A stretch of DNA of 39,600 bases from Anaerolineae bacterium (GTDB lineage Bacteria; Chloroflexota; Anaerolineae; Epilineales; JAHCIE01), in contig JAHCIP010000014.1 in the NCBI GenBank assembly GCA_026129165.1, positions 1-39,600 of the forward strand. The letters run 5' to 3'. The notes beneath the pieces are model-generated. The model was not told the DNA's origin, did no database searches, and saw only the letters and a program-made list of their open reading frames with translations. Positions 1 through 39,600 of the stretch are shown piece after piece (position 1 is the stretch's first letter; every line of letters begins with the position of its first letter). Made by a program: the position numbers and the translations under genes.

Positions 1-52
1 CCCCCCCGGCGCCCCATTCCCGGGGGCCCGGGGGCCGGGGGGGGGGGGGGCG
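1..52. other. G/C homopolymer-like window edge
   Basis: The first ~50 bases consist almost only of C and G runs, including an uninterrupted run of about 14 G. Read on the minus strand they would add only Pro/Gly/Arg codons to the end of the CAP-domain gene. Such composition at a sequence end is typical of low-quality read or contig ends, so the C-terminal part of the first gene should not be trusted here. A real proline-rich tail remains possible. Confidence 0.5.
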
Positions 53-602
53 TCGTGGATACCTGGGGGACGAGGATGCCGACCGGGCTGGGCGTTGGCA
101 CCAGCGTAGGAACGTAACTGCTGGTGGGTCGCGCGACGACCACCGTCCAGTAGTGACCGTAGCGTGTGCCCTGGCGCTCCGCATGGCCGACACCCAGTTG
201 GGTCAGGTCCGAGGTCAGCAGGATGGCATGGTGTGGGTCGCTCCGTAACCACGCGCCAAACGCCTCCTCCGGCGTCCCTTGTCCCGCGGTGATGACCTCG
301 CCAATCATTTGGCCCTGGTAGCCGGTGGCGCTGACGCGCTGCCAGTAGCCCCGACCGTCCGAGCCGGTGTGGTTGACAAAGTCATTGCGGGCCATGTCGT
401 CGCTGTGGCTCTGAGCCGCCGCCGAGAGACGGACCTCAGCCACGAGGGGGGCTAAACCGTGTTGAGCGCGATCAGCATTGATGCGCTCGACAAGCGTGAA
501 AGTATCGACAACACTGGCAGCCGTGGTGGGCCGACTCCATGCCCACACCAGACAGACGACAACCAGAACCCAGAGCCAACTGCGCGGCGGCAGAACGGGC
601 AT
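1..602 (-). CDS. Secreted CAP (SCP/PR1-like) domain protein, C-terminus cut by window edge
   Basis: Reading from the ATG at 602 down to the left edge gives an open frame of about 200 codons with no stop. A single hydrophobic segment at residues ~9-23 (WLWVLVVVCLVWAW) looks like a signal peptide or anchor. It is followed by a CAP fold: 'ERINADRAQHGLAPL' helix, 'HSDDMARNDFVNHTG', 'GEVITAG' in place of the usual GENI-G, 'AWLRSDPHHAILL' and 'YGHYWTVVVA'. The CAP-signature histidines and glutamate are visible. After the domain the chain turns Pro/Thr-rich and runs into the suspicious G/C edge. CAP proteins of bacteria are extracytoplasmic and mostly of unknown function. The family call is firm, the role unknown. 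It is divergent from the acyl-CoA synthetase. Confidence 0.85.
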   Translation of the reverse strand, partial: MPVLPPRSWLWVLVVVCLVWAWSRPTTAASVVDTFTLVERINADRAQHGLAPLVAEVRLSAAAQSHSDDMARNDFVNHTGSDGRGYWQRVSATGYQGQMIGEVITAGQGTPEEAFGAWLRSDPHHAILLTSDLTQLGVGHAERQGTRYGHYWTVVVARPTSSYVPTLVPTPSPVGILVPQVSTTPPPPPAPGPPGMGRRG

Positions 603-637
603 AGGCGCTCAAGGCCTCGCTCTCAGCAGAGTGAGTC

Positions 638-666
638 TATATATAGGTACGTTCTGGCGGGGGCAA
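638..666 (-). promoter_or_regulatory. Sigma-70-type promoter of the CAP gene
   Basis: On the minus strand TTGCCC (661-666) is followed by a 17-base spacer and TATATA (638-643), which puts the start of transcription about 30 bases before the ATG at 602. The match is good at -35 and fair at -10. It is back to back with the promoter of the divergent gene, leaving only ~25 bases between the two -35 boxes. Confidence 0.55.
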
Positions 667-689
667 GAATCACGGCCTACCCCACAGTT

Positions 690-719
690 TTGTGAAATTG
701 TATAAATTTCAAGTACAAT
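690..719 (+). promoter_or_regulatory. Promoter with internal palindrome (possible operator) for the acyl-CoA synthetase
   Basis: TTGTGA (690-695), an 18-base spacer and TACAAT (714-719) form a plausible sigma-70 promoter about 36 bases before the start codon of the synthetase. The spacer contains an inverted repeat GAAATT-GTATA-AATTTC at 694-710. An AT-rich 17-base palindrome between the boxes is a common position for a TetR/GntR-type repressor site. Which regulator binds is not visible. Confidence 0.5.
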
Positions 720-761
720 GGCAGAATTGTAATCAAATCTTCACGGATAGCCAAATCGCCT

Positions 762-2285
762 ATGCCTACCACCCCCTCGTCCATGCTCGCTCTTTTCGCC
801 GCCCAGGTCCAGCGTCGGCCCGACGCGCCGTGCCTCGCCTGGGACCACACGACGTGGACCTACCACGAACTCCAGACGCAGGCGCTCGGCGTGGCCGCCG
901 GTCTGCGCGCCTGGGGCCTGACTGCTGGCGAGCGGGTCGCCCTGGCGCTGGACAACGGGCCGGAGTTTGTCCTCGCTTACCTAGGCATCGGTTGGGCCGG
1001 TGGCGTGGCCGTGCCGGTCAATACCCAGTACCGCGCAGGCGAACTCCGCCACATTCTCAACGACGCGGGGGCCGCGCTAGTCATCAGTAGCGGTCAGGCT
1101 GTGGAAGAAATTGCCGCCCTTCGGCCAGAGTTGCCGGCCCTGCGCGACTGGGTGGTCGTTGGCGCGGAGCACGGGGGCGCGCTGCCGTGGTCCAGCCTGC
1201 TCGCCCCGCCGACGAGCCTGCCGCTCCCCGACCCGACCAGCCTCGCCTTGCTGGTGTACACCTCTGGTACCACAGGACGCGCCAAGGGCGTCATGCTGAC
1301 CCATGCCAATTTAGCAGCAAACATTCAGGCCGTCAGCCAGGCGTGGGGATGGGCAGCGACCGACCGCCTGCTGCTCATGCTACCGCTGTTCCATGTCCAC
1401 GGCCTGGGGGTGGGGCTGCATGGGACGCTGTCCAACGGCGGGAGCGTGGACTTGCGCCCGCGCTTCGACCCGCTAGAGGCGCTGACAACCCTGGCGAGCG
1501 GGAAGGTGAGCCTGTTCTTCGGCGTGCCGACCATGTACAGCCGCCTGCTGGCCCAGGCGCAGGCGCGCCCCGACCTGCGGCCGCAGGGGGTGCGGCTATT
1601 TGTGTCCGGCTCGGCCCCCCTCAGCCCCGATGTGTTCCAGGCTTTTGAGAGCGTGTTCGGGCAGACCATCCTGGAACGCTACGGCATGACCGAAACAGGC
1701 ATGCTGACGACCAACCCGTTGCATGGGCCACGTCGGGCGGGGACGGTGGGCCGACCCTTCCCCGGCCAGGCCGTGCTCGTCGGCTCCCCCAGCCAACCGG
1801 CGTCCACTGGTCAGGTTGGCCCGGTGTGGGTGGCCGGCCCCAATATCTTCAGCGGCTACTGGCAGAATCCAGAAGCGACGCGGGCGGCGTTCGAAGGCGA
1901 GTGGTTCAATACGGGCGACCTGGGCTTTTTGGATGAAGCGGGGGTGTTGACGCTGGTGGGCCGCGCCCGCGAGTTGATTATCACGGGCGGCTTCAATGTC
2001 TACCCCCGCGAGGTCGAGGAAACGCTGCTGACCCACCCCGGCGTGGCCGAGGCGGCTGTCATCGGCCTGCCCGACCCCGACCTGGGCGAGCGGGTGGTGG
2101 CGGTAGTGGTGGTGGGCCGGCCTGAGGGGCCAATGCCCACCGCCGATGACCTGATGGAGTTCTGCCGCGCCCAGCTGGCGCCCTACAAGAAGCCGCGCCA
2201 GGTGATATTCGCCGCCGCGCTCCCGCGCAACGCCATGGGCAAGGTCCGCAAGGACGTGCTGCAGCGGGAGTTGTCGGAGAGATAG
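762..2285 (+). CDS. Acyl-CoA synthetase, malonyl-CoA synthetase (MatB)-like
   Basis: 507-residue member of the adenylate-forming (AMP-binding) superfamily, which activates a carboxylic acid with ATP and transfers it to CoA. Seen: phosphate-binding loop YTSGTTGRAKG (~165-175), 'YGMTETG' (~307), 'TGDLGFLDEAG' (~385), the hinge 'GRARELIITGGFNVYPREVEE' region (~405), and the C-terminal catalytic lysine in 'PRNAMGKVRKD' (~490). The blocks 'VPTMYSRLL', 'RLFVSGSAPL' and 'ERYGMTETGM' resemble MatB-type malonyl-CoA synthetases more than long-chain FadD enzymes, so malonate or a short dicarboxylate is the best guess. No malonate decarboxylase or transporter lies nearby, so substrate is inference. It starts at ATG 762 with no obvious Shine-Dalgarno site; ATG 783 is an alternative. 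Confidence 0.85.
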   Translation: MPTTPSSMLALFAAQVQRRPDAPCLAWDHTTWTYHELQTQALGVAAGLRAWGLTAGERVALALDNGPEFVLAYLGIGWAGGVAVPVNTQYRAGELRHILNDAGAALVISSGQAVEEIAALRPELPALRDWVVVGAEHGGALPWSSLLAPPTSLPLPDPTSLALLVYTSGTTGRAKGVMLTHANLAANIQAVSQAWGWAATDRLLLMLPLFHVHGLGVGLHGTLSNGGSVDLRPRFDPLEALTTLASGKVSLFFGVPTMYSRLLAQAQARPDLRPQGVRLFVSGSAPLSPDVFQAFESVFGQTILERYGMTETGMLTTNPLHGPRRAGTVGRPFPGQAVLVGSPSQPASTGQVGPVWVAGPNIFSGYWQNPEATRAAFEGEWFNTGDLGFLDEAGVLTLVGRARELIITGGFNVYPREVEETLLTHPGVAEAAVIGLPDPDLGERVVAVVVVGRPEGPMPTADDLMEFCRAQLAPYKKPRQVIFAAALPRNAMGKVRKDVLQRELSER

Positions 2286-2290
2286 CCGCC

Positions 2291-2394
2291 CGCCAGAGGC
2301 TAGAAGCCCCTGGCTACCGAGTGGAAGCCTGAGAGGCTGAAATCAGCCCCCGAAGGGGGCTTCCATAGATAGCTTGCGCTGGCCCTCTAGCGAG
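2291..2394 (+). repeat. Family A ~105-bp multi-hairpin intergenic repeat, copy 1
   Basis: Core at 2322-2365: TGGAAGCC...GGCTTCCA outer stem enclosing an AGCC/GGCT-type hairpin and AGCCCCC-gaa-GGGGGCT. The flanks 'CGCCAGAGGCT...CCCCTGGCTACC' and '...CTGGCCCTCTAGCGAG' extend the symmetry. A second copy with the same core and length lies at 11019-11124. It starts 6 bases after the synthetase stop codon and ends 3 bases before the -35 box of comEC, so it may serve as a transcription insulator between the two. No T-run follows. Confidence 0.8.
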
Positions 2395-2397
2395 CAG

Positions 2398-2425
2398 TTG
2401 ACACCTATGGTCCCGGTGCTATAAT
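2398..2425 (+). promoter_or_regulatory. Consensus sigma-70 promoter of comEC
   Basis: TTGACA (2398-2403), a 16-base spacer and TATAAT (2420-2425), both hexamers perfect. Expected transcription start near 2432, giving a leader of about 28 bases before the ATG at 2460. The next gene upstream is separated from it by the family A repeat. Confidence 0.8.
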
Positions 2426-2459
2426 CGGCGCATCCGACCCGCCGCCCGGACCTGCCGCT

Positions 2460-5400
2460 ATGAGCCGCCTGACCGTTCTCGCCCTGGCCTGGTTCGCCGG
2501 ATTGAGCCTGGCCGCGTGGCATCCCCCCTATGTACCGCTCGTCGTCCTCATCGGCCTGGCCTACCTGGCGCTCCTCGTCTGGTTCCGGCAGCGCATTCGC
2601 CTCGCCCTGCTGGTCGGCCTCGCCGTCGCCGGTCTGGGCGGCCTGGCCCTCCTGGTTTGGTTGGCGCCACCGCTACTCCTCCCCCCAGCCTTCGTTCGGG
2701 CGCTCGTCGCTTTAGGTGGTCTGGCCGTTTTGGCCTGGCTCGGCCGGCAGATGTACCTCCCGCCACTGGTGGTCCTGGTCGTGGTGGCGCTAGGCGTTGG
2801 CCGGCTGTGGCTGGCCGACTGGCGACCCGCAGCCGAAGCCTGGCCGCGCCTGCTGAACCAGGACGTGACATTGACGGGCATGGTGGATGAAGACCCAATC
2901 AATGTCAAAGGGGTGGTCACGGTGCGCTTGCTGGTGGAGCGGGTGGAGGTGAATGGCAAACCGCAGTCGCTCACCTCCATCTGGCTCGCTAATGACCCAC
3001 GGCCTCTGCTTTGTCAGGCGCTCTCCTGGCTGTGCGCGCCCGGCGCGGCCGATCAGACGCCCTCGCTGATATGTCCTCAGGCCCCCGTGGCCTGGTGGCA
3101 GACGGCGCTATGTCCCCCCAGGCCGGCCATCCAGGCGCGGATCAATGTGGACCAACTGCCGTACGGTGAAGGGGACCGGCTCCTGCGCTACGGGAACCGC
3201 CTGGTTCTGACGGGCAAGCTGCGCGAGGCCCCGGAGTTCGACCTGTTCCCCTACCGCCAAACGTTGGCCCGAGACGGGGTCTACGCGCGGCTGACGCCCG
3301 TCAAGACAATACAGGAGGACGGCGCTAACATCGGCTTTCCCCCGCGCGTCGGCGCTACGACCTTGCGCCGCCAGTTGGACGCTATCATCCGCGAGTTGAT
3401 GCCCAACAGCCCTCGTGAAGCTGGTCTGCTAGCGGGCATCCTGCTAGGGCTACAGGTCCGCCTGACAGATGAAATGGTGGAGGGATTGCGCAGCACCAGC
3501 CTGTCCCATATAGTTGTCGTTTCGGGATTCAATATCGCGATCTTGACGATGGGCATTAGTGGCTTCCTATACTTCGTTGCTTGGGTTCTCGCGTTGGTAG
3601 CTGACCAGGCTCTCATCCATCGTCGCTTTAAGACTGTTGACTGGCTACTAGCCCTGCAGCGTCGCTGTCTGCCCATTTCAAAGACCTGGGTTCTTCTCCA
3701 CATCGTCGCGCTGATCGCCTACACCTTCTTCGTCGGGCTTGACCCCTCGCCGGTGCGTGCTGCGCTCATGGGCTGTGTGTATGTCATAGCGAAGCACATG
3801 GGCCGGCCCTCGACAACGCTCACTAGCCTCACGGTAACGGCGTGGGTGATCACCGTTATTACGCCCTGGGCGCTACTCGATATCGGGTTCCAGTTGACTT
3901 TTATGGCGGTCCTGGGTCTAGTTCTTTTGCAACCCGTGCTCAACACCTGGCTCTACCGAGGGCGGCTCTTCCCGCCTTTCGACGCCCCCCGCCGCGACTG
4001 GCCGCACCTCCCCCTGATGCTGCGCGGGCTGGTCAGCACGACCCTGGCTGCCACCCTCATGACCGCCCCCATCATCTCGTACTACTTCAACCAGGTGTCG
4101 GCCATTGGCCTGCTGGCGAACATCCTGGCCTTGCCGGTCCAGGCCGCGATTATGTTCATGGGGCTGGGCGCGGTCTTGTTAGCGTGGGGAGCATCGCTTG
4201 TCGGCGGCCTCCACGACGGCCTGATGTTTATGGCCCGCCTGCTGAGTAGCCTTACCTGGCCCTTGCTGCGCTATACGGTCGAGGTGATTCTGACGCTGGC
4301 GCAAGCGCCCTGGGCGGCGTTCGACTGGCGAGCGTCGGGGCAGGCCATCGTCTTTATGTACAGTGTGATAGGAGCCGTCGGCCTGTGGCTGGCCTTCGCC
4401 TTGCGCCTGGTCAATTTCCGGACGCTGTTCCTCGATCCGTCTCGAGCCGCGCGTGCCCCCGCGACCGCCGCGCCCCTCGTCCCGGCGGACGCCATCCCGA
4501 CCGCGCCCCCGTTACAGCGCGGTTTTGGCGCCACCCAACCGACCGCCGCCCTCGCCGAACGCCCCGGCCCACCCACGACGCGCTGGCGTCGGCCCGCACC
4601 GGTGGACGCCGCCCCTACCCGACCGACGTACCGTTTCGGCGCGCCGACGACGCCGGTCAGCCGCGCGCCCCTCAGTCCTGTCGGCGACCGCCCCACTCTG
4701 CCAGCGCCGCCCGTGGTGGCGCCGCCCGTCACGTCGTCCGCGCCTGAACCCGCTGTCGTCTACTGCCCGCCGGCCCAGCCAGTCGCCCGCCAGCCCATGG
4801 ACGGCCTGGGTCCTCACCCTCGCCGCCCCTTCGACGTGCTGATCACCCCGACCTGGACAAGTTGGTTTAGGTTGCGTTATGTCGTGCCTGTCTTCGCGCT
4901 GTGGGTACTCGTCAGCCTGACGTGGCCGCTGGCCTCAGGCCGTCCGGATGGGTTACTCCATCTGACGCTGGTCACACCCGGCGATACGGTGGTCGTTCGC
5001 ACGCCGCACGGCGAGCGCATGGTGATCGGCGGCGGCTCGTGGGCCTCGGACACGCTGGCGGAAGCGGATCGGGGCTGGCTGCCCTGGGAAAGACGGCTGA
5101 GCGTCGTAGCCGCGACCCGGCTGGACCGCCCTTACCTGGAGGCGCTCAACGAGGTGATGGCCCGCCACCCGGTCCGCGCGGCCATGGCGCCCCCCCGCCC
5201 GCGCACGGCGGGGGGCTTCGCCTGGGACAACGCCGTCCAGAAGCCGGGGGTGACACGTATTGACGTGGATGAGCGGCTGCCCGTCAGTCTGGCCCTCGAT
5301 GGCGTCAGCCTGGAAGCCATCGCCTATGATGAGGTCGAGAAGGCCGTGCTGTACCAGGTGCGCTGGGGCGAGGTACGCTTCGTGCTCGGCGGAGGAGGGC

Positions 5401-5642
5401 GGGGGCCAATGCCAGCGGTCTCAGCGCCCGCGACGGTTGTCCTGCTGAGCCGCGAGACGCAGCCCGACCTCGTCACGGCGCTGGCGCGGGCGTATCGTCC
5501 CGCGCTGTGGGTCGTCCAGACAGTAGAAGAAGGCGACGCAGCGCCTGACTGGATGGACCGCCTGCCGGCCGTCCTGGCCGACCGCCCCATCACGCTGACC
5601 ACCAACGGCCAGCGGCTCTGGCTGGACACCGAACCTCGGTAG
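2460..5642 (+). CDS. comEC: ComEC/Rec2-like DNA uptake channel with degenerate metallo-beta-lactamase domain
   Basis: 1060 residues. ComEC forms the inner-membrane channel for transforming single-stranded DNA. N-terminal hydrophobic segments (~1-120), an OB-like DUF4131 region (~130-280), then the Competence membrane domain (~320-650) with the characteristic 'LSHIVVVSGFNIAIL' helix (~345-360). A proline/alanine-rich linker of about 130 residues (~660-800) follows, much longer than usual. After one more helix, residues ~832-1060 align with the usual metallo-beta-lactamase tail ('LHLTLVTPGDTVVVRTPHGERMVI'-like start, 'LPWERRLSVVAATR'), but the HxHxDH metal motif is replaced by 'RLDRPYLEAL' (~886-895), so the nuclease-like domain is probably inactive. 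The stop codon TAG lies inside a hairpin repeat. No other competence genes are in view. Confidence 0.88.
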   Translation: MSRLTVLALAWFAGLSLAAWHPPYVPLVVLIGLAYLALLVWFRQRIRLALLVGLAVAGLGGLALLVWLAPPLLLPPAFVRALVALGGLAVLAWLGRQMYLPPLVVLVVVALGVGRLWLADWRPAAEAWPRLLNQDVTLTGMVDEDPINVKGVVTVRLLVERVEVNGKPQSLTSIWLANDPRPLLCQALSWLCAPGAADQTPSLICPQAPVAWWQTALCPPRPAIQARINVDQLPYGEGDRLLRYGNRLVLTGKLREAPEFDLFPYRQTLARDGVYARLTPVKTIQEDGANIGFPPRVGATTLRRQLDAIIRELMPNSPREAGLLAGILLGLQVRLTDEMVEGLRSTSLSHIVVVSGFNIAILTMGISGFLYFVAWVLALVADQALIHRRFKTVDWLLALQRRCLPISKTWVLLHIVALIAYTFFVGLDPSPVRAALMGCVYVIAKHMGRPSTTLTSLTVTAWVITVITPWALLDIGFQLTFMAVLGLVLLQPVLNTWLYRGRLFPPFDAPRRDWPHLPLMLRGLVSTTLAATLMTAPIISYYFNQVSAIGLLANILALPVQAAIMFMGLGAVLLAWGASLVGGLHDGLMFMARLLSSLTWPLLRYTVEVILTLAQAPWAAFDWRASGQAIVFMYSVIGAVGLWLAFALRLVNFRTLFLDPSRAARAPATAAPLVPADAIPTAPPLQRGFGATQPTAALAERPGPPTTRWRRPAPVDAAPTRPTYRFGAPTTPVSRAPLSPVGDRPTLPAPPVVAPPVTSSAPEPAVVYCPPAQPVARQPMDGLGPHPRRPFDVLITPTWTSWFRLRYVVPVFALWVLVSLTWPLASGRPDGLLHLTLVTPGDTVVVRTPHGERMVIGGGSWASDTLAEADRGWLPWERRLSVVAATRLDRPYLEALNEVMARHPVRAAMAPPRPRTAGGFAWDNAVQKPGVTRIDVDERLPVSLALDGVSLEAIAYDEVEKAVLYQVRWGEVRFVLGGGGRGPMPAVSAPATVVLLSRETQPDLVTALARAYRPALWVVQTVEEGDAAPDWMDRLPAVLADRPITLTTNGQRLWLDTEPR

Positions 5643-5689
5643 GGGCGCCCCTCGTGAGTGCCCAGGGCAACCACAAGGGGCGCCCCTAC
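5639..5689. repeat. Family B hairpin repeat (GTAGGGGC...GCCCCTAC) carrying the comEC stop codon
   Basis: Perfect 14-base arms GTAGGGGCGCCCCT (5639-5652) and AGGGGCGCCCCTAC (5676-5689) around a 23-base centre. The TAG of the left arm (5640-5642) is the comEC stop codon. Elements with the same GTAGGG...CCCTAC ends recur at 23433-23505 and 39233-39287, with a composite inside dnaG. Confidence 0.85.
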
Positions 5690-5714
5690 ACCATACATCC
5701 GGCGAACGACCGAT

Positions 5715-5744
5715 TTGCCAGTCGAGGGCTTCCTCGGCTATACT
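5715..5744 (+). promoter_or_regulatory. Promoter of the sortase gene
   Basis: TTGCCA (5715-5720), 18-base spacer, TATACT (5739-5744). The predicted start near 5751 leaves a leader of about 50 bases to the ATG at 5801, which supports that start over upstream in-frame codons. Confidence 0.55.
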
Positions 5745-5800
5745 CTCGTCGAGTACACTCTCCAACACCGACCGCGAACCCTCTGCTTACGAGAGACCCT

Positions 5801-6490
5801 ATGCGCCACCGCTTCATCCTGCTAACCTGTCTGGCCCTCCTGCTGCTCGCCCTGAGCGGGTGCGGCAGCGCGTCCGCCCAATCGCCCATTCCCTTTACGC
5901 CTACCCCCCCGCCGTTACCAACGTTCCGCCCTACGGATACTCCCGCCCCGACCGCTACCCCCCGCCCGACCGACACGCCCCGCCCCACGGCGACGCGCCC
6001 TCCGACGGCCACGCCCCAACCCACGCCGTATGGCGGCGGCCGGCCCGTAACTATCAGCATCCCGGCCATTGGGGTCCAGAAGGCGCAGGTCGTACTGGTG
6101 GGATTAGAACCCAACGGTGCGATGGAAGCGCCCAAGGGCTGGTGGGACGTGGGCTGGTTCCAGTATGGCCCGCTGCCGGGTATGCCGGGCAACGCCGTCA
6201 TGTCGGGCCACGTCGACTCCGACCACGACGATCAGGCGATCTTCCGCAACCTGAGCCGGATCAAGCGGGGCGACCGTATCATCGTGGACATGGCTGACGG
6301 CACGGCGCGCCAGTTTATCGTCCAGAATACCGAGGTATACCCCTTTGACCGTTCGCCTATTGACCGCATCTTCGGCGCGGACACGGTTCCCCGCCTCAAC
6401 CTGATTACGTGTGAGGGAAACTTCAACCGTTCGACCAAGAACTACGACCGCCGCCTGGTGGTCTACACGACGCTCGAAGTCGAGGGGTAA
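5801..6490 (+). CDS. Class E/F-like sortase with lipoprotein signal peptide
   Basis: 229 residues from ATG 5801; an in-frame upstream extension to 5654 overlaps the repeat and the promoter and is rejected. Signal peptide with a lipobox ending LALSGC (Cys ~21), so the protein is expected to be lipid-anchored rather than held by a transmembrane helix. A Thr/Pro-rich spacer follows (~30-80, many TPRPTDTP-like units). The sortase barrel begins at 'VTISIPAIGV'. The catalytic histidine is in 'MSGHVDSD', the cysteine in 'NLITCEG' and the arginine in 'YDRRLVVYT'. Sortases join sorted proteins to the cell surface or cleave their signals. No LPxTG-type substrate gene is seen nearby, so its target is unknown; it may act as a housekeeping or structural enzyme. 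Confidence 0.87.
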   Translation: MRHRFILLTCLALLLLALSGCGSASAQSPIPFTPTPPPLPTFRPTDTPAPTATPRPTDTPRPTATRPPTATPQPTPYGGGRPVTISIPAIGVQKAQVVLVGLEPNGAMEAPKGWWDVGWFQYGPLPGMPGNAVMSGHVDSDHDDQAIFRNLSRIKRGDRIIVDMADGTARQFIVQNTEVYPFDRSPIDRIFGADTVPRLNLITCEGNFNRSTKNYDRRLVVYTTLEVEG

Positions 6491-6494
6491 ATTC

Positions 6495-6532
6495 ATAACC
6501 TCCCGAAGGTTTCAGAACCTTTGGGAGGTTAT
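6495..6532. repeat. Family C hairpin (ATAACCTCCCGAAGGTT...), copy 1
   Basis: ATAACCTCCCgAAGGTT (6495-6511) pairs with AACCTTtGGGAGGTTAT (6516-6532), 16 of 17 positions complementary. It lies between the sortase stop and the OsmC gene. It has no T-run, so terminator activity is uncertain. A near-identical copy is at 23558-23593, which shows that it is a dispersed element and not only a local terminator. Confidence 0.75.
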
Positions 6533-6559
6533 GTCTACAGGAGACTACAGGGAGGCAGG

Positions 6560-7000
6560 ATGGCGCAAGTGGTAGTGCGCAGTGGGTCGAAGCTGCAGCA
6601 GGAGATGGTCACCGAGGATGGTCACACGATGCGGGCCGATGAGCCGGTGCAGGCGGGCGGGGACAACAGCGGGCCTGGACCGTATGACCTGCTGCTGGGT
6701 GCGCTCGGCGCCTGCACCAGCATGACGCTCCGCCTGTACGCCGAGCGCAAGGGCTGGCCGCTGGAAGGCGTCGAAGTCCACCTGAGCCACAGTCGCATCT
6801 ACGGGGAGGACGCGGTCAAGTGCGATCAGCCAGCGGCGGGCTACATCACCAAGATTACGCGGGGCATTGAGTTGCGCGGCCCGCTGGACGCCACGCAACG
6901 CGCCCGCCTGATGGAAATCGCCCGCAAGTGCCCAGTGCACAAGACCCTGGAGAGCGTCATCCACGTCGAGGATAGCGAACAGGCAGCGGCTCCAGCCTAA
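6560..7000 (+). CDS. OsmC family peroxiredoxin-like protein
   Basis: 146 residues from ATG 6560, chosen because GGGAGG lies 5-10 bases upstream; the earlier in-frame start at 6521 lies inside the family C hairpin. OsmC/Ohr proteins reduce organic hydroperoxides through two reactive cysteines. Here they are in '[15 protein letters not shown]' (~54) and '[11 protein letters not shown]' (~125), both in the expected places. The '[15 protein letters not shown]' motif matches the OsmC/YhfA side of the family rather than Ohr. Its stop overlaps by four bases the end of the convergent SDR gene. Physiological substrate is not visible. Confidence 0.9.
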
Positions 7001-7932
7001 CGATACTCCACCCGCCCCAGCGTGCGGTTCACAAACGTCCCCACCGTCAACTCGCGCACGTAGTCTATGCCGTCGGCCAGCCGCTTCGGCTTCAGCTTAA
7101 AGACGGTCAGCGCCGTGTTGGGGTTGGCGACATTGGGCCGCCCCAACAGGTCTACGAGCGCGGGAGTAACGGGCGGCTTGGCGAGTGTGGCGTTCATCAA
7201 GCTAACCGCCGGCTTAAGCAGGAAGAGGGGCATTGGCACGCGCAGACAGGGCTTGCCCATGACCTGGGCGACTGTCGCCACAATACGGTTGTAGGTCATG
7301 ATTTCAGGGCCGCCCAAGGGGAAGACGCCCTGATAGCGGCCTGGCTCGGCCAGCGACCGCATGACCGCCTCAGCCACATCGCCCACCCAGACCGGATGGA
7401 ACAGCGCCTCGCCCGTTCCCGGCACCGGTAGGATGGGCGCCAAGCGGATCAGCCCGGCGATGGTGTTGATAAACTCATCCCCACGACCAAAAATCACCGA
7501 CGGGGTGATGACAGTATAGGGAATGCTGCTGTTCTGGATGGCGACCAGCCCCTCCCCCTGCGAGCGCGGCAGCGGCTCTGATCGGGTCGGGTCCGCGCCC
7601 AGCCCGATGACATTGACGATGTGCGTCACGCCCGCCGCTTTCGCCGCGTCCACCACATTGACCGTCCCCTGGCGGTTAACTAGGTCAATCGTCATCTTGC
7701 CCCGCTCGCGGTTGATGGCGGCCAAGTGGATGACCGTATTGACACCTTGCATAGCTCGTTCGAGGCTGGGCCTGTCCGTCACATCGCCCTGAACCGCCTC
7801 AAACCCGGCCCGCTTGACCTTCTCCGCCGACGCCGCGCCCCTCACCAGACCGCGCACCGGCTCCCCGCGCTCCTTCAGCCGTTCCAGCAGGTGGCCGCCA
7901 ACATAACCGCCCGCGCCTGTCACCAGAATCAT
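6997..7932 (-). CDS. Atypical SDR-family NAD(P)-binding protein (NDUFA9-like)
   Basis: 311 residues. Rossmann dinucleotide-binding motif '[17 protein letters not shown]' at the very N-terminus, '[11 protein letters not shown]' after beta-2, 'GDVTDRPSL', '[13 protein letters not shown]' and '[18 protein letters not shown]'. This is the pattern of extended/atypical short-chain dehydrogenases related to complex I subunit NDUFA9. The usual YxxxK catalytic pair is not evident, so the protein may bind a nucleotide rather than catalyse. GGAGGG lies just before the ATG. The upstream region holds a TTTAG-N6-CTAAA site like the operator in front of the neighbouring GbsR-type regulator, suggesting it is part of the same regulon. 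Confidence 0.85.
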
Positions 7933-8039
7933 GGTCCCTCCTCACCTAGCTCTTAGCTCTCAGCCGTCAGCCGTTACCCCTCTATCCCCCTTGAAGCCCT
8001 GATCGGGGCAGACTTTACCCCGGCCTCACTTTTTCAACA

Positions 8040-8055
8040 TTTAGAACAAGCTAAA
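8040..8055. promoter_or_regulatory. Predicted GbsR-type operator upstream of the SDR gene
   Basis: TTTAG (8040-8044), six bases, CTAAA (8051-8055). It matches the palindrome in front of the regulator gene (8681-8696) in arm sequence, spacing and total length of 16 bases. It lies in the 151-bp gap between the regulator stop codon and the SDR start, where an SDR promoter must lie if the SDR gene has its own. Confidence 0.5.
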
Positions 8056-8083
8056 CGAAAGTGAGCAAAAAAAGAGGGGCGGG

Positions 8084-8647
8084 CTAGTCTTGGGCCTCGC
8101 GCCCCAACTCGGCCAGCGCGCTCAGGCGCAACTCGGTCAAGGCCTGTACGGCGTCCACCAGTTTGTCCAAGGTGGCGAAGAACTTCTCCATCTCAGCCAG
8201 GCGCTCGCGATAAAACTCCGCCGTCGGGTTCTGGTGGTCGGGATCGGCGGTCTCGACCATCCGCAGGCTATCCTTCACCGAGCCAAGCGCCTGGTCAAAC
8301 TCTTTCTTTTCCCGATACTTAAAGATGCCCTTGGCGATCGCCCAGAAGTCGGTCTCGGCCTCATAGTAGTCGCGGCGGCTGCCGACATTCCAGACCTTAC
8401 GGACCATGCCAATGCCTTCCAGGTCTCGAATGTGGATACTGACGCTGCCCTTGCTCATACCCAGCGTGTCGGCGATGTCGTCCAGGCTCATCGCCCCTGG
8501 CGTCAGATAGAGCAGCCCATAGATGCGGCCCATCGCCTCTTTCAACCCCCAGAACGCGCTGATGCGACCCGTGCCCTGGATCAGGGTCTGCTTCGCCGTC
8601 TCCAGACGTTCGTCCGTACTGGCCCCTACGTGTACCTGGCTCGCCAT
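8084..8647 (-). CDS. GbsR/MarR-like winged-helix transcriptional regulator
   Basis: 187 residues. The N-terminal winged helix-turn-helix spans ~30-105: 'AMGRIYGLLYLTPGAMSLDD', 'IADTLGMSKGSVSIHIRDLE' (recognition helix) and wing 'VRKVWNVGSRRDYYEAETD'. The C-terminal part is helical (~110-187), likely for dimerisation. This order and the 'MSKGSVS' motif are those of the GbsR family, whose founder represses glycine-betaine genes in response to choline. Here no choline genes are nearby. The gene sits between an SDR gene and a divergent arginase-like gene, and TTTAG...CTAAA sites occur in all three promoter regions. Autorepression and control of the neighbours are therefore inferred. The ligand is unknown. 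Confidence 0.85.
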   Translation of the reverse strand: MASQVHVGASTDERLETAKQTLIQGTGRISAFWGLKEAMGRIYGLLYLTPGAMSLDDIADTLGMSKGSVSIHIRDLEGIGMVRKVWNVGSRRDYYEAETDFWAIAKGIFKYREKKEFDQALGSVKDSLRMVETADPDHQNPTAEFYRERLAEMEKFFATLDKLVDAVQALTELRLSALAELGREAQD

Positions 8648-8679
8648 ACGTCAGTCTACCCTTTCCCGTGCCCACCATC

Positions 8680-8728
8680 GTTTAGAGCATTCTAAACAAA
8701 TTATACTATAGATGACGGGTTGACGCAA
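8680..8728 (-). promoter_or_regulatory. Autoregulated promoter and operator of the GbsR-type regulator
   Basis: On the minus strand TTGCGT (8723-8728), a 17-base spacer and TATAAT (8700-8705). The perfect palindrome GTTTAGA-GCAT-TCTAAAC (8680-8697) covers the predicted transcription start near 8693. A dimer bound there would block initiation, the classical arrangement for autorepression. Confidence 0.7.
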
Positions 8729-8759
8729 CACACCGGCGGCGGATCGTCACCGGCCAGAG

Positions 8760-8787
8760 TTGCACTTTAGCCGAGTTTGCCTAAAAT
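8760..8787 (+). promoter_or_regulatory. Promoter of the arginase-like gene with TTTAG/CTAAA half-sites
   Basis: TTGCAC (8760-8765), 16-base spacer, TAAAAT (8782-8787). The predicted start of transcription falls at about 8794, two bases before the ATG at 8796, so the mRNA may be leaderless; no Shine-Dalgarno site is seen. TTTAG (8766-8770) and CTAAA (8781-8785) flank the spacer with 10 bases between them, instead of 6 in the two nearby operators. Confidence 0.5.
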
Positions 8788-8795
8788 CCTATCAT

Positions 8796-9632
8796 ATGAA
8801 CGCTACGACACCTCCCCATTTCACCTTCATGGATGTTCCGTTGGCGTGCGCCGGTCGGACGGGCGGCATGGCCGAAGCGCCCGACGCCTTGCGCCAGGCC
8901 GGGCTGGCCGCTGCGCTGACGGCCCTGGGTGGTATAGACGGCGGGGAGGCCCTGCCGCCGACCGTGACCACCCAAAACCAGGCCGCCTTCCAGTCGGCCC
9001 GCGAGCGTGCGATTCAGACTCTGGCGGACCGCCCGCTGCCCCTTCTGCTCCTTGGTGGCGATTGCACCATTGTCTGCGCCAGTATGGCCGTGGCCCGGCT
9101 GGAGAAGCCGCTGCTGCTGTGGCTCGATGCCCACGGCGACTTCAATACCCCCCAGACGACGCCGTCGGGCTACTGGCCGGGCATGCCCCTGGCGCAGGTC
9201 GCGGGCCTACCGACGCCGCTCGGTCCCAAGGAAACCCTGATTCCAGGGCAGGACATTGTGCTGATTGGGATCCGCGACCTTGACCCGGGCGAGGATCGGA
9301 ATGCCGCGGGAACCGGCGCCCATCTCTTTCCCGACGCCCTGCCCCCCATTGAGGCGCTGACGATGCGCGAGCCAGGCAGCCCGGCCTGGATCCATCTCGA
9401 CCTGGATGTCCTGGACCCACGCGAGATGCCCGCGCTCAACTTCCCTGTCCCCGGCGGCATTCGGATGGACGAGTTAATTATCTGGCTGGGTCAGGTCGGC
9501 CGACGGTTCAATGTGCGCGGCATCGAGGTGACGGCTTTCGACGCCCACCGCGATGTCGAGGGGCGTGTGGCCGAGCGCCTGGTCCAATTTTTGAGCGCTA
9601 TTGTCCGTGCGACCTGGAAGTCGTCTGAATGA
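8796..9632 (+). CDS. Arginase/ureohydrolase-fold protein with altered metal site
   Basis: 278 residues from ATG 8796; a TTG at 8760 is excluded because it lies in the -35 box. Arginase-family enzymes hydrolyse guanidino compounds with two Mn ions. Seen: 'LLGGDCTIVCA' where the family has GGDH, 'LWLDAHGDFNTPQT' (D, H, D ligands intact), 'SGYWPGMPLA' where active enzymes have SGN-x-HG, 'WIHLDLDVLDPREMPA' (both Asp ligands intact) and 'GIEVTAFDAHRD' with the substrate-side Glu. So the first metal ligand His is Cys and the catalytic His is Pro. The fold is certain, but ureohydrolase activity is doubtful. It may use another metal or be a sensor. It is 6 bases upstream of rnd and divergent from the GbsR-type regulator. 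Confidence 0.85.
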   Translation: MNATTPPHFTFMDVPLACAGRTGGMAEAPDALRQAGLAAALTALGGIDGGEALPPTVTTQNQAAFQSARERAIQTLADRPLPLLLLGGDCTIVCASMAVARLEKPLLLWLDAHGDFNTPQTTPSGYWPGMPLAQVAGLPTPLGPKETLIPGQDIVLIGIRDLDPGEDRNAAGTGAHLFPDALPPIEALTMREPGSPAWIHLDLDVLDPREMPALNFPVPGGIRMDELIIWLGQVGRRFNVRGIEVTAFDAHRDVEGRVAERLVQFLSAIVRATWKSSE

Positions 9633-9638
9633 GGCTGT

Positions 9639-10817
9639 GTGTCTAATCTCGCAGTACCCCTGTCCCCTGTTTACATCAACTCACCCGAGAAATTGGCTCG
9701 TGGCGCGGCTGAGTGGGCGGCGGCGCCCGCGTTGGCGATTGATACCGAGTCCAACAGCTTGCACTCGTATAGCGAACGGACGGCGCTGATTCAGATTTCC
9801 ACGCGCCAGCGTGACTACCTGGTAGACCCGCTGGCGCTGACCGACCTGAGCTTGCTGGCTCCCCCTCTGGCCGACCCGGCCATCGAAAAGGTCTTCCACG
9901 CCGCCGAGAACGACATTCTAGGGTTGAAGCGCGATTTTGGCTTCCAGGTCTACAACGTCTTCGACACGATGTGGGCCAGCCGTATCCTGGGCATCCCCCG
10001 CATCGGCCTGGCCGACTTGCTGCGCGAGCATTTTGGCGTGACGGCCGACAAGCGGATGCAGCGCTACGACTGGAACACGCGGCCGCTGGACCCGGCGGCG
10101 CTGACCTACGCCGTCGAGGACACTCACTACCTGCTCGCCCTGCGCGACATCCTATACGACCAGTTGGTGGCAGCCGACCGCTGGGAGGAAGCGCGGCAAG
10201 AGTTCGAGCGCCTGGGCCGCGTGACGCCCACGCTCCGCACCTTCGACAGCGAAGGCTTCTGGCGGGTCAAAGGCGTGTACGACATCCAGCCCCGCGAGCG
10301 AGCCATCTTGCGCGAGTTGTACCGCTTCCGCGACGACCAGGCGCGGGAGAATGACCGGCCACCCTTCAAGGTGCTGGCCGATAGTCTGCTCATTGAGTTG
10401 AGCAAGGCGCAGCCGCGCACGGTGGACGAGTTGCGCCGCTCGCAGATTCTAACGCCCTATCTCCTACGCCGCTTCGGGCGGGGGATTGTCGAAGCGGTCC
10501 GGGCTGGCCTGGAGGCCCCCATCCCTCAGCGTCCGCGTGACCACGACCGCCCCGACGATGTCATCCTGGAGCGCTTCGAGACGTTGCGAGCCTGGCGCAA
10601 GAGTACTGGCGCGGCGCGCGGCGTGGATCCCGACGTGGTGCTGTCCAACGCGGCGCTCTGGACGCTGGCCCGTCAGGCGCCCCAGACGCCGGAAGCGCTG
10701 GCCGCCCTGGATGTGATGTCCGAGTACAAGCTAGGGGTGTATGGGCAGGGGATTCTGGCGCTGCTAGGGGGCAACGGAACGACAGACAAGAGCAAGGCGA
10801 AGGCGGACGCCAGATAA
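9639..10817 (+). CDS. rnd: Ribonuclease D (3'-5' exoribonuclease with HRDC domain)
   Basis: 392 residues from GTG 9639. RNase D trims the 3' ends of tRNA precursors and other small RNAs in the cytoplasm. The DEDD exonuclease core is complete: 'AIDTESNSLHSY' (Asp/Glu pair ~35-37), 'VFHAAENDILGLKRD' (Asp), 'YAVEDTHYLLAL' (Tyr and Asp of the DEDDy type). A first helical HRDC-like region follows ('LRELYRFRDDQARENDRPPFKVL'), and a second helical repeat near the C-terminus ('LRAWRKSTGAARGV' and 'LSNAALWTLAR'), as in canonical RNase D. Only six bases separate it from the arginase-like gene, so the two are probably co-transcribed. Confidence 0.92.
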   Translation: MSNLAVPLSPVYINSPEKLARGAAEWAAAPALAIDTESNSLHSYSERTALIQISTRQRDYLVDPLALTDLSLLAPPLADPAIEKVFHAAENDILGLKRDFGFQVYNVFDTMWASRILGIPRIGLADLLREHFGVTADKRMQRYDWNTRPLDPAALTYAVEDTHYLLALRDILYDQLVAADRWEEARQEFERLGRVTPTLRTFDSEGFWRVKGVYDIQPRERAILRELYRFRDDQARENDRPPFKVLADSLLIELSKAQPRTVDELRRSQILTPYLLRRFGRGIVEAVRAGLEAPIPQRPRDHDRPDDVILERFETLRAWRKSTGAARGVDPDVVLSNAALWTLARQAPQTPEALAALDVMSEYKLGVYGQGILALLGGNGTTDKSKAKADAR

Positions 10818-10846
10818 GCCCTCCCTCCCCCCTCTTCCCACCCTTC

Positions 10847-10969
10847 CTATCCTTCCCGTAGCCAGCCGTCCCCCACCATGTCCAGGAGGGGGTCGTAGTC
10901 GTCGGCCGCGCCCTGAAGGGGGTGGGCGGCCCGCTGCAACAGGGTGGCGATACTCGTCTTGTCGTCCAT
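10847..10969 (-). pseudogene. N-terminal remnant of an erythromycin-esterase-family gene
   Basis: A 40-codon frame starting at ATG 10969 with a good Shine-Dalgarno sequence (GGAGG about 9 bases upstream). Residues ~10-34, including 'RAAHPLQGAADDYDPLLDMVGD', closely match the start of erythromycin-esterase/EreA-like proteins, which continue with a GEATHGT-type catalytic motif. Here the frame stops seven residues later and no continuation is visible in any frame before rnd. I infer a gene almost wholly deleted, leaving start site and first helix. A genuine 40-residue peptide is less likely. The family match is from memory of the motif. Confidence 0.6.
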
Positions 10970-11018
10970 CGCTGCGTCCTCCTGCTGCCTGGGGTGCAAG
11001 AGTCGTACCGACGGACGC

Positions 11019-11124
11019 CGCCAGCCGCTCAAGCGGCCGGCTATGTATGGAAGCCTCCTTCGGAGGCTGAACCCCAGCCCCTTGGGCTTCCATCTTGTAG
11101 CCACGGAACTTCAGCCCCTGGCGA
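11019..11124 (+). repeat. Family A ~105-bp multi-hairpin repeat, copy 2
   Basis: Core TGGAAGCCTcc-ttc-ggAGGC and CAGCCCC-tt-GGGCT inside an outer TGGAAGCC/GGCTTCCA stem at 11048-11092. It has the same orientation and nearly the same core as 2322-2365. The right flank, read on the minus strand (CGCCAGGGGCTGAAG...TGGCTAC), matches the left flank of copy 1, so the whole unit is a near-palindrome of about 105 bp. It lies between the esterase remnant and the terminator of the 35-residue gene. Confidence 0.8.
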
Positions 11125-11135
11125 GCGATGGCAAC

Positions 11136-11164
11136 AAAAAACCCGACCTCAGTACGAGGTCGGG
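11136..11164 (-). terminator. Rho-independent terminator of the small gene
   Basis: Perfect 9-base stem CCCGACCTC/GAGGTCGGG with a 5-base loop (11142-11164). On the minus strand it is followed by six T (11141 down to 11136). It is a textbook intrinsic terminator for transcription coming from higher coordinates, where the only gene before the next promoter is the 35-residue frame at 11348-11455. Confidence 0.85.
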
Positions 11165-11347
11165 GTATCCGTTTGTCGTGATTTTCACTAAGCTGTGGCA
11201 TTTATGCCACCGTTTCCGCCTTGATGGCATGGCCCGTCAGGACGCAGGCCAGATGAAGCTCAACCCCTCACTACGGGTCAGTCATGTGGGTCGGGATCAC
11301 CGCCGCCGTGGCGGTCTTGGGGGTTGACCCGCGCCTGGGCGCGAACC
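11165..11347 (-). other. Non-coding 3' part of the small transcript
   Basis: About 180 bases between the stop of the 35-residue gene and its terminator. No convincing coding frame. It holds a perfect inverted repeat GTGGCATTTATGCCAC (11195-11210) and several GC-rich imperfect hairpins (for example CCGCGCCTGGGCGCGAACC region near 11330). The transcript could therefore act as an RNA as well as an mRNA. I do not recognise a known RNA family. Confidence 0.35.
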
Positions 11348-11455
11348 TTATCGAGCGCGGCGGCGCGGTTGGTTCACGGGCACGGGCACAGGCGCTGGGC
11401 GAAGAGCCTGGGGACGGAATAACTTTTCCAACGCTTCCAATACTCGCTTCAACAT
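11348..11455 (-). CDS. 35-residue small protein with own promoter and terminator
   Basis: ATG at 11455, with GGGGAG about 8 bases upstream, opens a 36-codon frame ending at TAA 11348. The first 15 residues (MLKRVLEALEKLFRP) would form a basic amphipathic helix. The rest alternates Pro-Val and ends in an Arg cluster (QPRRRAR). No family recognised. A strong promoter (11556-11584) and an intrinsic terminator (11136-11164) bracket it as a single-gene unit of roughly 410 bases with a ~95-base leader. It could be a membrane-active or nucleic-acid-binding peptide, or an incidental frame on a regulatory RNA. The signals, not the protein sequence, are the main support. Confidence 0.5.
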   Translation of the reverse strand: MLKRVLEALEKLFRPQALRPAPVPVPVNQPRRRAR

Positions 11456-11555
11456 CGGACGTCTCCCCTTTCTTCTGTCGTGACGTCTCGTCTAACGACT
11501 ACGCTCTAAAAGATAAACGCTGAACTGCGCGTTTTGATACGCGTCTCACACTCCA

Positions 11556-11584
11556 AGTATAGGGTTCCGTTCCCTAATAAGCAA
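11556..11584 (-). promoter_or_regulatory. Sigma-70 promoter of the small gene
   Basis: On the minus strand TTGCTT (11579-11584), 17-base spacer, TATACT (11556-11561). Predicted start near 11549. The surrounding 11500-11660 stretch is AT-richer than its neighbours and holds no other gene. Confidence 0.7.
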
Positions 11585-11660
11585 CTTTAAGACCATTTCA
11601 TCCTCGCCAGTACACACAGTATAACCGATTTTGGACCCAAATGCTATGAGATAGATCACA

Positions 11661-12920
11661 CTACCGCCCTCGTTCGGCCTCGTAGAGAGCCATCAGGCGG
11701 GCGGCCAGCTTGGCCGGGTCATGGCGCGTGGGGCGCGAGACATTGAGCAGGTCCACCGGGACGATGGGCACGCCGAACTCCTCGGCCGCCGGCTCTGGCC
11801 CGACCTGGGTCACGCCCCAGACGGCGGGCAACTCGACCAGGTGGTTATTGACCAGCACGAGGTCCAGGGGCAGGCTGCCAATATGGTTCTTGAGGGCGGC
11901 CAGGTAGTCGCTCAGGACGTAGCCGTCGGTTTCGCCGGGCTGGCTGGCGACATTGCAGACATAGATGCGTAGCGCCGTAGTCACCTTGAGGGCCTCGGCC
12001 AGGTCGGGGACCAGGAGGTTGGGCAGGACACTGGTATAGAGGCTGCCGGGGCCGACGATGACCAGATCGGCGTCATGGATGGCCTGGAGGGCGTCGGGGT
12101 AGGCGGCGGGGGCGGCGGGCTGGAGGAAGACGCGGTGGATGGCCGCCCCGCCGTGGGGCAGAGCCGACTCGCCGTGAACGACCTCGGCGTTGACCAGTTC
12201 GGCGGAGAGGGTGACATCCACCAGGGTGGCCGGGAGAATACGGCCAATGACGTTGAGGACGCGGCTCGACTCGCGCAGGGCGACCTCGAACGAGCCGGTA
12301 ATCCCCTGCATGGCGACGATGAACAGGTTACCGAAGCTGTGCCCCGCCAGCGCGTCGCCATTCTGGAAACGGTACTCGAAGAGTTGGGTCATCAGCGGTT
12401 CGGCCTCGGCCAGAGCCGCGATACACTGGCGGAAGTCGCCCGGCGGCGGGACGCCCAGTTGCCGCCGCAGCCGCCCGCTACTGCCGCCGTCGTCAGCGAC
12501 GGTGACGATAGCCGTCAGGTTAGCGGTGTAGAGCTTGAGGCCGCGTAGGAGCGTAGATAGCCCGGTCCCACCGCCAATGGCGACAATCTTGGGGCCACGT
12601 TGGGCGCGGCGGCGGTAGAGGGCGTCGAGCAAGGGGGTGCTCGTAGCGAACTGGGCCTGGGCGGACAAGAGCGAACGGTTGAGGCCGACAATGCCCGCGA
12701 TGACCAGGCCCACGCCGAGCAGCCCAAACAGGAGAGCGCGGCCCAGGCGCGGGATAAACTGGAGGGTCAGGTAGTAGAAGATGGGGGGGACATCCAGGTT
12801 ACGGTAGAGCGTGACCTGGATATAGGCCAGGCCAAGGGCCAGACAGACCACGCCCAGCCCCAGCAGGAGCAGCCAGCGTTTCACCTGGAGGCCAGGCGTC
12901 AGCCATTTGCGCAGGTCCAT
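11661..12920 (-). CDS. yvcK: Gluconeogenesis factor YvcK / CofD-like protein, membrane-anchored
   Basis: 419 residues. YvcK binds UDP-sugars and coordinates central carbon flux and peptidoglycan precursor synthesis. Two N-terminal transmembrane helices (~17-35 and ~58-78) precede the cytosolic domain, an arrangement not found in the Bacillus protein. The core begins with 'IVAIGGGTGLSTLLRGL' (~110), then 'AIVTVADDGGSSGRLRRQLG', 'PPGDFRQCIAAL', 'LAGHSFGNLFIVAM' and 'ADLVIVGPGSLYTSVLPNLLV', all family signatures. It is the last gene of dnaG-rpoD-yvcK. Its start codon lies 6 bases beyond a hairpin repeat that fills the rpoD-yvcK gap, and no ribosome site other than repeat sequence precedes it, so translation may depend on coupling to rpoD. 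Confidence 0.93.
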   Translation of the reverse strand: MDLRKWLTPGLQVKRWLLLLGLGVVCLALGLAYIQVTLYRNLDVPPIFYYLTLQFIPRLGRALLFGLLGVGLVIAGIVGLNRSLLSAQAQFATSTPLLDALYRRRAQRGPKIVAIGGGTGLSTLLRGLKLYTANLTAIVTVADDGGSSGRLRRQLGVPPPGDFRQCIAALAEAEPLMTQLFEYRFQNGDALAGHSFGNLFIVAMQGITGSFEVALRESSRVLNVIGRILPATLVDVTLSAELVNAEVVHGESALPHGGAAIHRVFLQPAAPAAYPDALQAIHDADLVIVGPGSLYTSVLPNLLVPDLAEALKVTTALRIYVCNVASQPGETDGYVLSDYLAALKNHIGSLPLDLVLVNNHLVELPAVWGVTQVGPEPAAEEFGVPIVPVDLLNVSRPTRHDPAKLAARLMALYEAERGR

Positions 12921-12926
12921 GGGGAA

Positions 12927-12996
12927 GTAGTCAGTAGTCGGTAGTCGGTAGTTAGTAGCTAGATTGTCTGACTACCGACTACTGACTACTGACTAC
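12927..12996. repeat. Family D inverted repeat (GTAGTCAGTAG...) filling the rpoD-yvcK gap
   Basis: Left arm 12927-12946 and right arm 12970-12989 are perfectly complementary over 20 bases, built from GTAGTC/GGTAGTC units; the right side carries extra units to 12996. The rpoD stop codon (TAG on the minus strand, 12993-12995) is part of the element. The intergenic gap is 72 bp and the element covers nearly all of it. Confidence 0.9.
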
Positions 12997-14342
12997 CCTT
13001 GTAAGTAGTCGCGCAGCTTGCGGCTGCGGATGGGGTGACGCAGTTTGCGGAGGGCTTTGGTTTCAATCTGGCGCACGCGCTCGCGGGTGACGCCAAACTC
13101 CTGGCCCACCTCTTCCAGAGTGCGCGGCTGGCCGTCACGCAGGCCGAAGCGCAGTTCTAGCACCTGGCGCTCGCGGTTTTCGAGGGTCTCCAACAGGACT
13201 TCCATCTGCTCCTTGAGCATCTGCTGCGACGCCGAGTCGCTGGGGGTCGAGCTATTCTCGTCGGGAACGAAGTCGCCTAGCTCGCTGCTGGTGTCGTCGT
13301 CGGACGAACCGACCGGCTCATCCAGCGAGCGCGTCTCCTGGGCCATACGCACGATGCGCTTGACCTTGGCCGTCGCCGCCTTGAGCTTGCGGTCGAGGTC
13401 GGCGGGCAGACGCTCATCGCGAGCCATGTGCGCTTCAACGGCGAGGCGCTCGTCATCGGGCATAAAGCCCATGTCCAGGGCGACTTCCTCAAACGACGGC
13501 TCGCGGCCCAGTTCGACAGTCATGCGGCGTGAGACGCGGTAGTACTTGTTGATGGTCTCGACCATGTGGGCCGGCACGCGGATAATGCGGGCCTGGTCAG
13601 CCAGGGCACGGCTGATGGCCTGGCGGATCCACCAGGTGGCATAGGTGCTGAATTTGTAGCCCAGGTCGGGGTTAAACTTCTCCGAGGCGCGCAGCAGGCC
13701 CAGCGTCCCCTCCTGGATCAGGTCGGGCAGCGAGATGCCCCGCCCGACAAACTTCTTGGCAATCGAGACGACCAGGCGCAGGTTGGCTTCGGTCAGCTTG
13801 GACTTGGCGACGTCGCCGCGCTGGACCGTGCGCCGCAGATCGGCCTCGTCCAGGTCGGTCCGCCCCGACTTCAACTGCTCCCGCGCGGCCTCGCCCGCCA
13901 GGATAAGTTGGGCATACGCCTTCTCTTCGTCGGCGTTGAGCAGCGCCACGCGCCCGATATCGCGCAGGTACATGCGCACCGGGTCATCGCCGCCGTGGTC
14001 CAGGTCAATGTGCGGCTCCGGCTCTTCCGGCTCGCGCACCAGTTCGGCCAGGTCTTCGGGCGACGGCTCGTTGTCGTCGGCGACCTCGATGCCCATGACC
14101 GTCAATTGGGTGCGCAGGGCCTCGATGCGCTCCAGGCTGCGCTCCGGCTTGGACAGCGCCTCGCGGATGTCGCGGACAGAGATAGGCCCGCCGGCCTGAA
14201 CCTTCTGCTGGAGCTTGGCGGGCAGCTCGGCCAGCTCGGCGTCTGGCTCGGCAGCCACGTCTACGTCCGACTCCACGCTAACGGTCGGTTCAGGCGTCGG
14301 GATGGGCATCGTCTGAGGTTTAGGCGGCTTGCGACCAGCCAT
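12993..14342 (-). CDS. rpoD: Principal sigma factor RpoD/SigA
   Basis: 449 residues. It directs RNA polymerase to housekeeping promoters; the -10/-35 boxes noted in this window fit its usual consensus. Acidic N-terminus, a short region 1.1-like helix set (~40-90), region 1.2 '[16 protein letters not shown]' (~120), region 2 '[23 protein letters not shown]' and '[19 protein letters not shown]' (~195-255), region 4 '[15 protein letters not shown]...[18 protein letters not shown]' (~385-440). Region 3 holds an additional block of about 30 residues (around '[22 protein letters not shown]', ~300-335) before '[20 protein letters not shown]'. The gene is 10 bases after dnaG, the classical macromolecular-synthesis order. 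Its stop codon is supplied by the family D repeat. Confidence 0.96.
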
Positions 14343-14352
14343 CCAGCATCTC

Positions 14353-16362
14353 CTACCGTGTCGGCACAGGGTTACGTAACGTCTGGGTCAGGGCGCGTTG
14401 GATACGTTCGAGATCGAGGGACACATGCTGCACGCGGACGGCGTAGCGGCTCACGCTGGCCTCGTCGCCGTCACTGTTGGCATCGGCCTGTAAATATTCG
14501 AGTTGAGTTAGCTCTTGCTTGCGCTGGCCCTCGCGCAGACGCAAGAGGGTAATGAGCGCCTCGCGCTCGACGGCGTCGTCCTGGAGCACCGGTGACCGTG
14601 CCATACCCTGCTCGATGAAGGCCAGGTGGGCGTCGAGGACACCATCGGCCAGTGGCTTCCCGAGCAGGGCCGCCAAGAGGGCCTGGTTATCGGCCTGGCT
14701 GAAGTCGGCCTCGCCGAGGGGTGTCATACCCTGGTCCGTTAAGAGCTTCTGGACGCGGGCCAATGTGTGCGGGGCGCGCAGCAGCAGGCCCAGGATGTAC
14801 TCCTCCCGCCCGAACAGGCGGGTCGCGGACCGAGGCGCCTGGGCAGGTCTTGTACCTGCCCCTACCCGATCGGACGGGGTCTGTAGCGGCGGGCCTTGTG
14901 CCCGCCCTGTCCCTACGTACCCTCCACCTGTCCGGTCGGGCGCGGTGACCGCGCCCCTACCCATGTCGCCCTCACCCCCCTCTCGCTCCCCCCGCAGGCG
15001 GGGGGATGGAGGGGTAGACGACCGGCGCAGGGTCCGAAACTGCTGGGTCAACTGGCGCTCGTCCACACGGGTCAGACGGGCCAGCCATTGGAGATAGTGG
15101 GCCTGTTCGACCGGGCTATCCAGTTCGTCGCGGATCACCTGTAAGAGGCGCGTGACCGCCTCGGCCTTACCTGTTGGCGTGTTCAGGTCCAGGTCACTGA
15201 CCAGGGCCGTAAAGTAGTAGTCGGGAACAGGCTTGGCCTGGGCCACGCGCCGTTCCCACTCAGCCGGGTTCTGCTTGACCAGGTCATCCGGGTCCAGGCC
15301 CGGCGGCAGGAGGGCGATACGCAGTTCGACGGCCCGCTTCTCGACGGTATTGAGCCGGCCGCCCGGCCCCGGCATGCGCCGCTTCTGGGTCGCCACGGCC
15401 TGCGCCGCGACCTGGAGGCCGCGCAAGGTGGCCGCGTTGCCTGCCGTGTCGGCATCCAGGGCCAGGACCAGGATGGTCGCGTGGCGGGCGGCCAGGGCCA
15501 CCTGGGCCTCGGTGAGGGCCGTGCCCAGCGAGGCGACGACGTTGTGGAAGCCGCGCTGGTGCAGGCTGACCACATCCATGTAGCCCTCGACGACGACCAC
15601 CGTTCCCGTGCGCCGTACAGCGTCCTTCGCCAAGTCCAACGCGTACAGCCCCGCGCCCTTGTCGAACAGCTCTGTCCCCGGCGAGTTCAGGTACTTGGGC
15701 GTGGCGTCGGCCAGCGTCCGCCCGCCGAAGCCGATGACCCGGCCGCGCTCGTCCCGAATGGGGAAGACCAGGCGGGCGCGGAAGCGGTCGTAGTGGCCGC
15801 CGCCCTCGCGCTCGACGGCCAGCCCGCCCAGGGCGATGTCCTCGGCGCGGAAGCCGCGCGCCTGAAGGCTGGTGAGCAGGTGGTCCCAACTGTCCAGGGC
15901 GTAGCCCAGGCCGAAGCGGTCGCGCGTGGCGTCGTCTACTTGCCGCTGTTGGAGGTAGGCGCGGGCCGGGGCGGCCGCCGGCGCGTTGAGCAGGCTATTG
16001 TAAAAGAGGCTGGCGGCGGCGGCGTGGATGTCGTAGAGACGCTGCCGCGCCGTGTCCTCGGCCTGGTCGGTCGGGGTACGCGGTTTGAGTTCGACGCCAG
16101 CCCGGTCGGCCAGCAGGCGCAGGGCTTCGGCAAAGTCTACGCTTTCGGCGCGTTGGATGAAGGAGAAGATGTCGCCACCCGTACTACAGGCGCCGAAGCA
16201 GTGCCAAGTCTGACGGTCCGGGTTGACCACGAAGGAGGGGGTCTTTTCGGAGTGAAAGGGGCAGAGGCCCTTGAAGGTGCGGCCGGCCTTCTTGAGTTGG
16301 ACGTAGCCGCCCACGACATCCACGATGTCGAGCCGCGCCTTGATCTCGTCGGTGACACTCAC
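14353..16362 (-). CDS. dnaG: DNA primase DnaG with an in-frame repeat insertion
   Basis: 669 residues from GTG 16362, chosen because GGGAGGGA lies just upstream and the promoter at 16395-16423 excludes the longer frame from 16440. DnaG makes RNA primers at the replication fork. Zinc-binding CHC2 domain: C34-x2-H37-x17-C55-x3-C59; the last pair is CFGAC where most primases have CFGC. Then the RNAP-basic region and TOPRIM ('[17 protein letters not shown]', '[12 protein letters not shown]'). Residues ~446-509, at the junction to the helicase-interacting C-terminal domain, are encoded by a hairpin-rich composite repeat ([16 protein letters not shown]-like, low complexity) that keeps the frame. 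The C-terminal domain resumes at '[16 protein letters not shown]'. Confidence 0.95.
14838..15008. repeat. Family B composite repeat inside dnaG
   Basis: Four successive GC-rich hairpins: GGGCAGGT...ACCTGCCC (from 14841), GGCGGGC...GCCCGCC (~14889-14908), GGGCGCGGT-GACCGCGCCC (~14938-14956) and CCCCCCGC-ag-GCGGGGGG (14988-15005), joined by CCCTAC/GTCCCTAC pieces like those of the other family B copies. The whole stretch is read through as part of dnaG without a stop or frameshift. Confidence 0.8.
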
Positions 16363-16394
16363 GCTCTTCCCTCCCAGCCCTCTCAGCGTGGGAA

Positions 16395-16423
16395 AGTGTA
16401 GCACGGTCGAGCCTAGTGTGCAA
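16395..16423 (-). promoter_or_regulatory. Promoter of the dnaG-rpoD-yvcK operon
   Basis: On the minus strand TTGCAC (16418-16423), 17-base spacer, TACACT (16395-16400). Predicted start near 16388, 26 bases before the GTG start at 16362. Confidence 0.7.
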
Positions 16424-16503
16424 AAGCGCAGGGGGGTCACAGGGATAGAAAACGGGTTCTTTTTCCCTACATCTAACCCACATCGAGCCTACAAGTTATA
16501 TAC

Positions 16504-16608
16504 AAAGGACGAAGGACAAAGGACGAAAGACCAAGAAGACGGGACGGAGGACGAAGGCGTCCTTGGTACCCCCTCATTCCTCCGTCTTCCGTCCTTCGTC
16601 CTCCGTCA
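16504..16608. repeat. Family E repeat (GGACGAAGGAC units) at the 3' end of the STAND gene
   Basis: Purine-rich units (GGACGAAGGAC, GGACGGAGGACGAAGG) on the left face pyrimidine-rich complementary units (TCCGTCTTCCGTCCTTCGTC, 16580-16599) on the right, giving a long degenerate hairpin. The right arm encodes the last ~13 residues (LTEDEGRKTEE) and stop of the STAND gene on the minus strand. The remaining gap up to the dnaG promoter shows nothing else. Confidence 0.8.
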
Positions 16609-18931
16609 GCGATTCCAGCCTCCGCCGCGCCTGCTGCGTATCCCTGTGGTCCCGCCCTAGCACCGTCTCAAAGATACGCACGGCACGTTCATACTGAACA
16701 CGGGCCGCCGCCCCGTCGCCTTGGTCATACAGGACAGCGCCCAGGTGGGTGAGGGTGTAGGCCACCTCGGGGTGGTCGGGGCCAAGCTTGTCTTCCCGGA
16801 TACTCAGGGCGCGCTCAAGGCGAGCACGGGCGCGGGGGAGATCCCCTTGCGCCTGGAACACCAGGCCCAGGCTATGGAGGCGGCTGGCGACATCGGGGTG
16901 ATCGGAGCCTAGCGTGATCTCGCTGATACGCAGCGAACGTTCGAGATGGACCCGGGCGGCAGCTAGCTCGCCCAATTCGCGCAGGATGGTCCCCAGGCGC
17001 CCCAGTCGCTTCGCCGTGTTAGGATGGTCAGGGCCAAACGCGGCTTCCGTAATGTGTAGCGAGCGCTCCTGGAAGGCGCGCGCGGTAGATAACTCACCTT
17101 GCGCCCGCAGGACATCCACGAGATTGTTGAGGATGATGGCGATGACGGGATGGTCTGGGCCTCGGATCGCCTCCTCGATGCCTAAAGCGCGCTCATAGTG
17201 AGCGCGGGCGAGGGGCAAGTCCCCCAGCTCGTATAGGACCAGGGCCAGATTGTTGCAGCTCTCGGCTACATCAGGATGATCGGGGCCGAGATGGGCCTCG
17301 CGCAGGCGCAACGCACGCTCAATAGCCGCCTGCGCGGCCCGATATTGCGCCCGGCTCCACAGGTACAGCCCGCCCTGACTGAGGAGAGTCGCCGTCTCCG
17401 CCCAGGCCACCCCCAGCGCCTCCGCCGCCTCGGTCGCCTGGAAGCCATGGGGCAGTAGACGCTCACAGAGAGGCCAGTTGCGGTAGTCGTCGGTGTCCTC
17501 TGGCACCGCCGCGTTCACCACGCGCACCGCCGCCGACGCCCAGGTCCGCGTCGCGTCGGCGTCCAGGCGGGCGCGGGTCACGGCCTGGACGAGACGGTGG
17601 AGGGACAGTACGGTGGTTAGTGGTTGGTGGTCAGTGGTCAGTGGCGGTGTGGCGGCCTGTCCTCCGTCCTCCGTCCTTCGTCCTCCGTCAGCCTGGACCT
17701 CCACCAGCGAGTAGTCGCCCAGCAGGCCCAGGGCGTCGGGAAGGTCCAACTCGTCGGTCACACAGGCAGCCAGGCGTTCGGGCAAGTGCTCGGCCCAGGT
17801 GACAATGGCGTCCAGCGGGATGTGGTCTGGCGCGAAGAAGGCGCACAGCCGCAGCAGGTCGGCGGCGGCTGGCATAGCCGTTTCGACGTGCTCGAAGGCC
17901 AGCGCCCACGTCGTCGCCACGGTAGCCGGGTAGTCCTGGCTCGGCTTCTCCTTTTCCAGCAGCGCCAGGTGATATTTGCCGTACAGAGCGAGATATTGGG
18001 CCAGGGGCAGACGCCGCCGGTCTATGTACGCGGCTGCCTGCTCTATCGCAAGCGGTAGCCCGCCCAACTCCCGCGCCAATGCCTGGGCGCTCGCCTCGTC
18101 CACCTGCCCCGTCCGTCGCAGCAGCATGGCCGCCGCTTCGTCCTCCGTCAGTGGCGGCGCCTCCACTACGCGCGCCAGCCCGCCCCAGGCTCGGTAGCGC
18201 GATGTCATCAGCACATGCCCTCGCAGCGGGCGCGGCAGGTAGCGCTTCACGTCCTCGGGCCGCTCAACGTTATCCAGCGTCAGCAGCCAGCCGTCGTGCT
18301 CTCCCAGCCAGCGTAACGCGGCGTCTACTGCCAGCCGTTGCTGCTGCGTCCTGGCCTCGACCAGCTCCAGGCGCTCGGCCAGTTGTGCGAACTGGTTTGG
18401 GATCGTCGCCGCCACCTCTGCGTCCACCCACCATATGACCGCGTAGTCGTCCTGGTAGCGGTAGGCATACTCCACCGCCGTCTGTGTCTTGCCAATGCCC
18501 CCCAGGCCGACGATAGCCTGGGGCAGCGCCGTCCCGTCCGTCGTCAGCGCACGGCGCAGGTCAGCCAGCAAGTCCTTGCGGCCCATAAAGTTGGGGTTGC
18601 GGAGGTGCGTGATATTCCAGATAGAGGAGTGGGTGGCGGGGGAGTAGGTGGTGGGGGTAGTGGTGGATGAGTGGAGGGTGGGCAGGTCGTCGAGGAGGTA
18701 GCCGCGCTCGTTGCGCCGCAGCCAATCGAATAGGGGGGCGAAGTCGCGCCGCACCTGGGGATGCTCGACCAGGGCGATGACCCGTTCGCTAAAGGTCGCC
18801 CCCGGCAGGTCGGCATAGCGAAGGCCGAGGTCATGGCACACAATGGGCAACTCGGTATCCGCGAGGCCATCCACCAACCGCGCCCGTAACGCCGCCCGCC
18901 CCTTCTCGTCCAGCACAGTCCGCTCCGCCAT
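16574..18931 (-). CDS. STAND NTPase: EAD-like, NB-ARC and TPR domains
   Basis: 785 residues. Residues ~8-85 are a small helical domain ('LRARLVDGLADTELPIVCHD', 'ADLPGATFSERVIALVEH') of the effector-associated (EAD, death-like) type that recruits partner effectors. NB-ARC ATPase follows: 'FMGRKDLL', P-loop GLGGIGKTQ (~141-149), 'WLLTLDNVE' Walker B, 'VLMTSRY' sensor and 'ELGGLPLAIEQAAAYI'. From ~540 to the end come kinesin-light-chain-like TPRs (LGPDHPDVAESCNNLALVLYELG type, about six). Such proteins are thought to act as signal-triggered switches in conflict/defence or developmental signalling. No effector gene with a matching EAD is seen here. Residues ~413-440 and the last ~13 residues are encoded by dispersed repeats. 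Specific function unknown. Confidence 0.85.
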   Translation of the reverse strand: MAERTVLDEKGRAALRARLVDGLADTELPIVCHDLGLRYADLPGATFSERVIALVEHPQVRRDFAPLFDWLRRNERGYLLDDLPTLHSSTTTPTTYSPATHSSIWNITHLRNPNFMGRKDLLADLRRALTTDGTALPQAIVGLGGIGKTQTAVEYAYRYQDDYAVIWWVDAEVAATIPNQFAQLAERLELVEARTQQQRLAVDAALRWLGEHDGWLLTLDNVERPEDVKRYLPRPLRGHVLMTSRYRAWGGLARVVEAPPLTEDEAAAMLLRRTGQVDEASAQALARELGGLPLAIEQAAAYIDRRRLPLAQYLALYGKYHLALLEKEKPSQDYPATVATTWALAFEHVETAMPAAADLLRLCAFFAPDHIPLDAIVTWAEHLPERLAACVTDELDLPDALGLLGDYSLVEVQADGGRRTEDGGQAATPPLTTDHQPLTTVLSLHRLVQAVTRARLDADATRTWASAAVRVVNAAVPEDTDDYRNWPLCERLLPHGFQATEAAEALGVAWAETATLLSQGGLYLWSRAQYRAAQAAIERALRLREAHLGPDHPDVAESCNNLALVLYELGDLPLARAHYERALGIEEAIRGPDHPVIAIILNNLVDVLRAQGELSTARAFQERSLHITEAAFGPDHPNTAKRLGRLGTILRELGELAAARVHLERSLRISEITLGSDHPDVASRLHSLGLVFQAQGDLPRARARLERALSIREDKLGPDHPEVAYTLTHLGAVLYDQGDGAAARVQYERAVRIFETVLGRDHRDTQQARRRLESLTEDEGRKTEE
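17608..17690. repeat. Mixed family D/E repeat inside the STAND gene
   Basis: TGGTTAGTGGTTGGTGGTCAG-like units on the left side (each shorter than one helical turn) followed by CCTCCGTCCTTCGTCCTCCGTC-like units on the right. The two halves are not complementary to each other, as if halves of two different elements were joined. It encodes a low-complexity stretch (GGRRTEDGGQAAT then TTDHQPLTTV) in frame between the NB-ARC winged-helix region and the TPRs. Confidence 0.7.
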
Positions 18932-18967
18932 CCCGCCTCCTACCCCCTCCCTGTCAACTCTGCGTCA

Positions 18968-18976
18968 ACTATAGCA
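18968..18976 (-). promoter_or_regulatory. Extended -10 element of the STAND gene
   Basis: On the minus strand TGC-TATAGT (18976-18968), an extended -10 box, with no clear -35. The start of transcription would be near 18961, 30 bases before the ATG at 18931, which has GGAGG upstream. Confidence 0.4.
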
Positions 18977-19055
18977 CACCCCGGCCCCGCCGTCCAACGG
19001 CCTTGTCATTTGTATCGGAATGAGTCGGGCTTCACGCGCTCGCCTCGGCAACCCG

Positions 19056-19086
19056 TTGACATCCCGCGTATATTGTGGTAATATAC
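19056..19086 (+). promoter_or_regulatory. brnTA promoter with palindromic operator
   Basis: TTGACA (19056-19061), 17-base spacer, TAATAT (19079-19084). A perfect inverted repeat GTATATT-gtggt-AATATAC (19068-19086) covers the -10 box. BrnA-type antitoxins of the ribbon-helix-helix class bind such sites to repress their own operon. The expected transcription start (about 19091) coincides with the ATG of brnT. Confidence 0.75.
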
Positions 19087-19090
19087 ATCC

Positions 19091-19390
19091 ATGCTAGACC
19101 TCAAGTCTCTCGATGGTTTTGACTGGGATGAAGGTAACCAGACTAAAAACCGGGACCGCCACCATGTCTCCATCGTGGAGTGCGAGGAAGCCTTCTTCAA
19201 CACACCTCTACTGTTGCGTGAGGATACACGTCATTCAACTCACGAACTGCGCTATTACGTTCTAGGACAGACGAATACGGGGCGGCCTCTGTTCATCGCC
19301 TTCACGGTACGAGGAACAAAGATTAGGGTGATTTCAGCTCGACAGATGAACCGGAAAGAGCGGTATCTCTATGACCAAACCACTCCCTGA
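19091..19390 (+). CDS. brnT: BrnT family type II toxin
   Basis: 99 residues. BrnT is a RelE-fold ribonuclease that arrests translation. Seen: 'GFDWDEGNQTKNRDRHHVSI' at the N-terminus (the family's FEWDP-KA--N--KHGVSF block), 'ECEEAFFNTPLLLRED', 'LRYYVLGQTNTGRPLFIAFTVRG' and the C-terminal 'IRVISARQMNRKERYLY', whose Arg residues belong to the catalytic set. The seven residues before the usual domain start are extra. There is no Shine-Dalgarno site and the promoter places transcription start at or next to the ATG, so a leaderless mRNA is likely. It overlaps the antitoxin gene by 20 bases. The toxin-before-antitoxin order is normal for this family. Confidence 0.9.
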   Translation: MLDLKSLDGFDWDEGNQTKNRDRHHVSIVECEEAFFNTPLLLREDTRHSTHELRYYVLGQTNTGRPLFIAFTVRGTKIRVISARQMNRKERYLYDQTTP

Positions 19391-19661
19391 GTTTAAGGAC
19401 GAAGATGAGGAGCGCGAGTTCTGGGCGACCCACGACTCCACCGAGTATCTCGACTGGAGCCAGGCGCAGCGTATCGTTCTGCCCAACCTCAAGCCCTCGA
19501 CCAAGACCATCTCGCTGCGTTTACCCGAATCCATGCTCAACGAACTGCGCCTCCTGGCTAACAAGTGGGATGTCCCTTATCAATCACTGATTAAGGTCTT
19601 TCTTCAGGAGCGCCTTGACCAAGAAAGGGCCAACTATGCTCACGACCGCCAACCTGGCTGA
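19371..19661 (+). CDS. brnA: BrnA/CopG-type antitoxin
   Basis: 96 residues. N-terminal toxin-neutralising stretch 'PEFKDEDEEREFWATHDSTE' and 'YLDWSQAQRIVLPNLKPS', then a ribbon-helix-helix DNA-binding domain: strand 'TKTISLRLPESML', helix 'NELRLLANKWDV', helix 'PYQSLIKVFLQERLDQE'. This is the CopG-antitoxin form that pairs with BrnT. It should bind both the toxin and the palindrome at 19068-19086. Its end overlaps the start of the Uma2 gene by 26 bases, so the third gene is probably translated from the same mRNA. Confidence 0.9.
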   Translation: MTKPLPEFKDEDEEREFWATHDSTEYLDWSQAQRIVLPNLKPSTKTISLRLPESMLNELRLLANKWDVPYQSLIKVFLQERLDQERANYAHDRQPG

Positions 19662-20250
19662 ACGCGAGGCGCTGGTCCTCCACCTGGGGCCGGCCACCCG
19701 CCTGTCTGACGCCCAGTTCTTCGACCTGTGCCAGCAGAACCGCGACCTCCGCTTCGAGCAAAGCGCGACAGGAGACATCATCATCCTGTCACCCGCAGGG
19801 GGTGAATCAAGCGCCGGTAACGCCGAACTTACAATACAACTGGGCATGTGGTCTAAACGAGACGGAACAGGCGTCGCCTTCGACTCTTCGGCCGGCTTCA
19901 GGCTGCCCAATGGGGCCACACGCTCGCCTGACGCCGCCTGGATTCTCAAGTCCCACCTGGTGAGCCTGAGCCGAAGCCAGAAGCGCGGCTTCATCCCCCT
20001 CTGCCCCGACTTCGTCGCCGAGTTGCGCTCCCCCACCGACTCGCTTGCCGTCCTCCAGGCCAAGCTCGACGAGTACCTCGCCAACGGCGCGCGGCTGGGC
20101 TGGCTCCTCGACCCCGAAGCGCGGACTGTCTACGTCTACCGCCCCGGCCAGCCCGTGCAGCGCCTCGACAACCCGGCCCGGGTCAGCGGCGACCCCGTTC
20201 TGCCCGGCTTTGTCCTCGACCTCCACCCCATCTGGGAGCCAGGGTGGTAA
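19636..20250 (+). CDS. Uma2 family (DUF820) endonuclease-like protein
   Basis: 204 residues from ATG 19636; an upstream TTG at 19615 is possible but less likely. Uma2 proteins have a PD-(D/E)xK nuclease fold and are greatly expanded in Chloroflexi and cyanobacteria; their natural role is unsettled. Seen: 'FEQSATGDIIILSPAGGESSA', 'GFRLPNGATRSPDAAWI' (active-site Asp), 'FVAELRSPTDSLAVLQAKLDEY' (Glu, then Lys in the following helix), 'GARLGWLLDPEARTVYVYRP' and 'LPGFVLDLHPIWEP'. All core motifs are present. It overlaps brnA upstream and shares a TAATG junction with the next gene, so it belongs to the brnTA transcript. Confidence 0.9.
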   Translation: MLTTANLAEREALVLHLGPATRLSDAQFFDLCQQNRDLRFEQSATGDIIILSPAGGESSAGNAELTIQLGMWSKRDGTGVAFDSSAGFRLPNGATRSPDAAWILKSHLVSLSRSQKRGFIPLCPDFVAELRSPTDSLAVLQAKLDEYLANGARLGWLLDPEARTVYVYRPGQPVQRLDNPARVSGDPVLPGFVLDLHPIWEPGW

Positions 20251-20474
20251 TGACACAACCCATTAATTTGCTAGACGTGGTAGCTCTTACGGTTGACCTA
20301 CTCCAGTACAACCTGTGGCGCGGACAGGTCGGCACGGTGGTCGAAGTGCTAGCCAATGGGGCCGCCTTCGAGGTCGAGTTCAGCGACCGCGAGGGCCGTA
20401 CCTACGAGTCGCTGGGCCTACGCCCCGACCAGCTTATGGTCCTCCACTACGAACCCCTCACCGCCACCGGCTGA
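20250..20474 (+). CDS. DUF4926 family small protein
   Basis: 74 residues from ATG 20250, which overlaps the TAA of the Uma2 gene. The chain 'LLDVVALTVDLLQYNLWRGQ' - 'VGTVVEVLANGAAFEVEFSD' - 'REGRTYESLGLRPDQLMVLH' is the complete DUF4926 pattern: a small beta-barrel often found next to toxin-antitoxin or Uma2/DUF6883 genes. Function unknown. An immunity- or antitoxin-like role is only guessed from neighbourhoods. Its stop codon TGA is the first triplet of the left arm of a family E repeat. Confidence 0.8.
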   Translation: MTQPINLLDVVALTVDLLQYNLWRGQVGTVVEVLANGAAFEVEFSDREGRTYESLGLRPDQLMVLHYEPLTATG

Positions 20475-20564
20475 CGGAGGACAAAAGACGAAAGACGGAG
20501 GACAGAAAGCAGAAGGCAGAAGGCAGCTTACCGCCTTCCGCCTTCCGCCTTCCATCCTCCGTCA
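20472..20564. repeat. Family E inverted repeat carrying the DUF4926 stop codon
   Basis: Terminal arms TGACGGAGGA (20472-20481) and TCCTCCGTCA (20555-20564) are perfectly complementary. Inside them AGGCAGAAGGCAG-type units face CCGCCTTCCGCCTTCC-type units. The TGA of the left end is the stop codon of the DUF4926 gene. Confidence 0.85.
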
Positions 20565-20567
20565 CCT

Positions 20568-20595
20568 ACGCATCACGCATCACGCATCACGCATT
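20568..20595. repeat. Heptamer tandem repeat (ACGCATC x4)
   Basis: Three perfect copies of ACGCATC and a fourth with one change (ACGCATT), directly after the family E element and 5 bases before the ppdK stop codon (convergent). Too short and regular for a CRISPR. Confidence 0.85.
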
Positions 20596-20600
20596 ACCCA

Positions 20601-23351
20601 CTACTTATCCCGCGTCTTGTCCCCTAGCGCGGCCTGCGCAGCGGCCAGGCGGGCAATCGGCACACGGTAGGGCGAGCACGACACGTAGTTGAGGCCCGTG
20701 CGGTAGCAGAACTTCACCGACTCCGGCTCGCCACCGTGTTCACCGCAGATACCCACCTCCAATTCAGGTCGCGTCTGCCGGCCGAGCTGCACGCCCATCT
20801 CCAATAGCTTGCCCACACCCTTCTGGTCGAGTACCTGGAAGGGGTCGTCCTTCAGAATCTTGCGCTCGACGTAGAGCGGCAGGAAGCGGCCCGCGTCGTC
20901 GCGGCTCATGCCCATCGTCGTCTGGGTCAGGTCGTTGGTCCCGTAGCTGAAGAACTCGGCCTCGCGGGCAATCTCATCGGCCAGCAGGGCGGCGCGCGGC
21001 AACTCGATCATGGTCCCGACCATGTACTCGAAGTTCTGGCCGCTCTCCGCCTTGATCTTCTCCGCCGTCGCCCGCACCTTGCTGGCCTGGTCGGTCAACT
21101 CGTTCAGGTCGCCCACCAGCGGAATCATCACCTCCGGAATCACCTTGATGCCCTGCTTGAGGCAGTCCGCCGCCGCCGTGAAAATGGCGCGCGCCTGCAT
21201 CTCCGTAATCTCCGGGTAGATAATCCCCAAGCGGCAGCCCCGGAAGCCCAGCATCGGGTTAAACTCGTGCAACTGCTCGATGGTCGCCTGAACCTTCTCC
21301 AGGGTGATGCCCATCTTCTGGGCCAGGTCACGCTGCTCCGCCTCCTCGTGGGGCAGGAACTCGTGCAGCGGCGGGTCAATGGTGCGGATGATGACCGGGT
21401 AGCCGTCCATCTCCTTGAAGATGCCGACAAAGTCTTCCGTCTGCATCCCGGCCAGCTTGTCCAGCGCGCCCAGGTACAGCCGCTTCGGCTCCTCGATCTG
21501 GCGCGTAATCTCGGCGATGCGCGCCTCGTCCTTGGCCGCCTGCGCCCCGTTCAGCTCGCGCTCCAGCCGCTTGTAGTCCAGGCCGGACAGAATCATCTGC
21601 CGCACCGAGTCGATACGGTCGCCGCCGAAGAACATGTGCTCCGTGCGGCACAGGCCGATGCCCTCCGCCCCGAACTGGCGGGCCACCCGCGCATCACGCG
21701 GCGTGTCGGCGTTGGCGCGGACGCCCATGGTGCGGAACTCGTCCACCCACTGCATGAACTCGCCAAAGTCACCGCTCATGCTCGCGTCCACCAGCGGCGC
21801 CTGGCCCAGGATGACCTGGCCGGTCGAGCCGTCCACGCTAATCCACTCGCCTTCCTTGACCGTCGTGCCGTTGGCGCTGAACTGCTTATTCTTGTAGTCC
21901 ACGCGAATCTCGCCCGCGCCCGCCACGCACGGCTTGCCCATGCCGCGCGCCACCACCGCCGCGTGGCTGGTCATGCCGCCGCGCGCCGTCAAGAACGCCT
22001 GGCTGACCTCCATGCCGTGAAAGTCCTCCGGGGCCGTCTCGGTGCGGACCAGAATGACCTTGTGGCCGTCTCTGGCCCAGTTCACCGCGTCGTCCGGGTC
22101 GAACACAACCTGGCCGCTAGCCGCGCCGGGGCTGGCCGGCAGGCCCGTCGTCAGGACACTCAGCTTGGCCTTGGGGTCAATCGAGGGGTGGAGCAACTGG
22201 TCCAGGGCGGCTGGCTCGACGCGCAGCACGGCGTCCCGCTTGGAGATCAGGCCCTCATGCACGTGGTCCACCGCGATCTTGACGGCGGCGCGGCCCGTGC
22301 GCTTGCCCGTGCGCGTCTGGAGCATGTAGAGTTTGCCGCGCTCGACGGTGAACTCCAGGTCCTGGATGTCCTTGTAGTACTTCTCCAGGCGCTCAGCGTA
22401 GGTCTTGAATTCCTGGTACGCGGCCGGCATCTCCTGCGCCAGGTCGTCCAGGCCCTTGGGGGTGCGGACGCCAGCCACCACGTCCTCGCCCTGCGCGTTG
22501 GTCAGGTACTCGCCGTACAGGATATTCTCGCCAGTCGCAGGGTTGCGCGTGAAGGCCACACCCGTCGCGGAGTCGTTGCCCATGTTGCCGAACACCATCG
22601 TCTGGACGTTGACCGCCGTACCCAGGTTGTCGGCAATCTTGTTGACGCGGCGGTAGTCAATGGCGCGCCGACCCATCCACGAGCCAAACACCGCGCCAAT
22701 CGCCATCTTCAGTTGGTCATACGGGTCTTCGGGGAACTCGATACCCGCGTCCTGTTTGATAATCTGCTTGAAGCGCTCGGAAATCTGGTCTAGCTCCTCG
22801 GACGACAGGTCGGTGTCCTGGCGGTGCTGGCCGCCCTTCTCCTTGTACTCATCCATCACATGCTCAAACTTATCGCCCGCCACCCCCAGCACGATCTTGC
22901 CAAACAGTTGGACAAAGCGGCGGTAGGCGTCGGCGGCGAAGCGCGGATTATTCGTCAAGCGGGCGATGCCCTGTTTCGTCTGCGCGTTCAGACCGAGGTT
23001 GAGGACGGTGTCCATCATGCCCGGCATCGAGAACTTCGCGCCCGAGCGCACCGAGACCAGCAGCGGGTTAGTCGGGTCGCCAAACTTCTTGCCCGTGCGC
23101 TGCTCCACATCCTTCAGCGCCGCCAGCACCTGGTCCCACATACCCTCTGGAAATTGCTTTCCATTGGCGTAGTACTCGTTACAGGCTTCGGTGGTGATGG
23201 TGAAGCCCGGCGGGACTGGCAGGCCCGCGCGGGTCATGTCCGCCACGCCCGCGCCCTTGCCACCCAGCAACGACCGCACGCCGTCCCACGACCCCATGCG
23301 CTTCTCGGCATCATTGACCTCGGTAAAGAGGTATACCCATTTGTGCGCCAT
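20601..23351 (-). CDS. ppdK: Pyruvate, phosphate dikinase
   Basis: 916 residues. It interconverts pyruvate, ATP and phosphate with phosphoenolpyruvate, AMP and pyrophosphate. N-terminal ATP-grasp part: 'LLGGKGAGVADMTRAGLPVPPGFT' (~30-52) and 'LLVSVRSGAKFSMPGMMDTVLNLG' (~105). Central swivelling domain with the phospho-histidine in 'GGMTSHAAVVARGMGKP' (~457). C-terminal TIM barrel with 'GLCRTEHMFF', 'MLGFRGCRLGI' and the catalytic Cys in 'GICGEHGGEPESVKF' (~868). Full length for bacterial PPDK, all catalytic residues present. AAGGAG is 7 bases before ATG 23351. It stands alone between convergent DUF4926 and a repeat-rich gap. Consistent with gluconeogenesis or pyrophosphate-linked glycolysis. 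Confidence 0.96.
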   Translation of the reverse strand: MAHKWVYLFTEVNDAEKRMGSWDGVRSLLGGKGAGVADMTRAGLPVPPGFTITTEACNEYYANGKQFPEGMWDQVLAALKDVEQRTGKKFGDPTNPLLVSVRSGAKFSMPGMMDTVLNLGLNAQTKQGIARLTNNPRFAADAYRRFVQLFGKIVLGVAGDKFEHVMDEYKEKGGQHRQDTDLSSEELDQISERFKQIIKQDAGIEFPEDPYDQLKMAIGAVFGSWMGRRAIDYRRVNKIADNLGTAVNVQTMVFGNMGNDSATGVAFTRNPATGENILYGEYLTNAQGEDVVAGVRTPKGLDDLAQEMPAAYQEFKTYAERLEKYYKDIQDLEFTVERGKLYMLQTRTGKRTGRAAVKIAVDHVHEGLISKRDAVLRVEPAALDQLLHPSIDPKAKLSVLTTGLPASPGAASGQVVFDPDDAVNWARDGHKVILVRTETAPEDFHGMEVSQAFLTARGGMTSHAAVVARGMGKPCVAGAGEIRVDYKNKQFSANGTTVKEGEWISVDGSTGQVILGQAPLVDASMSGDFGEFMQWVDEFRTMGVRANADTPRDARVARQFGAEGIGLCRTEHMFFGGDRIDSVRQMILSGLDYKRLERELNGAQAAKDEARIAEITRQIEEPKRLYLGALDKLAGMQTEDFVGIFKEMDGYPVIIRTIDPPLHEFLPHEEAEQRDLAQKMGITLEKVQATIEQLHEFNPMLGFRGCRLGIIYPEITEMQARAIFTAAADCLKQGIKVIPEVMIPLVGDLNELTDQASKVRATAEKIKAESGQNFEYMVGTMIELPRAALLADEIAREAEFFSYGTNDLTQTTMGMSRDDAGRFLPLYVERKILKDDPFQVLDQKGVGKLLEMGVQLGRQTRPELEVGICGEHGGEPESVKFCYRTGLNYVSCSPYRVPIARLAAAQAALGDKTRDK

Positions 23352-23432
23352 GCGTTACTCCTTGAAAGAATGATAGAGAGGGGGCTGTCTCCTGCGTGTC
23401 CAGTCTCGCCCCTCGTTTTGACAACCACTACA

Positions 23433-23505
23433 AGGGGGTGGGGTTGCGCCCGAAGGGGGTAGGGGCGCGGTTACCGCGCCCTGGACGGGCAAACCCCACC
23501 CCTAC
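23433..23505. repeat. Family B repeat upstream of ppdK
   Basis: Outer stem AGGGGGTGGGGTTGCGCCCG (from 23433) against CGGGCAAACCCCACCCCT (to 23503), with an inner perfect hairpin GGGCGCGGT-TACCGCGCCC and the family ends GTAGGGG (23459) and CCCCTAC (23505). It is 80 bp before the ppdK start on the promoter side. The 320-bp gap 23352-23671 otherwise holds only the family C copy and a hairpin at the higA end. Confidence 0.8.
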
Positions 23506-23557
23506 AGCCACCTCACCGACGACAACCCCACGCCCTTGTGGAGACTTTATTATCCTG

Positions 23558-23593
23558 ATAACCTCCCGAAGGTTCGGCAACCTTCGGGAGGTT
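23558..23593. repeat. Family C hairpin, copy 2
   Basis: ATAACCTCCCGAAGGTT (23558-23574), a 3-base loop, then AACCTTCGGGAGGTT, perfectly complementary over 15 bases. It shares its left arm base for base with the copy at 6495-6511. It lies in the gap between the higA end and ppdK. Confidence 0.8.
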
Positions 23594-23671
23594 GGAACCG
23601 CGAAAAAACCCACCGCCTCCTAGAATACATCTGACTCAAGTAACCCGCCGAGTGAATTTCTCCACTCAGCG

Positions 23672-24088
23672 TTACGCTTCCTCTACCTGGGCGATGAACA
23701 CGGCGGGCGAGACGTGGAACCGCTTCGCCAGGGTCCGGATTTGCCCGACATCCAGCTCGCGCTTGCCCGCCAGGATGTCCGACACACGGTCGGGCGAGCC
23801 AAGCTCTGGCAAATCCGAGGCTGTCAGCCCGTGTTCCTCCATCAAGAACCGCAATATCTCCGCCCCAGAACAGATGGGCAGCGGATAGTGCTGTTCCTCA
23901 TAGGCATGGACCACCGTTCCCAGCACGTCGAGTAGATCATACAGCGGATGCAGCTCGTCGGTCCCTACCTCGTCCACCAAGTGATTGAGCCGCTCCACCG
24001 CCTGCTCATACTCCCGTTCGTTCCGAATCGAGAGCAGGGGACCAACTCTTGCCCACTGGGTTTGGATGTCCTTCGGGATTGCGCTCAT
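23672..24088 (-). CDS. higA: HigA-type antitoxin (XRE family)
   Basis: 138 residues from ATG 24088, overlapping the TGA of higB as ATGA. N-terminal helical part 'IRNEREYEQAVERLNHLVDE' and 'HPLYDLLDVLGTVVHAYEEQ', typical of the longer HigA proteins with a C-terminal DNA-binding domain. That helix-turn-helix is 'ILRFLMEEHGLTASDLPELG', 'SPDRVSDILAGKRELDVGQI' and 'RTLAKRFHVSPAVF'. It should neutralise HigB and repress the pair. The stop codon TAA lies within an imperfect hairpin (23640-23675). Confidence 0.9.
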   Translation of the reverse strand: MSAIPKDIQTQWARVGPLLSIRNEREYEQAVERLNHLVDEVGTDELHPLYDLLDVLGTVVHAYEEQHYPLPICSGAEILRFLMEEHGLTASDLPELGSPDRVSDILAGKRELDVGQIRTLAKRFHVSPAVFIAQVEEA

Positions 24089-24372
24089 GGCTTCCAAGCC
24101 CCCCTGTCATATTCCTGATGGGTCAGAACATGGCGGATGTACACCTTTCCCCGGTTGAAGTGAACCGAGGCGATGAGCCGATACTTGTTACCGCCAATGT
24201 TGAATACGATTAAGTCACCCACCTTATCGGCGCTGGGAAACGCAGCCCGCAATTCCTCAAAGCTTCCAAATTCCGTCGTCTCTACGATCTTGGCCCATCG
24301 AACCAACGCGGTTTCAGCATCGGGATGCTGTCCCCAAAAGTCACGCAACGCTTTGCGAGAGATGACGCGCAT
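24085..24372 (-). CDS. higB: HigB family type II toxin
   Basis: 95 residues. RelE-superfamily mRNA interferase of the HigB_toxin type: 'MRVISRKALRDFWGQHPDAE', 'ALVRWAKIVETTEF', 'FPSADKVGDLIVFNIGGNKY' and 'RLIASVHFNRGKVYIRHVLT', ending 'HQEYDRGAW'. All family motifs are intact, so it is probably active. No clear Shine-Dalgarno site; a weak TATACC lies 5 bases before the ATG, so either a leaderless transcript or read-through from glyQS, 50 bases upstream on the same strand, would express it. Confidence 0.92.
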   Translation of the reverse strand: MRVISRKALRDFWGQHPDAETALVRWAKIVETTEFGSFEELRAAFPSADKVGDLIVFNIGGNKYRLIASVHFNRGKVYIRHVLTHQEYDRGAWKP

Positions 24373-24421
24373 GGGCCGGTATATCCGAGAACGCGAGGCA
24401 ACAATACTAGGCTACCCTCGT

Positions 24422-27400
24422 CTAGAACTCCTCCACCTTGCTCAGATCCACCAGGCTCATCGGCAACCGGGCAATCCTCTGCAATAGGGCGCGGCGATTG
24501 GTGCGGACGTCTGCATCCTTGTCCTCCACCAGCACGGCGTCGAAGAAGGTGTTGATGGGCGCGACAAGGCTCTGCATGGCCGTGAACACCTGGTCCAGGC
24601 TATTTGCACCGTCGAACTGCCCCTCCACTACCTGGAGCGCCGCGTACAACCCGCGCTCCGCGTCGTGGACAAAGCGGGCCGGGTCCAGCGGGAAGGTCTC
24701 CGTGTGGCTGCGCACCAGGCGCACGCACCGCGCATAGGCCGTCAGGAACGCGGACCACTCCGACTGCTGCGTCCACGCTGTGAGTTGCTGCAAGCCCTGG
24801 ACCACACCGGCCGGGTTGTCCCGCTGCGCCGCCAGTACGGCCTGCACCAGGTCATAGCGACCCCCCTGGTCGCGCAGCCACTGCTCCAGGCGGGCCAGGA
24901 TAAAGTCGCGCACCGCCGTCTGCGCCACCTTATCCACCGCCACCGGCTGGACCGCCGCCGCCTCGGCAATCAGTTGCGTCAGCGACACCGCGCCGCGACC
25001 GTCGTCTACCTCCGTCGCCCGTCCTCCATCGTCCGTCTTCCGTCTGCCTTCCGCCAATAACCGCGCCAACCCCAGCGCCGTGCGCCGCAGGCCCAGCGGG
25101 TCCTGCGTAGCCGTGGGCTGCTGGCCGACGGCGAACATGCCCACCAGGGCGTCCAGGCGGTCGGCCACGCTCAGCGCGAAGCCCACCGGGCTGCCCGGCA
25201 GCTTATCCGTGGCCGACTTGGGCAAGTACTGCTCGTAGATCGCCAGCGCCACCGCCTCCGGCTCGCCATCCGAGCGCGCATAGTCGCGGCCAATCGCCCC
25301 CTGGAGGCCCGTCAACTCGGTCCCCATTTGCGTGGCAACATCGGCCTTGCTCAGGCGCGCCGCCCGCTTGAGCCACTGCGTTTCTTGCTCGGACAGGCCG
25401 AAGGCTGGCCCAAAGCTCTCGGCCAGCCGTGCCAGCCGTTCGGTCTTCGCTAGCAGCGAGCCAAGCTTGGCATGGACGGTGATCCGCTCCAACTGGGGAA
25501 CGAACTCTTCCAGCCGATGCTGACGGTCGCGCTTGACAAAGTAGGCCGCGTCGGCGAAGCGGGCGCGGACCACCGCCTCGTTGCCAAAGCGAATGTTCTC
25601 AGCGTGCGCAGCGTTGCCGTTGGCGATGGCGATGAAGTACGGCAGCAGCGACGAAGGACGGACGACGGACGACGGATGCTCTGCCGTCTGTCCTCCGTCC
25701 TTCGTCCTTCGTCCTTCGTCGCGCAGCACGGCGAAGTACCGCTGGTGCTTGCGCATGACCGTGATGAGCACATCCTGCGGCAGGTCGAGGTACTCCTTCT
25801 CGAAGCTGCCCCGCACGGCCACCGGCTGCTCCACCAGGTGCACCACCTCGTCCAGCAGGCCCGGGTCGTCGGAGATGACCCCGCCGACTTCCGCCGCCGA
25901 CTTCCGCGCCTGCTCAAGGATCATCTGGCGGCGCTCCGCCGGGTCCAGCACGATGCCCGTCGCCCGCATGACCTTGCCGTAGTCCTCGGCCTGGGCGATG
26001 GGCAGGTCAGGCGAGCCTTGCGGCCGCAGCCCGCGCGTCGTCGCGCCCGCCTGGAGGCCGGCGTACTCGAACGGGACGACGGCCCGCCCGTGCAAGGCGA
26101 CGAGCCAGCGCACCGGCCGCGAGAAGGCCACGTTGGACGGGTTCCAGCGCATGGCCTTGCCGAAACTGAGGCCCGCGATGAGCTTGGGCAGCGCCTCGCT
26201 CAACACCTCACTGGCTGGCCGCCCCGTCTCCGTCTTGACCACCGCGGCGTAGCGCTTGCCCTCACGGTCGCGCACCTGGACCGCTTCGGGCGCGACACCC
26301 TGGGCGCGAGCAAAGCCGGTTAGGGCTGGCGTCGGCTGGCCGTCCTTGAAGGCCACCTGGGCCGGCGGCCCGAAGACCTCCACCTCGCGGTCGGGCTGGC
26401 GGTCGGCCAGGCCCTTGATGCACACGGCGACCCGGCGCGGCGTCCCCAGCACGTCGAGACGGGTGTAATCCAGGCGAGCTTCACTCAGCAGTCTAGGGAA
26501 GGCCGCCTTCAACTGGTCCAACGCGCCCTGGAGGTCCTGGGGTGGCAACTCCTCCGTCCCAATCTCCAGCACAAAGTCGGCTGGCTCTGTCGGCGCGGGG
26601 CCGCCCTCGGCCGGCAGCGGCGCGGGGGCGGGCAGGTAGTCGCCCATCAGCCGCAGCAGCGGGTAGCCCTGCGCCTCGCGCTCCCGCAGATACGCCTGCG
26701 CCACCTCGCGCGACAACTGGCGCATCCGCCCGAAGTAGCGCGTGCGGTCGGTCACGCCAATCGCGCCCCGCGCGTCGAGGATGTTGAACGTGTGCGACAT
26801 CCTCAGCACGTAGTCGTGGGCCGGGAAGATCAGGTTGTGCTTGAGGCAGTGCTCGGCCTGCTGGGCGTAGACCTCAAACAGGCGCAGATGCGTCTCCACG
26901 TCGGCCACATCCAGGTAGTAGGTCGAGTGCTCGAACTCTGGGCGCAGGTTGACGTCGCCCACCGAAATCATGTCGTTCCAGCAGATGTCCTTGAAGTGGC
27001 GCGCGCCCTGGATGGCCATGGCGATGCGGTCGAGGCCGTAGGTAATCTCGACGGAGACGGGGTCCAGCCGCGTACCGCCGGCTTCCTGGAAGTAGGTGAA
27101 CTGGGTAATCTCCAGCCCGTTGAGCCACACCTCCCAGCCCAGCCCCCACGCGCCGAGGGCGGGCGACTCCCAGTTGTCCTCGACAAAGCGGATGTCGTGC
27201 TCCAGGGGGTCAATGCCGATGGCGCGCAGGCTGTCCAGGTACATCTGCTGCGGGTCGCCCGGATCGGGCTTGAGGATGACCTGGTACTGGTGGTGCATCT
27301 GCATGCGGTTCGGGTTCTCGCCGTAGCGCGCATCGTCGGGCCGGATGGACGGCTCGACATAGCCGACGCGCCACGGTTCGGGGCCAAGGACGCGCAGCGA

Positions 27401-27547
27401 GGTGGCCGGGTTGCCCGTCCCCGCCCCGACCTGGACGTTGTACGGCTGCCAGATGAGCGCGCCCCGGCTGGCCCAGAACTCGTGCAGGCGGGCAATCATG
27501 TCTTGGAAGTTGAGGGGTTTGGTGGGTTGTGAGTGGTGGTCAGTCAC
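24422..27547 (-). CDS. glyQS: Glycyl-tRNA synthetase, alpha and beta subunits fused, with two in-frame repeats
   Basis: 1041 residues. It charges tRNA-Gly. Residues ~1-290 are the catalytic alpha unit ('[20 protein letters not shown]', '[20 protein letters not shown]', '[20 protein letters not shown]', '[14 protein letters not shown]'). A Pro/Ala linker (~305-325) leads to the beta unit ('[15 protein letters not shown]', '[10 protein letters not shown]', '[17 protein letters not shown]'). Most bacteria have separate glyQ and glyS; fusion is known in some lineages and in plastids. Repeat-encoded loops lie at ~607-634, exactly between 'QRYFAVL' and '[11 protein letters not shown]', where other GlyS proteins have only a few residues, and at ~828-850 after '[10 protein letters not shown]'. 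It follows recO and a DUF2283 gene with a 30-base gap. recO-glyQ-glyS adjacency is widespread. Confidence 0.95.
25000..25054. repeat. Family E half-element inside glyQS
   Basis: Pyrimidine-rich units CCTCCGTCGCCCGTCCTCC, then GTCCGTCTTCCGTCTGCC on the plus strand, encoding [19 protein letters not shown] in the synthetase. The purine-rich partner arm is missing, so this looks like a decayed or half copy. Confidence 0.65.
25648..25722. repeat. Family E inverted repeat inside glyQS
   Basis: Perfect 12-base terminal arms GCGACGAAGGAC (25648-25659) and GTCCTTCGTCGC (25711-25722), with internal GACGGAC units facing TCCGTCC units. 75 bp long, a multiple of three, and open in the glyQS frame on the minus strand ([16 protein letters not shown]-type peptide). 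Confidence 0.9.
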
Positions 27548-27576
27548 ACGACTTGTCCTTGCGGGCAGATTTCGCT

Positions 27577-27807
27577 CTAGGCGAGTGCTGGTTGAGTGAG
27601 TAGGAGTTGCGCGACCGGCAGGGCGGACACTTCTAGACGGGCCATGTCTACGTATCGGGCTGCATTCTCGATTTCGATGCCAATGACACGGTTCTCGGTG
27701 TTGAAGTCCAGGACGATGCCGAGCGCAACTTCCTCCGACTCGGTGCTGACGTCATCGGCGAGCTTGATATATAGCATATCGGTATCTGGATAATACTGAA
27801 AGACCAT
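27577..27807 (-). CDS. DUF2283 family protein
   Basis: 76 residues: '[20 protein letters not shown]', '[20 protein letters not shown]', '[18 protein letters not shown]'. This is the whole DUF2283 pattern, a small alpha-beta protein common in Chloroflexi and cyanobacteria, often beside DUF4258 or other toxin-like genes. No such partner is found here: it sits 2 bases after recO and 30 before glyQS, so it travels in a housekeeping operon. Function unknown. An orphan antitoxin-like element inserted between recO and glyQS is one possibility. Confidence 0.85.
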
Positions 27808-27809
27808 AC

Positions 27810-28598
27810 CTATCCCGCAACAGGATTAACGCCGCGCACCAGTTCCAGGAACTCCGGCGACTTCAAGTGGCGCTCCAGCACCTGGGTCAGGTAGCGCAGT
27901 AGGAGCCGTTCGAGTTCGCGGTGCACGTCCGCGCTGAGCACGAGCGAGCGCACCTGGGGATAGTCGCGGGTCTGGAGGAAACGCAGCACTTTCAGGGCGT
28001 TGAGCGTCAGCGGTAGGGCGTCGCGCTGGCTCGTGCGACACGCCGGGCAGAGCGCACCGCCCGCTGTGGCCGAGAAGTACTGGTCCACCGCGTCGAGAGG
28101 CTGGCCGCAGTTGGCGCAGGCGAAGAGAGACGGCTGGAAGCCGACCAGGCTGAGCAGCCGCAACTCGAAGAAGCGCGTCAGCAAGGCCAGGCTGCTCTCC
28201 CCCTGCGTCTCGCCTAGCGCTTCGAGGCCGCCACGCAGCAGCAGGTAGACATCCTCCTGGGCGTCCTCTTCCTCCAGGAACTTATCCACCAACTCGGCCA
28301 TATAGCTGGCGTAGGTGAAGCGCAGCAGGTCGTCGTGGAGGGCGCGGAACAGGTTGACGGCCTGGGCCTGGGTAATCACGTCCATCGTGCGGCCCTTGGC
28401 GAGGAGCAGGTGGCTCTGGCTGAATAGCTCGATGTGGCCCGCCTTGCGGCTCGTCGTGCGCCGCACGCCCTTGGCGACGGCCCGCAGCTTGCCCCGGTCC
28501 GGCGTCAGCAGGGTCAGCACCCGGTCCGCCTCCCCAAAGTCCTGCCGCTTGAGCACAATCCCCTCGATCCGATAGAGTCGCTCGCGCGCCTGTCGCAC
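27810..28598 (-). CDS. recO: DNA repair protein RecO
   Basis: 262 residues from GTG 28598, chosen because AAGGTGG precedes it at 5 bases and the family starts with 'RLYRIEGIVLKRQDFGEADR'; a GTG at 28643 would add 15 residues within a hairpin repeat. RecO loads RecA onto SSB-coated DNA with RecF and RecR. N-terminal OB fold (~5-85: 'RVLTLLTPDRGKLRAVAKGVRR', 'HIELFSQSHLLLAKGRTMDV'), helical domain, and a zinc site CANC...CPAC (~165-195). The tail 'RYLTQVLERHLKSPEFL' matches the family. It is the first gene of recO-DUF2283-glyQS, with its own promoter. Confidence 0.93.
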   Translation of the reverse strand: MRQARERLYRIEGIVLKRQDFGEADRVLTLLTPDRGKLRAVAKGVRRTTSRKAGHIELFSQSHLLLAKGRTMDVITQAQAVNLFRALHDDLLRFTYASYMAELVDKFLEEEDAQEDVYLLLRGGLEALGETQGESSLALLTRFFELRLLSLVGFQPSLFACANCGQPLDAVDQYFSATAGGALCPACRTSQRDALPLTLNALKVLRFLQTRDYPQVRSLVLSADVHRELERLLLRYLTQVLERHLKSPEFLELVRGVNPVAG

Positions 28599-28612
28599 TT
28601 TGCCCACCTTAG

Positions 28613-28695
28613 CTGCGGCGTTCAGGCCGCAGTGACCATTCACCGTAGGCCGCCTCGTGGCCTAAACGCCACGACTGCTTGCTGGCATTGCCTAC
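28613..28695. repeat. Tandem hairpins in the recO leader
   Basis: CTGCGGC-gttcag-GCCGCAG (28613-28632), followed by an element with GTAGGC...GCCTAC ends (28645-28695) that encloses CGTGGC-ctaaac-GCCACG. The GTAGG...CCTAC ends recall family B. On the minus strand they lie in the ~130-base leader of recO, just before the start codon. Confidence 0.65.
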
Positions 28696-28733
28696 CCTTT
28701 GTTCTAACATCGTCACGCGCTTGCCAATAGAGA

Positions 28734-28761
28734 ATTATACTCCGACTCGGAACAGGCGCAA
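28734..28761 (-). promoter_or_regulatory. recO promoter
   Basis: On the minus strand TTGCGC (28756-28761), 16-base spacer, perfect TATAAT (28734-28739). Predicted start near 28727. It is divergent from, and 8 bases away from, the -35 box of the FMN-reductase promoter. Confidence 0.55.
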
Positions 28762-28768
28762 AAAGGGC

Positions 28769-28815
28769 TTGACAAGAACCGCTTTAGCCCTGTATAATAC
28801 GACCATGTATAATAC
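28769..28815 (+). promoter_or_regulatory. Promoter of the FMN-reductase operon with duplicated GTATAATAC site
   Basis: TTGACA (28769-28774), 18-base spacer, TATAAT (28793-28798). The ten bases TGTATAATAC occur at 28791-28800 and again at 28806-28815, 15 bases apart centre to centre. The inner GTATAATAC is itself a perfect odd palindrome. The second copy lies over the expected transcription start. Two symmetrical sites at this position suggest a repressor of the HxlR/MarR/TetR kind, though the second copy could also be a second -10 box. Confidence 0.65.
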
Positions 28816-28847
28816 AGACATGAACTATTGACCCCAGGAGACAAGTC

Positions 28848-29426
28848 ATGTCCCACCCCTTGCACATTCTCGCGTTCTCTGGCAGCCTGCGCCGGGCATC
28901 CTTTAACACCGCGCTCTTGCGCGAGGCAGCGGCGCTGCTGCCTGACGGCGTGACGCTAGAAATCTTCGACCTCGCGCCCATCCCCCTCTACAATGGCGAC
29001 GTGGAGGCGGTCGGCGTACCGGAGCCTGTCCGCGAGTTTAAGGCCCGCATCGCCCAGGCCGACGCCTTGCTCGTCGCCTGCCCGGAGTACAATTACTCCG
29101 TCACGGGCGTCCTCAAGAACGCCATTGACTGGGCCTCGCGCCCTGTGAAAGACTCACCGCTCCAGGGCAAGCCCCTGGCCATGCTGGGCGCGGGCGGTCA
29201 GTCCGGGACGATGCGCGCCCAATTCCACCTGCGCCAGATTCTCGTCCACAGCAATGTCCTGGTCCTCAACAAGCCCGAAGTCTACATTGCTCGCGCCAGG
29301 GAGAAGTTCGATACCGAGGGGCGGCTGATGGATGACGCTACGCGCGAGCACATCGGCGCCCTGGTCGCCGCCCTCGTCGCCTGGACGCGGCGGCTGTCTC
29401 TGGAGCACGAAAAGGAATTGGCATAG
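28848..29426 (+). CDS. NADPH-dependent FMN reductase (ChrR/azoreductase-like)
   Basis: 192 residues, flavodoxin-like fold. Seen: 'ILAFSGSLRRASFNTALLRE' (phosphate loop of FMN), 'DLAPIPLYNGD', 'ADALLVACPEYNYSVTGVLK' and 'NAIDWASRP', 'LAMLGAGGQSGTMRAQFHLR'. These are the family motifs of NAD(P)H:FMN/quinone/chromate reductases such as ChrR and YieF, which carry out two-electron reduction of quinones, azo dyes or chromate. CCAGGAG is 8 bases before the ATG. It is the first gene of a probable operon with the PIG-L deacetylase (15-base gap) and DUF6069 gene. Induction by quinones or electrophiles is plausible from the promoter sites but inferred. Confidence 0.92.
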   Translation: MSHPLHILAFSGSLRRASFNTALLREAAALLPDGVTLEIFDLAPIPLYNGDVEAVGVPEPVREFKARIAQADALLVACPEYNYSVTGVLKNAIDWASRPVKDSPLQGKPLAMLGAGGQSGTMRAQFHLRQILVHSNVLVLNKPEVYIARAREKFDTEGRLMDDATREHIGALVAALVAWTRRLSLEHEKELA

Positions 29427-29441
29427 GCCAGAGGAGTAAAG

Positions 29442-30284
29442 ATGGATACCCGCGCGCACGTTCCAACACTCCTGGTGCTCGTCGCTCACCCCGACGACGA
29501 GGTGATGATGGGTGGAACGCTGGCCAAGTATGCCGCCGAGGGTAGCCGGGTTATCCTGGTCTGCGCGACACGAGGCGAGGTTGGCGAGATCAGCGACCCG
29601 AGCCTGGCGACGGCCGAGACGCTAGGCGAAGTGCGTGAGGCCGAAGTGGGCGCCGCCGCTGCCGCGCTCGGCGTGTCAGACGTTCGCTTCCTCGGCTTCC
29701 GTGACTCAGGCATGGCTGGCACGCCGGCTAACGACGACCCCCGTTCATTCACTCAGGCGTCCGCCAATGAGGCGGTGAGCCGCCTGGTCGCCCTGCTCCG
29801 CGACGTTCAGCCCGACGTGGTCATCACCCACGACCCGACGGGCGGCTACGGCCACCCGGACCACCTGGCCTGCCACCGCCATATGACCCAGGCGGTCGAG
29901 GTGGCGGGCGACCCAGCGCAGTTTCCAGAGCACGGGCCGGCTTGGTCAGTCGCCCGCTTCTACTGGATGGTCATGGCGCGCTCGTGGTTCCTCACCATGC
30001 GTGAGCAGATGGCCGCGCTGGGTGAAGAGTCCGGCTTTGAGGGGTTTGACCTGAACCGCTTCGGCTACGACGACGACCAGATCACGACTGTCATTGATGT
30101 GTCGGCCTATCTGGATGCCAAGAACCGGGCTTTTGAGGCTCACCAAACCCAGTTCGGCGGTGATAACCGCTTCCGCCGCCTACCCGATGATGTCATCCAC
30201 CGCATGATGAGCACTGAGAACTTCGTGATGGCGCGGCCTGCCCCAGCGCCTGGCGCACCTCGCAGCGCCGACCTGTTTTTGTAA
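29442..30284 (+). CDS. PIG-L/LmbE family zinc deacetylase
   Basis: 280 residues. Zinc-dependent N-acetyl hydrolase fold: 'LVLVAHPDDEVMMGGTLAKY' (HPDD metal and base motif, ~16), 'VILVCATRGEVGE', 'DVRFLGFRDSGM', 'DVVITHDPTGGYGHPDHLAC' (second HPDH motif, ~135). Overall length and the 'DPTGGYGHPDH' and 'HQTQFGGDNRF' blocks resemble MshB/Mca enzymes, which handle GlcNAc-inositol or mycothiol conjugates. Whether this organism makes such a thiol cannot be told here. GAGGAG precedes the ATG. Its place behind a quinone-reductase-like gene fits a detoxification role. Confidence 0.9.
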   Translation: MDTRAHVPTLLVLVAHPDDEVMMGGTLAKYAAEGSRVILVCATRGEVGEISDPSLATAETLGEVREAEVGAAAAALGVSDVRFLGFRDSGMAGTPANDDPRSFTQASANEAVSRLVALLRDVQPDVVITHDPTGGYGHPDHLACHRHMTQAVEVAGDPAQFPEHGPAWSVARFYWMVMARSWFLTMREQMAALGEESGFEGFDLNRFGYDDDQITTVIDVSAYLDAKNRAFEAHQTQFGGDNRFRRLPDDVIHRMMSTENFVMARPAPAPGAPRSADLFL

Positions 30285-30342
30285 CACGGTGACCCTTCGT
30301 GTTTGCCCCTGCATAGTCTATACACTCTAAGGAGACTCAACC

Positions 30343-30786
30343 ATGACCACAACGCTGAACACTCCCTTCCGCCGTGTATCCCGCGTGGACCAGAGCAAGG
30401 TCTGGCGGGTGGGTGGCCTGGCGATCCTCGGCTCAGCGGTAGCGAACGCCATCGTCTACTTTATCGCCAACGCGATTTTTCGCTTCCCGCCCGAGTTCCC
30501 GCCCCTGGCGAGCGTCGTGCCGCCCATCCTCTTCACCGTCATGTTTACCCTGGTGGCCGTCGTCGTCTTCGCTGTCGTGGCGCGGCGGTCGAGCCAGCCC
30601 ATCCGGCTCTACCGCATCATCGCCGTCATCGCGCTGGTTGTTAGCCTGATGCCCGACCTCACCCTGCCAGGCAACCCGATGTTCCCCGGCGCCACGCCCA
30701 CCGCCATCGGCACACTGGTCGTCATGCACCTCGTCGCCGCGGCCATCACTGTCTACCTGCTGACTACCCAGACCCTGGAAGCGTAA
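30343..30786 (+). CDS. DUF6069 family four-helix membrane protein
   Basis: 147 residues with four hydrophobic segments (~24-46, ~56-82, ~90-110, ~122-142) and a short positively charged N-terminus. The order and the 'VVPPILFTVMFTLVAVVVFA' and 'LVVMHLVAAAITVYLL' segments fit DUF6069, a small actinobacterial/Chloroflexi membrane family of unknown function. AAGGAG lies 8 bases before the ATG. It follows the PIG-L gene by 58 bases, perhaps on the same mRNA, and is followed by a long hairpin. Confidence 0.75.
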   Translation: MTTTLNTPFRRVSRVDQSKVWRVGGLAILGSAVANAIVYFIANAIFRFPPEFPPLASVVPPILFTVMFTLVAVVVFAVVARRSSQPIRLYRIIAVIALVVSLMPDLTLPGNPMFPGATPTAIGTLVVMHLVAAAITVYLLTTQTLEA

Positions 30787-30793
30787 GATGATG

Positions 30794-30836
30794 GACAGAA
30801 TTAACATAATTATCGGACAGTTCTGTTAATTCTGTC
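30794..30836. terminator. Long hairpin after the DUF6069 gene
   Basis: Perfect 13-base arms GACAGAATTAACA (30794-30806) and TGTTAATTCTGTC (30824-30836) with a 17-base centre. AT-rich, unlike the other repeats, and without a T-run. It probably ends the FMN-reductase operon, but it could be another dispersed element. Confidence 0.45.
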
Positions 30837-30939
30837 TATATCTCGGTTTCCCCGGCTAACGAAAGATTCGCCGCGCGTGGCGCGTCTAGTCTGGTAGTGT
30901 TCGCTCGGTATGTGAAAGCCTCATCAGTCGGAGCCGCGC

Positions 30940-32193
30940 ATGTTAATGCGATTGCAGAACCGCCAGGCTGGCCTGGCCTTTATTTTTGTCACCCTGTTTC
31001 TCGACGTGCTGGGGCTGGGTATCATCATCCCCATCCTGCCGCAGCTCGTCACCCAGTTCGTCGGGGGCGACGTCAGCGCAGCCTCGACCTATTTTGGCTG
31101 GCTCATCTCGCTCTACGCGCTAATGCAGTTCCTGTTCGCGCCCTTCTTTGGCAGCCTGAGCGACCGCTTCGGTCGCCGTCCCGTTATCCTGGCCGCCCTG
31201 TTTGGCTCCGGCATAGACCAGTTGGTGCTGGCCTTCGCGCCTAGCCTGCCCTGGCTCTTCGTCGGCCGCATCATCGCTGGCATCACCGGCGCCAGCATCA
31301 TCCCGGCCAACGCCTACATTGCTGACGTAACCCCCCCGGAGAAGCGGGCGCAGAGCTTCGGCCTGGTCGGCGCGGCGTTTGGCCTGGGTTTCATCGTTGG
31401 GCCGGCCCTCGGCGGCATCCTGGGCAGCTTCGGGCCGCGCGTGCCATTCTTTGTCGCCGCCGCCGTGACGCTGCTCAACTGGTTGTATGGCTTCTTCGTG
31501 CTGCCCGAGTCGCTGAAACCCGAATACCGCCGCCCGGTCTCGTTGGCCCGCGCCAACCCCCTCGCCTCGGTGACGAGCCTGACGCGCTATCCGGTCGTCT
31601 TCGGGCTAACCGGGACGATTATTGCGCTGAGCCTGGCGCAGCAGGCGCTCCAGAGCACCTGGGTCCTCTATACCAGCTACCGCTACGCCTGGACCTCGCT
31701 CCAGAATGGCCTGTCCCTGGCCCTGGTGGGCGTTGTCGCGGCGGTGGTCCAAGGCGGCCTCATCCGCACCCTCATTCCCCGCCTGGGCGAGCGCCGCGCT
31801 GTCATGCTCGGCCTCGGCATCTCCATCGTCACCTATCTGCTCTACGGTCTGGCCTCGCAGGGCTGGATGATGTACGCCATTATCTTCATTGGCGGCCTGG
31901 GCGCCATCTCGATCCCCGCGACGCAGGGCTTGATGTCGCGGCAGGTCGGGCCGAGTGAGCAGGGGTCGCTCCAGGGGTCGCTGACCAGCCTGGTCAGCCT
32001 GTGCGGTATTGTGGGGCCGTTGGTGTCCACGTGGCTCTTCGGCCACTTTACCGGCGCCCACGCCATTGTCGAAGTACCTGGCATTGCCTTCTTCCTGGGC
32101 GCAACCCTCAACATCGTGGCACTGGCCCTAGCGGTGCGCTCGTTTACCCGCTTGCGCGATGTGGACCCCGTCATCACCCCGGCCAGCCGCTAG
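30940..32193 (+). CDS. MFS transporter, TetA-like (DHA1) exporter
   Basis: 417 residues, twelve predicted membrane helices. Motif A after helix 2 '[20 protein letters not shown]', helix 4 '[20 protein letters not shown]', '[20 protein letters not shown]' and motif C '[15 protein letters not shown]' in helix 5 mark a drug:H+ antiporter of the TetA/DHA1 group. '[15 protein letters not shown]' at the end of helix 6 is also typical. It moves an unknown compound out of the cell; tetracycline resistance cannot be assumed. ATG 30940 has a weak ribosome site (GGAG at 9 bases); Met at 30946 is an alternative. It is monocistronic or with the PPOX gene 34 bases downstream. Confidence 0.9.
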
Positions 32194-32227
32194 CCGTTCA
32201 ACCTGAAGGAAAGAAGGCTGTTTAGCT

Positions 32228-32641
32228 ATGTCAGCCACGCTCTCAACGATGCCCACGGCCACCGCCCAGGCCGCCTTCCCCAACCTCCAGGGCCACCAGT
32301 ACGCCAACCTGACGACGTTCCGCCAGACGGGCGTCCCCGTGACCACGCCCGTCTGGTTCGCGCACGAAGGCGGCAAAGTATATATTGTCACCCAGGCCAG
32401 CGCGGGCAAGCTCAAGCGCATCCGCCACACCCGCCGCGTCACGCTTGGCCCCTCAGATGCGCGCGGCAAGTCGCTCGGACCAACGGTCGAGGGGTGGGCG
32501 CGCATCTTGCCCCCGGCTGAACACGCTCAGGCCAACCAGCTTCTCAACCGCAAGTACGGGCTGCTCTACAAGCTGTTTATGCTGGCGAATCGGCTGCGCG
32601 GGGGCGACCGCGCCTTCATCGAGGTGACGCCTCACGCCTAA
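32228..32641 (+). CDS. PPOX-class F420/flavin-dependent oxidoreductase-like protein
   Basis: 137 residues, split-barrel fold of pyridoxamine-phosphate-oxidase type: 'YANLTTFRQTGVPVTTPVWF', 'EGGKVYIVTQASAGKLKRIR', 'RRVTLGPSDARGKSLGPTVE', 'ANQLLNRKYGLLYKLF'. These are the features of 'PPOX class F420-dependent' proteins of Actinobacteria and Chloroflexi, which reduce unsaturated or quinone-like compounds with F420 or FMN. AAGGAAAGAAGG lies upstream of the ATG. F420 use is from family knowledge; no F420 biosynthesis gene is seen here (YvcK resembles CofD but belongs to another group). Confidence 0.85.
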   Translation: MSATLSTMPTATAQAAFPNLQGHQYANLTTFRQTGVPVTTPVWFAHEGGKVYIVTQASAGKLKRIRHTRRVTLGPSDARGKSLGPTVEGWARILPPAEHAQANQLLNRKYGLLYKLFMLANRLRGGDRAFIEVTPHA

Positions 32642-32653
32642 GTGGGGACAAAG

Positions 32654-32690
32654 TCAGGCCCTAAAGGTCCGTGCGACCTTTAGGGCCTGA
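32654..32690. terminator. Perfect 16-bp hairpin between convergent genes
   Basis: TCAGGCCCTAAAGGTC (32654-32669), 5-base loop, GACCTTTAGGGCCTGA (32675-32690). It sits between the ends of the PPOX gene (+) and the GlsB gene (-). No T-run on either side, so it is either a Rho-type or bidirectional structure or a further dispersed hairpin element. Confidence 0.5.
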
Positions 32691-32715
32691 TGTCACACTC
32701 GGGTGTTAGTCAGCG

Positions 32716-32970
32716 TTAGACACCGGCGCGGCTACCGGTGAGGGCCCGCAGAATCATCACCAGAATCACGCCTCCGATGAACGCGACGATAATGTCACCG
32801 ATGAGGTTGTTAGTGCCGAGGCCCAGCATGCCAAGCACGAAGCCGCCCAGCAAACCGCCCACAATCCCCACCACGATGTCGCCCAGCGGGCCATAGCCGC
32901 TGCCCTTCATCACCTGGCCCGTGAGCCAGCCCGCGATCAAGCCAACGATGATCCAGATCAAAAAGTTCAT
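32716..32970 (-). CDS. GlsB/YeaQ/YmgE family small membrane protein
   Basis: 84 residues with three glycine-rich membrane helices (~2-20, ~30-50, ~58-78): 'FLIWIIVGLIAGWLTGQVMK', 'GDIVVGIVGGLLGGFVLGML', 'IGDIIVAFIGGVILVMILR'. This is the transglycosylase-associated (GlsB/YeaQ/YmgE) family, whose members are induced by general stress in many bacteria; the biochemical role is unknown. GAAGGGAG lies about 10 bases before ATG 32970. It stands alone between two convergent/divergent neighbours. Confidence 0.92.
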   Translation of the reverse strand: MNFLIWIIVGLIAGWLTGQVMKGSGYGPLGDIVVGIVGGLLGGFVLGMLGLGTNNLIGDIIVAFIGGVILVMILRALTGSRAGV

Positions 32971-33074
32971 CCTCGTATCTCCCTTCTATAGGTTGCGATA
33001 ATAGGTACTTCTATTGCACTCCGCTCTGACTGGAGCGTTGCGTCTCTAAAAGCATAAGCTGTGCCAGGGCTAGA

Positions 33075-33103
33075 TTGCCGCGCCGGGCAAAAGCGAGTAA
33101 GAT
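33075..33103 (+). promoter_or_regulatory. Promoter of the rubredoxin-like/MBL gene
   Basis: TTGCCG (33075-33080), 17-base spacer, TAAGAT (33098-33103). The start near 33110 gives a leader of only about 14 bases, containing GAGGAG before the ATG at 33124. Confidence 0.5.
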
Positions 33104-33123
33104 GAGAGGCGAGGAGATGAGCT

Positions 33124-33933
33124 ATGACCCACTACGTCTGTGTCACCTGCGGCGTCCAGTTCGCCGCGTCCGCGCAGCCGCCCGCCCACTGCCCCATCTG
33201 CGAGGACGAACGCCAGTATGTGGGCTGGGCCGGCCAGCAGTGGGCGACGTTGGACGCTCTGCGCCGCGATCACAAGACGGTGATTCGCCCGGAGGGGCCG
33301 GGGCTGGTTGGCATTGGCACGGAGCCAGGCTTCGCCATTGGGCAGCGCGCTCTGCTCGTCCAGGCCGAAGGTGGCAACGTGCTGTGGGATTGCATCACGC
33401 TCATAGACGATGCAGCCATAGCTGAGGTGAAGAACCTGGGCGGCCTCCGCGCCATCGCCATCTCGCACCCCCACTACTTCTCGTCCATCGTCGAGTGGAG
33501 TCGGGCGTTTGGGGACGCGCCGATTTATCTCCATGCCGCCCTCAAGCCCTGGGTGATGCGGCCTGACCCTGCGATTGAGTATTGGGAAGGGGAAAGGTTA
33601 GAACTGGGGCAGGGGCTGACCCTCATCAACGCGGGGATTCACTTCGAGGGCGGCACGCTGTTGCACTGGGCCGCCGGCGCGGAGGGGCAAGGAGCCTTGC
33701 TGGCCGGCGACATCTTCCAGGTGGTCCAGGACCGCCGCTGGGTGAGCTTTATGTACAGCTACCCCAACCTCATCCCGGAGCGCCCGGCCACCATCCGCGA
33801 GGCGTTACGCCGCGTGGAACCCTACGCCTTCGACCACCTGTATGGCGCGTGGTGGGAACGCAAGGTCATAGGCGACGCCAAAGGTGCGGTATGGCGCTCG
33901 GCCGAACGCTATTTAGCGCGGATCGAGAGCTAA
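33124..33933 (+). CDS. Zinc-ribbon plus metallo-beta-lactamase-fold protein
   Basis: 269 residues. The N-terminus carries a rubredoxin-like four-cysteine knuckle (CVTCGVQF...CPICEDERQYVGW, ~5-35). The rest is a metallo-beta-lactamase fold: 'GIGTEPGFAIGQRALLVQAE', 'GNVLWDCITLIDDAAIAEVK', 'AIAISHPHYFSSIVEWSRAF', 'GALLAGDIFQVVQDRRWVSF' and 'MYSYPNLIPERP'. The usual HxHxDH motif is HPHYFS, so only the first two histidines remain. This combination recurs in Actinobacteria and Chloroflexi, so the loss is a family trait and not local decay. It may bind metal at the knuckle and hydrolyse an unknown ester, or be non-enzymatic. Convergent with the aldolase gene, 6 bases apart. Confidence 0.82.
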   Translation: MTHYVCVTCGVQFAASAQPPAHCPICEDERQYVGWAGQQWATLDALRRDHKTVIRPEGPGLVGIGTEPGFAIGQRALLVQAEGGNVLWDCITLIDDAAIAEVKNLGGLRAIAISHPHYFSSIVEWSRAFGDAPIYLHAALKPWVMRPDPAIEYWEGERLELGQGLTLINAGIHFEGGTLLHWAAGAEGQGALLAGDIFQVVQDRRWVSFMYSYPNLIPERPATIREALRRVEPYAFDHLYGAWWERKVIGDAKGAVWRSAERYLARIES

Positions 33934-33939
33934 CAGCAT

Positions 33940-34788
33940 CTACGCCTTGCCCGCGCTGCCGAACAGCTGTAGCTTCTCTTCCACGACGGCCTGCATGGCC
34001 GCGATGGCCGGCGTGAACAGACCCGGCACGTCGTAGTGGGCGTGGATTCTGGGCAAGGTGTCGGCCAGGGCCGTGAACAGGGCGACCCGAAGCTCGGTGT
34101 TGACGTTGAACTTGCGGACACCGCCCTGGATCGAGCGTTGGATAGCGGCGTCGGACAGACCGGAGGCGCCGTGGAGGACCAGGGGGACCGGCACGCGGCG
34201 GTGAATCTCGTCCAGACGGGCCGTGTCCAGCTTTGGCTCACCCTTGTAGAAGCCGTGGACGTTGCCCACAGCGACGGCCAGCGCGTCCACCGCCGTGGCC
34301 TGGACGAACTGCTCCGCCTGGGCCGGGCTGGTCAGCCCGACGGCCTCGCGCTCCGCCGCCCGGTCCTCCTCGCCCACGATGCTGCCCAGTTCGGCTTCCA
34401 CCGTGACGCCGTGGGGCCGGGCGATGGCGACCGCCTCGCGGGTGAGGGCGATATTCTCGGCCAGGGGCAGGGCCGAGCCGTCAATCATCACCGAGGTGAA
34501 GCCCTGCTCGACGCACCAGCGAATCTCGTCCAGCTTGGCGCTGTGGTCCAGGTGGACGGCGACCGGGACGGGCGACCGCTGCGCCTCGGCCAGGACCAGG
34601 GCGGTCAGGGCCTCGCGCCCGGCGTAGCGGAGCGCGCTGCTGCCGACCTGGACGATCAGCGGAGCCTGTTGAGCTTCAGCGGCGCGTACGATGGCGCGCG
34701 TGATTTCCAGATTGTAGGTATTGAACGCGCCGGCGGCGTAGCCCTCGCGCTGGGCTGCCGCCAACAACTCGGCCATTGGGACAAGCAT
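33940..34788 (-). CDS. Class II fructose/tagatose-bisphosphate aldolase family protein
   Basis: 282 residues. Zn-dependent aldolase that splits ketose bisphosphates into dihydroxyacetone phosphate and an aldehyde. Seen: 'MLVPMAELLAAAQREGYAAG', 'AFNTYNLEITRAIVRAAEAQ', 'PVAVHLDHSAKLDEI' (catalytic Asp and zinc His, ~80), 'VTVEAELGSIVGEEDRA', 'AVGNVHGFYKGEPKLD' (zinc His), 'LVLHGASGLSD' (zinc His) and 'VRKFNVNTELRVAL' (phosphate). All metal ligands are present. The short length and sequence style are closer to GatY/KbaY-type and other sugar-specific members than to Escherichia-type FbaA, so the exact sugar is open. GGAGG is 8 bases before the ATG. Confidence 0.9.
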   Translation of the reverse strand: MLVPMAELLAAAQREGYAAGAFNTYNLEITRAIVRAAEAQQAPLIVQVGSSALRYAGREALTALVLAEAQRSPVPVAVHLDHSAKLDEIRWCVEQGFTSVMIDGSALPLAENIALTREAVAIARPHGVTVEAELGSIVGEEDRAAEREAVGLTSPAQAEQFVQATAVDALAVAVGNVHGFYKGEPKLDTARLDEIHRRVPVPLVLHGASGLSDAAIQRSIQGGVRKFNVNTELRVALFTALADTLPRIHAHYDVPGLFTPAIAAMQAVVEEKLQLFGSAGKA

Positions 34789-34826
34789 CGTCTGACCTCC
34801 ACCAGCCAGCGTTCGTGGTTCAGGCA

Positions 34827-34855
34827 GTTATACAACGTTTCGCCACGAGGGACAA
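34827..34855 (-). promoter_or_regulatory. Promoter of the aldolase gene
   Basis: On the minus strand TTGTCC (34850-34855), 17-base spacer, TATAAC (34827-34832); predicted start near 34820, about 32 bases before the ATG at 34788. Confidence 0.6.
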
Positions 34856-34901
34856 GCGCCTGGCGCTAATGAAGATCAACTCTTAACCCGAGTAGCCACT
34901 T

Positions 34902-34977
34902 TGTCATCCTGAGCAAAGCAAAGGATCTGCTCTGATAACAGCAACAGAGCAGATGCCGCGCTACGCTCGGCATGACA
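34902..34977. repeat. TGTCATCCTGAGC-type inverted repeat (family F)
   Basis: Ends TGTCAT (34902-34907) and ATGACA (34972-34977), with inner complementary pieces ATCTGCTCT (34925-34933) and AGAGCAGAT (34946-34954) and GAGC...GCTC blocks. Sequences starting with TGTCAT(T/C)CTGAGC and ending in GCATGACA are a widespread intergenic repeat type in environmental bacteria, recalled rather than searched. It lies between the aldolase promoter and the GH32 gene; the rest of the 250-base gap shows nothing clear. Confidence 0.75.
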
Positions 34978-35040
34978 TAACGGTTACACGGTTAAATGGC
35001 TAACATTCATAAGCGTCGGACTTTTGACAGAGGCCAGCCC

Positions 35041-36561
35041 ATGACTTACCCTGCTCTACCCGATGATCTGCTGACACGGCTCGCGGCTGACCCGCATCGC
35101 CCGGCCTACCACTGCCTGCCGCCCGCCCACTGGATGAACGACCCCAACGGACTCATCCAGTGGCGCGGCCAGTACCACCTGTTCTACCAGCACAACCCCC
35201 ACGGTCCCTTCTGGGGGACGATACATTGGGGCCATGCCGTCAGCCCCGATCTGGTCCACTGGCGGCATCTGCCCCCGGCCCTCGCGCCCGACCCTGACGG
35301 GCCGGATCGGGACGGCGTTTTTTCAGGTTGCGCCTTCGCCGCCGATGGGACGCCGACCATCCTCTACACGGCCTTCAATGCCGGCGTCCAACTCCCCTGC
35401 CTGGCGGTGAGTTACGACGACCTGTTGACGTGGCACAAGCACCCGGCCAATCCGATTATCCAGGCCCCGCCGCCCGACCTGGACCTGGTCGGCTTCCGCG
35501 ACCACTCGGCGTGGCGGGAGGGAAGCCAGTGGTATCAGCTTATCGGGTCAGGGCTACGCGGCGTGGGCGGGACGGCCTTGCTCTACACCTCGGCTGACCT
35601 GGTACACTGGGTGTATGTCCAGCCCATCCTGGTTGGCGACCGCGACGCGGTCGAGCCCCTGTGGACTGGCTCCATGTGGGAGTGCCCCGACCTCTTCCGC
35701 CTGGGGAACCGCCACGTCCTGGTCATCTCGGTCTGGGACGAGCGGCCTGAATGGTCAACCACTGGCTCCGAACTCCAGTACGCCGCTTATCTCACGGGCG
35801 ACTTCACCGCCCACCGCTTCACCCCGCTGAGCCAGGGCCGCGTCGATCACGGACGCAGCTTCTACGCGCCCCAATCGTTGACCGATGAACAGGGCCGACG
35901 ACTGATGTTCGGCTGGCTGCGGGAGACGCGCCCGGTGGCGGCACAAATCGCGGCGGGCTGGTCGGGTGTTCTGTCGCTGCCAAGAGTGCTCAGCCCGCGC
36001 GACGACGGCCGCCTGGGGATGGAACCCGCGCCTGAACTTGAACGGCTGCGCCGGCAGGGCCCTCACTGGCGCGACGTGGCGGTGAACGAGCTAGCCGAGG
36101 CAGGGCTGGCCGAAGCGCAGGGGGACGCGCTGGAAATTGGGGTCGAGGCGGCGGTAGGCCCTGACAGCCAGCTTCGCCTGGCCGTTCTTCGCTCGCCCGA
36201 CGGCGCGGAAGAGACGGCGCTGGTCTACGACGGTCCCAGTGGCGTTCTCAGCCTGGACACGACCCGCGCCAGCCTGGACGCGGCGGTTCAGGGCGACGTG
36301 TCGAGCGCCCCACTCCCGCTAACCGACGGCGAGACGCTGCGGCTGCGCGTCTTCGTAGACCGTTCGGTCGTGGAGGTATTCGCCAACGGCTGGCTGTGCC
36401 TCACCAGCCGGGTCTACCCAACGCGCCGCGACAGCCAGGGCGTGACCCTTAGCGCCGACGGCGAGGTCACGCTGCGGACGCTGGATGTCTGGCCGATGAA
36501 CTCTATCCATCCTTTACACGACCTACGGGGTGGCAAGGCAGGCCATGACGATCACGATTGA
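35041..36561 (+). CDS. Glycoside hydrolase family 32 (levanase/invertase-like fructosidase)
   Basis: 506 residues from ATG 35041 (AGAGG upstream); ATG 34996 is possible but lacks a ribosome site. GH32 enzymes release fructose from sucrose or fructans. Five-bladed propeller with nucleophile 'WMNDPNGLIQW' (~37), 'FSGCAFAADGTPTILYTAFN', 'LVGFRDHSAWREGSQWYQLI' (FRDH instead of the commoner FRDP), acid/base 'MWECPDLFRLG' and 'MFGWLRETRP'. The C-terminal beta-sandwich includes 'LRVFVDRSVVEVFANGW'. No signal peptide, so probably cytoplasmic. The last 17 bases overlap the ABC ATPase gene, which ties it to the importer. The upstream aldolase could belong to the same sugar route. Substrate (sucrose against short fructan) is open. 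Confidence 0.93.
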   Translation: MTYPALPDDLLTRLAADPHRPAYHCLPPAHWMNDPNGLIQWRGQYHLFYQHNPHGPFWGTIHWGHAVSPDLVHWRHLPPALAPDPDGPDRDGVFSGCAFAADGTPTILYTAFNAGVQLPCLAVSYDDLLTWHKHPANPIIQAPPPDLDLVGFRDHSAWREGSQWYQLIGSGLRGVGGTALLYTSADLVHWVYVQPILVGDRDAVEPLWTGSMWECPDLFRLGNRHVLVISVWDERPEWSTTGSELQYAAYLTGDFTAHRFTPLSQGRVDHGRSFYAPQSLTDEQGRRLMFGWLRETRPVAAQIAAGWSGVLSLPRVLSPRDDGRLGMEPAPELERLRRQGPHWRDVAVNELAEAGLAEAQGDALEIGVEAAVGPDSQLRLAVLRSPDGAEETALVYDGPSGVLSLDTTRASLDAAVQGDVSSAPLPLTDGETLRLRVFVDRSVVEVFANGWLCLTSRVYPTRRDSQGVTLSADGEVTLRTLDVWPMNSIHPLHDLRGGKAGHDDHD

Positions 36562-37294
36562 GGGCCTCAGTCATACCTTCACGACCCCGACCGGCCGCGT
36601 GCCGGCGCTGCGCGACGTGAGTTTGCAGATTCGCCAGGCTGAATTCGTCGCCATCCTCGGTCCGAGTGGCTGTGGGAAATCCACGCTGCTGCGGCTCCTG
36701 GCCAATCTCCTCCGGCCGATGGCCGGCCACATCGCGCTCGACGGCTTGACCCCGGCTCAGGCCGCCGCGACCAAGCGCATAGGCTGGATGGCGCAACACC
36801 CGGCCCTGCTGCCCTGGTACACCGTGCGTGACAATATCGCGCTCGCCCAGCGCATCAACCCGCAACCCCAGCGCGCCGTGCCCGCCGTGGACGATCTGCT
36901 GGCCTTGGTGGGTCTCAGCGACTTCGCGTCCGCCTATCCGTTTACGCTGTCAGGGGGGATGCAACAGCGAGCCGGCCTGGCGCGCACCCTGGCCCTGGGG
37001 GCCGATGTCTGGCTCATGGATGAGCCTTTTGCGGCTCTCGACGAGTTGACCCGCGAGAGTCTCACCCTGGAACTGCTGCGGCTGTGGCAGACGTTTCGTC
37101 CGACCGTGCTCTGGGTGACCCACCACATCCAGGAAACGGTGCGTCTGGCCGACCGCGTCGTGGTCATGAGCCGCCGACCTGGACATGTGCACACCGAAAA
37201 GGCGATTGGGCTGCCGCGTCCGCGCGACGACACCGCACCCGACTTCCAGCCCCTTGTGCGCGAGCTACGGGTCGCCCTGGCGGCCCAGTCATGA
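36545..37294 (+). CDS. ABC transporter ATP-binding protein (NitT/TauT/SsuB type)
   Basis: 249 residues from ATG 36545 (AAGG about 8 bases upstream); a GTG at 36530 is an alternative. It powers import through the permease that follows. Walker A GPSGCGKST (~39-47), Q-loop 'IGWMAQHPALLPWYTVRDNI', signature 'LSGGMQQRAGLARTL' (~135), Walker B 'VWLMDEPFAALDELT' (~156), H-loop 'WVTHHIQETVRLADRVVVMS'. The wording is that of the SsuB/TauB/ThiZ family. It begins inside the GH32 gene and its TGA overlaps the ATG of the permease gene, so translation is coupled along the operon. Confidence 0.93.
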   Translation: MTITIEGLSHTFTTPTGRVPALRDVSLQIRQAEFVAILGPSGCGKSTLLRLLANLLRPMAGHIALDGLTPAQAAATKRIGWMAQHPALLPWYTVRDNIALAQRINPQPQRAVPAVDDLLALVGLSDFASAYPFTLSGGMQQRAGLARTLALGADVWLMDEPFAALDELTRESLTLELLRLWQTFRPTVLWVTHHIQETVRLADRVVVMSRRPGHVHTEKAIGLPRPRDDTAPDFQPLVRELRVALAAQS

Positions 37295-38046
37295 GCCGTC
37301 TAGATTCGACGGGGTGCGCGCTGGCCCTGCTCATTGTGGGGGCGACCTTCCTGGGCTGGGAACTGGGGGTACAATTCTTCCAGGCGCCGGTCTATATCTT
37401 GCCGGCCCCCTCGCGCATCCTGGCGACCCTCAGCGCCAACGCGAGCGTGTATGCCCTCGCCACGCTGATTACGCTCGGCGAAGCCGTGGTCGGCTTGCTC
37501 CTGGGCATCCTCGGCGGGGTGATCCTCGTGAGCCTCATCAGCCTGTGGCCGGGCCTGGAACAAGGCGTGATGATTGTGGCGATCCTGGTCAAATCCACCC
37601 CCCTCGTCGCCATCGCGCCCCTGCTCACCATCTGGCTGGGCTTTGGCGTCCTGCCCAAAGTGGTCCTGGTGGCCGTCCTCACGTTCTTCCCGGTCCTCGT
37701 CAACATGCTCAGCGGGATACAGGCCACGGAGCCGGCGCTCCTGGAAGTCTTTCGCTCCTGGCACGCCAGTCAGCGCGAACTCTTCCGCCATGTGCGCGTG
37801 CCGTACGCGCTACCCTATGTCTTCGCCGCCTTGAAGGTGTCGGGGCCGCTGGCGCTGGTCGGCGCGGTGGTGGCGGAGTGGACGGGGGCCTCGGGCGGGT
37901 TAGGCCGGCTCATGTGGCTGGCCTACACCAATCTCAATTTGCCCCAACTGTTCGCGGCCGTCTTTATCCTGGCCCTGGCGGGTATCAGCCTCTACGCCCT
38001 GATGGTCTACACCGAACGGCGTATCGTTTTCTGGCAGCATCGCTGA
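37291..38046 (+). CDS. ABC transporter permease (BinPDT type)
   Basis: 251 residues from ATG 37291, overlapping the ATPase stop as ATGA; longer upstream frames run through the ATPase gene in another register and are rejected. About six membrane helices. The cytoplasmic coupling loop 'SWHASQRELFRHVRVPYALPYVFAALKV' region (~160-185) has the family's EAA-like signature, and 'VVAEWTGASGGLGRLMWLAY' matches SsuC/TauC/ThiX permeases. The periplasmic start 'VYILPAPSRILATL' is also typical. Only one permease gene is present, so it should act as a homodimer. Confidence 0.92.
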   Translation: MSRLDSTGCALALLIVGATFLGWELGVQFFQAPVYILPAPSRILATLSANASVYALATLITLGEAVVGLLLGILGGVILVSLISLWPGLEQGVMIVAILVKSTPLVAIAPLLTIWLGFGVLPKVVLVAVLTFFPVLVNMLSGIQATEPALLEVFRSWHASQRELFRHVRVPYALPYVFAALKVSGPLALVGAVVAEWTGASGGLGRLMWLAYTNLNLPQLFAAVFILALAGISLYALMVYTERRIVFWQHR

Positions 38047-38087
38047 CCGTATGGTATAGGACACAGCGACAAGAAAGGCTACTCCTG

Positions 38088-39113
38088 ATGAAGCTGAAGC
38101 GCGCCCCCTGTGTGTTCTGGCTGCTGCCCCTGCTGGCGCTGGCGGCCTGCGCCCCCTCTCTGGTCCCGACCTCCCCCGCCCAGCCCGCCCGACTGAGCAT
38201 GACCTTCATGGCGGGCTACAAGCCGCAGGCGAACCTGCCCTTCGTGGGGGTGTATCTGGCCCAGGCCAAGGGCTTCTTCGAAGCGGAACGGCTGGACGTG
38301 ACGGTGGAGCACAGCAGCGGCCGAGGCGAGCATATGCAGCTTCTCACGGCCGGCAAGGCGCAGGTGACGACCCAGGATGCTGGCGTGCTCCTCCAGCGCC
38401 GCCTCGACCCCGGCCTGCCACTCGTCTCCATCGCGCTCATCGGCCAACGCGGCCAGCAAGCGTTCGTGGCCCTGGCCTCGTCGGGTCTCAAGACGCCCCA
38501 AGACTGGCCGGGGCACACCATCGGCTACAAAGGGACGCCCCCGCCTGAGTTGCTGGCGCTGATGAAGGCGAATGGGCTGAACCCCCAGGCGCTCAGCCTG
38601 GTCAATGTGGGCTTCGACCCCCGCGTGCTTGTCACCCGCCAGGTGGACGTCTACCCGGTCTATAAGTCCAATGAGCCGTACCTGATCCGCCAGTGGGGCT
38701 ATGATCTGGTGCAGTGGGATGCGGCGGATTATGGAGTGCCTAGCCTGGGGCTGGCCTATGTGGCGACGGAAGAAGTGGTCCGCACCAACCCAGAGCTTCT
38801 CACGCGCTTCCTGCGGGCATCCCTCCAGGGCATCCGGTACGCGGCTGAGCATCCCGACGAGGCGGTCGACGCGGTGCTCCAGTACACGGGGCCTGAGACG
38901 GACAGAAACCACATGCGCTTTATGCTGGAGGCCGAGTTAGCGGACGCGCAGACCGACCTGACGCGACAGCATGGCCTCGGCTGGCAGACCCGCGAGCAGT
39001 GGCAAGGGCTGGCGGATATGCTGGTGCAGACGGGCGCCCTGTCCAAAGCGGATGTCGCCAGCGCTTTTACGACCCGTCTGCTCGAACTGGCCGCCAACCA
39101 GGCCCGGCCTTAG
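38088..39113 (+). CDS. NMT1/THI5-like ABC substrate-binding lipoprotein
   Basis: 341 residues from ATG 38088; open frames continue upstream through the permease gene but have no family support. Lipoprotein signal 'WLLPLLALAAC' with lipobox Cys ~21. Periplasmic-binding fold of the NMT1/SsuA type: 'LPFVGVYLAQAKGFFEAERL', 'QLLTAGKAQVTTQDAGVLLQ', 'WPGHTIGYKGTPPPELLALM', 'VDVYPVYKSNEPYLIRQWGY', 'PSLGLAYVATEEVVRTNPEL', 'LTRFLRASLQGIRYAAEHPD'. Relatives carry thiamin pyrimidines, alkylsulfonates or nitrate. The cysteine cluster of THI5 enzymes is absent, so it is a binding protein. No TPP riboswitch is seen, and pairing with a GH32 gene leaves the ligand open: pyrimidine, sulfonate or a sugar derivative. 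Confidence 0.9.
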   Translation: MKLKRAPCVFWLLPLLALAACAPSLVPTSPAQPARLSMTFMAGYKPQANLPFVGVYLAQAKGFFEAERLDVTVEHSSGRGEHMQLLTAGKAQVTTQDAGVLLQRRLDPGLPLVSIALIGQRGQQAFVALASSGLKTPQDWPGHTIGYKGTPPPELLALMKANGLNPQALSLVNVGFDPRVLVTRQVDVYPVYKSNEPYLIRQWGYDLVQWDAADYGVPSLGLAYVATEEVVRTNPELLTRFLRASLQGIRYAAEHPDEAVDAVLQYTGPETDRNHMRFMLEAELADAQTDLTRQHGLGWQTREQWQGLADMLVQTGALSKADVASAFTTRLLELAANQARP

Positions 39114-39232
39114 GACGACTGACAGCGGGGCGATGGCGCGGCGACCGGCTTGAAATAATCGCTGTCTTGTTTTACAATCTGGCTCCCGTACGCGCCGTCC
39201 CCACCGGGCGGCGTCGGGGCGTGCGCATCTAC

Positions 39233-39287
39233 GGGTAGGGGCGAACCGACGTGTTCGCCCTGGGCCGACACACCGGTCGGCCTACCC
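39233..39287. repeat. Family B repeat with two inner hairpins
   Basis: GGGTAGG/CCTACCC ends (39233-39239 and 39281-39287) enclose GGGCGAAC-cgac-GTGTTCGCCC and GGCCGAC-acacc-GGTCGGCC, a cloverleaf-like plan. It lies in the 212-base gap after the ABC operon; no terminator or gene is otherwise seen there. Confidence 0.8.
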
Positions 39288-39325
39288 ATTCCGTGACGTG
39301 AGGGGCAGCGAGTTGGGGCTAGCGG

Positions 39326-39448
39326 CTAATCCAGGTCTGGCGTCAAGGCAGCGAAAAAGGCGGCAAAGGCCAGCGCACTCAATACATCAACAAACACGGC
39401 GAGGAGCAGTGCGACCAGGAGCGCGAACAGGACAACTTTGAGGTTCAT
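39326..39448 (-). CDS. 40-residue single-helix membrane peptide
   Basis: ATG at 39448 with AAGGAT about 8 bases upstream opens 40 codons. After a short basic start (MNLK) comes one continuous hydrophobic segment of about 30 residues (VVLFALLVALLLAVFVDVLS, then ALAFAAFFAAL), ending in an acidic tail (TPDLD). An in-frame extension up to 39553 exists but has weaker starts and runs into a terminator. Such short peptides are type I toxins, membrane-protein modulators or incidental. No antisense RNA promoter was recognised. Family unknown. Confidence 0.5.
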   Translation of the reverse strand: MNLKVVLFALLVALLLAVFVDVLSALAFAAFFAALTPDLD

Positions 39449-39540
39449 GGTATCATCCTTTCGGTCGAGTCCAGTACTGATCTCCATTGAACCACAACCG
39501 CCGGCCGCACGACAGCCGGTTTGTGATATATAAGTGCTAT

Positions 39541-39578
39541 AAAAATGCGACAAGACCCCATGGATTGGGGTCTTGTCG
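39541..39578 (-). terminator. Rho-independent terminator of a gene beyond the right edge
   Basis: Perfect 12-base stem CGACAAGACCCC/GGGGTCTTGTCG with a 7-base loop (39548-39578), followed on the minus strand by CATTTTTAT. It must end a minus-strand transcript that starts outside the window. An AT-rich TATATAT box just after it (39527-39533) may belong to the promoter of the 40-residue gene. Confidence 0.8.
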
Positions 39579-39600
39579 CCGGCTGTATCAACGTGTTATG

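Follow-up and report, generated by a model that had tools for sequence, protein, structure and literature searches.

In-frame GTAG REP palindromes in the linker-encoding segment of a Chloroflexota dnaG gene

A composite of palindromic repeats lies in frame within the DNA primase gene (dnaG) of an Anaerolineae bacterium, at a place where the linker of the same-genus protein is shorter and free of such repeats. It is highly probable, in our judgement, that selfish GTAG REPs and one copy of a 44-bp palindrome family accumulated in the segment of dnaG that encodes a disordered linker, and were kept where they were in frame and tolerated. The window, i.e. the whole stretch of DNA analysed here, is a single 39.6-kb contig of a genome of 6.5 Mb, which consists of 598 contigs and is ∼91% complete.

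Results

The dnaG gene (14353–16362, minus strand) has a GTG start and encodes a protein of 669 aa, in which Pfam recognizes the Zn ribbon, DNAG_N and Toprim domains; the nearest named relatives of the protein come from Chloroflexota metagenome genomes. The repeat-derived segment occupies 14836–15015 on the minus strand and is read in frame as approximately residues 450–509 of DnaG. It is made of two repeat families, with three GTAG REPs and one palindrome of a second family. Palindrome 1 (about 14974–15015, strand unassigned) is a nested copy of the 44-bp family, TACCCCCCCATCCCCCCGCnnGCGGGGGGAGCCAGAGGGGGGTA. Hairpin 2 (14938–14960, minus strand) is a GTAG REP of the form GTAG-GGGCGCGGT-C-ACCGCGCCC, with a 9-bp stem and a 1-nt loop, and it matches an intergenic copy at 23459–23481 at 22 of 23 bases. 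Hairpin 3 (14883–14916, strand unassigned) is bounded by GTAG...CTAC and has a 7-bp stem, GGCGGGC/GCCCGCC; it is a divergent member. Hairpin 4 (14841–14865, minus strand) is again a GTAG REP, GTAG-GGGCAGGT-ACAAG-ACCTGCCC, with an 8-bp stem and a 5-nt loop. The computed RNA fold is at –107.5 kcal/mol (z = –2.73 versus dinucleotide shuffles). An initial annotation of this DNA had described four GC-rich hairpins within dnaG at 14838–15008 with the frame open through them, and this description is borne out, with slightly wider borders. It had also counted about 64 encoded residues; the in-frame low-complexity stretch is indeed there, while its size is 59–60 residues. An open frame says little by itself here, as one of the three frames of the minus strand passes through the segment without a stop. 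A nucleotide search of the genome with the composite (171-bp query), which the initial annotation had proposed, gave a complete match at the dnaG locus only and 45 partial matches elsewhere, so parts of the composite are dispersed repeats.

In the part of the host genome that was sampled (contigs C1–C55, in part, and regions around matches) there are ∼100 distinct GTAGGG-type hairpins, mostly intergenic. Across 725 kb of host sequence, window included, stems of 7 bp or more directly follow GTAGGGGC at 19 of 52 sites, whereas 16 of 17 other 8-mers gave 0–6% in the same test; the exception, GTAGGGGT (4/38, 10.5%), is a variant of the GTAGGGGC motif. For a tetranucleotide lying directly 5′ of a short hairpin the value is 1.6% with GTAG versus about 0.5–0.8% with most other permutations, TAGG and GGTA being also high, and both of these overlap GTAG. 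Exact GTAGGGGC-N14-GCCC sites number 70 in the whole genome versus 4 for the reversed pattern, and spacers of 9–13 add a further 45 sites (17 in the control). The stems vary with their pairing kept: among 54 distinct 26-nt members, 185 of the 216 cells at four variable positions are Watson–Crick paired, a value reached in 0 of 5000 permutations (mean 109, maximum 139). Subfamilies with AGGC/GCCT, GAAC/GTTC, AACC/GGTT and CGAC/GTCG are found. Some members form head-to-head pairs 1–40 nt apart (for example on C132, C137, C378, C423, C556 and C577), and these account in part for the excess of neighbouring GTAG hairpins <150 bp apart (5 versus 0.33 expected in the sample). With a GTAG foot, a length of 20–40 bp, dispersed and mostly intergenic copies, complementary stem variants and head-to-head dimers, the elements have the features of GTAG REPs.

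Matches to the hairpin motif place three of these sites in the window outside dnaG: a head-to-head REP pair bounded by GTAG/CTAC (5639–5689, strand unassigned), an intergenic REP of the same subfamily as hairpin 2 (23459–23481, plus strand) and an intergenic REP of the GAAC/GTTC subfamily (39235–39260, plus strand). All three had been pointed out before and are real, though the position given for the second, 23433, was slightly off. The TAG stop codon of ORF 2460–5642 is supplied by the GTAG of the REP pair (5639–5642).

The 44-bp palindrome is treated here as a repeat family apart from the REPs and is not classed as a REP, no GTAG foot being common to the copies listed, that at 14974–15015 included. 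The sampled host sequence holds 18 distinct copies, 5 of them inside genes and in frame, namely in dnaG and in the genes for an NB-ARC/TPR protein, a glycosyltransferase (where the copy is placed between the two domains), a possible Cas10-like protein (a call that falls short of the Pfam threshold) and a hydantoinase. For the GTAGGG hairpins, location inside genes was judged with a home-made hexamer gene model, a coding signal score of 10 being required on both sides of the element. Eight of 100 distinct hairpins pass, of which one (L278) is probably a chance match; among the genes hit are carB, dnaG and a heparinase-like gene. Composite in-frame inserts of REP and other palindromes are also seen in carB and the heparinase-like gene (L317 1501–1523; L282 12037–12129). 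Mapped onto E. coli CarB, the carB insert separates residues 419 and 420, in an alignment that begins at residue 4, the first residues of the query differing from the genome, and the same-genus carB is shorter by 34 residues at this site. Since the carB, heparinase-like, glycosyltransferase and hydantoinase genes carry comparable inserts, dnaG is probably not a special target; a functional effect on the hinge in the replication machinery, to which attention had been drawn, would be hypothetical. Preferential targeting of replication genes, which we also considered, is unsupported here with such a range of targets.

From the conserved QF to the conserved EEY of DnaG there are 77 residues in the window protein versus 36 in the same-genus genome, whose linker is repeat-free, so that the net gain relative to this one genome (G001) is 41 residues. 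The dnaG of G001 is spread over two contigs and broken near but not at the insert, and its linker is contiguous in one of them. In part at least, the original linker has been replaced or has diverged, so that the exact boundary of the insertion is blurred. In the AlphaFold model (built on 31 sequences, mean pLDDT 85.7) values of pLDDT <50 are restricted to residues 452–516 and the last three residues, with confident domains on either side. The predicted C-terminal domain is all-helical, and its resemblance to the helicase-binding domains of primases is weak (5z51, E 0.15 despite a probability of 1.00). According to this model, the insert stretch is a predicted disordered linker that precedes the helicase-binding domain. 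The Pfam DnaB_bind match (381–435) was rejected as the C-terminal domain meant in the initial annotation, as it is positioned before the insert. The claim that a repeat insertion sits where the polymerase region meets the helicase-binding domain at the C terminus agrees both with the same-genus protein, which is without the insert, and with the disorder predicted at this place.

A comparison of the linker across relatives, likewise proposed earlier, gave lengths of 30 to 105 in 100 proteins (median near 42), with the window protein 4th at 87 and a GTAG hairpin in none of the linkers of the other 99. Relatives were searched for a conserved, non-repeat version of the segment, and they are without it. 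The hinge is thus longer than in the same-genus protein, as had been claimed, but the gain is 41 and not 64 residues and the resulting length is within the natural range; linker length alone was rejected as a sign of novelty on the same grounds.

Discussion

The sequence of events that we favour would begin with REP-type transposition placing a palindrome in dnaG. Copies that break the frame or hit folded parts of the protein would be lost, and the remaining copies would persist because they leave the frame open and the linker can accommodate residues of low complexity; further palindromes could then pile up in the disordered linker. The gene would be transcribed and translated through the hairpins, and the product would be a primase whose flexible linker is longer and which probably works almost normally. 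Single-strand transposition of the REP/RAYT type was probably the route of arrival, and we infer the order of the dnaG insertions and the near-neutrality of the insert. Several points speak against this account: no RAYT was found in the host or in the same-genus genome, the number of elements in relatives does not follow the presence of a RAYT, the boundary of the insertion is blurred, hairpin 3 is divergent, and dnaG of G001 is split, although its linker is contiguous.

Among other explanations, an adaptive insertion, in which a longer or repeat-encoded linker alters primase–helicase coupling and was selected for, fares best and is nonetheless improbable. The insert does lie at the hinge between the catalytic and helicase-binding domains, and Di Nocera et al. 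speculate that it is no accident to find REPs in genes for replication and repair (PMC3733652), but similar linker lengths occur naturally in relatives and comparable inserts are present in unrelated genes. We give marginally less credit to an assembly artefact, i.e. a repeat-induced misjoin in a metagenome-assembled genome. Repeats break assemblies, this genome is in 598 contigs, and dnaG of G001 is itself broken near, though not at, the insert point; however, one dnaG runs in one frame on both sides of the insert, the 171-bp composite is unique to the dnaG locus, and other genes of the genome have similar in-frame inserts. That the segment is an ordinary low-complexity GC-rich linker with accidental palindromes is very improbable: GC-rich DNA yields chance hairpins (127 stems of 8 bp versus 114 in shuffles), yet the GTAG-hairpin and 44-bp motifs recur in many copies elsewhere in the genome and the same-genus linker is without them. 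Just as hard to credit is decay of a dispensable dnaG that tolerates the insert: there is a second, partial primase-like match on C13, but the frame of dnaG is intact, its domains are confidently folded in the AlphaFold model, it is the sole full-length copy found in the genome, and third-position bias continues 3′ of the insert (98 changes versus the same-genus relative at third codon positions, 53 and 45 at the others).

Neither the host genome (91% complete) nor the same-genus genome yielded a RAYT. The host's one intact Y1 transposase, on C312, has an IS200-type Y...Q motif, and it was rejected as REP mobiliser, being IS200-like and with GTAG hairpins absent nearby. In a comparison of 60 relatives by eye, whether a genome has a RAYT did not predict how many elements it carries. 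Hosts of REPs can lose their REPtrons (PMC3733652), so a RAYT in the same genome is not a strict requirement for REPs.

In relatives, GTAGGGGC palindromes flank RAYT genes or sit inside them. At 14 of the 23 RAYT loci examined (L329, L332, L335–L338, L341–L343, L347, L348, L356, L357 and L269) a GTAGGGGC palindrome lies in frame just after the HUH motif, 10–50 residues past it; L331 is a fifteenth such locus, where the palindrome is inside the match although the ORF finder picked another frame. The internal palindrome is often read as V-G-A...A-P, its stem varies between genomes, and it need not match the other copies of the same genome, as the mismatch in G021 illustrates. The papers checked speak only of REPs that flank a RAYT gene or overlap its end, and a further search of the library gave no report of a REP inside a RAYT reading frame; this is not proof of novelty. 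A speculative and rather unlikely reading is that the GTAGGGGC palindromes of Chloroflexota are maintained in a form that can be translated, in frame in one RAYT loop as V-G-A...A-P and with a stem that varies while pairing is kept. If true, a coding-safe design of GTAGGGGC elements would account for their persistence in genes such as dnaG. The palindrome within RAYT hints at a connection, open to testing, of a REP with its potential mobiliser gene. In another genome, G056, we noticed uniform REPIN-like heterodimers (C55, C84, C100 and others) of GTAGGGGCGAACCTGTGTGTTCGCCC followed by 5 nt and an inverted GTAGGGGCAGACCTATGTGTCTGCCC, RAYT being undetected there.

The dnaG case is a clear new instance of a known phenomenon and not a new kind of system, since GTAG REPs and Rickettsia palindromic elements (RPE) are precedents. 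GTAG REPs occur in Chloroflexi, REPs have been described inside genes for replication and repair (Di Nocera et al. 2013, PMC3733652), and intragenic REP clusters encode 43–82 residues, for which tolerance by linkers has been proposed (PMC3733652); neither dnaG nor primase is mentioned in the main text of that paper. Our elements share with those GTAG REPs the GTAG foot, a short GC-rich stem, complementary stem variants and head-to-head pairs, as well as a Chloroflexi host, location inside replication or repair genes, coding by clusters and the proposed tolerance of linkers. They differ in that the three GTAG hairpins here adjoin another palindrome family and that no RAYT was found in the host. 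The RPEs stand in frame in conserved, unrelated proteins and are apparently tolerated (PMC2229807; PMC3767692); RPE-bearing Gmk is still active, with substrate affinity altered (PMC2229807). In-frame insertion into unrelated conserved genes, here dnaG, carB and others, is common to both, but an RPE is a single element of 100–150 bp from Rickettsiales, whereas the Chloroflexota insert is a mosaic of elements of 23–44 bp, most of them GTAG-footed. The dnaG repeats thus work like RPEs and are not members of that family. Head-to-head REP pairs, and REPs beside RAYT genes in relatives, recall the REPIN/RAYT system (PMC3116915, PMC2817692), from which our case differs in that a mobiliser was not found in the host and that the REP of relatives is often within the RAYT reading frame. 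The case extends the list of proteins that selfish palindromes have made longer to an essential gene of the replisome and to a host outside the Proteobacteria, and for two genes, dnaG and carB, there is a same-genus counterpart in which the insert is absent. It is also an experiment of nature on the linker length that DnaG can tolerate.

Other repeats were noticed in the window. A simple repeat of GGACGGAGGACGAAGGAC type, different from the dnaG palindromes, stands in frame twice (25640–25730 and 25005–25060) in ORF 24422–27547 (minus strand), which by eye resembles glycyl-tRNA synthetase (RKHQRYF...) and in which the repeat lengthens a loop between two conserved motifs. The same type is read in frame as EVQADGGRRTEDGGQAATPPL at 17640–17700 in ORF 16574–18931 (minus strand). 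A terminator-like 36-bp palindrome, ATAACCTCCCGAAGGTT...AACCTTCGGGAGGTT, is present in two copies (6495–6530 and 23558–23593, 86% identical), and a near-perfect long inverted repeat of GTAGTCAGTAGTCGG units lies between two genes at 12926–12996.
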